A stretch of 34,866 bases of DNA from a virus: the IMG/VR virus record IMGVR_UViG_3300021957_000145, positions 1 through 34,866 of that record, one strand, 5' to 3'. Below the pieces are notes generated by a model. The model had not been told where the DNA came from. It worked only from the letters and a program-made list of their open reading frames with translations, and ran no database searches. The translations under genes and the position numbers were made by a program. Below, piece after piece: positions 1-34,866 of the stretch; position 1 is the stretch's first letter; every line of letters starts with the position of its first letter.

Positions 1-208
1 TTGCACTCGTTACTGCACCATTTGTTATTTCAGATACAGTAACAGAGTTTGCTGCTAAATCTTCTGCAGCGATAACATCTACGCCGATCTTGGCAGAATT
101 TACAGCACTATCAGCAATATTTGCAGTTGTTACAGCACTATCAGCAACCTTTGCATTTGTTACGGCATCATCCTGTATTCCATCAGTTTTAATTCTTGAA
201 ATTGGCAT
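1..208 (-). CDS. Tail fibre protein, N-terminal part (runs off left edge)
   Basis: An open frame starts with ATG at 208 (MPISRIKTDGIQDDAV) and continues past base 1, so only about 69 N-terminal residues are seen. The visible part holds repeated short units of the form DDAVTNAKVADSAVTTANIADSAV, low in aromatic residues, as in the shaft segments of marine phage fibres; the neighbour at 421-1551 has a similar IPDDAVTPDKV start and 1634-2560 has TVTSAKIVSGAVTSAKL. An AGGA ribosome-binding site lies about 9 bases upstream of the ATG. It sits 24 bases after the small gene 233-418 in the same direction. Product class is inferred from composition and context; the C-terminal receptor domain is outside the window. 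Confidence 0.7.
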   Translation of the reverse strand, partial: MPISRIKTDGIQDDAVTNAKVADSAVTTANIADSAVNSAKIGVDVIAAEDLAANSVTVSEITNGAVTSA

Positions 209-232
209 ATTAGTTTATCCTGTTTCTTTTTA

Positions 233-418
233 TTAGTCTGCGTCTGCAATGGTTAATGTACCATCGGCAACTTGTTTTAGAATTTCTGCGTAGTGACTAT
301 TAGCTGGGTTTAGTGGGACTGACATCTCTTGTCCGTCTATTGTGCAATTTACACAACAGTTTACATCACTAGAGTTTTTACCATATTGTGCATTTGTAAT
401 TGTAATATTATTTTCCAT
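233..418 (-). CDS. Small fibre-associated protein, copy B (61 aa)
   Basis: Unrecognised 61-residue protein. It ends with the same sequence block as the 58-residue product of 2589-2765: both read TIDGQE, VP, then HYAEIL, QV, and LTIADAD at the C-terminus. The copy here adds two Cys residues (DVNCCVNC) absent from the other. Each copy sits directly downstream of a fibre gene of the RRNLI-NGAMQVAQRG family (here 421-1551, 2 bases away), so the pair behaves as a cassette. A GGAG motif lies 8 bases before the ATG. A role as a fibre chaperone or trimerisation partner is a guess from position only. No signal peptide or membrane segment. Confidence 0.75.
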   Translation of the reverse strand: MENNITITNAQYGKNSSDVNCCVNCTIDGQEMSVPLNPANSHYAEILKQVADGTLTIADAD

Positions 419-420
419 GA

Positions 421-1551
421 TTATAACTCCGCACTAAGGCTTACTATTGCCGCCTCAACTCTTGAAAACATAATACCACTTTGTCCTGCCGTACCACTGA
501 CTTGAGAGTTGTTGTAAAGATTGACTTGCCTTGGACTTCCTGCTCCAGAGTCTATGCTTATACTATTAAACGTATCAAGCGCTCCATTCCTACTAAAACC
601 ATAGTAATCTGTCCCTGTAACACATTCTAAGCTAGGCTCAGTCCTCATTTCAACTTCCATTTTATAGATACCTTCTACAAAAGTAGAATTGTGCATTTGG
701 GCATTCATTATAGCTGAGACGGTAATACCGCTTTCTCCCCCTGCAATTCGTTGGAAGTACCTTTTGCAAGCTAAAAGTTCATCTCCGTATGACCTATGCT
801 CGAATGCAGTCGCAGTGTCGCCGACCTCTAGTTGGACTCCTGTGAATTTTATATAGTTAGAGGTACTAGAAGAAAAATTAACATTATGATTAGCTGCATA
901 GTTAGTTGTGGTACTATGGGAACTTACACCTTCCGAACCACCAGTATATTGTGAACCTGCATGTAGCATAATCTTTAAGGATAGCCCTTCTGCGGAAGTG
1001 TTTGCAATAGTACCAGTTGTATCCCCATCATAGGTAATAGTTTTATGTTCCCATACTCCTGTTTGATTAATAGTAAAGGACTTAGTGTTCTGGCGGGATT
1101 GATCCGCTTGCCATAAAGTCATCGCATAAGTTCCTAATAAGTTTCCTTTTACCCAAAAAGATAATGTTGTTTTCTTTGCAGAAGAAGTCCCTTTTTCAAG
1201 AACTTGAAGATTCTGCCCTTCAAATGCATGACCTATTTGAGAATAAGAACCCCCACCTAACGATGTATCAGCAACAGCACACTCAATCTTTAAAGATTTA
1301 CTATACCCCACAGGTGCATCAGTATCTTGAGTAAAGTTATATTCTGGTGTTGCACCGCCACCTTCTTGATATTGCCATCTGTCTAAGGAATAATACCCAC
1401 CGCCACCAATACCACTATGACTAGTGCCACGTTGTGCCACTTGCATAGCACCATTGATTATAAGATTTCTACGACCAAGGTTCTGTGACACCTTATCAGG
1501 CGTTACCGCATCATCTGGTATACTTCTTGTATTTAATTTAATCAACGCCAT
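421..1551 (-). CDS. Tail fibre / receptor-binding protein, NGAMQVAQRG family, copy B
   Basis: 376 residues. The first 22 residues are a linker with IPDDAVTPDKV; residues about 25-43 contain RRNLIINGAMQVAQRGTS, a module widespread in phage tail proteins; residues about 238-260 contain GVQLEVGDTATAFEHRSYGDEL, which closes a carbohydrate-binding-like beta sandwich (WVKGN, TGTIANTS, sandwich-like strands between). The C-terminal 110 residues after CKRYFQRI are the variable tip and end in SAEL. Paralogue of 2778-3872 (364 aa), which shares the same module order and ends in DAEL; near-identical nucleotide patches remain around 1433-1480 and 790-840. It probably binds host surface glycans at the tail tip. 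Followed 2 bases later by the small partner 233-418. Confidence 0.82.
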   Translation of the reverse strand: MALIKLNTRSIPDDAVTPDKVSQNLGRRNLIINGAMQVAQRGTSHSGIGGGGYYSLDRWQYQEGGGATPEYNFTQDTDAPVGYSKSLKIECAVADTSLGGGSYSQIGHAFEGQNLQVLEKGTSSAKKTTLSFWVKGNLLGTYAMTLWQADQSRQNTKSFTINQTGVWEHKTITYDGDTTGTIANTSAEGLSLKIMLHAGSQYTGGSEGVSSHSTTTNYAANHNVNFSSSTSNYIKFTGVQLEVGDTATAFEHRSYGDELLACKRYFQRIAGGESGITVSAIMNAQMHNSTFVEGIYKMEVEMRTEPSLECVTGTDYYGFSRNGALDTFNSISIDSGAGSPRQVNLYNNSQVSGTAGQSGIMFSRVEAAIVSLSAEL

Positions 1552-1580
1552 CTGTTAATATCCTATTAGTGTCTCTTCTT

Positions 1581-1588
1581 TATTTATC
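1581..1588 (-). promoter_or_regulatory. Possible late promoter variant (GATAAATA)
   Basis: On the minus strand this reads GATAAATA, one base from the T4 late consensus TATAAATA, and lies 30 bases upstream of the start of the fibre gene 421-1551. It abuts the hairpin at 1589-1604. The spacing matches the clear late promoter upstream of 19003-19908, but the first base is wrong, so this is tentative. Confidence 0.35.
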
Positions 1589-1631
1589 GTGGCGTTATTG
1601 CCACCTTCCGACCCAAAGCTATGTAGTGGGT
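1589..1631 (-). other. Double RNA hairpin after a fibre gene
   Basis: Two inverted repeats follow the stop codon of 1634-2560. GTGGC (1589-1593) pairs with GCCAC (1600-1604) across a 6-base loop, and ACCCA (1611-1615) pairs with TGGGT (1627-1631). The same two-hairpin layout occurs at 17977-18019, where the first stem is GTGAC/GTCAC: a paired change that keeps the helix. No U tract follows, so it is not a standard terminator. Function unknown. Confidence 0.6.
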
Positions 1632-1633
1632 TA

Positions 1634-2560
1634 TTATGCTTCATATGTAAAGTTTAGATACCAGCCCGATGACCATGCACCAGAAGTGGAAGTAACCCCA
1701 AATGTTCTAAAAAGATATACTCCCCCACTCTGAACGAATATAGCGCCACCATTACCACCACCACTGATAGAGCCGCTTGCATATCGTCCGTGAACAGAAG
1801 TTCCAACGGCAGTGAAAGGCATCCCTCCAATATGTGAATACCCACTAGCGTATCCACTTGCGCTTAAATTAATTAGACATGATGCGTGTACTGTTCGTCC
1901 AATTTTAGTGTACTTAGCTTCGCTGTAACTTGCAACACTTTGAGTAAAACCATTAACTAAAGTAGACGGCGACCATGTGCCTTCTTCATAATCGTCAAGA
2001 GTATTTGCAGCGCCAGTGCCACCTAAACTAATACCAAAAGCAGAGTAAATTTGTCCGTCTTTTTTTATGTATGATGTTTCAGTATTACTAGAATTGACAC
2101 CTTTTAACCAAGGGTCGTTACTAGTTTGACTAGAAATAAATCTTCCACCAGTTACTATTGATGTATTACCAGTGGTTATATTACCAGTGGTTAGATTACC
2201 AGAAATTGCAATGTTAGTATCTAGTTTAGCAGATGTAACTGCACCACTGACAATCTTTGCAGAAGTAACCGTTCCGTCACTTGGAGTTCCAATATCTAGA
2301 ACGTCACCAAGTGCCATGATAAAGTCGATACTATCAGTACTTGCGAGTGCAGAAGCGAATACGATTGTAGAACCACTAACTGTGAATGAATCTTGTGGAG
2401 CCTGCATGACACCATTCAGAGAAACCAACAAATGGTTCGCACTTGAAGGATAGTAAGCGGCACTACCTAAAGTTAAATTGTACGTTGCAGTAGCTGACGT
2501 AGTGATAGCGTCTAACTTGGAGTACGCACCGACTTCTGGTTGTTTTCCTATAAATGGCAT
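1634..2560 (-). CDS. Tail fibre protein with N-terminal anchor and DDYEEGTW domain
   Basis: 308 residues. It begins MPFIGKQPEVGAY, an anchor-like start shared with 4422-5402 and 5762-6379. Residues about 25-85 are one copy of the recurring beta domain (LLVSLNGVMQAPQDSFTVSG, then IDFIMALG). Residues about 95-130 are the repeat shaft (TVTSAKI, AVTSAKL, SGNLTTGNITTGNTS). From about residue 190 the C-terminal half contains LDDYEEGTWSP followed by AKYTKIGRTVH and a small-residue-rich tip ending NFTYEA; that domain recurs in 6455-7390 and 18019-18990. Expected role is host recognition. It lies between the two copies of the duplicated NGAMQVAQRG cassette. Confidence 0.8.
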   Translation of the reverse strand: MPFIGKQPEVGAYSKLDAITTSATATYNLTLGSAAYYPSSANHLLVSLNGVMQAPQDSFTVSGSTIVFASALASTDSIDFIMALGDVLDIGTPSDGTVTSAKIVSGAVTSAKLDTNIAISGNLTTGNITTGNTSIVTGGRFISSQTSNDPWLKGVNSSNTETSYIKKDGQIYSAFGISLGGTGAANTLDDYEEGTWSPSTLVNGFTQSVASYSEAKYTKIGRTVHASCLINLSASGYASGYSHIGGMPFTAVGTSVHGRYASGSISGGGNGGAIFVQSGGVYLFRTFGVTSTSGAWSSGWYLNFTYEA

Positions 2561-2588
2561 TTATCGTTTCCTAATTTCTTTATACTAT

Positions 2589-2765
2589 TTAGTCTGCGTC
2601 TGCAATGGTTAAATCGCCTGATTCTACTTGTCTTAGAATTTCTGCATAGTGACGATTGGATGGGTCTATTGGAACTGACACCTCTTGCCCGTCTATTGTT
2701 GCTTGGACTGAAGAGTTGTTACCAGATATTGAATCTGCATTATATTGTGCTGTTGTAATGTTCAT
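2589..2765 (-). CDS. Small fibre-associated protein, copy A (58 aa)
   Basis: 58-residue protein starting MNITTAQYNADSISG and ending LTIADAD. It is a clear paralogue of the 233-418 product, with conserved TIDGQE, VPI/LxPxN, HYAEIL and the identical last seven residues. The ATG at 2765 lies 12 bases after the stop of fibre 2778-3872, with a purine-rich AAAGGATA site just before it. The reading frame is conserved against the other copy, which supports that it is expressed. It lacks the CC pair of copy B. Function unknown; the strict pairing with a fibre of one family suggests a fibre partner. Confidence 0.75.
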   Translation of the reverse strand: MNITTAQYNADSISGNNSSVQATIDGQEVSVPIDPSNRHYAEILRQVESGDLTIADAD

Positions 2766-2777
2766 ATTATCTATCCT

Positions 2778-3872
2778 TTATAACTCTGCATCAAAACCAA
2801 CATAACTGCCTGTTGGGGTTGCTATCCATCTCCAATGACCAAAAACACCATTGGCTATGCCGTTGTTTGTATTATCAAATGTTACAATAACGTTAGATGC
2901 TAAGTCACCACCTTCAGACAAAGTAAACCCTTGGAAAGCTATAGCTGATCCAGAAACATAATTGAAACCTTGTATTGTTGATGAAACATCTTTTGTAATC
3001 AAGGTAGGTTTTGTTCTCATTCCGACAGGGAAGGTCGGAAACCATTTAGCTGTATTAGAACCGGCGCCAAATATAGGAAAAGCTTGATAATATTGAGGTT
3101 GATAAATAAATGTATACCTCTGACACAAAGACAGTTCTTCACCGTATGACCTATGCTCGAATGGAGTTGCAGTGTCGCCGACTTCGAGTTGGACTCCTGT
3201 GATTTGCCATGTAGCGTTAGTTGTCCCTGCTACGTCAGCTACCTGCCCATAGCCAAACCTTGCGGCAGACCATGTTGCCCATGAAGTATTATCTGCTGAT
3301 TTTCTATCAGGCCCGACTGAAAGGAAAAAGTAAGTTTCTAAACCTCCGCCATTGTCATTATTTATTACACCTACTGTATCAGGAGGAAAAGTTATAGTTT
3401 TGTATTCCCATGTATTAGCTGAGTTAATTGTGTAAGTAGCACCTATGTTTCTGTTATCATCATTCTCGTATAGTGATAAACAGTAAACTCCTGTTACACT
3501 TGATTTTACCCAAAAAGAACAAGTTATAGATTTTGCATCAGATGTTCCGTACCCTAGTTGTTGTAGGTTTTGTGCTTCCATAGCATGAAAAACCGCTAGT
3601 TGTTTTGATCCAGACATAGTTTCAGCAGTAGTAACTGTAATTTTATAGGAGTTACTAAAACCCGAAGGTGCGTTTGTATCTTGAGTTTGGGTTACAGCCA
3701 AACTACTTGTGCTACCTTCTGTTGGTTTAAACCTATCTACAGTTCCATATGCAAATGTTGTAGCACTCGTCCCACGTTGTGCCACTTGCATAGCACCATT
3801 GACTATAAGATTTCTACGACCAAGATTTGGTGTAACCTGTCCACCGATTCCTTGTACTTTACTTAATGCCAT
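2778..3872 (-). CDS. Tail fibre / receptor-binding protein, NGAMQVAQRG family, copy A
   Basis: 364 residues, a paralogue of 421-1551. It starts MALSKVQGIGGQVTPNLG, shorter than the copy B linker; RRNLIVNGAMQVAQRGTS lies at residues about 18-36; QDTNAPSGFSNSYKI and HAMEAQNLQQLGYGTSDAKS match the other copy; GVQLEVGDTATPFEHRSYGEEL closes the sandwich near residue 250. The tip (YQPQYYQAFPIFGAGSN onward) diverges fully and ends VGFDAEL. Conserved body with a replaced tip is the usual pattern of receptor-binding diversification. It is followed by small partner 2589-2765. Likely a glycan-binding adhesin on the tail; the exact position in the virion cannot be told from sequence. Confidence 0.82.
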   Translation of the reverse strand: MALSKVQGIGGQVTPNLGRRNLIVNGAMQVAQRGTSATTFAYGTVDRFKPTEGSTSSLAVTQTQDTNAPSGFSNSYKITVTTAETMSGSKQLAVFHAMEAQNLQQLGYGTSDAKSITCSFWVKSSVTGVYCLSLYENDDNRNIGATYTINSANTWEYKTITFPPDTVGVINNDNGGGLETYFFLSVGPDRKSADNTSWATWSAARFGYGQVADVAGTTNATWQITGVQLEVGDTATPFEHRSYGEELSLCQRYTFIYQPQYYQAFPIFGAGSNTAKWFPTFPVGMRTKPTLITKDVSSTIQGFNYVSGSAIAFQGFTLSEGGDLASNVIVTFDNTNNGIANGVFGHWRWIATPTGSYVGFDAEL

Positions 3873-3908
3873 TTGTTAATTTCCTATTTCTATGCGTTAT
3901 CTCTGAAT

Positions 3909-4139
3909 TTATTCATCAATAGAAGCTGTTTTTAATTGGTCTATTGTGGTCATTGAATCAACTTGGTTTGTAATATCTCTTAGTCTTTGCTTTTCTGTAA
4001 CAATGTCAGAGGTATCAGCACCAGATTCTTGAGCCTGCATAAAGAGAATATCTTGTGCTTCCAATAAAGGTTTTCTTTCAACTCTAAGCCTGTCTTTAGT
4101 AATTTCTTTTGCTTTTGTTATATCTACACTCATTGGCAT
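3909..4139 (-). CDS. Small tail-assembly-like protein (76 aa)
   Basis: 76 residues, mostly helical and charged: KAKEITKDRLRVERKPLLEAQDILFMQAQE, then KQRLRDITNQVDSM. This pattern (KDxLRxxRxPLLxxxDxxFMxAxE ... KQxLRDxT) resembles a family of small proteins found next to tail-fibre genes in many proteobacterial phages, where a chaperone role is suspected. Its ATG overlaps the stop of the upstream gene by one base (TAATG), so translation is probably coupled. A GGAG site lies 8 bases before the ATG at 4139; a second in-frame ATG two codons later is possible. Function assigned by resemblance and pairing only. Confidence 0.65.
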   Translation of the reverse strand: MPMSVDITKAKEITKDRLRVERKPLLEAQDILFMQAQESGADTSDIVTEKQRLRDITNQVDSMTTIDQLKTASIDE

Positions 4140-4420
4140 TATATATTCTCCACCATATTAAATTTTAATAAGTCTTCTTCACTTAAATCTTCTGAAGTCT
4201 TTTCAACAGCAACATCTGCTGTGTACGTCCAAGCATCTCTAAATGTTCTATCAGACAAATCAACATCGTCACCTATAATTTCATACTTAGTTCCTGTAGG
4301 TAATTGTTTATTAGCAAGAATAATTAGTTTTTCTTCAGTTGTGCCTGTTAAGGTCTCTAAAAATTTAGTTGTTGGAATTACAACCGCAAGAACCCCACCA
4401 TCGTCATAAATTAATCTCAT
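4139..4420 (-). CDS. Small tail-associated protein with DRTFRDAW motif (93 aa)
   Basis: 93 residues starting MRLIYDDGGVLAVVIPT. The middle holds TKYEIIGDDVDLSDRTFRDAWTY; an R-T-F-R-D/N-A-W motif of this kind is found in small proteins that travel with the KDRLRxER type protein encoded next (3909-4139), so the two look like a conserved pair in the fibre locus. The ATG at 4420 is preferred over an in-frame TTG at 4432 because GGAG lies 6 bases before it and it begins one base after the stop of 4422-5402. Acidic C-terminus (EDLSEEDLLKF). Probably assembly-related; the biochemical role is unknown. Confidence 0.65.
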   Translation of the reverse strand: MRLIYDDGGVLAVVIPTTKFLETLTGTTEEKLIILANKQLPTGTKYEIIGDDVDLSDRTFRDAWTYTADVAVEKTSEDLSEEDLLKFNMVENI

Positions 4421-4421
4421 T

Positions 4422-5402
4422 CTAATCTCCAAAAAATACTAAGTTAACTGTTTTAGGGTCTTTATATACTGTGCCTGCATCAAACCGCATTCTAATTGTT
4501 CTAACCCTTTGACCAGCTGTTGTTTGTCCGCCTTCATAACCATGAACAGACATATAAGAATCTGTATTAGTAGTTTCCCAATTACTTCCCATGCCTACTG
4601 TGGCATAATTAGCGTTCGCTAAACTGTTTGTAAAACTAGCTGTATATTCGCCAACACCATGATCAGTTATACTGGCGATGTTATGATGATCCTTTATTGC
4701 TACAGTACCACTCCCATTAAAAGAAACCCAAGCCTTTGCAGTAAACTGTGATAATGCTCTACCATCTGTTGTAATTTCTAATCGTTCAACAATTGTATTA
4801 CCTGATCCAGTTGCACCTGTATAGAACTTTAAATTACCATCATCAGCCGCTGATCGTGCCTCAATTTTTGCAACAACACTATTATTGTTAGCAAAAAGAA
4901 GTTGACCAACATCATTTAATGATGTTCTTTCAGATTCTAATCTAAGAACTGCAGCATCATCAGTTTTATTATTATGGATATGTAATTGAGTATTTCCTTG
5001 AGAAGAATCGTTTTCGTGTATGTATAGTGCTGAGAGTGTATTAGAAACTGCACCAATTCCAACATGCCCAGTAGCAACGTCCAAGTCACCACTTACATTA
5101 AAGTCGCCTGGTACAGTTGAACCGCCTGGCAAAGTAGTACTACTCTGAGTAGTCCCACCAATATGCATTACATAGAAGTTAATCCCTGTTGCAGGCGCTT
5201 CTGTCATAGTAAGAGTTGCTCCCGAAACAGAATAAGAAGATGTAGGTTCTTGGCGAACATTACCTACATAGACTTCTATTTCGTTTGCAGTAGCGGGAGT
5301 CTTACTTAGTGTAAATGCAGTAGTAGTGCCATTAGGAGTAAAGTCATCCTTGGTTACTGAGTTTACAAATCCCTGTGCTGGTGTTTTACCTAAAAATGGC
5401 AT
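4422..5402 (-). CDS. Tail fibre protein with AKAWVSFNGSGTVAI tip module
   Basis: 326 residues. Anchor start MPFLGKTPAQGF; residues about 20-85 are a copy of the recurring beta domain (TTAFTLSKTP, IEVYVGNVRQEPTSSYSVSG, APATGINFYVMHIGG). The centre (GDLDVATGHVGIGAVSN, LYIHENDSS, RLEITTDGR) is the shaft type used by structural phage proteins. The last 110 residues hold AKAWVSFNGSGTVAIKDHHN and SITDHGVGEYTASFTNSLANANYAT, a C-terminal module found on many phage fibres. Expected to be a host-recognition fibre or fibre tip. The next gene starts one base past its stop, which suggests co-translation. Confidence 0.8.
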   Translation of the reverse strand: MPFLGKTPAQGFVNSVTKDDFTPNGTTTAFTLSKTPATANEIEVYVGNVRQEPTSSYSVSGATLTMTEAPATGINFYVMHIGGTTQSSTTLPGGSTVPGDFNVSGDLDVATGHVGIGAVSNTLSALYIHENDSSQGNTQLHIHNNKTDDAAVLRLESERTSLNDVGQLLFANNNSVVAKIEARSAADDGNLKFYTGATGSGNTIVERLEITTDGRALSQFTAKAWVSFNGSGTVAIKDHHNIASITDHGVGEYTASFTNSLANANYATVGMGSNWETTNTDSYMSVHGYEGGQTTAGQRVRTIRMRFDAGTVYKDPKTVNLVFFGD

Positions 5403-5413
5403 AGTTTACTCCC

Positions 5414-5746
5414 TTATGCTTTTTCCATAAAACCAAGAACAACATCAATCGCAGAACCAGTTCCAGCTTTGACTTTTAGAATATCTGTTGCTTCTAAGAT
5501 GTACTTCTGTCCAGCAAGTGTTTCTAATGTAGTATTCGCTGGAATATTTACATTATCTAGTAACTGAAAGTCTGCTGATGCAGAACCATCTCTGAATTGT
5601 ACTTGGACTGTAACTGCTTGTGATGATTTGTTTGCAATTGCAAGTCCTAAAATAACTGTTTGTGTATTTGCTGGAGCAGTGTATAAAGTTTGATAAGAAC
5701 TATTACTTACGTTTGCCAATGCAGCATTCTTAAATGTGTTCGCCAT
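5414..5746 (-). CDS. Small virion protein, beta-sandwich type, copy 1 (110 aa)
   Basis: 110 residues, starting MANTFKNAALANVSNSSYQTLYTAP. It is a paralogue of 8213-8557: both begin MAN-FKNA, have IANxxxxAVxVxVxxRDxSAxAxFxxxxNxxxPxxxxLxxxxGQKxxL in the middle, and end with a short hydrophobic strand. The alternating pattern predicts an all-beta fold. Such proteins sit among fibre genes in T4-like marine phages as structural proteins; the precise role is unknown. It lies 11 bases after 5762-6379 in the same direction. No signal peptide. Confidence 0.65.
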   Translation of the reverse strand: MANTFKNAALANVSNSSYQTLYTAPANTQTVILGLAIANKSSQAVTVQVQFRDGSASADFQLLDNVNIPANTTLETLAGQKYILEATDILKVKAGTGSAIDVVLGFMEKA

Positions 5747-5761
5747 GTTTTTTTCCTATTA

Positions 5762-6379
5762 TTATCCTAATGCAATTGCCAAAGCTGTTGCGTCATCTTC
5801 TGCTTGGTCAAATACCCCTTGTTGAACTTTTGCAACAGTAATTGTTCCATCTGCAACACTATTTAGTGTGTTAGAACCATTCAATTGAATAACTTGAATA
5901 TTATTTGTTCCAGAAGGTGGAGCAGAAGTGAATGTTAATGTTTCGCCTGATACTGTAAATGCATACGAAGAACCAAGTCTTTGATATACATTATCAACAA
6001 ATACAATAAAATTATCAGCAGTATTTGAAACTGGTGTTTTTGTTAAAGTAAATGCAACAGTAGAACCATTACCATTGAACTCATCAATATGAGATTCGGT
6101 ATTAGCTGGAGTTGCAGTAAGTAACTGTCTACCCAAGTATGTAATAAAAATTCTACCACCATTGTCTGGGGCTTCAGAAAAGTTTATTACTGGTTGTCCA
6201 TTTGTTATTGCAACATCATATGAATACTCTGGTTCTTGAATAACACCATCTAAAGAAACTAGTAAAGAAGTTGCCTGTACAACATCATAGTCTAGATTAT
6301 ACTGAGTTGTTGTCCCATTGCCAGCGAGAACCTGTCTTTGAAAGACACCATATGTTGGTTCTGTTCCTATATACGCCAT
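5762..6379 (-). CDS. Fibre-like protein with two beta-domain repeats (205 aa)
   Basis: 205 residues. Anchor start MAYIGTEPTYGVFQ. It carries two copies of the recurring domain: residues about 20-90 (LLVSLDGVIQEPEYSYDV, then RIFITYLG) and about 98-168 (VAFTLTKTPVSN, FIVFVDNVYQRLGSSYAFTVSG, NIQVIQLNG). A short C-terminal tail ends ATALAIALG, echoing the IALAVALG end of 8594-9292. It has no bulky receptor tip, so it may be an adaptor joining fibres to the baseplate rather than the adhesin itself; that is inference. ATG start at 6379 with an AGAGG site upstream. Confidence 0.7.
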   Translation of the reverse strand: MAYIGTEPTYGVFQRQVLAGNGTTTQYNLDYDVVQATSLLVSLDGVIQEPEYSYDVAITNGQPVINFSEAPDNGGRIFITYLGRQLLTATPANTESHIDEFNGNGSTVAFTLTKTPVSNTADNFIVFVDNVYQRLGSSYAFTVSGETLTFTSAPPSGTNNIQVIQLNGSNTLNSVADGTITVAKVQQGVFDQAEDDATALAIALG

Positions 6380-6436
6380 TATTTTTTACCTCTGTTTTTC
6401 ATATAATCTTATAATACTATTTAGTTGTTATTTTCA

Positions 6437-6459
6437 ACCCAATCTCTGAAAGGGTTATG
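6437..6459 (-). repeat. 23-base direct repeat at fibre stop codon, copy 1
   Basis: These 23 bases are identical to 18001-18023. Both copies contain the TAA stop of a paralogous fibre gene (6455-7390 here, 18019-18990 there) and an AACCC/GGGTT-type inverted repeat. The flanks differ: this copy lacks the second hairpin seen at 17977-17993. Confidence 0.85.
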
Positions 6460-7390
6460 AGTTTGTTGTGTATTGTCCTACTAACTCAACTTCTGAATTG
6501 TTTGAAAAATGTGCATCTGATGCGGCGGCGTTAATAGAGTTGTCCCAATCACACCTGTATATAAGCATTGATGAATCACCATTGTATATATAAACAAACA
6601 TAGGTCGGCTGCTAGCGCCAATGCGTCCTCTTGCTGGCAAAAGCGTAAATACACCACCTGTTGGCATTCCACCTATAGTAAACGGCAAACCATTTACACG
6701 GGCATGACCAGTAGAACTACCTTTATTGGTCAAATACATTCTGAATGAGAAGTTAACTACATTTCCAATTTTTGTATACTTAGCAGACTGTGTACCATAA
6801 ACAATACCTGTAGTACCACCACCAAAACTGAGGGTAGGCGACCAAGTGCCTTCTTCATAATCATCTAACTTATGAGCTGACGTAGTACCGCCGAGGTATG
6901 CACCGCCTGATAGGTAGAGGTCTTTGAAGTTGCCAGAAGCTGAACCTAAACTAATTGCGTCATTTCTGACGTTACCATTTCCAGTGTATGCTGGAAGAAG
7001 TTCATTGTTGCCGTATTTTAACGTGCAAGAATCACGCCCAACATACAAATCACTGCCAGAAACACCAATATTACCTACAGTTGTGCCGTCTTTCTGAATT
7101 TGCATAAGATCGCCATTAGAATTTAGTCTGTTAAGACGTAACATCGCACCACCATCACGAGTATGATAAGCAAAACCATCTGGCTTAAATCCATGCCCTG
7201 CAATACTTTGATCGGTACTTGTAGTACCCACCAACACATTTTCTGAACTATCAATCGTGATTGCTGTGGCGTCTGCGTTATCGTCAATACCAGTAGAAGA
7301 AAATCCAGTTAAAGGATAAGATAAATCTGATGCAGTAATAGTAGTGTCACCATTTAAGAGTTCTGCGATATTTTTTGAATTACTTGCCAT
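6455..7390 (-). CDS. Tail fibre protein, GIDDNADATAI / DDYEEGTW family, copy 1
   Basis: 311 residues. Residues about 25-60 contain STGIDDNADATAITIDSSENVLVG, the mid region has QKDGTTVGNIGVSGSDLYVG, and residues about 165-195 contain GNFKDLYLSGGAYLGGTTSAHKLDDYEEGTWSPTL. The tip that follows (AKYTKIGNVVNFSFRMYL onward) is variable. The 323-residue product of 18019-18990 has the same modules in the same order (GIDDNADATALRIDSNEKVLIG, KDAYLSGGIYLGGTDADHKLDDYEQGSWTPTL), so these are paralogues 12 kb apart. Expected to act in host recognition. The start overlaps the stop of 7390-8202 by one base. Confidence 0.8.
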   Translation of the reverse strand: MASNSKNIAELLNGDTTITASDLSYPLTGFSSTGIDDNADATAITIDSSENVLVGTTSTDQSIAGHGFKPDGFAYHTRDGGAMLRLNRLNSNGDLMQIQKDGTTVGNIGVSGSDLYVGRDSCTLKYGNNELLPAYTGNGNVRNDAISLGSASGNFKDLYLSGGAYLGGTTSAHKLDDYEEGTWSPTLSFGGGTTGIVYGTQSAKYTKIGNVVNFSFRMYLTNKGSSTGHARVNGLPFTIGGMPTGGVFTLLPARGRIGASSRPMFVYIYNGDSSMLIYRCDWDNSINAAASDAHFSNNSEVELVGQYTTNS

Positions 7391-8202
7391 TAGAGTTGAT
7401 ACCTTGCCATAATTTCAGATGCATTAGTTGGTGCAAATGTGAGGGTTAAAGTTGTTCCACTAATAGAATAATCTGATGTGGGTTTCAAAGCAATACCATT
7501 ATAAAAGATGAATGCACTGTTTGTTGTTGCACCACTTGTAGACAATGTGAATGCAGTCAAAGAACCATTTCCTGTAAACGAGTCGTATTGAAAATCTGTA
7601 CTTCTACGAACTACTCCACGAAGTCCAAAATGTTTTGCTTCAATTTCTGCTCCTGTGTCTGGTGCAGAAGTAAATGTAAGTGTTGTGCCACTTATTGAAT
7701 AGTTTGTACTAGATTTCTGTAGGATACCATCAACAAATACTAAAACTGAGTTTGCATTTGGAGGTGTCTCTGACAGAGTAAAAGCAGTAGCCGAATTGTT
7801 ACCAGTAAACACATCGTTAGTAAAGGAAGTTAAATTTGATGCGAGTTGGTCTGCACCAACTGAACCAGTAGGCGGTTTCATTTGAAATCCACTGACACCT
7901 CTATGAGTTACATAGATTACGGCAGATGCTGCAACCGAACCACTGAATTTTATAATTTTAGGTTGGGAACTCGCATTCTCATGTATTGTGTATGATGAAT
8001 CTGGTTCTTGGATAACATTGTCAAGAACAACCATAACATTTTCTGCATTCGAGCCTGGCACTTCAGCAGACAACTCATAAGAATTAGTATAAGAAATGCC
8101 ACCTACTGTAAGAGTGCCAAGGTTAGAACCAGCAAAATCTTCTTTTTGAAAAGCGGGTGAAACTTGATTTACAAAAGGAACACCAATATAATTATCAGAC
8201 AT
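7390..8202 (-). CDS. Fibre-like protein made of three beta-domain repeats (270 aa)
   Basis: 270 residues consisting almost wholly of three copies of one domain: residues about 40-107 (VMVVLDNVIQEPDSSYTIHE, then VIYVTHRG), 130-193 (ATAFTLSETPPNANSVLVFVDGILQKSSTNYSISG, EIEAKHFG) and 203-270 (LTAFTLSTSGATTNSAFIFYNGIALKPTSDYSISG, EIMARYQL). The N-terminus, MSDNYIGVPFVNQVSPAF, is a variant of the anchor seen in neighbours. The same domain appears singly or doubly in 1634-2560, 4422-5402 and 5762-6379. A repeat-only protein may be a spacer or adaptor segment in a compound fibre. Function is inferred from repeats and context. Confidence 0.72.
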   Translation of the reverse strand: MSDNYIGVPFVNQVSPAFQKEDFAGSNLGTLTVGGISYTNSYELSAEVPGSNAENVMVVLDNVIQEPDSSYTIHENASSQPKIIKFSGSVAASAVIYVTHRGVSGFQMKPPTGSVGADQLASNLTSFTNDVFTGNNSATAFTLSETPPNANSVLVFVDGILQKSSTNYSISGTTLTFTSAPDTGAEIEAKHFGLRGVVRRSTDFQYDSFTGNGSLTAFTLSTSGATTNSAFIFYNGIALKPTSDYSISGTTLTLTFAPTNASEIMARYQL

Positions 8203-8212
8203 TGTTAACCCC

Positions 8213-8557
8213 TTATGTTACATCTTGTAGAATTGATGCAACTACATCAACAGTTGCTGCAGTAGAATATACTTGAACCTTATCGTTTCCATTTAACACA
8301 ATCTTTTGACCTGATACAACTTTCAATGCAGAACCAACTGGCACTGGAGCGTTCTTTACGATGTGAAATGCTGCATTAGCAGAACTGTCACGAATAAGAA
8401 CGGTCACCTGTACAGCAGATGTTCCTGTGTTTGCGATATCAAGTTCGATAAGGATTGAGTTGCAGGCAGAACCATTGTTTGAAGTATATACATCTGTCGG
8501 TGAACCACTGTTTGTGGATACACTCGTTGCAAATGCATTCTTAAAATTATTAGCCAT
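8213..8557 (-). CDS. Small virion protein, beta-sandwich type, copy 2 (114 aa)
   Basis: 114 residues, starting MANNFKNAFATSVSTNSG. Paralogue of 5414-5746, with shared FKNA, AVQVTVLIRDSSANAAFHI and SGQKIVL blocks. Predicted all-beta, no signal peptide, no catalytic motif. A clear T4-type late promoter (TATAAATA at 8582-8589 on the minus strand) lies 25 bases upstream of the ATG, so this gene may head its own late transcript running into the fibre genes to the left. Probably a small structural or fibre-connecting protein. Confidence 0.65.
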   Translation of the reverse strand: MANNFKNAFATSVSTNSGSPTDVYTSNNGSACNSILIELDIANTGTSAVQVTVLIRDSSANAAFHIVKNAPVPVGSALKVVSGQKIVLNGNDKVQVYSTAATVDVVASILQDVT

Positions 8558-8581
8558 TTCTGTTTCTTCCTTTGTTTAATC

Positions 8582-8589
8582 TATTTATA
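8582..8589 (-). promoter_or_regulatory. T4-type late promoter
   Basis: Exact TATAAATA on the minus strand in the gap between 8594-9292 and 8213-8557, 25 bases before the downstream ATG. T4 gp55-directed late promoters consist of this element alone, without a -35 box. Confidence 0.7.
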
Positions 8590-8593
8590 ATGA

Positions 8594-9292
8594 TTACCCT
8601 AACGCAACGGCAAGAGCAATCCCAAATCCTTCAGTTGCAATTGGGCCACCCACTGTTGGGAAAGTCAATTGCACATCGTTTTCATCTTCAATATAACCTG
8701 TTAGATACAAGTTTCTCCACTCTTTTGCATTTGCACCCAAATCATATGTATTCGTATCATTTGGAATGAGGTGTGATGTGAAGTCTGCATTGATAGTAAC
8801 ACTGTCTGTGTTTCCATCACCAAGAGTTATATTTCCATCAGCAGTTATGTTACCAGATGCATGAAGGTTTCCAGTTACTTGAACGCCGTTTGTATCTGTT
8901 GCAAGTTTTGTACTTCCATTAAATTGTAAGTTAACTCCAGTAACACCATTTGCAGTAATATCACTAGTAGAGGTAATAGATAAATCGCCTGTACCATCAT
9001 GAGAAATTACACTGTTTGTGTTATCGTGGTATAGATGTAAATCATCATTTGTACCAAATTTAATTCTTTCATTACCTACACCTGTAGAGTCGTCAAAGTT
9101 AATTACGTTAGCATTTAAGACAGTTGATAAACCATCCTCAATCTCTTTAATAGCTTCAATAACATCACTAACAGACGTTCCGTTGATGGACGATGGCAAG
9201 TTCGAAATATCACCCACATCTACTGCGAGTTCATTGAATTCTACTCTCCACTGTTCAAAGGTGAATGATGCTGGTGTGTTTCTATCTGACAT
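8594..9292 (-). CDS. Tail fibre / structural protein, DDLHLYHD type (232 aa)
   Basis: 232 residues. It starts MSDRNTPASFTFEQWRVEFNELAVDVGD, a helical head common to fibre proteins that attach at the baseplate of T4-like marine phages. Residues about 75-105 contain IKFGTNDDLHLYHDNTNSVI, a motif typical of these phages, then ISHDGTGDLSI and a GNLHASGNITADGNITLGDGN shaft, then IPNDTNTYDLGANAKEWRNLYLTGYI. It ends IALAVALG. It lies immediately before the coiled-coil gene 9292-9516 in the order common to cyanophage-like genomes. Likely a short structural fibre; specific receptor unknown. Confidence 0.72.
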   Translation of the reverse strand: MSDRNTPASFTFEQWRVEFNELAVDVGDISNLPSSINGTSVSDVIEAIKEIEDGLSTVLNANVINFDDSTGVGNERIKFGTNDDLHLYHDNTNSVISHDGTGDLSITSTSDITANGVTGVNLQFNGSTKLATDTNGVQVTGNLHASGNITADGNITLGDGNTDSVTINADFTSHLIPNDTNTYDLGANAKEWRNLYLTGYIEDENDVQLTFPTVGGPIATEGFGIALAVALG

Positions 9293-9516
9293 TAGTTCTT
9301 ATCCATCATTTGCATTAATAGAGATTTTATTTCGTGCATCTCTGACTTTATAGTATTTATCTCTCTTACAGTATCCCTTAATGTATCTTTTTCACTTTTT
9401 CTCTGCATTGCAGATTGCATATAAGATTCGTAAGTTGTACGAGAGGTACTAATAATAGCCTTACTATTAGCATCTCTCTCTAGTCCACTGTGTCCTTCTA
9501 CTTTTAATCTATCCAT
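9292..9516 (-). CDS. Small coiled-coil structural protein (74 aa)
   Basis: 74 residues: MDRLKVEGHSGLERDANSKAI, then a long charged helix (RKSEKDTLRDTVREINTIKS, EMHEIKSLLMQMM) that looks like a coiled coil. The MDRLKVEGHSxLxRD start is seen in small proteins next to the DUF4815 gene in marine T4-like phages. Its ATG overlaps the stop of the giant gene 9516-16061 by one base and its own stop overlaps the start of 8594-9292, so all three are probably translated together. Function unknown; a trimeric connector is possible. Confidence 0.65.
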   Translation of the reverse strand: MDRLKVEGHSGLERDANSKAIISTSRTTYESYMQSAMQRKSEKDTLRDTVREINTIKSEMHEIKSLLMQMMDKN

Positions 9517-12500
9517 TATAATGCCAACGCAATAATTCTAAGGTTCTTAATCCTTGGAACTTCTATAGTTGAAGTCGATTTAAATTCAATTTTAACTGCA
9601 GCAGTTGAGTAAGAATTTAAACCAGAAATAGTATATTCTCTTTCTCTAAACAACTGTGGGTTCTCATCTGGTACATCAACAACATCTGGTGTTCCTAGAA
9701 CATAAGGAATTGTATCAAAATCTCTTACATCACCCTCTTCAATAATCTTATAGTATACATCAATTAAACATGGGTCAGGCCTGTTACCTTCAAACAAAAT
9801 CTTCAGTGCAGTAGCAGGGTTATCTAAACTAAATCTCTTAGTGATATAGTTTGATGCGTTCACTGTTCCTGTAGGAGCAATACCATCTAGATATCTTTCG
9901 TGTTGTGTAATCACAGCAGCACTTGTAGTTTCATTTGTTGGAGCCGTTGTTAATCCAACTGTTGCACCATCAGAAGAAATACTTGCAATCGTAAAAGATG
10001 TATTATTATTTGAAGTACTTGTGATAGTAATATCTTTACCAATATCCAGTGTTAAAAACTCAGCCTTAACTCCAGCAACACTAGTGGACATAGTTTTATT
10101 AGTTGCACTAAACACTATAGAACCTGTTGCATTAGAAGCAACCCTATCATCCAATGCAGTACTATTGTAAGAACTTCTAGAATAGTTAGATATTCTATTA
10201 GAAGTTAAACACAATGACACACGTTCTGAATCTAATACTGGTGTTAAGAATGATGAAGTCGTTGACATATTACAAACAACATTCGCAGATGTACCAGAAA
10301 TAATATTATTAGTTCTGCCACCATTCAAACTTGTGTTTTGATTTTCTTCAGAAAAGACAACTTCTCTTTCTGTAGGATAGTAGTTTGAGTTTTCAGAAAT
10401 AAATGTTGTTGCATTTTTTGAATACCCAACATCCGTTCCTGTCCAACGATACTGAATATCTGTGCCAGGAATTTTAACTTGTGATACTGATAACTGTACA
10501 ACATCTGCAGCAATATTTCTAGAAGCTAGAATATTAGAACCACCCACAAAGTCGTGAGTAAGACTTGCAACTGTACCACCTACAATATCTGAGTTAGCAA
10601 CAGTAATAGTGTAACTATCAATATCTGCATTATTTACTGTGTGAGTTGCATTAAAGAATTCTGAGTCAATCCCAATAGTAGAACTATTAGCACCATAAAC
10701 TCCGTCACTAACACCAATAATATTAACTCTATCGTTAGTTTTAAATCCATGATTTTTCTGAAGAACACGAATCTCTGTTGAGTTTGTATTTACTTCAAAT
10801 GGATTAGTTTGTAGTTTTTGTTTGGAAACTTTATCATTAACAAATGTTGGAGTACCAATAACCGCAGCGTTGAAATTTGCACGATATAAAGTAAACTTAA
10901 CATCACGATACTGATGTGGTGTCCATACAGAACCATTCTGAGATAAGAACAACGTACCTGTTAATGGGTTTGAAGAAATCAAACGTCCATCAGCAAGATT
11001 TGTAGCACCAACTTCTGAGAAGAATACTCTACAGCCAGGTTCATCAACCTTCACAAGGAATGCATATTCAATGTCATCCTTGAGGTATACAGGGGAGTCA
11101 AATTCAAATGTTGTTGCAACAGAACCATCATCAGACACATTAATGTCTTCAACCTGTAGTATTTTTTGTGCGATAATTTTATTAGATGGGTGTCCATCAA
11201 TAGTATCTGTTAACTGAACATAAACAGGTCGTGTACCAGCTGTCTGGAAGAACAAGTCTAGTTTAGTTACGAATGCACCCTCTTCACCCTTGTTGATAAA
11301 TGTTTGTCCAAGAGGATCATGTCCACGGCCGCCGCCACCTCTTTGGGGTGGTGGTGGTGGTGGAGGAGGATCGGCAACAAATCTACTTCCAATTACCCTT
11401 GAAGATGTGTTCACACCACTACGAAGTGTTCTATTAACATTTCTATTTTGTTGTCTACGGTCACGAACAAACTCAGCCTTTCTTACATTAAGAATGGTTT
11501 GTTCTCTTTCTTCAGCAATACCTGTAGCACTATAAATCTTTTCTGCCTGAGATGTAAATGCACCCTTTTCAGTACTAGCATTTACATTATCAATAACTTT
11601 GAATATGCGTTCTCCAGTTCTGAAACGAAGAGATTCAGTATTAGGAATGTAGAAAACTCCAACCATATTGCCGAGATGATCTGAAACCAAATCACTTGCA
11701 TCAGTTTTTACTGTAGGATTGGTTGTGGTTGATGTGCTACCGTTAATTCCCACAACAGTTACTTGGTTAATTCCACCAGACTTTCTGTTAAGAGTTCCTG
11801 TAAGAACATCACTTACACTAAAACCGTTTATGATATTTACAAGAGAAAGTTGTCTATTATTACCACCATCTTCTGTAACTGTTTGTTTAGATACATGTGC
11901 AGAGGCTTGTAATCTCTGACAAGAACCACCACTTGTATACGAACTAATAGTTCCAAGAGCAGAACCATCAATCTCTGTGATTGTAAATGTATTACCAGAA
12001 ACGGAAGTTACTAGATAATTATTTTTTCTAGAATTTCTATAGTTAAGTCTAGTAGAACCACCAATACCACTTAGTCTTACATGATGGCCAGGACGAATGC
12101 CTGATGTACTTGCAACAGTTATAGTTGCAACAGTAGAACTATTTTTAACAATACCAGAAATAGAACTTGCACTTTGAGTTTGGTTTCTAATAATATCACC
12201 AAAGTTAAATGCCTGTACAGAGTCTTCTGATACAGGGTCAATACGCCCAGAATCTGTTGAACCTGATGAACCAGGCGATTGAATACTAAATGGGTCTAGT
12301 GCAATGTTTGAACCTGATACTTCAAATAAATCGGCAGGGCGACAAAGAGTTGTAACTGTTTCGTTATCAAAGAAAGCATGAAGTTTTGTTTTAGGTTTCA
12401 AGTTTCCAATAACGAATGAAATTGGACGAGCTCTCATAAACGGTATCATAGAAATATTTGTAATTCTATCACCAAGATTATTTGATTCAACACTTGATTG

Positions 12501-15500
12501 AAGTTGAGTTCTAATACCAGAACGAACTTGTCCTACTTGTTGTGAGAACACTTGTCTACTTCTAGTTGTTTGTGTTGTGGTGAAATTGAAGCCGCCAGCA
12601 ACTCTTCCAGCAACTGTACTATTTGTTCTACTTAATATATCTGTACCAACTTGGCGTCTACGTCCATACCAGTTGTCTTGCCAGTTATTCCAAACTGTTC
12701 CTGTAACACCAGATGCATCTGCAAGTTCACGAATAACATCAAAGTTATTATCGTCATTAACAACCACATCCGGCCTACGAGTTACATCGTTCCAATCATC
12801 TGAATATGGGACAAGTTTAACCTCACCAGTAAATGCAGCAACCTTATATGGATTTGTATCAAAACTGTCTGATGCATATGGATTATTAATATGACTTACA
12901 TGTGTGTATGGAAGTGTGATAATACCATCTTGGTGCATCACATAGTTTGCACTCGTTCTTGTAGTATCATTATCACCAGATTCAATCATACTAACATTAT
13001 CGGTAAATGCCATTGGACGAGCTTCACGTTCTGTCATATCAACTGCAAGTTTATAGTCTGGGTTTTTAATATCACCAATAATGTGGCCAGTAAAGTTGTC
13101 TACGACAAAACCATTCTTTAGTCTATCAAAACCAGCAGAGTCTTTGATAACAAGATCAGCAGTTTCTTTTTCTAGAAGATTGAGTGAAGTATAATATTCT
13201 AAGTTTGAAATTCTCTTATCAAGTTTTCCAATATCACGCATCGTATATCTACGATTGTCCATCTTCTTAACCAAAATCTCATTCAGACTTACAACATATG
13301 GTTCATAAGTTACTTCAAATAAAACCATACCATTATCTGGTTGTTGAGGGATAACAGGGTCTAAAGCTGGTACACCTTTAATAATATCAAATTCGCCAAG
13401 TCTGTCCATGAATATCAAATCTTTTCTCGCAAGGAAATAAGAGAAGTCAGCTTCCATTGTTGTACCAATAGCAGGAAGTTCTGCGAGACTAGCAGATGCG
13501 TTTGTAAAGTTCACACCAGTATCATCAATACGAGGGCGGAAATCCACACAATCTCGTAGTTCATAAAAGTTACCATCGCCATTAGCAGAAGTGTAAGTTG
13601 GAATATTCACATAGGTAACAACACCATCATAGGAGTCTACGGAGAAATAATCTCCAGCAGTATGATTAAAATAATCGAAAGTAATACGCAAAGAACCAGT
13701 TGGAGCTGGTTGACCAGATTTCAATTTAACTCTTGCAAGATCATAGAATGCATCTCTTTGTCCATTGTCAAAGTCATATCTATCTGTGATATCAATTGCA
13801 TTTGAAGCAGAGTATGAACCATAACCACCAACTGACATTGAAACAGATTTGAGGACGTATCCATCAGATTTGCCTAATGTAATTTCTGTGTTCTGTACTG
13901 AACTCTGCCCTGTTATATCTATTGTGGCATCACTAACAAGTGTCTTAGATTTCTCTGTAGCATCATTTGCACTCTTACGAATTGATGCAATGAAATTTAC
14001 AGTGTCACCATCTGTACAAGGACTATTAGAAAGTGAATTCAATCCACTAATAGTAATAGTTCTGTCAGAAGAACTTAAAGATAAATTGCCTGAAGTAATA
14101 TCTAGAATATCTCCAGCACTTCTTGAAGATCCACCAGTTGCCGTATTAATAGTTAAAACAAAGTTCTGTAAGTTTGCAGTAGATAAGAATGTCTCTTCTG
14201 CACCAGCCACTGTGAACTGGATTGAACCACTACTAACTGTATCAGCAGCAAACTTTCTTCTTACTGTATATGCAGTAGATTTTTCGTTGTCTGGGTTTGA
14301 AGTAGAGTCACCACGAAGTTTTCTAACTCTAAAGAAGTTAGTTGGAAATACAAGTAACTTTTGATCTGGACGAACTAGAGTAGATGAAAATCTTTTAATA
14401 CCACCATTCGTTACAGTAGCCGAAGCGTTTCCTGTTAATGTTAGTGATGTGTTTGAAGTCGGAGTAGACGCTACACGACCAATTAATATATCATTTAGAT
14501 ATATTACATCACCAGCAACAAGTTGTTGGGCAAACAAAGAACCACTCGTACCAGTTACGGTTGTACTACCAGAAGACGATGTTGCAGTTCCCGATAGAGA
14601 TACAAAATTAGGACTTACGTTTGCAGAAAAAGTATTACCAGAATTTTCAAAGTGTTTAACATCTCTTTCAAAATCTATACCATCATTTAAGTTTATATCA
14701 AACAATCCAAGTTTGAATTTTGTTTCAGAAAGCGTTCCTGTGAAATCACCATCATGTAATATGAAAGAACGAACTCTTGCAGTACCAACTATACTACCAG
14801 AACCAGCAACTCCTAATACATCATTGTACAAATTAATTGGTTCAAACTCATCAATCTCTGGAGAACCAGTAACATTTGTTACGAGAACATAATTACCAAT
14901 AGGAGTTTGAATTGGTTTGTCAGTTACACGAGCAAAGTCTCTTGGTTTATCAGATTTAACAAACTGTGAAGTTATTGTCTCAAGTTCATATCCATCAACG
15001 TATGCTTTTCCTGGCTCAATTGCAAATACTACTTTATCAACATCACCACCATTAGATAGAGGATAGATACCACGATTAGTTCCATCGTTCAAATGTTCAC
15101 GAGTCTCTAATTGATATGGACGAACCTCATAACTTCCACTCTCGTCCATTGTTCTACGAGCAAGAGTATGTTCAAGTTCACTATAGTCTGCATACTTTTT
15201 AAACTGTTCAATTACACCACCATTCACACGAGCAAGTTCTAAGAAGTTTGTATCGTCTGTTGCTGCAAGTGTTTTCTTAGTCAGAGTGAGATTGATTTTA
15301 AATCTATGAGCGCCAGGGGCATTAGTGTTTGATGTACCTGTTGCATTATCTAATAGAGAACTATCTTCTTCTGGTGTTACAAAACTTTCTGTAATTGTCC
15401 AACCCATTCTGTAAGAAGGAGTTGAAGAATATTTGTCAAGAAGAATAACTTGTTCAGTGTTTTCTACAAAGAAACCGTTTACAAAATATACACCAGCATG

Positions 15501-16061
15501 TACCAACATAGCAGAGCCAGTTCCAACAGGACTACCAGTTCCTTGAATCTGAGAACCATATTCTATGGTTTGATTGGTTGTGAGTAATGGATTTTTAACA
15601 GTTGTATTATCTGCATTTGTAGAAAGGATAGTTTCTCCAGCTGCAAAAACTTTTGTCTCTCCATCTGTACCAGAGTTTTCATATTTAATGTAAAGAGTGA
15701 TAGGGTCGTCATCTGTTGATGGGACTGTACCAATTACTTTTGCCTGAACGCCTGTTGTTTGTCCAGTAATAATTTTGTCTTTAAAGTTTGTTCTATAAAC
15801 TTCTACGTCCTGTGCATTGTAAATCGATTCAAGTTTAAGATAATGATATTCCATGTCAATGTTGATATCGCCAGGGATAACCATTGAACCTTGCTCAAAA
15901 ATGTGTTCACCAAAGTTATTAATTTGTCTTTGGATGAGAGTTTGTAACTGTGTAAGTTCTCTTGCCTGAACTGAATAGCCGGGACGGAACATAACACGAT
16001 GGAAGTTCTTAGTCTTGTCAAAATCGTCATAGTATGGGTTTACATTAAAGTTGGTAGCCAT
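9516..16061 (-). CDS. Giant DUF4815 baseplate/fibre structural protein (2181 aa)
   Basis: 2181 residues, the largest gene here. The N-terminus has the DUF4815 hallmark FNVNPYYDDFDKTKNFHRVMF, followed by GYSVQARELTQLQTLIQRQI and FGEHIFEQGSMVIPG. The middle carries many Ser/Thr/Gly-rich beta segments (TATSSSGSTTVTGTSGS and similar). Residues about 1560-1580 form a linker with eight consecutive Pro, then QRGGGGRGHDPLGQTF. After it come strands ending in a C-terminal domain with NPQLFREREYTISGLNSY. DUF4815 proteins are structural proteins beside gp8 in marine T4-like phages, where T4 has gp9-gp12; a baseplate-to-fibre connector is the likely role. Most known relatives are, to my knowledge, shorter. 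No enzymatic motif is visible. Confidence 0.85.
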   Translation of the reverse strand: MATNFNVNPYYDDFDKTKNFHRVMFRPGYSVQARELTQLQTLIQRQINNFGEHIFEQGSMVIPGDINIDMEYHYLKLESIYNAQDVEVYRTNFKDKIITGQTTGVQAKVIGTVPSTDDDPITLYIKYENSGTDGETKVFAAGETILSTNADNTTVKNPLLTTNQTIEYGSQIQGTGSPVGTGSAMLVHAGVYFVNGFFVENTEQVILLDKYSSTPSYRMGWTITESFVTPEEDSSLLDNATGTSNTNAPGAHRFKINLTLTKKTLAATDDTNFLELARVNGGVIEQFKKYADYSELEHTLARRTMDESGSYEVRPYQLETREHLNDGTNRGIYPLSNGGDVDKVVFAIEPGKAYVDGYELETITSQFVKSDKPRDFARVTDKPIQTPIGNYVLVTNVTGSPEIDEFEPINLYNDVLGVAGSGSIVGTARVRSFILHDGDFTGTLSETKFKLGLFDINLNDGIDFERDVKHFENSGNTFSANVSPNFVSLSGTATSSSGSTTVTGTSGSLFAQQLVAGDVIYLNDILIGRVASTPTSNTSLTLTGNASATVTNGGIKRFSSTLVRPDQKLLVFPTNFFRVRKLRGDSTSNPDNEKSTAYTVRRKFAADTVSSGSIQFTVAGAEETFLSTANLQNFVLTINTATGGSSRSAGDILDITSGNLSLSSSDRTITISGLNSLSNSPCTDGDTVNFIASIRKSANDATEKSKTLVSDATIDITGQSSVQNTEITLGKSDGYVLKSVSMSVGGYGSYSASNAIDITDRYDFDNGQRDAFYDLARVKLKSGQPAPTGSLRITFDYFNHTAGDYFSVDSYDGVVTYVNIPTYTSANGDGNFYELRDCVDFRPRIDDTGVNFTNASASLAELPAIGTTMEADFSYFLARKDLIFMDRLGEFDIIKGVPALDPVIPQQPDNGMVLFEVTYEPYVVSLNEILVKKMDNRRYTMRDIGKLDKRISNLEYYTSLNLLEKETADLVIKDSAGFDRLKNGFVVDNFTGHIIGDIKNPDYKLAVDMTEREARPMAFTDNVSMIESGDNDTTRTSANYVMHQDGIITLPYTHVSHINNPYASDSFDTNPYKVAAFTGEVKLVPYSDDWNDVTRRPDVVVNDDNNFDVIRELADASGVTGTVWNNWQDNWYGRRRQVGTDILSRTNSTVAGRVAGGFNFTTTQTTRSRQVFSQQVGQVRSGIRTQLQSSVESNNLGDRITNISMIPFMRARPISFVIGNLKPKTKLHAFFDNETVTTLCRPADLFEVSGSNIALDPFSIQSPGSSGSTDSGRIDPVSEDSVQAFNFGDIIRNQTQSASSISGIVKNSSTVATITVASTSGIRPGHHVRLSGIGGSTRLNYRNSRKNNYLVTSVSGNTFTITEIDGSALGTISSYTSGGSCQRLQASAHVSKQTVTEDGGNNRQLSLVNIINGFSVSDVLTGTLNRKSGGINQVTVVGINGSTSTTTNPTVKTDASDLVSDHLGNMVGVFYIPNTESLRFRTGERIFKVIDNVNASTEKGAFTSQAEKIYSATGIAEEREQTILNVRKAEFVRDRRQQNRNVNRTLRSGVNTSSRVIGSRFVADPPPPPPPPQRGGGGRGHDPLGQTFINKGEEGAFVTKLDLFFQTAGTRPVYVQLTDTIDGHPSNKIIAQKILQVEDINVSDDGSVATTFEFDSPVYLKDDIEYAFLVKVDEPGCRVFFSEVGATNLADGRLISSNPLTGTLFLSQNGSVWTPHQYRDVKFTLYRANFNAAVIGTPTFVNDKVSKQKLQTNPFEVNTNSTEIRVLQKNHGFKTNDRVNIIGVSDGVYGANSSTIGIDSEFFNATHTVNNADIDSYTITVANSDIVGGTVASLTHDFVGGSNILASRNIAADVVQLSVSQVKIPGTDIQYRWTGTDVGYSKNATTFISENSNYYPTEREVVFSEENQNTSLNGGRTNNIISGTSANVVCNMSTTSSFLTPVLDSERVSLCLTSNRISNYSRSSYNSTALDDRVASNATGSIVFSATNKTMSTSVAGVKAEFLTLDIGKDITITSTSNNNTSFTIASISSDGATVGLTTAPTNETTSAAVITQHERYLDGIAPTGTVNASNYITKRFSLDNPATALKILFEGNRPDPCLIDVYYKIIEEGDVRDFDTIPYVLGTPDVVDVPDENPQLFREREYTISGLNSYSTAAVKIEFKSTSTIEVPRIKNLRIIALAL

Positions 16062-16083
16062 TTATTTCACATTCCTGTTATGA

Positions 16084-17649
16084 TTAGAATTCGATTACAA
16101 TTTTGATATCTTCTGTTTGGTCTGAAGCTCTAGAAATTGGTCTTCTATTTTCTACATAAATTATTTTTCCACTATCTGTTTCTAGTTCTGGTACGGCAAA
16201 TCCACCGCCACCAGCACTAAACGCAATAGTACCACCATTACTTAGTGTTTCTGTGGGAGAGTTAGAAACTGGTGTTCCAGATGCACTAGATGTAGCACCT
16301 GAGATAGTATTAGTTCCACTGAATGAAACCTTAGTAAGATATGTGGAAGAGGAAGAGTTAGAATCAATTCCATAGTTTTCCCACTGTTCTTGTTGATAAT
16401 ATAAAATTTTGTTTGCACTATCATACTCTACTACTCTACCAGTAGCATTGTTTCCTGATTGTGTAATCTTTTCATCTGGTTCAAATGTTCCACTTGTAGA
16501 CGAAAATTTAACTGCATGTGTCATTCTTGTTTGTGTTGCAGTTGCAACTGTTGTTGTACCAGCATTTGTTGGGTCTACAACGATACCAACTTCTCTAAAA
16601 TCGTTTCCGATTGCAAAGTCATCTGTCTCTGTTTGTTCTAATTTAGTATTCATCATAACGAAGTGGCCACCTAATTCTGATACAGGATCAAAACCATGTC
16701 CAACTTGAGGTGATATGATTGGTACAACTGCACCACCAGAACCAGAACCAATTGATACAGAAGAAGTCAAGCCCGCATCCGAGTATACTTTGTTTAGGTT
16801 TACAACACCATAAGTGTAACCTTCTCCAGGCGCCTCTATTTGTGAATTGGTTGTTGCATTAGAACCAAAGGCTTTAATCTCGCCACCAGATACAACAATC
16901 TTAACTTTACCACCAGTGCCATTTCCAAGGATAGGCGCATAGTAAATTCCACCAGCCCCACCAGAACCATTTGTACCATTAGTATTTGAATAACCAGAAC
17001 CAGCAGTTGTTCTAAGAACTTTTACTGGAGCGCCATGATAAGGTGCAGTATCACCAGATGCAGTTACAGTGTCAGCAGAAACGGTAGAGTTTACTTTCAC
17101 TGGAATAAAATCTGATGTTACAAACTTATTAACTTCATTGGTTGTAAGTGTGTACATATATTGTAGATAATATCCACCCTCAAAGAATGGAGTAGATGAT
17201 GTTGATGTTGGCCCTGAAGCACCAGCTGCAATCGCAGCACCATTATTGTTATCAAGAACTTTATATACTTTATATTCAGCAGTCATAAAGTAAAAAGTTG
17301 AGTCGTACAAATTAGTTGCACTGGATGTTGCTGGGTTTGTTGAAGTTACATCATGTTCATACATATCATAAACAACACCATTGGAATATGTTCTACGAGG
17401 AATAACGTATGAAACGTCTGTAGAACCAATTCTTTTGGCAGCGAGCATCGAGTCCCACTTGTAACTTTCTACTGTTACAGTATCCTGTGGTACAGGTGGA
17501 GTTGTATCAGCCCCTCCACTAGTTGTTGCAGTAAAAGGTGAACTCTTACCAATAAACAAATAGTAATTAGATGCAGAAGATTCTGAGAATGACTCGTGAA
17601 ACTGGTCTGCATTATGTTGTCTGAATTTTTCAGTGATTATCGCTGCCAT
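16084..17649 (-). CDS. gp8: Baseplate wedge protein gp8
   Basis: 521 residues. The N-terminus MAAIITEKFRQHNADQFHESF, then YYLFIGKSSPF, is characteristic of gp8-type wedge proteins of T4-like marine phages; the following VESYKWDSMLAAKRIGSTDV and SYVIPRRTY also fit. The middle includes VYDMYEHDV, FYFMTAEYKVYKVLDNN and YYLQYMYTLTTNEVNKFVTSDFIPV; the C-terminus ends GKIIYVENRRPISRASDQTE, DIKIVIEF, the usual gp8 ending. T4 gp8 is a dimer in the baseplate wedge that binds gp7 and gp10. It lies between the gp7-type gene side and DUF4815, as expected. A possible late promoter lies 25 bases upstream. Confidence 0.85.
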   Translation of the reverse strand: MAAIITEKFRQHNADQFHESFSESSASNYYLFIGKSSPFTATTSGGADTTPPVPQDTVTVESYKWDSMLAAKRIGSTDVSYVIPRRTYSNGVVYDMYEHDVTSTNPATSSATNLYDSTFYFMTAEYKVYKVLDNNNGAAIAAGASGPTSTSSTPFFEGGYYLQYMYTLTTNEVNKFVTSDFIPVKVNSTVSADTVTASGDTAPYHGAPVKVLRTTAGSGYSNTNGTNGSGGAGGIYYAPILGNGTGGKVKIVVSGGEIKAFGSNATTNSQIEAPGEGYTYGVVNLNKVYSDAGLTSSVSIGSGSGGAVVPIISPQVGHGFDPVSELGGHFVMMNTKLEQTETDDFAIGNDFREVGIVVDPTNAGTTTVATATQTRMTHAVKFSSTSGTFEPDEKITQSGNNATGRVVEYDSANKILYYQQEQWENYGIDSNSSSSTYLTKVSFSGTNTISGATSSASGTPVSNSPTETLSNGGTIAFSAGGGGFAVPELETDSGKIIYVENRRPISRASDQTEDIKIVIEF

Positions 17650-17673
17650 TGTTTTTTTCCTATATTACAAGAT

Positions 17674-17681
17674 TATTTATT
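17674..17681 (-). promoter_or_regulatory. Possible late promoter variant (AATAAATA)
   Basis: Reads AATAAATA on the minus strand, one base off TATAAATA, 25 bases before the gp8 ATG, the same spacing as the exact copy upstream of 8213-8557. It overlaps the last codons of 17677-17952. Tentative because of the first-base mismatch. Confidence 0.4.
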
Positions 17682-17952
17682 CGTCTTCACCAGCAGGATT
17701 TGTCGCAGCAAGATGTGCCGCATATGCAGTTTTTACTGCATCAGTATGAAACTGTGTAATCATTGCTTGTACGTCTGCACTCTCAGCAGCAACTGCTTCA
17801 TCGGTTGCATCTGGTGAAACAACATGTCTGCTGAATGAACGAGACAGTTCAACACCGTCCTCTTCAACCACCGTAGCTGTTCTCACTTGAATGTGCTTGA
17901 ATGCTCCAACCACTTCAATTTTATCTTGTTCTGTTCTTTTAGTAATAGCCAT
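17677..17952 (-). CDS. Conserved small phage protein, unknown function (91 aa)
   Basis: 91 residues: MAITKRTEQDKIEVVGAFKH, IQVRTATVVEEDGVELSRSF, SRHVVSPDATDEAV, then an Ala-rich helix and an acidic end. The EVVGxFKxIQVRxATVxEEDGxELSRSFxRHV pattern is one I associate with small proteins in the fibre regions of marine phages, but no function is known to me. The first half should form a beta hairpin sheet and the second a helix. It lies between fibre 18019-18990 and gp8. Its start is preceded by an AGGAGA site 7 bases upstream. It could be a fibre or baseplate accessory protein. Confidence 0.65.
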   Translation of the reverse strand: MAITKRTEQDKIEVVGAFKHIQVRTATVVEEDGVELSRSFSRHVVSPDATDEAVAAESADVQAMITQFHTDAVKTAYAAHLAATNPAGEDE

Positions 17953-17976
17953 TTTTTGTCTCCTATTTTAATTATC

Positions 17977-18019
17977 GTGACTTAGCATGTCACCTGTCCG
18001 ACCCAATCTCTGAAAGGGT
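17977..18019 (-). other. Double RNA hairpin after a fibre gene
   Basis: GTGAC (17977-17981) pairs with GTCAC (17989-17993), and ACCC (18001-18004) pairs with GGGT (18016-18019). Order and spacing match 1589-1631, where the first stem is GTGGC/GCCAC, so a G:C pair is swapped for A:T with the helix kept. Both follow directly after a fibre stop codon on the minus strand. Confidence 0.6.
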
Positions 18020-18023
18020 TATG
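18001..18023 (-). repeat. 23-base direct repeat at fibre stop codon, copy 2
   Basis: Identical to 6437-6459 and placed the same way, spanning the TAA of the paralogous fibre gene 18019-18990. Exact identity outside coding sequence, with more diverged coding sequence upstream, points to recent copying or selection on the repeat. Confidence 0.85.
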
Positions 18024-18990
18024 TGTCTGTAAAATATGTCATACCAAACATTATTGTAGGTGTACTTCCCCATCCAGATGGAGAAAGATAAGATGAAGTT
18101 GTTCCTGCTCCATTCAGATAAGTTACATAAGCCTGAGTAGTACCTTGATTTCCGTATGCATGTAAACTATTAACATTTTGTCCAAGACTATGAACATATG
18201 GAAAACTTCCAGTAGAGTACTGGTCACTGCCAGGTGCTATGGTAAATGGAAACCCTGATATGTAACCATAAGTTCCTGTCATATTCGATCCCAGACTAAG
18301 TACAGAAACGTAACATTGTATATAAACCATTTGACCAATTTTTGTGTAAGTTCCAAGTCGTACATTATAATTTTCCCCAGTAGGTGCGTTTGCCCCTTTT
18401 AACGTAGGTGTCCAACTGCCTTGTTCATAATCGTCTAGCTTATGATCCGCATCAGTTCCACCGAGGTATATACCGCCTGATAGGTAAGCGTCTTTGAAGC
18501 GTTTAGTACTGTAACCAAGATCTAAAGCGTTATCTGTGTAACTACCAGTAGCTACGTTTGTAGGAATAATAGCATCTAGTGTTGACTCTATAGTTACACC
18601 AGCATCACCTGAACCAATGTATAAACCGCCAGAATTATTACCAATACTACCTACACCTGTGCCGTCTTTGTAAAAGTTTAAAATAGTGCCATCAGAGGAG
18701 TTCCTATTTATAGCCATAGGTGTACCACTACGGCTTACATAAGTTTCTCCATTTGGATGTGCTTCAAACCCATCTACATTATAACCAGCACTTGTCTTAC
18801 CGATTAACACCTTTTCATTACTGTCAATCCTAAGTGCCGTGGCGTCTGCGTTATCGTCAATGCCTTTTGAAGTAAATGCACCAGTAGTAGTAATTGCTCC
18901 AGAAGTGTTGATTGCAATATCATTTGCTAGATCAGCAGTAGTAATTGCACCGTCAAGTACCGCTGTGGATTTAATTGTATCAATTGCCAT
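18019..18990 (-). CDS. Tail fibre protein, GIDDNADATAL / DDYEQGSW family, copy 2
   Basis: 323 residues. Starts MAIDTIKSTAVLDGAITTADLANDI, a repeat-type head like the partial fibre at 1-208. Residues about 42-66 hold SKGIDDNADATALRIDSNEK, the centre FYKDGTGVGSIGNNSGGLYIG, and residues about 168-200 RFKDAYLSGGIYLGGTDADH followed by KLDDYEQGSWTPTL. The tip has VYIQCYVSVLSLGSN and GYISGFPFTI, ending YFTDT. Paralogue of 6455-7390 with a different tip. Its place inside the baseplate cluster, between gp7-type and gp8, is where T4-like marine phages often carry fibre genes. Likely a host-recognition fibre. Confidence 0.8.
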   Translation of the reverse strand: MAIDTIKSTAVLDGAITTADLANDIAINTSGAITTTGAFTSKGIDDNADATALRIDSNEKVLIGKTSAGYNVDGFEAHPNGETYVSRSGTPMAINRNSSDGTILNFYKDGTGVGSIGNNSGGLYIGSGDAGVTIESTLDAIIPTNVATGSYTDNALDLGYSTKRFKDAYLSGGIYLGGTDADHKLDDYEQGSWTPTLKGANAPTGENYNVRLGTYTKIGQMVYIQCYVSVLSLGSNMTGTYGYISGFPFTIAPGSDQYSTGSFPYVHSLGQNVNSLHAYGNQGTTQAYVTYLNGAGTTSSYLSPSGWGSTPTIMFGMTYFTDT

Positions 18991-19002
18991 TACTATCTAT
19001 CC

Positions 19003-19908
19003 TTAATGTAAGTCTGTCCATGCAGTACCGTTATATACTTGAGCTTTGTTTGTTGCAGTCAAGTAAATCATCATACCAGCGGCAGGAGAAGATATTGCAC
19101 TATCTCTTGCAGTTGTTGTTGCATGTACTGCTAATTGAACATGATTAGATGCAGTGAATGATGCACCAGCGATTGCGCCTGTACCAGTAATAGTAGGTGA
19201 TGTCAAAGTCTTGTTAGTAAGTGTATCAGTAGATACCAAACTTACCAATGTAGAACTTGCACCAGCAGGAAGTAACATTGTATTCGTTACACTTGCACTA
19301 TGTGGTTGTGGTTTGATTGTTTGTCCATGTGAGTTTGCATGACAGTTAAGTTTAATCTGTCCCTCAACTGATGAACCGTCACCTTTGATTTCTACAATCT
19401 GTGTTGCTGGATCAAGATCTAAATTGCCAGATGCAGTTGTCACATCTCCACCAATAACTGGTGAAGTCAATGTTTTGTTTGTAAGTGTCAAAGTATTTGC
19501 AGCAAGACAAATAGATGCAGTATCACTCAAGTCTGTACTTGCAATTGTGATTGCAGAAGAACCATCGAATGCTTGTCCAGCAATATTAACTGATGCCGCA
19601 AGAGCAGTTGCCGTTGCAGCGTTACCTGTAGTAGAACCAGAAGTTCCAGAACAGTTACCAGTTACGTTTCCTGTAAATGTACCAGCGATTGCGCCTGTAC
19701 CAGTGATGGTTGGACTTGTTAAAGTCTTGTTTGTTAAAGTCTGAGTTGCAGTATTCAATGTTACTGTGTCAGATGAAAGTGTAGAACCATCGCCAAGCTT
19801 GGAGTACACTTCTACGAAATTGGCGTTGATTTTGCCTGCTCCACTACGGAGGTCATCGCCTGTTCCGTCATTCGCAGAAGTTCCACGCCCTATTGCTTGA
19901 TATGCCAT
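19003..19908 (-). CDS. Tail fibre protein with LTNKTLTSP repeats (301 aa)
   Basis: 301 residues. The head, MAYQAIGRGTSANDGTGDDL, RSGAGKINANFVEVYSKLG, is the common 'NDGTGDxLRxAxxKINxNFxE' start of phage fibre proteins. The shaft contains LTNKTLTSPTITGTGAIAG twice (near residues 58-76 and 232-250) and LTNKTLTSPVIGG once (near 141-153). A segment GSSVEGQIKLNCHANSHGQT lies between. The C-terminus AAGMMIYLTATNKAQVYNGT is a common fibre ending. A T4-type late promoter is 30 bases upstream, so it opens a late transcript. Likely a baseplate-attached fibre. Confidence 0.8.
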   Translation of the reverse strand: MAYQAIGRGTSANDGTGDDLRSGAGKINANFVEVYSKLGDGSTLSSDTVTLNTATQTLTNKTLTSPTITGTGAIAGTFTGNVTGNCSGTSGSTTGNAATATALAASVNIAGQAFDGSSAITIASTDLSDTASICLAANTLTLTNKTLTSPVIGGDVTTASGNLDLDPATQIVEIKGDGSSVEGQIKLNCHANSHGQTIKPQPHSASVTNTMLLPAGASSTLVSLVSTDTLTNKTLTSPTITGTGAIAGASFTASNHVQLAVHATTTARDSAISSPAAGMMIYLTATNKAQVYNGTAWTDLH

Positions 19909-19937
19909 TCTGGGTTTCTCCTATTAATTCCTATAGT

Positions 19938-19945
19938 TATTTATA
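19938..19945 (-). promoter_or_regulatory. T4-type late promoter
   Basis: Exact TATAAATA on the minus strand in the 46-base gap between 19955-22876 and 19003-19908, 30 bases before the ATG of the fibre gene. Confidence 0.7.
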
Positions 19946-19954
19946 CGACTAATC

Positions 19955-22876
19955 TCACTGACTATCGTATGTTTGTGTATTTTTATCAAAGGTTGTGTCT
20001 ATTGTTGAGAATAAAGAGAGCAACCCTGTTCCTGTATTTGCATCTGTATCAAAGTTATCATCTGTTGCATCAAAAGAAACAGTACCTTGGTCAAAAGATG
20101 TTGCATAACGACCTTCTGTATCATCTACTTCTGTTCCACCTGTCTCTTCATCAAATCCTGAGAAGATGTTATCGAAAGATACAAAGTCATTATCAAATCT
20201 ATTTATTAACCCACCTCTGTCAATGATAATCTCAGAAGGAGGCATAACATTAATTCTTGTGTTGTAAGCTGCATCTGGAATGTCACCATTCGAATCAGAA
20301 ACTTGATTAATTCTAATATGTCCAAACTGTCCGATAGGATATAAATCTCTTGTGTCATTATATCCAGGCGTAACTGAACGCCCAATAGGGTCAGTATAGT
20401 TTGGTATAACTCCAGCAGTTCCAATTGGTGGAACTGCGAAGGCATACTTTGCAAGATTTTCTAATGTTGGGCCTAAAGTGAACGGAGTATTAAGTCTATT
20501 CCTATCTAGTCTCACACTTACAGTTTGTGTTAATGTTACTTCACGTTCATTTCTAGCAAAATCTGTAACGTCTTCCCCAGCAACTTTTGCATTTGCGTTT
20601 ACACTTGTACTATCTGTTGTAGTACCCAATCTCCTACCAAACACTGTTGTGAATAGAGTTCTGAATGTAGAAGCAAGTTCTGGAGTGAATGTTCCAGTGT
20701 CACCAGTGAAGTCGTAAATATCTCCAGCAGCTGGGTTTCTAATTCTTAGAGAATTTAATTGTGCCTGTTCTAAAGATGTAGCAAAAGAAACCTCACCAAA
20801 CACGTTCCAACCAGCAGGGTGAATTGACCTACGAACACTATCTCTCCATGTGTTAATCGACTCACCGATACGAACAACATAAGAATAATCTTGATAGTAG
20901 AAACTATCTTGAACCTTCATAGAAGATTCACTAATCTGTCCTCTATCACTTACATACCTACCACCAGTTTGAATTGTAGCACCAATAACTGTTTCTGATT
21001 TTGAGTGTACACACTGCACAACCTCAGCAGAAGCTCCAGTTGCAGTAGTTATAATTTCTCCTCTAGTAAAATGTTCTACAGGAGTTTTTAATTCAAGCAA
21101 TCTATTTACAGGATTAAAAGAAACAATCGAAGCTGTATGAGATGTAAACGTATCACCAATAGTGAAATTTCCAGATATGTTTTTAATAATTACATTTCTG
21201 TTCATGGTTATATCTGGAACACTAGTGTATCCTAAACCAAGATTTGTAATACCAACTTTAAGAACTTTACCAACACCACTGTTAGAGAGGGCGAGTATAG
21301 AACCACCAGAACCAGTTGATGAAGTGATACCCATAGAAGGTAGAGTTGTATAACCACCACCATCTTCAAATATTTCTATTCGAGATAATGAACCTGTTTC
21401 TGATGCAACACCCAAGTCAGTGAATGTTTGATCTTCAACGATTATAACATCACCAGTTTCTAAAAGTAAAGTATCTGGCTCTGACAAGTTTTGTTCTTGT
21501 CTAATTTTAAAATCTTCAGATTCTTCTCGTAAAACCTTTTCACCAGTTTCATATATTATAGTATCACCACTCTCCATTAAGAGATTGTCTACATGTTCTA
21601 TAATGATATCGTTGTGGTGTGTCTCGCCTTCATAAACGATGTTGTCAACTTCAGTTTCAAGTTCTAATGATAATGCACCACCAAGAACTTTAATCTTTGC
21701 AGCTGCGCCAGAACCATTTGTGTTTGAGTTGTTGAATGTAATTACATCATCATACACATATCCTGTACCACCACTCTCAACATGAACTTGATCAATACCA
21801 CCTTCACCAATATCTGTGATAGCACCTTGAACGCCGATACTTCCTAAGTTTTCGAAGTGAGCTTTGTCATCTACTTTGTAGTACTGTCCCTGTTCTGTTA
21901 CGGTAACATTACCAACAATGCCAGAAACTTCAGCACGAATAAGTTGGTCTAAATCATTTGATATTGCGTTAATTGTTTCGCCAATAGTAAACGTGCCACT
22001 AATTGTGGTTCTGTCAAGATTGAGTTCTGCAATAAGTTGTGCGCCCTCTTTGTACTTAACAATAGTTTGACAAACAGCAGTCGCACCAGAAGTTTCACCA
22101 GTAACTACTTGACCAATAATTTGGTTAAAGTCTGATGTACCAATCTCAGTAACACGCATTAGTAAATCATCAGACCATTGGCCATTTGAAACTCTTAGAA
22201 CATTTTCTCTTGGGTATAGGAGTGAAGACTCTTCATCGAAAAGTATTCTGAAGAATAGTTTGTGTCCTTCAAGAGTACCTTTAGCCTCATACAAACTCCT
22301 AATGTTCTTCATTAAGTTTCGTTTAGAAACACCACTTGCAATACTCTCTGGAATAGATTCCATAATAGAGTCTTTGAAGTTATCTAAGAAATCATAAACT
22401 GTATTGTCAACATCTGCATATGCAAGAAGTTGTTGAATGTTCTGTACAGGGTTTGCACGATATGAAACAACAGGAGCTTTAGCACCAGATGTTAAACCAA
22501 CTACAGTTTCGCCTGTTTGAAATTTTTGTTGAGATGATATGTAAAGAACTTTTGTATTATCATAATCATCAACAAGTATCTTTGCTGTGTATCCAGTAGT
22601 TTCGCCACGAATTTTTTCTCCAGCAACAAACTTACCAACTGACTCTTCAAGTACGACATTCTCTTCTTGTTGATCAAGAATATAGTTTACACTATTAGTT
22701 TCTTGAATCAGAAAATCGTTTGAACCGCCAAGTGTCAGTTCAGCAGATTCTAAAAACTGATAGTAATGTTTTAGAAAAAGAGCAAACTGAGGATGATCTG
22801 CCTGAACAAATTCTGGCAGTTGATACTGAACGTGAGGTGATACCTTGTTAGTTAGTTTTGGTGTGTTACCAGCCAT
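19955..22876 (-). CDS. gp7: Baseplate wedge protein, gp7-type (973 aa)
   Basis: 973 residues. The N-terminus has SPHVQYQLPEFVQADHPQFA, LFLKHYYQFLESAE, the start seen in the large wedge protein between gp6 and gp8 of marine T4-like phages; T4 gp7 is 1032 residues. A helical section (residues about 145-215: NIQQLLAYADVDNTVYDFLD, SIPESIASGVSKRNLMKNIR) follows. The rest contains many short beta units of the form FxxGExxxGxTSGAxAxV and GxGYxxxP, for example FQTGETVVGLTSGA, IGQVVTGETSGATA, GGTGYVYDDVITF and GLGYTSVPDI. A late section has DSVRRSIHPAGWNVFGEVSF. In T4 gp7 starts wedge assembly with gp10. Assignment rests on position and N-terminal pattern rather than on similarity to T4 gp7 itself. 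Confidence 0.75.
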   Translation of the reverse strand: MAGNTPKLTNKVSPHVQYQLPEFVQADHPQFALFLKHYYQFLESAELTLGGSNDFLIQETNSVNYILDQQEENVVLEESVGKFVAGEKIRGETTGYTAKILVDDYDNTKVLYISSQQKFQTGETVVGLTSGAKAPVVSYRANPVQNIQQLLAYADVDNTVYDFLDNFKDSIMESIPESIASGVSKRNLMKNIRSLYEAKGTLEGHKLFFRILFDEESSLLYPRENVLRVSNGQWSDDLLMRVTEIGTSDFNQIIGQVVTGETSGATAVCQTIVKYKEGAQLIAELNLDRTTISGTFTIGETINAISNDLDQLIRAEVSGIVGNVTVTEQGQYYKVDDKAHFENLGSIGVQGAITDIGEGGIDQVHVESGGTGYVYDDVITFNNSNTNGSGAAAKIKVLGGALSLELETEVDNIVYEGETHHNDIIIEHVDNLLMESGDTIIYETGEKVLREESEDFKIRQEQNLSEPDTLLLETGDVIIVEDQTFTDLGVASETGSLSRIEIFEDGGGYTTLPSMGITSSTGSGGSILALSNSGVGKVLKVGITNLGLGYTSVPDITMNRNVIIKNISGNFTIGDTFTSHTASIVSFNPVNRLLELKTPVEHFTRGEIITTATGASAEVVQCVHSKSETVIGATIQTGGRYVSDRGQISESSMKVQDSFYYQDYSYVVRIGESINTWRDSVRRSIHPAGWNVFGEVSFATSLEQAQLNSLRIRNPAAGDIYDFTGDTGTFTPELASTFRTLFTTVFGRRLGTTTDSTSVNANAKVAGEDVTDFARNEREVTLTQTVSVRLDRNRLNTPFTLGPTLENLAKYAFAVPPIGTAGVIPNYTDPIGRSVTPGYNDTRDLYPIGQFGHIRINQVSDSNGDIPDAAYNTRINVMPPSEIIIDRGGLINRFDNDFVSFDNIFSGFDEETGGTEVDDTEGRYATSFDQGTVSFDATDDNFDTDANTGTGLLSLFSTIDTTFDKNTQTYDSQ

Positions 22877-22890
22877 TTAGACAAACCCTA

Positions 22891-24801
22891 TTAATAAGAT
22901 GAACCGCTTGAAGACGAACTAGAAGAAGAAGAACTTGATGAACCACCGAATGATACATCAGTAGCACCACCAGTTGAAGTTGTACCAAAAGTTCCAACAA
23001 CAGAGTGAGAACCTGGCGAAGCAGTCTTACCATCTTGGTCTGTTTGTGCGTCAATAGTTGAACCACCAACATCAATACTTAAAAGTTGATTTCTTACAGA
23101 AACAATATCATTTGAAGATGGGATTGAGAAGAAGTGAATTGTACCATCGTCATTAACAGTAGATGTAACTTGAAGGTCATTGACAATAATAATACCATTA
23201 TTATAATCTATTGTACCGGCATTATTATTTAAGTAAACTCTTTTCTGAGCAACAACACTATACACACGAGTCAAACCAGAGCCATCATCATCAATATAGA
23301 ATGTGTCTGTTGAACCAGCAAGAGTAAATCCTGTTGATGCAATTACTGGTGGTTCGTCATCGTGAGGATGATAGATAGAATTATAATACTTGACAATGTA
23401 CTGTTGTTTAGTATTGATTGCAGCTCTCATAGACTTATACATTCTTATGTTTGTAATATTGTTTATGATTGCTTTGTCAGATGTATCAATCAATCTAGAC
23501 AACTCAGAATATCTAAACATACCGTCAAACTTCTCTAAGGTAGTATCACTATAATCATCAATTGTTTTATTAACTATAGTCTCTAAGTCACCAGAACTTT
23601 TTACAGTATTCTCTGGGTTATATCTGAACGAAACATTCAACACAATGAATATTGTTTCTGGATCAATAATAACTGGTCGAACAGATGCAATATTATAATT
23701 AGATAACTGACTAATAATAGTTGTCTTCTGTTGTTCTGTTAAGAATGTTCCCTGTAGTGGGCTAATAGAAATGTAAACATTACCGTAAGTCTTTGGGTCA
23801 TTATCTTCACCACCCCACACTTGAATTGTTTTAATGTTAGGATAGATCGAAGGCAGAATAGTTTTATAATCATATGCTGTAACAGCACGTTTCTGAGCCG
23901 TGTAACTTAGAGGAGCATTGTATTTTATAGAACGAATTGTTTCTGGTTCTGCACCACCAGTTGCGGCAGATATAGTTGATACTGCAATATTACTTTGTCC
24001 AGATATTGAAGTGGAATTGAAAGAACTTGCACCATTAGCGGCCTCTTTGTTAGTAACAACATATTCTAGAATTATAATATTACCATCAATAGGTTTCTTA
24101 CCAATTACGTTGTCACCGAAGTAAACTTCAAACTTTCCATCTTCTACTTCTTGTAGAAAATATTTTCTATCTGTACCTGTTACGTTTGTTATTTCATCTG
24201 CAAGAGAATATGCTTCGATAGTATTATCAGATGATGAGGCTTGAACGGAAACTTTTAATGTTGTAGTATCGGCTCTGTTACTTGTAATCAAATATTTCTT
24301 TTCTGGGTCATTTGAATCTACTGTGTACTTTGTAGTAACAAGAGTTCCCTCATAGACAGGAAGATTACCAAAGATAATAAGACCATTAGTTTGTGTTGCA
24401 GTAACATCTTCATTAACAACAAACCCATAACTAGTTCCACCGATTGAAGTTGTAAACTTCTGGCCCTTATTAATTGTTAAAGATGATAACGAACCATTAC
24501 TAACAGTGATATCCAAATTTGCCAAAGGCGCACGAGCAGAACGTGGAGTGTAACCCAAAGTCTTTGCATGAGAAACAACTGAGTTACGAAGAGATGAACT
24601 ATCCAAGAACATTTCGTTCGCCGCAAAGTTAGCATTCATTGCAAGGTAATGTGTGTTGTATGCCAAAACATCAAGTATCGCAGAAAGACCAGAACCCTCA
24701 AAGTTATAATCTGAAAATTCAGACTGACCCTTCATGTATGTTTTTAGATTTGTTTTTATGTCATCAAAGTCTAACTCTGTGACTTGTACTTTTCCTGCCA
24801 T
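22891..24801 (-). CDS. gp6: Baseplate wedge protein gp6 (baseplate J family)
   Basis: 636 residues, near T4 gp6 (660). The N-terminus MAGKVQVTELDFDDIKTNLK, GQSEFSDYNFEGSGLSAILD, VLAYNTHYLAMNANFAANEM, FLDSSSLRNSVVSHAKTLGY is diagnostic of gp6/baseplate J proteins. A later block, APLSYTAQKRAVTAYDYKTI, IQVWGGEDNDPKTYGNVYIS, is the conserved core. The C-terminus carries a Ser-rich tail with about ten Ser in a row (near 22900-22935). gp6 forms the ring that joins neighbouring wedges around the hub. It lies next to gp25, with its ATG one base after the gp25 stop, as in the T4-type 25-6-7 order. Confidence 0.92.
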   Translation of the reverse strand: MAGKVQVTELDFDDIKTNLKTYMKGQSEFSDYNFEGSGLSAILDVLAYNTHYLAMNANFAANEMFLDSSSLRNSVVSHAKTLGYTPRSARAPLANLDITVSNGSLSSLTINKGQKFTTSIGGTSYGFVVNEDVTATQTNGLIIFGNLPVYEGTLVTTKYTVDSNDPEKKYLITSNRADTTTLKVSVQASSSDNTIEAYSLADEITNVTGTDRKYFLQEVEDGKFEVYFGDNVIGKKPIDGNIIILEYVVTNKEAANGASSFNSTSISGQSNIAVSTISAATGGAEPETIRSIKYNAPLSYTAQKRAVTAYDYKTILPSIYPNIKTIQVWGGEDNDPKTYGNVYISISPLQGTFLTEQQKTTIISQLSNYNIASVRPVIIDPETIFIVLNVSFRYNPENTVKSSGDLETIVNKTIDDYSDTTLEKFDGMFRYSELSRLIDTSDKAIINNITNIRMYKSMRAAINTKQQYIVKYYNSIYHPHDDEPPVIASTGFTLAGSTDTFYIDDDGSGLTRVYSVVAQKRVYLNNNAGTIDYNNGIIIVNDLQVTSTVNDDGTIHFFSIPSSNDIVSVRNQLLSIDVGGSTIDAQTDQDGKTASPGSHSVVGTFGTTSTGGATDVSFGGSSSSSSSSSSSSGSSY

Positions 24802-25245
24802 TTATCTTAGTCTCTCTAAAAATAATTGTACCGACTGAGCTTCAGACGGAGAATTTACAACAAAGAACTCAATGGTAACATTGTAAGCATTCTGATCAAT
24901 GTTTGCGTTTGATTTTATACTTATCAATTCTACTCTAGGTTCAAAGTTATCAATAACATCCTGTACATATCTGGATAGTAAATCCTCAATAACGGGCGAA
25001 ACTGGTTCAAACAATATAGAACGAATGTTTGATCCAATCTCTGGATGAAAGGGTCTTTCGTGAAAATTCGTATTGATGAGATTTCGAACACTACGTTTCA
25101 CTGCTTCGATGTTTGATATCTTTTGAATATCACCAGTAAGAGGATGTGCAAGGAAATTCAGATTCAAATCTTTAAAGACTTGTCCGTTACGTTCCGAATT
25201 GTTTGTCGCCTCAGCATCTCTAAAAGCAGTTGGATTTGCAGCCAT
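24802..25245 (-). CDS. gp25: Baseplate wedge protein gp25
   Basis: 147 residues, close to T4 gp25 (132). It shows the GPW/gp25 family core: FKDLNLNFLAHPLTGDIQKI, then VKRSVRNLINTNFHERPFHP, EIGSNIRSILFEP. The EIGSxIRxxLFEP motif is the family signature. gp25 binds gp6 and nucleates sheath assembly as the first sheath-like element in contractile tails. An exact TATAAATA late promoter lies 19 bases upstream of the ATG, so gp25-gp6-gp7 likely form one late transcript. Start at the ATG at 25245 with AAGGAGAA before it. Confidence 0.92.
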   Translation of the reverse strand: MAANPTAFRDAEATNNSERNGQVFKDLNLNFLAHPLTGDIQKISNIEAVKRSVRNLINTNFHERPFHPEIGSNIRSILFEPVSPVIEDLLSRYVQDVIDNFEPRVELISIKSNANIDQNAYNVTIEFFVVNSPSEAQSVQLFLERLR

Positions 25246-25263
25246 TCTTATTCTCCTTATTTG

Positions 25264-25271
25264 TATTTATA
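25264..25271 (-). promoter_or_regulatory. T4-type late promoter
   Basis: Exact TATAAATA on the minus strand between the nuclease gene 25279-25689 and gp25, 19 bases before the gp25 ATG. It would allow gp25-gp6-gp7 to be expressed without the spike genes. Confidence 0.7.
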
Positions 25272-25278
25272 ACGAAAC

Positions 25279-25689
25279 TCAGAGATTAATTAAGGAACGA
25301 TTAGCAATATGTCCCTCTTCAATATCAGATTTTGATTGTCCGTGATATGCAACCGCATGATGATTCTTAATCATCAACTCATTGATTGAGGTATCTGCAA
25401 AGTCAGTTGTTCTCCATAACTCACCAAGGATACGGCCGTATTTACCTTCTGCATCCTTTCTTGTTTTAAGAACAATACCACCCTCATCATCTAACAACTT
25501 AGTAATATAAGCTTTTGCGGCAAGTCCATACTTCTTTTCTTCCAAGTCTCTTGTACGACTTTCTGGTGTGTCAATTCCAAACATACGAATACGTTCTTTC
25601 TTTAACCATACACCAAACCCCAAGTCAATATCTACATCAACTGTATCACCGTCTATTATCTTTACTACCTTACATCTATACTCATACAT
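25279..25689 (-). CDS. Thermonuclease (staphylococcal nuclease family)
   Basis: 136 residues, about the size of mature staphylococcal nuclease (149). Catalytic positions are all present: IIDGDTVDV gives Asp13 and Asp15 (SNase Asp19, Asp21); RIRMFGIDTPE gives Arg35, Asp40, Thr41 and Glu43 with the same numbers as in SNase; GKYGRILGELW gives Arg86 (SNase Arg87). The enzyme should cut DNA and RNA with calcium. There is no signal peptide, so it acts in the infected cell or, if packaged, inside the virion or target. It lies between PAAR and gp25 in the baseplate operon. Possible jobs are host DNA breakdown or a late defence or exclusion function; the sequence does not decide. Confidence 0.92.
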   Translation of the reverse strand: MYEYRCKVVKIIDGDTVDVDIDLGFGVWLKKERIRMFGIDTPESRTRDLEEKKYGLAAKAYITKLLDDEGGIVLKTRKDAEGKYGRILGELWRTTDFADTSINELMIKNHHAVAYHGQSKSDIEEGHIANRSLINL

Positions 25690-25713
25690 TTTTCATTTCC
25701 TATTTCGTTTTTG

Positions 25714-26007
25714 TTATCCTGCTGACACTGTACCAGAGCCAGATGCAGATGCATTTGCCACCCAACTTTCGTGTCCTCCAGTTGCATCACCTTTTCTGTG
25801 TATTGGAATTCCGTTTACACTTACTGTTCCACTACCCGCTGTTGCTGGATCACCACAACTAGTAGTATCCCCAACCCTTACAACTGCAGCACCATCACAA
25901 AAAACATTTGGTGAACCTGTAGCATATGCAGTTTTATGGAATGCGCCAGGTGAAGGACTTAGGTGTCCGACATGACTATCCAAACCAACTCTTGTAACTT
26001 CAGGCAT
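25714..26007 (-). CDS. PAAR-repeat spike-tip protein (gp5.4-like)
   Basis: 97 residues, the size of T4 gp5.4. The PAAR pattern is clear: MPEVTRVGLDSHVGHLSPSP, FHKTAYATGSPNVFCDGAAV, VRVGDTTSCGD, VSVNGIPIHRKGDATGGH. The His and Cys residues in SHVGH, FHK, FCDG, SCGD and GGH include the candidate metal ligands. PAAR proteins cap the spike beta-helix with a sharp metal-bound tip that pierces the outer membrane. It follows 8 bases after the beta-helix spike gene 26016-27806, consistent with a role as its tip. The C-terminus is Ser/Gly/Ala rich. Confidence 0.9.
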   Translation of the reverse strand: MPEVTRVGLDSHVGHLSPSPGAFHKTAYATGSPNVFCDGAAVVRVGDTTSCGDPATAGSGTVSVNGIPIHRKGDATGGHESWVANASASGSGTVSAG

Positions 26008-26015
26008 AATTTCTC

Positions 26016-27806
26016 CTACGCAAGATTATAGAATGTTCCAACATTCTTATATCTACTATGATTCCAAAATGTCATCGACTGTCCTCTATTACTAGATGGA
26101 GTTAATGATAGGTGTATCCAAGGATTACCTGTTCCAGTATTTTTATATTCTAGTAACAATTGATCGTGTGGAACATTCGCACGAATCCAAACCGCAATCT
26201 CATGGTACTCAGATTTTGATGAACCTCTGAACTGCATGTCGCAGGCCATTCCTCTTTCGTGTTGGGACGTTCCTTTAGCGGGACGGAAACCAGATGTTAC
26301 AAACATATTTGGGTATTGTTGTTTGATAGGTTCAAGTGAGTTAACCGCAATGTTCTTCAAGTTATTAATAATCTGTTCTGATGTCAATCCATGTTGCGGG
26401 CGTATCTTGTGTCCGAATGATGCTCGAGAAGAAATCATTCCGAGTGTGAAACTTGGAGACAACTGTAATGAATAATCAATACCATTAGATGGTGTTACTG
26501 TTACCTGTTCGACTCCTTGAACATTCTGATTACCAGCCGCTTCATTGTTTTCATTAGCGTTTGTTCCATCACTAGAACCATGATCTCCAACATCTACTGG
26601 AACTGGTGGAGATGAGAGTACTGTTCTTGCAGCACTGTTCACATTATAATTTCCTTCAAGTCCATTGTAAGAATAGTCGGAGAACTTACTAGGAAGTGCA
26701 GAACCATCTTTGATAGCGGCACGAAGTTCATCTTCTGTTTTCTCAACATCATCATCACCATGAAATCCACCTTCATCAGGCAGTTCAACCAATTCTTTTT
26801 CTGGAAGAACAATTGCTTCTGGTGGTTCTTCAATCTCTTCACCATCAGTATAACTAACTGCGCCTCTAGAATCTTTGAAGATAATATCTTGAGCGGACAA
26901 TGCGGCTGCTGGAGCTCTACTTGTCTTATTAAAATCAATAGTAGAACCAACTAAGTCCATTGCACTTGATGATGTAAGGTTCATAGTTGTGCCTGCATTG
27001 ATATCCATAATCGCATCAGTGATAAGATTTATATCATCACCATACATGAATACGCCATAACCATCGCCAATGAAATCTGTATTACCCTTAATACTCGTTT
27101 TGTAATTACCATCAGCAGCAATATCTAAATTAGCCTGCGTCTGTAGTTTCATATTACTTACTGATGTTGCGGTAATCTCTTGTTGTGCGGTAATCTCTGT
27201 AGACTCATTAGAATACATACGGATGTTTTTGCCTGCATGGAATGTAATGTTTCTTCCTACATTGAAGTTCAAGTCTTCATCTACTTGTGCATTCATAGAA
27301 CCACGAACATATACTTCACTGTCTCCGTCAATGTAAACCTTACAGTCTCCACGAACACGAACACTTTTATTCTGATGAACGATTTCAAAATCTTCACCAA
27401 CTACTTTAGTTACTTTAGTTCCGTCTGGATGAATCTCATAGAAAGTTCCAGAACGATGATACTCATGTATCCGCTCATGGCCTGGCGTATCATCCAGTTC
27501 TTGAATATGTCCACTCTCTGTTTCCTTCACATGATTGAAAGGATACTGGGCATTGAACTTTGTTTCTGGTTCTCCAGTTAAATCATCTACACGTTTTCTT
27601 TTATAGTTGACAACTGGATGTTGTTTACTTAAATCATTTACTGCAAGTCTATTCGTATCAACTTCATTTACTCTACGAGGATAGTATGAACGAGGATCGG
27701 CAAAACCATTCAATGTTTGTTGAGTAGATACTGTAACCTTAATCTCTTCACCAGCTCTTGGTGGTTCATCAAATACAATTTTGTTTTCTTCAATTTTATA
27801 TGACAT
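26016..27806 (-). CDS. Baseplate spike beta-helix protein with C-terminal M15-type peptidase
   Basis: 596 residues. N-terminal 80 residues contain NKIVFDEPPRAGEEIKVTVS. Residues about 95-330 are the gp5C/VgrG-like spike: HIQELDDTPGHERIHEYHRS, GTFYEIHPDGTKVTKVVGED, then repeating strands (VRVRGDCKVYIDGDSEVYVR, NFNVGRNITFHAGKN, DLNLITDAIMDINAGTT). An acidic linker (about 335-375) precedes the C-terminal domain, where TSGFRPAKGTSQHERGMACD and PWIHLSL supply His516, Asp523 and His565, the zinc ligands of the M15/VanY peptidase fold. It would combine the membrane-piercing needle with murein endopeptidase activity. It overlaps the upstream spike gene by one base. T4 gp5 instead uses a glycosidase lysozyme domain. 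Confidence 0.85.
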   Translation of the reverse strand: MSYKIEENKIVFDEPPRAGEEIKVTVSTQQTLNGFADPRSYYPRRVNEVDTNRLAVNDLSKQHPVVNYKRKRVDDLTGEPETKFNAQYPFNHVKETESGHIQELDDTPGHERIHEYHRSGTFYEIHPDGTKVTKVVGEDFEIVHQNKSVRVRGDCKVYIDGDSEVYVRGSMNAQVDEDLNFNVGRNITFHAGKNIRMYSNESTEITAQQEITATSVSNMKLQTQANLDIAADGNYKTSIKGNTDFIGDGYGVFMYGDDINLITDAIMDINAGTTMNLTSSSAMDLVGSTIDFNKTSRAPAAALSAQDIIFKDSRGAVSYTDGEEIEEPPEAIVLPEKELVELPDEGGFHGDDDVEKTEDELRAAIKDGSALPSKFSDYSYNGLEGNYNVNSAARTVLSSPPVPVDVGDHGSSDGTNANENNEAAGNQNVQGVEQVTVTPSNGIDYSLQLSPSFTLGMISSRASFGHKIRPQHGLTSEQIINNLKNIAVNSLEPIKQQYPNMFVTSGFRPAKGTSQHERGMACDMQFRGSSKSEYHEIAVWIRANVPHDQLLLEYKNTGTGNPWIHLSLTPSSNRGQSMTFWNHSRYKNVGTFYNLA

Positions 27807-28894
27807 TATACGACCCCTGATGATGACGATGTATCACTAGTATCTTCTGTTTGAATACCAACTGACTTTGCATAATCGGAAATAGATTGTTGATTATTTT
27901 TAACTTTTGAAGGAACACCTTTGGAGAACTCTTGTGGATAAAAATGGCCAGGATCGTTTGATATATCATTCTTCAATCCTGCTGAAGCCATTGCTGAGCG
28001 TGCAACACCAGTATATGGGTTTGGACTTCTACTACCTGTATCATACTTACCATTAACATATATCACCAAGTCAATTGCAACAGCAAACTCATGGTATGAT
28101 TTACTTGCCGCTTTTACGCCTCTAGATTTAATTGCTCTCTGCATTGCTGGAGTTCTGAAACCACCTTCTGCGCCGATGGTTGCATCATATCCTTCGTTCT
28201 GTGAAATAATATTAATGATACCTTGTGCAAATCTATTACGAACCCAAGGCAATAATTGATTTAACATTTTAGCAGTTTGTGCGCCTTTCCTAGACCCAAC
28301 TCCATCAAAGTCTTCAGCAGTCCACGTTCTTCCCCAAGAATAATCAGGAGCATCAACTTCAGTATTCGAATATGATTCGGGTGGTTTGTTTGTAGGCCTA
28401 TCAGACTGTCCGTCTTTTGTTACGAGAACAGTTGCGTCTGTAGTTTCGAATGGAGTTGCAAATTCTGTTGTAGTACCATCTGCAATGATAGTTACTGTTT
28501 CCAACCTATCAGTTTCTTTTGTTGTCTCTGGTGAGAAGTCAAAAGGCGCTCCACCTTGTGGTGCAGATGCGGAGGTATTATTGCCAGGAATTGTTCCTAA
28601 CACCATTGGTTCTTGCATATAATCTGGGTCACGCCAGAAACCTACACACCATGTACCTTCGATTGGGCCAGTGGGCGAACTACCCACACCACCAGAAGAT
28701 GCAGAGTTAGCGGGTTGCATACACAATGCCCAAGGTAAGTCAACTGTTGGTAGTTTAGTTTTATCTTCTGTATGATATCCAAAGATACGACAACGAACTC
28801 TTCCTAATGACATAGGGTCGCCTCTATCTTCTACCACACCGATCCACCAAACAAAACCATCACGGCCAGTAAAATAAGAAAGTTGTTGTTCCAT
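27806..28894 (-). CDS. gp5: Baseplate hub gp5-like: OB-fold plus M15-type peptidase
   Basis: 362 residues from the ATG at 28894. Residues 1-105 form the gp5 N-terminal OB-fold domain: FTGRDGFVWWIGVVEDRGDP, LGRVRCRIFGYHTEDKT, LPWALCMQP, GTWCVGFWRDPDYMQEPMVL. Residues about 200-325 are an M15-type peptidase: GFRTPAMQRAIKSRG, SYHEFAVAIDL (His268, Asp275), DPGHFYP (His317). The tail is a Ser-rich linker. It belongs to the central hub that holds the spike; the next gene supplies the beta-helix. The start at 28894 is chosen because AGGAG precedes it by 8 bases and a late promoter lies 20 bases upstream; the longer frame up to 28963 would overlap that promoter. The Gly of the usual HxxGxAxD motif is Ala here. 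Confidence 0.85.
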   Translation of the reverse strand: MEQQLSYFTGRDGFVWWIGVVEDRGDPMSLGRVRCRIFGYHTEDKTKLPTVDLPWALCMQPANSASSGGVGSSPTGPIEGTWCVGFWRDPDYMQEPMVLGTIPGNNTSASAPQGGAPFDFSPETTKETDRLETVTIIADGTTTEFATPFETTDATVLVTKDGQSDRPTNKPPESYSNTEVDAPDYSWGRTWTAEDFDGVGSRKGAQTAKMLNQLLPWVRNRFAQGIINIISQNEGYDATIGAEGGFRTPAMQRAIKSRGVKAASKSYHEFAVAIDLVIYVNGKYDTGSRSPNPYTGVARSAMASAGLKNDISNDPGHFYPQEFSKGVPSKVKNNQQSISDYAKSVGIQTEDTSDTSSSSGVV

Positions 28895-28913
28895 TAATAA
28901 ATTCTCCTGTATG

Positions 28914-28921
28914 TATTTATA
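28914..28921 (-). promoter_or_regulatory. T4-type late promoter at head of baseplate operon
   Basis: Exact TATAAATA on the minus strand, 20 bases before the gp5-like ATG at 28894. It is the rightmost late element seen and would start the whole leftward baseplate transcript. Confidence 0.75.
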
Positions 28922-28984
28922 CAGAAAACACAGAAGCGTGTGTGTGATACTGAAGACACACATTTATAATAATATAGTTATGGC

Positions 28985-29013
28985 TTGACAAATAATGGAA
29001 TGTATAATATAAG
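28985..29013 (+). promoter_or_regulatory. Sigma-70-like promoter of the plus-strand unit
   Basis: TTGACA at 28985-28990, then 17 bases, then TATAAG at 29008-29013; an overlapping TATAAT at 29003 would have only a 12-base spacer. TATAAGTA at 29008-29015 is also one base from the late consensus, so late use is possible. The expected leader is about 40 bases to the ATG at 29058, with AAGGA in it. Confidence 0.7.
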
Positions 29014-29057
29014 TAAAGGGTGATGTCAAATCACAGATATAAAAGGAATTTCTAAAA

Positions 29058-29438
29058 ATGAAAACATCAATCTTAGCTGCAGCAGTAGTTGTTGCAGGCA
29101 CACCCCTATTAGCTGAAGACGGTTTAAACTTCGGCGGTGAAGTAAAATCACTTTACAATGTAGACAAGTCAACAACTTCAGTAACAGTTAAACCATCTGC
29201 AACATATGGCATTGGTAAAACAGAACTAGAAGTAAGTTCAGTAATCTCTGCATTTGATTCTACTGCAGCAGACAACATGACATTGTTCAACACATTGGAA
29301 AAAGGTTCACGCCCAACTATTGACCTTTCTGCAACATACAACTGGACAGACTCTTTGGAACTAGAAGCAAAATCTTCTTGGGACGTAGATGCAGCTGCTC
29401 GTGGCGATATCACAATCGGCGCTACATTTAACTTCTAA
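29058..29438 (+). CDS. Small secreted outer-membrane beta-barrel-like protein (126 aa)
   Basis: 126 residues with a clear Sec signal peptide (MKTSILAAAVVVAGTPLLA, cut before EDG). The mature 107 residues are built of alternating amphipathic strands (GEVKSLYNVDKST, SVTVKPSATYGIG, TELEVSSVISAF, TIDLSATYNWTDS, LELEAKSSWDVD) and end ITIGATFNF. The terminal Phe after alternating hydrophobics is the insertion signal of outer-membrane barrel proteins. It is too short for a full porin, perhaps a four- to eight-strand barrel or an oligomer. It is on the strand opposite to the genes on both sides, with its own promoter and terminator. Phage outer-membrane proteins such as lambda Lom alter the infected surface; superinfection exclusion is a reasonable but unproven guess. 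No closer family recognised. Confidence 0.8.
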   Translation: MKTSILAAAVVVAGTPLLAEDGLNFGGEVKSLYNVDKSTTSVTVKPSATYGIGKTELEVSSVISAFDSTAADNMTLFNTLEKGSRPTIDLSATYNWTDSLELEAKSSWDVDAAARGDITIGATFNF

Positions 29439-29536
29439 TGAATCCTCAAGTCCGAACAGTTATCCTTATGTGGATGGTAATAGTACTACTACACTTCGTA
29501 GTGATACCTGTTTGGATGTGGAGTTTAGGATTATAA
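29438..29536 (+). CDS. Small single-span membrane peptide (32 aa), coupled to upstream gene
   Basis: 32 residues: MNPQVRTVIL followed by a hydrophobic run MWMVIVLLHFVVIPVWMW and a short tail SLGL. Its ATG overlaps the stop codon of the barrel-like gene by one base (TAATG), so it is probably translated by coupling. One membrane span from about residue 7 to 30 with Arg6 at the N-terminal side. The bidirectional terminator begins at its stop codon, so the unit holds exactly these two genes. It could be a membrane partner of the barrel protein, an exclusion or lysis-timing peptide. Too short for certainty, but the overlap and terminator position support it. Confidence 0.6.
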   Translation: MNPQVRTVILMWMVIVLLHFVVIPVWMWSLGL

Positions 29537-29568
29537 AAAAAAGAGGCGAGCAAAAACCCGCCTCTTTT
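29535..29568. terminator. Bidirectional intrinsic terminator
   Basis: AAAAGAGGCG (29539-29548) pairs with CGCCTCTTTT (29559-29568) over a 10-base loop. A T run follows on the plus strand and eight T on the minus strand, so it can stop both the plus-strand unit and the converging minus-strand unit ending at 29589. Confidence 0.9.
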
Positions 29569-29588
29569 AAAATGGAAAAGACTATAGA

Positions 29589-29891
29589 TTAAACTGTATC
29601 AGTCAATTCCTTCACACTCTGGATTGTTTCCAGAACATCATCATAAATCATAAACCCTCTAACGGTATCATCCTTTGATGTTATTGGTGGTATTGATTTA
29701 GGTTCACCATTCTTCATCAACATGATCTCAAAGAGACCTTGCTTACCGCCGTAAGAACCATTGTGCCTTACGATACTCAAACTATATCCGTTATCAAATC
29801 CTATAGTACCAGCGTACTCGCTTCCTTGAAGAACAGGACTAGTAAACAACAAACCTTCAGATAGTTTAAACTCTTCTACATCTTCGAACAT
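29589..29891 (-). CDS. Hypothetical protein (100 aa)
   Basis: 100 residues, not recognised. MFEDVEEFKLSEGLLF, then GSEYAGTIGFDNGYSLSIVR, HNGSYGGKQGLFEIMLMKNG, DDTVRGFMIYDDVLETIQSV. It looks like a compact alpha/beta domain with a central antiparallel sheet and a C-terminal helix, soluble, no signal peptide, mildly acidic. The pattern 'GLFEIMLMKNG' resembles small early-region proteins of T4-like phages, but no function can be given. It is the last gene of the minus-strand unit started by the promoter at 30410-30438 and is stopped by the terminator at 29535-29568. Confidence 0.65.
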   Translation of the reverse strand: MFEDVEEFKLSEGLLFTSPVLQGSEYAGTIGFDNGYSLSIVRHNGSYGGKQGLFEIMLMKNGEPKSIPPITSKDDTVRGFMIYDDVLETIQSVKELTDTV

Positions 29892-29928
29892 TTCTCTGCA
29901 CCCTTTGACCGCTTGACCCGCTTTTTTA

Positions 29929-30201
29929 CTACTGACACACTACTCTGGGAGTACGAGACCCATCAGAGTGATATACGAACTTAGACCAACACTGAGCAGT
30001 TCCGCCTTGTGCGATATTACCAGTGTGTATTGTCAGATTGTTATTCGTATACGTCTGTGTACTATTCTGATTAAGTATCTGCGTAAGTATGTGTTGTATC
30101 ACAACTTGCTTCATAACATTCGTGTTTGACACATTATCAAAGGCCTGAGCCTGTGAACCGAATGCACATACCATCGCTACTGTCATTAACATCTTTTTCA
30201 T
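29929..30201 (-). CDS. Small secreted protein, Asn/Thr-rich (90 aa)
   Basis: 90 residues with a strong signal peptide (MKKMLMTVAMVCAFGSQAQA, cut before FDN), giving a 70-residue mature protein. The mature part holds VMKQVVIQHILTQILNQNST, QTYTNNNLTIHTGNIAQGGT, AQCWSKFVYHSDGSRTPRVV and ends CQ. Its two Cys residues could form a disulfide in the periplasm. Family not recognised. A phage protein sent to the periplasm from an early-type promoter suggests a role in exclusion, lysis control or envelope change. It lies one base after the small gene 30203-30379 and 37 bases before 29589-29891. Confidence 0.7.
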   Translation of the reverse strand: MKKMLMTVAMVCAFGSQAQAFDNVSNTNVMKQVVIQHILTQILNQNSTQTYTNNNLTIHTGNIAQGGTAQCWSKFVYHSDGSRTPRVVCQ

Positions 30202-30202
30202 A

Positions 30203-30379
30203 TTACGCTCCTTCTCTAATTAGTATTCTGCCCAAGTCTACATCCTCAAAGACTTTATCCAAAGCCTGCATGATCCATTCTTGCTTATTCTTCTTAGCCT
30301 CATCGTATGCATTCTGAACTGCATCCAACTCATCCATAGAGATAACCTTTACCTTTGTCTTTATATATGCATATGTCAT
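30203..30379 (-). CDS. Hypothetical small protein (58 aa)
   Basis: 58 residues: MTYAYIKTKVKVISMDELDA, VQNAYDEAKKNKQEWIMQAL, DKVFEDVDLGRILIREGA. It looks like one strand followed by a long charged helix. Not recognised. First gene after the sigma-70-type promoter at 30410-30438, with AAAGGA before the ATG at 30379. Its stop is one base from the ATG of the secreted-protein gene 29929-30201, so they are likely co-expressed. Function unknown. Confidence 0.6.
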   Translation of the reverse strand: MTYAYIKTKVKVISMDELDAVQNAYDEAKKNKQEWIMQALDKVFEDVDLGRILIREGA

Positions 30380-30409
30380 ACTGATTCCTTTTCTCTAACT
30401 TACCCTTAC

Positions 30410-30438
30410 ATTATACATGTAATCATAACAAGAGTCAA
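30410..30438 (-). promoter_or_regulatory. Sigma-70-type early promoter
   Basis: On the minus strand TTGACT (30438-30433), 17 bases, TATAAT (30415-30410). It drives 30203-30379, 29929-30201 and 29589-29891. Only the last -35 base departs from consensus. Confidence 0.85.
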
Positions 30439-30462
30439 GCATTAAATATGTAATAGAATCAA

Positions 30463-30795
30463 TCACTTAGAAAATAAATTACTATACTTGTGTAACTTAT
30501 CTCTCTTATTATTAACTTGAACGCCTATCTGAATAGGATCTATACCTAAGTGATTCGCAGTAAGGTTAATCATACACTGTAGATCACCTAACTCCTTTGC
30601 TAACTTCTCAGTATCATTCTCAGGAAAACGAATCAGTTTAGACGCCTCTTGCGCCACCTCTGCACACTCTTCCATGAGAATCACTAGGACTTCCATTTTT
30701 TTATCTAAGTAGTGCTTTTGATTCTCGCTCAGTTTTGAGGGGGGGCTTTCTGAGAATGCATCTATATCATCTTGACTAATCATTGGGTTCATCAT
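30463..30795 (-). CDS. mazG: MazG-like nucleotide pyrophosphohydrolase
   Basis: 110 residues, typical for single-domain phage MazG-like proteins. The metal-binding motif is present: ILMEECAEVAQEASKLIRF gives Glu42, Glu43 and Glu46, and AKELGDLQCMINLTA gives Glu68 and Asp71, the EExxE...ExxD pattern of the all-alpha NTP-PPase fold. It should hydrolyse (d)NTPs or a related nucleotide to the monophosphate and pyrophosphate. Phage MazG proteins are discussed in pool cleaning and in changing the host's growth state; which applies here is not shown. It has its own promoter at 30908-30936 with a long leader of about 105 bases. Two adjacent ATG codons could serve as start. Confidence 0.85.
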   Translation of the reverse strand: MMNPMISQDDIDAFSESPPSKLSENQKHYLDKKMEVLVILMEECAEVAQEASKLIRFPENDTEKLAKELGDLQCMINLTANHLGIDPIQIGVQVNNKRDKLHKYSNLFSK

Positions 30796-30907
30796 TTCTC
30801 TGAGGAAGGTATTGAATAACTCTTTGCATTACGGAATATCTTTCTGTATCTTTATTGCATTTATAGATTACTTTTTCCCGGCCAGTTCTAGGGGGGGTAT
30901 CCGAATC

Positions 30908-30936
30908 ATTATACCACACCCTCTGAGGAATGTCAA
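30908..30936 (-). promoter_or_regulatory. Sigma-70 consensus promoter upstream of mazG
   Basis: On the minus strand TTGACA (30936-30931), 17 bases, TATAAT (30913-30908), perfect consensus. The surrounding 39 bases (30908-30946) match 32306-32344 in inverted orientation at 34 of 39 positions, including the GATTCGCTC before the -35 and GTGTGG before the -10. Confidence 0.9.
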
Positions 30937-30943
30937 GAGCGAA

Positions 30944-31183
30944 TCAGAAGTTCTCTACCTGTCCCTCTTGTCCACGCATCTCTAAGATAACGAATGGCAC
31001 TTTAAGTGATTCGGTAACTGTCGCTGCCCACTTACATGCATCATCCCATGATACAAAGTTCATCTTCTCTGTAATGGTCAGGCCCTCTGCGATGCCTTCC
31101 AGTACATACTTGTCAAACTCTACTTGGTATCCCATACCTAAGTAATCTTTCTTTAATGTCTCAAGCATCTTAATTGTATCCAT
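30944..31183 (-). CDS. Hypothetical protein (79 aa)
   Basis: 79 residues, not recognised: MDTIKMLETLKKDYLGMGYQ, VEFDKYVLEGIAEGLTITEK, MNFVSWDDACKWAATVTESL, KVPFVILEMRGQEGQVENF. Mixed helix and strand, acidic, soluble. The VSWDDACKWAxxVTESLxVPFxILEM part suggests a small alpha/beta fold. It is the sole gene of its transcript, 28 bases after a perfect sigma-70 promoter (31212-31240), so it is likely made early and strongly. Its stop lies just beside the next promoter. Function unknown. Confidence 0.7.
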   Translation of the reverse strand: MDTIKMLETLKKDYLGMGYQVEFDKYVLEGIAEGLTITEKMNFVSWDDACKWAATVTESLKVPFVILEMRGQEGQVENF

Positions 31184-31211
31184 AACGAATCACCTTTCTT
31201 ATTATACTACT

Positions 31212-31240
31212 ATTATACCATAGGTTATTGTTCGTGTCAA
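31212..31240 (-). promoter_or_regulatory. Sigma-70 consensus promoter
   Basis: On the minus strand TTGACA (31240-31235), 17 bases, TATAAT (31217-31212). It lies just upstream of 30944-31183. Confidence 0.9.
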
Positions 31241-31244
31241 GGCC

Positions 31245-31511
31245 TTAATTGATAGACATACCACGTAGCAACCTCTGTATATCAGTGTCTTTGAAGTCTC
31301 CTTTAGAACACCAGTTACGCATTGCAGAACACTCTGTCTGATTCGTTAAGCAGGCCTCATATAGAGGGCATGTATCACAGGGACACTCTTTCTTATTCTC
31401 AGGCCCTAAGTGTACCTCAGTAGTATTGTATATTGGTTCAGAGCCTGTATCGTCTTCGTACTTAGTACCAACACCCATATAAGCTTCAGCATCCATCCAA
31501 ATGTTATCCAT
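31245..31511 (-). CDS. Cys-rich small protein, likely metal-binding (88 aa)
   Basis: 88 residues. The second half has six Cys (43, 45, 48, 54, 61, 68) in KKECPCDTCPLYEACLTNQ, TECSAMRNWCSKGDFKDTDI, spacing C-x-C-x2-C-x5-C-x6-C-x6-C, followed by QRLLRGMSIN. Such a set suggests a zinc or iron-sulphur site. Similar Cys-rich proteins ending in a 'RNWxxxGDFxDxDIxRLLR' helix occur among early genes of marine T4-like phages, without known role as far as I know. The N-terminal part is acidic. Its own promoter is at 31557-31585. Possibly a transcription-modulating or host-takeover factor, by analogy only. Confidence 0.7.
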   Translation of the reverse strand: MDNIWMDAEAYMGVGTKYEDDTGSEPIYNTTEVHLGPENKKECPCDTCPLYEACLTNQTECSAMRNWCSKGDFKDTDIQRLLRGMSIN

Positions 31512-31556
31512 AATATATCCTCTTGTTATTAATCATTCTCAACCCTTACATAGCAT

Positions 31557-31585
31557 ATTATACTGTATGTCAAGAGCTTTGTCAA
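31557..31585 (-). promoter_or_regulatory. Sigma-70 consensus promoter
   Basis: On the minus strand TTGACA (31585-31580), 17 bases, TATAAT (31562-31557). A second TTGACA lies inside the spacer, only 5 bases from the -10, and is not correctly spaced. It drives 31245-31511. Confidence 0.88.
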
Positions 31586-31591
31586 GTCTTT

Positions 31592-31675
31592 TTAGCCATT
31601 TAATAGAAATAAAAGCCAAATAAATGCTCCCAGATAGATCATCCCTATCCAGAACAGTACCTTAAGCAGAAACAT
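31592..31675 (-). CDS. Putative tiny membrane peptide (27 aa)
   Basis: 27 residues: MFLLKVLFWIGMIYLGAFIW LLFLLNG-type composition, one hydrophobic span over nearly its whole length. The ATG at 31675 overlaps the last codons of 31662-32114 by 14 bases, with GGTGGGA 8 bases upstream as a possible ribosome-binding site. The stop falls just before the next promoter. Small membrane peptides are common in T4-like early regions. It could be chance in AT-rich DNA, so confidence is moderate. Confidence 0.4.
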   Translation of the reverse strand: MFLLKVLFWIGMIYLGAFIWLLFLLNG

Positions 31676-32114
31676 ATGATGTATCCCACCAAGCAGTATA
31701 GGCATAAGGCTTGTTCCACTTCCCTACATTAATGTCAATGTAGTGAGCACGAAAGAAATAGTCACTCTGTATATCATCCTCACAGAACCAATCAGAACCC
31801 TTCATAGCGGCAATCAACTCACCATAGAAGTCAGCGATTCGTTCATCACCTACCTCACGAGCCCACTCCTCACACCACGAATCATTCACCTGTAAGTAAG
31901 TACCTACCTGATATGCATCCTGTCCACGCCGTAAAGCATAGTCATCATTGTGCCTCTGTGCAGACCCAAGAAGGTCTAAGACGCCCTCTTTGATGTTAAC
32001 CACCAAAGATGAGTTGTGACGTACGGCAATAGAACCCTTCATGCCATACTTCTTTAATACCGCCTTAATCGCAGGCGCCAGTTGTTTCTTTTTCTCTTGT
32101 GATACATATGCCAT
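31662..32114 (-). CDS. LPD29-like protein (150 aa)
   Basis: 150 residues: MAYVSQEKKKQLAPAIKAVL, KKYGMKGSIAVRHNSSLVVN, IKEGVLDLLG, YLQVNDSWCEEWA, FYGELIAAMKGSDWFCEDDI, QSDYFFRAHYIDINVGKWNK, PYAYTAW. The KKYGMKGSxxVRHxSxLVVxIxxGxxD ... YYIDINVGxWNKPY pattern matches what I know as the LPD29 family, found in phages and polyvalent proteins, with no proven activity. The ATG at 32114 is preferred to one at 32132 because AAGGA sits 6 bases before it. Driven by the consensus promoter at 32146-32174, so early expression is likely. Confidence 0.75.
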   Translation of the reverse strand: MAYVSQEKKKQLAPAIKAVLKKYGMKGSIAVRHNSSLVVNIKEGVLDLLGSAQRHNDDYALRRGQDAYQVGTYLQVNDSWCEEWAREVGDERIADFYGELIAAMKGSDWFCEDDIQSDYFFRAHYIDINVGKWNKPYAYTAWWDTSYVSA

Positions 32115-32145
32115 GATGATTCCTTTTCTCATTAACTATACCTAT

Positions 32146-32174
32146 ATTATACCTGTTATGAGAGCATCTGTCAA
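32146..32174 (-). promoter_or_regulatory. Sigma-70 consensus promoter
   Basis: On the minus strand TTGACA (32174-32169), 17 bases, TATAAT (32151-32146). It lies 32 bases before the start of 31662-32114, directly after the terminator at 32202-32232. Confidence 0.9.
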
Positions 32175-32201
32175 GCATTATCTTAGCTAATTTAGCTAAA
32201 T

Positions 32202-32232
32202 AAAAACCCTGTAAACTCAGGGGCTTACAGGG
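32202..32232 (-). terminator. Intrinsic terminator, minus strand
   Basis: CCCTGTAA (32232-32225) and TTACAGGG (32214-32207) form an 8-base-pair stem with a 10-base loop; TTTTT follows at 32206-32202. It ends the leftward transcript coming from 32464 and beyond. Confidence 0.85.
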
Positions 32233-32285
32233 GTGTTTCAGAGATATCGGGGAATGTCAAGGGGTTTCTGAGGAAAATACTTGAA

Positions 32286-32402
32286 TTATTTCGGTGATTC
32301 GGGGGTGATTCGCTCTTGACAATGCTGAGAAAGTGTGGTATAATTTTCGGTCAGTCGGTCAATAACAGACTTTAATGCACAAACCTCAGCACCATTAGCC
32401 AT
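32286..32402 (-). CDS. Putative small protein (38 aa) overlapping an opposing promoter
   Basis: ATG at 32402 with AAGG about 9 bases upstream: MANGAEVCALKSVIDRLTEN, YTTLSQHCQERITPESPK. It forms a plausible amphipathic helix and lies between the stop of 32464-32664 and the terminator at 32202-32232, in the same direction. However, bases 32316-32344 inside it are a perfect plus-strand promoter. Either a real gene contains the promoter, or the open frame is chance. No family recognised. Confidence 0.35.
   Translation of the reverse strand: MANGAEVCALKSVIDRLTENYTTLSQHCQERITPESPK
32306..32344 (+). repeat. Inverted copy of the mazG promoter region
   Basis: 39 bases matching 30908-30946 in inverted orientation with 5 mismatches. 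All mismatches fall in the 17-base promoter spacer; the -35, the -10 and the nine bases before the -35 are identical. Confidence 0.85.
32316..32344 (+). promoter_or_regulatory. Sigma-70 consensus promoter facing the early genes (plus strand)
   Basis: TTGACA (32316-32321), 17 bases, TATAAT (32339-32344), perfect consensus. No plus-strand gene follows; the transcript would run antisense to 32464-32664 and the genes beyond. It may give an antisense or small RNA. Confidence 0.75.
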
Positions 32403-32425
32403 TTATTTGAGCCTTTTTAATATAA

Positions 32426-32440
32426 TGGGATTCTATCCCA
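32426..32440. other. Short hairpin in non-coding gap
   Basis: TGGGAT and ATCCCA form a 6-base-pair stem with a 3-base loop, 24 bases after the stop of 32464-32664. On the minus strand it is followed by an AT-rich stretch without a T run, so termination is doubtful; on the plus strand it would lie about 80 bases into the RNA from 32344. Confidence 0.4.
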
Positions 32441-32463
32441 ATTTATGGGTATTCATGGTAATT

Positions 32464-32664
32464 TCATCCGCCAACGTATACACTACCATCTGGCATCTTT
32501 CCGTAGAAGTTTTTTTGATCGTGTAATTTACCTAAGAGTTCTGTTATATTCTTTATTCTTGTGAAGTCTTGTCTCTCATTGGCTGTTGATATACTATTAA
32601 GTAATGCGTATTCTATTATTTCTATATCACTGGTAGACAGTTTGAAGTTTAGATTGGGTTTCAA
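32464..32664 (-). CDS. Hypothetical protein (66 aa, TTG start)
   Basis: 66 residues: MKPNLNFKLSTSDIEIIEYA, LLNSISTANERQDFTRIKNI, TELLGKLHDQKNFYGKMPDG, SVYVGG. Mostly helical with a pattern like a small helix-hairpin domain. The start is TTG at 32664 with GAGAGG 9 bases upstream; no ATG is in frame nearby. It overlaps the end of 32627-32788 by 38 bases in another frame. Not recognised. Antisense transcription from 32344 would cross it. Confidence 0.6.
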   Translation of the reverse strand: MKPNLNFKLSTSDIEIIEYALLNSISTANERQDFTRIKNITELLGKLHDQKNFYGKMPDGSVYVGG

Positions 32665-32788
32665 TGTCGTTATCCTCTCTTACTAGGAAGTTAATACTGG
32701 CGACTGTTCCGTCTACATTGGTTACATAGTATTCTAAACCTAACTTAGTGAACCTCTTCTTGAGTTCATCCAGAGTAAAGTCACTCAT
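32627..32788 (-). CDS. Hypothetical small protein (53 aa)
   Basis: 53 residues: MSDFTLDELKKRFTKLGLEY, YVTNVDGTVASINFLVREDN, DIETQSKLQTVYQ. The helix-then-hairpin pattern looks like a small alpha/beta domain. Its ATG overlaps the stop of 32785-33021 by four bases (ATGA), which favours coupled translation. It in turn overlaps the start of 32464-32664. Function unknown. Confidence 0.55.
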   Translation of the reverse strand: MSDFTLDELKKRFTKLGLEYYVTNVDGTVASINFLVREDNDIETQSKLQTVYQ

Positions 32789-33021
32789 CGTCTATCCTTT
32801 CTTATATGTCTTGTATACAGTATATATGATCTTATTCTTGATGGCATGTATTCCCAGAGGCGTGATACTTCTTTGAATGTACCGTTATTGTAGCATATAG
32901 TCCATCTGTCATTCCCTACCTTTGATAGTCCTATAGGCGATGGTTTATGTGTCTTCCAATACTCTATATATGATGGTGTCATATTGTACCATGATATTCT
33001 ATGACATGTCCAGTGTTCCAT
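32785..33021 (-). CDS. Hypothetical protein (up to 78 aa)
   Basis: Up to 78 residues from the ATG at 33021; an internal ATG (MTPSYIEYWKTHKPSPIG) would give 65. The shared core is PSPIGLSKVGNDRWTICYNN, GTFKEVSRLWEYMPSRIRSY and a basic end, RHIRKDRR. Rich in Trp, Tyr and Arg, so nucleic-acid contact is conceivable but unproven. From 33021 it overlaps 32979-33167 by 43 bases; neither start has a strong ribosome-binding site. Family not recognised. Confidence 0.5.
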   Translation of the reverse strand: MEHWTCHRISWYNMTPSYIEYWKTHKPSPIGLSKVGNDRWTICYNNGTFKEVSRLWEYMPSRIRSYILYTRHIRKDRR

Positions 33022-33167
33022 CTTTTGGCGTGTTCTTGGGCTTCTTCTTTTGATGTGAACAAGCGTGGTTTGTTGTTTTCCCCTCTTGTTATTTGTCCAT
33101 CAAGTGCCCATTCGTTTACGTCTATTTGTACCTGTACGGCATAGTATCCTGTCCACTTACTTTTCAT
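32979..33167 (-). CDS. Hypothetical small protein (62 aa)
   Basis: 62 residues from the ATG at 33167: MKSKWTGYYAVQVQIDVNEW, ALDGQITRGENNKPRLFTSK, EEAQEHAKRWNTGHVIEYHG. The ending, RLFTSKEEAQEHAKRWNTG, is a strand-helix unit typical of small phage proteins with the 'F-x-S-x-x-E-A-x-x-x-A' pattern. GGAG lies 6 bases before this ATG, which favours it over an in-frame ATG at 33197. Function unknown. Confidence 0.6.
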   Translation of the reverse strand: MKSKWTGYYAVQVQIDVNEWALDGQITRGENNKPRLFTSKEEAQEHAKRWNTGHVIEYHGTI

Positions 33168-33290
33168 GCTCTTCTCCGTTCTGCATGTTGATATCATTAG
33201 CAGTTCTTTCAGCGGCGCCTTTATTTGATGTTATAATCATAATTTGTTCATTATAGTATACCACATACTTTAATGGAGCCACCTGTTGAA

Positions 33291-33455
33291 CTATTGCTTT
33301 TGTAATCTTTCAATCTCATCTTTCAATTTTAGTTTTTCTATCTTCTTTATTTTGATAATCTTTTCCGGCGCTTTCTCTGCTTCCAGCACCTCTACGATAC
33401 TGTGAAGTTCCTTGTGTCTCTTTACCAGTAGTTTCGCTCTTTCGATACTGTTCAT
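33291..33455 (-). CDS. DUF465/YdcH-like small coiled-coil protein (54 aa)
   Basis: 54 residues: MNSIERAKLLVKRHKELHSI, VEVLEAEKAPEKIIKIKKIE, KLKLKDEIERLQKQ. The two-helix pattern with HKELHxxVExLEAEKAPxxxIxxxKKxKLKLKDEIxRL is that of the DUF465 (YdcH-like) family, small bacterial helical hairpins also seen in phages of Proteobacteria. AAGGAG lies 9 bases before the ATG, a strong start. A longer open frame on the same strand at 33316-33525 is a shadow with no family features. The role in phage is not known. Confidence 0.75.
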   Translation of the reverse strand: MNSIERAKLLVKRHKELHSIVEVLEAEKAPEKIIKIKKIEKLKLKDEIERLQKQ

Positions 33456-33490
33456 TGATATAGTTCTCCTTGGTTATAGGTTCTACTCTT

Positions 33491-34303
33491 CTATGTGAAG
33501 AAATTGTCGAGAGTCGCTGTACCATACTTGTCCCTTACTAAATTTACATTCTTTGAATTGTGGTCTACACTGTCGCCCCTGTGTTCGTAAGGCATAGTTT
33601 CCGTCAGTGTATAGGAAGTTTCGCCAGGTCGTTTTATCTTCCACTGCAAATCCTTTCCTTTAGGGTAATCTAATGTCCAATCCATTGTAGATTGTTTTAG
33701 GTGTTTCCTAGCTTTCTTATTTAGAGGGAAGATGTATCTAAACTGTTTACCAAAGACACGACTAAATCCTAGTTCACCCATATGTGCATCAGATGGTCGT
33801 GGGCCATACTTCGTATCCATACGGTTCATCACTTTCTTCATCTTACGTTGTATTGTTCGAAAGTGTACCTTCTCTCCCTTGTCTGTAACGTATACGTCAC
33901 TCCAGATAAATCCACCATACAGAAAGTTCGCTGCCTGATACACATATCCAGGCTTACCAACAATACCGTCTGCCCATGTATACAAATACTTGACATTCGG
34001 TGTGTTCTCTTTCATCCATGATATAGTTGCACTCTGCATCTGTGACTCAGAATTGCGTGGCATAGACTCATCCATGCACATCTTACCTATCTCAAAATAG
34101 TCAGCAGTGGTTAGTTCTGGGAACATCTTCTTAATCGTACCCATAGGATTTGTACCCCAACCAAGCGTTAGGACACCTACCAATTCATCGTCTTGGTAAG
34201 CACCCAAATAATGCTTGGTTAGTTTAGGCATGACAGGGCTGTAGTGTCGTTCTTGAACAAACAATGTCGCTACACGACTATCTACAACCTTCATTACAAT
34301 CAT
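33491..34303 (-). CDS. Mom-like DNA modification protein (GNAT-type fold)
   Basis: 270 residues. The N-terminal part, VQERHYSPVMPKLTKHYLGA, YQDDELVGVLTLGWGTNP, then FEIGKMCMDESMPRNSESQM, WMKENTPNVKYLYTWADG, GYVYQAANFLYGG, resembles the Mom family of phage Mu and its homologues, a GNAT-type fold that modifies adenine in phage DNA (acetamido-adenine in Mu) and blocks restriction. Key elements are a buried GVLxLGW strand, a helix of conserved Asn and Ser residues, and a W-A-D-G-x-x-G loop. The C-terminal third (about 195-270) is basic: KKARKHLKQSTMDWTLDY, KIKRPGETSY. The start overlaps the stop of 34300-34467 by four bases. An ordinary GNAT acetyltransferase is the main alternative. Confidence 0.7.
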   Translation of the reverse strand: MIVMKVVDSRVATLFVQERHYSPVMPKLTKHYLGAYQDDELVGVLTLGWGTNPMGTIKKMFPELTTADYFEIGKMCMDESMPRNSESQMQSATISWMKENTPNVKYLYTWADGIVGKPGYVYQAANFLYGGFIWSDVYVTDKGEKVHFRTIQRKMKKVMNRMDTKYGPRPSDAHMGELGFSRVFGKQFRYIFPLNKKARKHLKQSTMDWTLDYPKGKDLQWKIKRPGETSYTLTETMPYEHRGDSVDHNSKNVNLVRDKYGTATLDNFFT

Positions 34304-34467
34304 AGATATTCAACGTGTGTCGATACCGTTGGATTGTGATGAGTCGAACCATCAGAAAAATATGTCATTATCTCCGTTTCCTTACGAATACGTCTTTCCC
34401 CATCCACAATCTCTTCATAATATTCTATTTTTTCTGCCTTGATAATACGGCGTTTAAAATCACTCAC
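34300..34467 (-). CDS. Hypothetical small protein (55 aa, GTG start)
   Basis: 55 residues from GTG at 34467: MSDFKRRIIKAEKIEYYEEI, VDGERRIRKETEIMTYFSDG, STHHNPTVSTHVEYL. GGGAG lies 7 bases before the GTG. It overlaps the stop of 34460-34866 by eight bases and its own TGA overlaps the ATG of the Mom-like gene by four (ATGA), so the three genes are likely translated together. Strongly charged; not recognised. A small partner of the modification protein is possible from position. Confidence 0.6.
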   Translation of the reverse strand: MSDFKRRIIKAEKIEYYEEIVDGERRIRKETEIMTYFSDGSTHHNPTVSTHVEYL

Positions 34468-34866
34468 TCTGATTCTCCCGAATTACTTCTTCACACTCAC
34501 CAATTAGACTAGCTTGAGTATTATTAATGACTTCCCACATTTCCTCATTGAAAGTATCTTCTGCCTCTTGGTCAACCCATTCTTCTGTTTCTGTGTTATA
34601 TGACTCTTCAGTCAATTGTTCTGAGTCATTGATGACAAGATCAATGGTTTCCTCATAGTCATATTCAACGCCATCAAACATCTCTTCACCATCATAGATA
34701 TCTGCACCAAAGAAGTTTGGCCCTTCATCCTCATATGAGATAGATGTAATGATTTTAGGGTCATACTCTACTAGAATACCTAGTAGCATCTCCAACCCTT
34801 GTTGTGGTGATGACCATGCAGATTCTCCATTGAAGTACACATCACCCTCTTCGGCAGAGTAATCTT
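34460..34866 (-). CDS. Api92-like (DUF1281-type) protein, partial, acidic
   Basis: The open frame runs off the right edge; the start is outside the window and 134 residues are visible. It reads DYSAEEGDVYFNGESAWSSP, then MLLGILVEYDPKIITSISYE, DEGPNFFGADIYDGEEMFDG, and ends with a very acidic tail (TEEWVDQEAEDTFNEEMWEV). The F-x-x-x-SAWSxP ... L ... YxPxIxxxxxYEDEGxxFxG pattern is that of the Api92-like/DUF1281 ferredoxin-fold domain of phages. Role unknown. GTG codons inside could be starts but the frame stays open upstream, so it is taken as incomplete. Confidence 0.65.
   Translation of the reverse strand, partial: DYSAEEGDVYFNGESAWSSPQQGLEMLLGILVEYDPKIITSISYEDEGPNFFGADIYDGEEMFDGVEYDYEETIDLVINDSEQLTEESYNTETEEWVDQEAEDTFNEEMWEVINNTQASLIGECEEVIRENQSE

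Follow-up and report, generated by a model that had tools for sequence, protein, structure and literature searches.

A stand-alone gene for a predicted small outer-membrane beta protein beside gp5 in a Melnitz-like marine phage genome fragment

The gp5 junction

The stretch of DNA analysed here (the window) comprises 34,866 nucleotides of IMG/VR record IMGVR_UViG_3300021957_000145 and by megablast and tblastn is a fragment of a Melnitz-like genome, i.e. that of a T4-like methylophage of OM43 bacteria. The nearest named phage in these searches is Methylophilales phage Melnitz (OM43 host, Kyanoviridae, T4-like), whose gene order around gp5 is the same; baseplate genes share at most 78% DNA identity between the two, and the lysozyme half of gp5 shares 47% protein identity. 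Every large open reading frame (ORF) of the window lies on the minus strand, as had been noted from the sequence, and the small plus-strand gene that is the subject of this report is indeed placed at the gp5 junction.

gp5 is encoded by two ORFs across positions 26016-28963 on the minus strand, a split that is also found in Melnitz. One is an OB-domain protein whose C-terminal half weakly resembles M15 peptidases and endolysins, and the other carries the needle region together with an endolysin-like end. The OB-domain half (27806-28963, minus strand; PF06714, E 5e-16; 53% identity to Melnitz) has its first ATG at 28963, overlapping a T4-type late promoter motif, TATAAATG, at 28961-28968 on the minus strand; its true start is probably the ATG at 28894, which is preceded by AGGAGAA. 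The motif occupies the same position in most gp5-site relatives and is likely the late promoter of gp5. A second small protein of unknown family (90 residues, 29929-30201, minus strand) has a signal-peptide-like start and is conserved at ~50-55% in three other contigs (L146, L148 and L162).

The plus-strand gene (29058-29438) encodes a predicted small outer-membrane beta-barrel-type protein of 126 residues, an assignment that is based on family conservation, purifying selection, AlphaFold2 modelling and strand alternation. It is preceded by a sigma-70-type promoter (28985-29013) consisting of TTGACA at 28985-28990 and TATAAG at 29008-29013 with a 17-base spacer, and by a ribosome-binding site, AAGGA, at 29043-29047; AAGGA or AGGA is found upstream of essentially all family members. 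The positions given in the original prediction for the ORFs and for both hexamers are all correct, and its claim that the gene has a promoter of its own is strengthened by relatives: both hexamers (TTGTCA in one case) and the 17-base spacing recur in nine more members, with protein identities as low as ~50%, while the spacer sequence itself has diverged. The promoter is lost in members more distant than this, and it is unlisted in a generic promoter scan of the window because the scan requires T at the last position. From promoter type we infer that the small gene is transcribed early and gp5 late.

Between the plus-strand gene and the gene convergent to it lies a hairpin (29539-29568), with folding z-scores of -4.5 on the plus and -5.0 on the minus strand and no shuffle equally good. 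It had been described as strong and bidirectional; the folding is strong on both strands, but the terminator T-tail rule is passed on the minus strand only, since just four T follow the stem on the plus strand.

Export signals and predicted fold

Residues 1-19 (29058-29114, plus strand) form a rule-based signal peptide with Lys at position 2, a hydrophobic core and a cut after LLA; Ala19, at -1 of the cut, is invariant in the family alignment. The peptide is of the Sec type without a lipobox, mature family proteins are entirely devoid of cysteine, and cleavage leaves 107 residues in the window protein. The C-terminus, TIGATFNF (29412-29435, plus strand), has the form of a BAM beta-signal, and its F-x-F is invariant in 27 of 27 members. 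Both the signal peptide and the barrel-type C-terminus that had been proposed are thus borne out.

AlphaFold2 run on 26 diverse mature sequences yields a confident beta model (pLDDT 92.9, pTM 0.75) of six strands (residues 3-15, 20-33, 36-48, the last bulged, 68-76, 81-90 and 100-105) and one helix (56-63). The five models vary widely, with pLDDT from 42 to 93, and an input of four near-identical sequences gives only about 32. Alternation of inside and outside residues over the six strands, whose limits were taken from the AlphaFold2 model, is strong, at 3.49 versus 1.17 ± 0.35 in shuffles, and none of 5000 shuffles scores as high. A closed barrel is expected to have at least eight strands, and to our knowledge the six predicted here are fewer than in any known monomeric outer-membrane barrel. 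Taken together, the signal peptide, the F-x-F terminus, the alternation and the model support the proposal of a small outer-membrane beta protein.

Comparison with known structures points in the same direction at low similarity. The nearest solved structures in Foldseek are mostly outer-membrane barrels, including a designed transmembrane barrel (TM 0.45), OMPLA and OmpC, and none of the matches in solved structures or in the viral library falls below E 0.001. V. cholerae OmpU reaches TM 0.61 over the query, but since the query-normalised TM favours large targets this match lends little weight to a porin-like wall. Sub-threshold Pfam matches include the barrel families OMP_b-brl, LptD, Toluene_X and Phenol_MetA_deg, and no sequence homology to porins was found. 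Two invariant residues, D17 and R96, are located in putative surface loops, which points to a constant role in structure or interaction and away from variation with the receptor.

A family of marine phage proteins

Relatives of the protein occur in about 50 marine viral contigs at 28-96% identity. A first IMG/VR scan gave six near-identical loci; gathering neighbouring gp5 genes added relatives with 40-52% identity, all of them placed divergently to gp5, and family profiles then led to 30 loci, to twelve more contigs and to nine further ones, down to ~28% identity. Nearly all pairs with sufficient changes have a dN/dS of 0.11-0.47; a value of 1.5 comes from one closely related pair in which synonymous changes are very scarce. 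Judged by its relatives, these ratios and the conserved promoter hexamers, the gene is real, and its family is under purifying selection. The family is previously unlisted, having no match in Pfam, PHROGs, the PDB or cultured-phage sequences; five queries gave only chance matches (E > 0.1) among cultured phages, and pattern-limited scans of bacterial genomes yielded no relatives.

The usual arrangement is a gene divergent from the baseplate gene gp5, and in Melnitz-like contigs that extend far enough it is situated between gp5 and a phrog_4074-like gene. Distant relatives belong to other T4-like marine phages, where their surroundings differ and in some cases include nearby genes for ribonucleotide reductase and glutaredoxin; a glutaredoxin gene is close by in L184, L194 and L195. 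Within the window the gene has no link to nutrient genes.

The 32-residue frame

A hydrophobic ORF of 32 residues (29438-29536, plus strand) begins at a TAATG overlap with the stop codon of the outer-membrane gene; it is lineage-specific and of uncertain status. The original prediction joined the two into a two-part envelope module of barrel and coupled membrane peptide. The overlap would fit such a pair, as would the hydrophobicity of the peptide, which exceeds that of all ~800 equally long ORFs from a random model. The 32-codon frame lacks a clear ribosome-binding site, however, and is present only in the window and in two contigs (L002 and L003) of nearly identical DNA. None of the other family members examined has a counterpart downstream; what follows the gene there is the hairpin or a neighbour that lacks any comparable frame. 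The coupled module appears very improbable. The ORF may be a recent lineage-specific gene; its distribution among contigs rules it out as a conserved component. A 31-residue minus-strand ORF annotated at this site in Melnitz was considered as a counterpart and ruled out, being an antisense shadow of pqqA.

The variable gp5 flank

Among 33 loci the gp5 flank carries this gene in 11, a tRNA without it in 11 and pqqA in four, and in some nothing. In three contigs (L004-L006) a copy with 93-96% identity instead separates a structural gene from the phage curli operon, and since these copies retain a remnant of the gp5-side late promoter they probably derive from the gp5 site. In a single contig, L007 (3632-4497), the gene has gp5 as one neighbour and curli as the other; a plain misassembly of window-type and L005-type sequence is unlikely there, as the gene has substitutions absent from both. 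The gene had been proposed to be acquired as a cassette. The flank is variable, as this would have it, but comparison of contigs indicates that the gene is old and gp5-linked across Melnitz-like phages.

In L004-L006 and L007 the gene abuts the curli operon at its 3' end, which raises the question of a lysis or envelope-weakening helper, or of a protein that works with the CsgG/CsgF pore of phage curli. The pore is likewise a phage-encoded outer-membrane protein of the same phages (Melnitz and pelagimyophages), and it is adjacent in these four contigs. CsgG and CsgF are unrelated in sequence to the family, however; most members are away from curli, several curli loci adjoin the structural gene directly with no relative found there, and Melnitz itself has curli and lacks the outer-membrane gene. 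The promoter, moreover, is of early rather than late type, and such a role is improbable.

Other occupants of the flank are of separate interest. A tRNA-Pro gene 3' of the outer-membrane gene is found by ARAGORN in L016, with matching downstream sequence in L146-L149. In L008 (~6735-6810, plus strand) and in Melnitz (MZ577097.1) the phrog_4074-like gene and gp5 are separated by an unannotated pqqA, which is also present there in L019, L020, L042 and L047; PF08042 matches it with E 3e-9 for Melnitz and 1e-11 for L019. The annotated Melnitz product QZI94879.1 is the antisense shadow of this gene. PQQ serves methanol dehydrogenase. PqqA has been reported from a Lake Baikal Methylophilaceae phage (PMC7678222) and is unmentioned in the Melnitz paper.

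Relation to cyanophage DUF680 and other small barrels

The closest known family in fold is cyanophage PF24653 Phage_OMP (DUF680, PhCOG173, phrog_417; e.g. P-SSM4 YP_214749), which is present in 401 phage records and supplies the top matches in the viral Foldseek library (TM 0.46-0.52, E 0.004-0.02). Both families consist of beta-rich proteins of ~120 residues of small outer-membrane type, with a signal peptide and a C-terminal aromatic residue, encoded by stand-alone genes of T4-like marine phages. In several cyanophages the DUF680 gene is by nrdC or pstS, and once it follows a tRNA array; the Melnitz-like members of the present family are, by contrast, divergent to gp5, and the family lacks the GPYV motif of PF24653. 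No member matches the PF24653 HMM (0 of 26; the P-SSM4 protein scores 7.9e-40) or phrog_417 (0 of 10). A full-length hhalign probability of 77% came largely from the signal peptides and drops to 5.6% for mature sequences alone, so homology is unproven; the mature profile score is 20 versus a maximum of 16.7 in 60 column shuffles.

The DUF680 protein has been proposed to respond to phosphate limitation, and in cyanophage S-TIM4 its gene almost completely lost function during evolution on the sub-optimal host Synechococcus WH8102 (PMC6224464). A DUF680 protein has been reported among the virion proteins of cyanophage S-SZBM1 (PMC9146016). That finding, together with gp5 as a neighbour, would fit a minor virion or baseplate component. 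Enav et al. nonetheless class DUF680 as non-structural (PMC6224464), and the window protein has a signal peptide and beta-signal and is encoded on the opposite strand from gp5 behind an early-type promoter, making it a poor candidate for a virion part.

The eight-strand barrels Lom of phage lambda, Ail and OmpX are also small outer-membrane proteins, Lom being phage-borne, but they have about 150-190 residues versus 107 and the six predicted strands of the window protein. The family has no Pfam match to Ail_Lom, and Lom is no relative in sequence.

A proposed role in the infected envelope

The phage envelope proteins Cor and Llp block superinfection, and an early outer-membrane protein could similarly mask or displace the surface receptor of related phages. 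The early-type promoter of its own, the moron-like organisation and the scattered occurrence at a variable site (in 11 of 33 loci) would all suit such an exclusion function. The best-known outer-membrane exclusion proteins are lipoproteins, however, whereas the window protein lacks cysteine, and the invariance of residues in two putative surface loops also argues against receptor masking; superinfection exclusion is thus possible though on balance unlikely.

The most likely role of the protein is to remodel the outer membrane of the infected cell. As to how, the tentatively preferred account, held with a little less than even confidence, is a stand-alone early gene for an outer-membrane beta protein that acts as an oligomeric mini-porin altering small-solute permeability. 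A T4-like OM43 phage would express the gene early, as the promoter type suggests; the small beta protein would be exported by Sec and inserted by BAM via its C-terminal F-x-F, thereby remodelling what is presumed to be its site, the outer membrane. An oligomer is proposed because one chain has only six strands: such chains may associate into a mini-porin, which would change small-solute permeability during infection, by analogy with the cyanophage DUF680 proteins. Because of the invariant residues in putative surface loops and the DUF680 parallel, a permeability role in an oligomer is preferred to receptor blocking, though only modestly. It is a more doubtful proposition that a six-strand transmembrane beta subunit needing oligomerisation to close its pore represents a new architecture that has spread through the T4-like phages of marine bacteria and has converged with cyanophage DUF680.

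Phage-made outer-membrane proteins of abundant open-ocean bacteria are almost unstudied. The present family is a second small-barrel family, which shows no detectable sequence kinship to DUF680 yet resembles it in size, in predicted fold and in having stand-alone genes. A host-dependent fitness effect should be testable, given the loss of DUF680 on a sub-optimal host (PMC6224464) and the fact that OM43 phages are cultured. Two such families in marine T4-like phages suggest that remodelling the host's outer membrane at an early stage of infection has repeatedly paid off for them.
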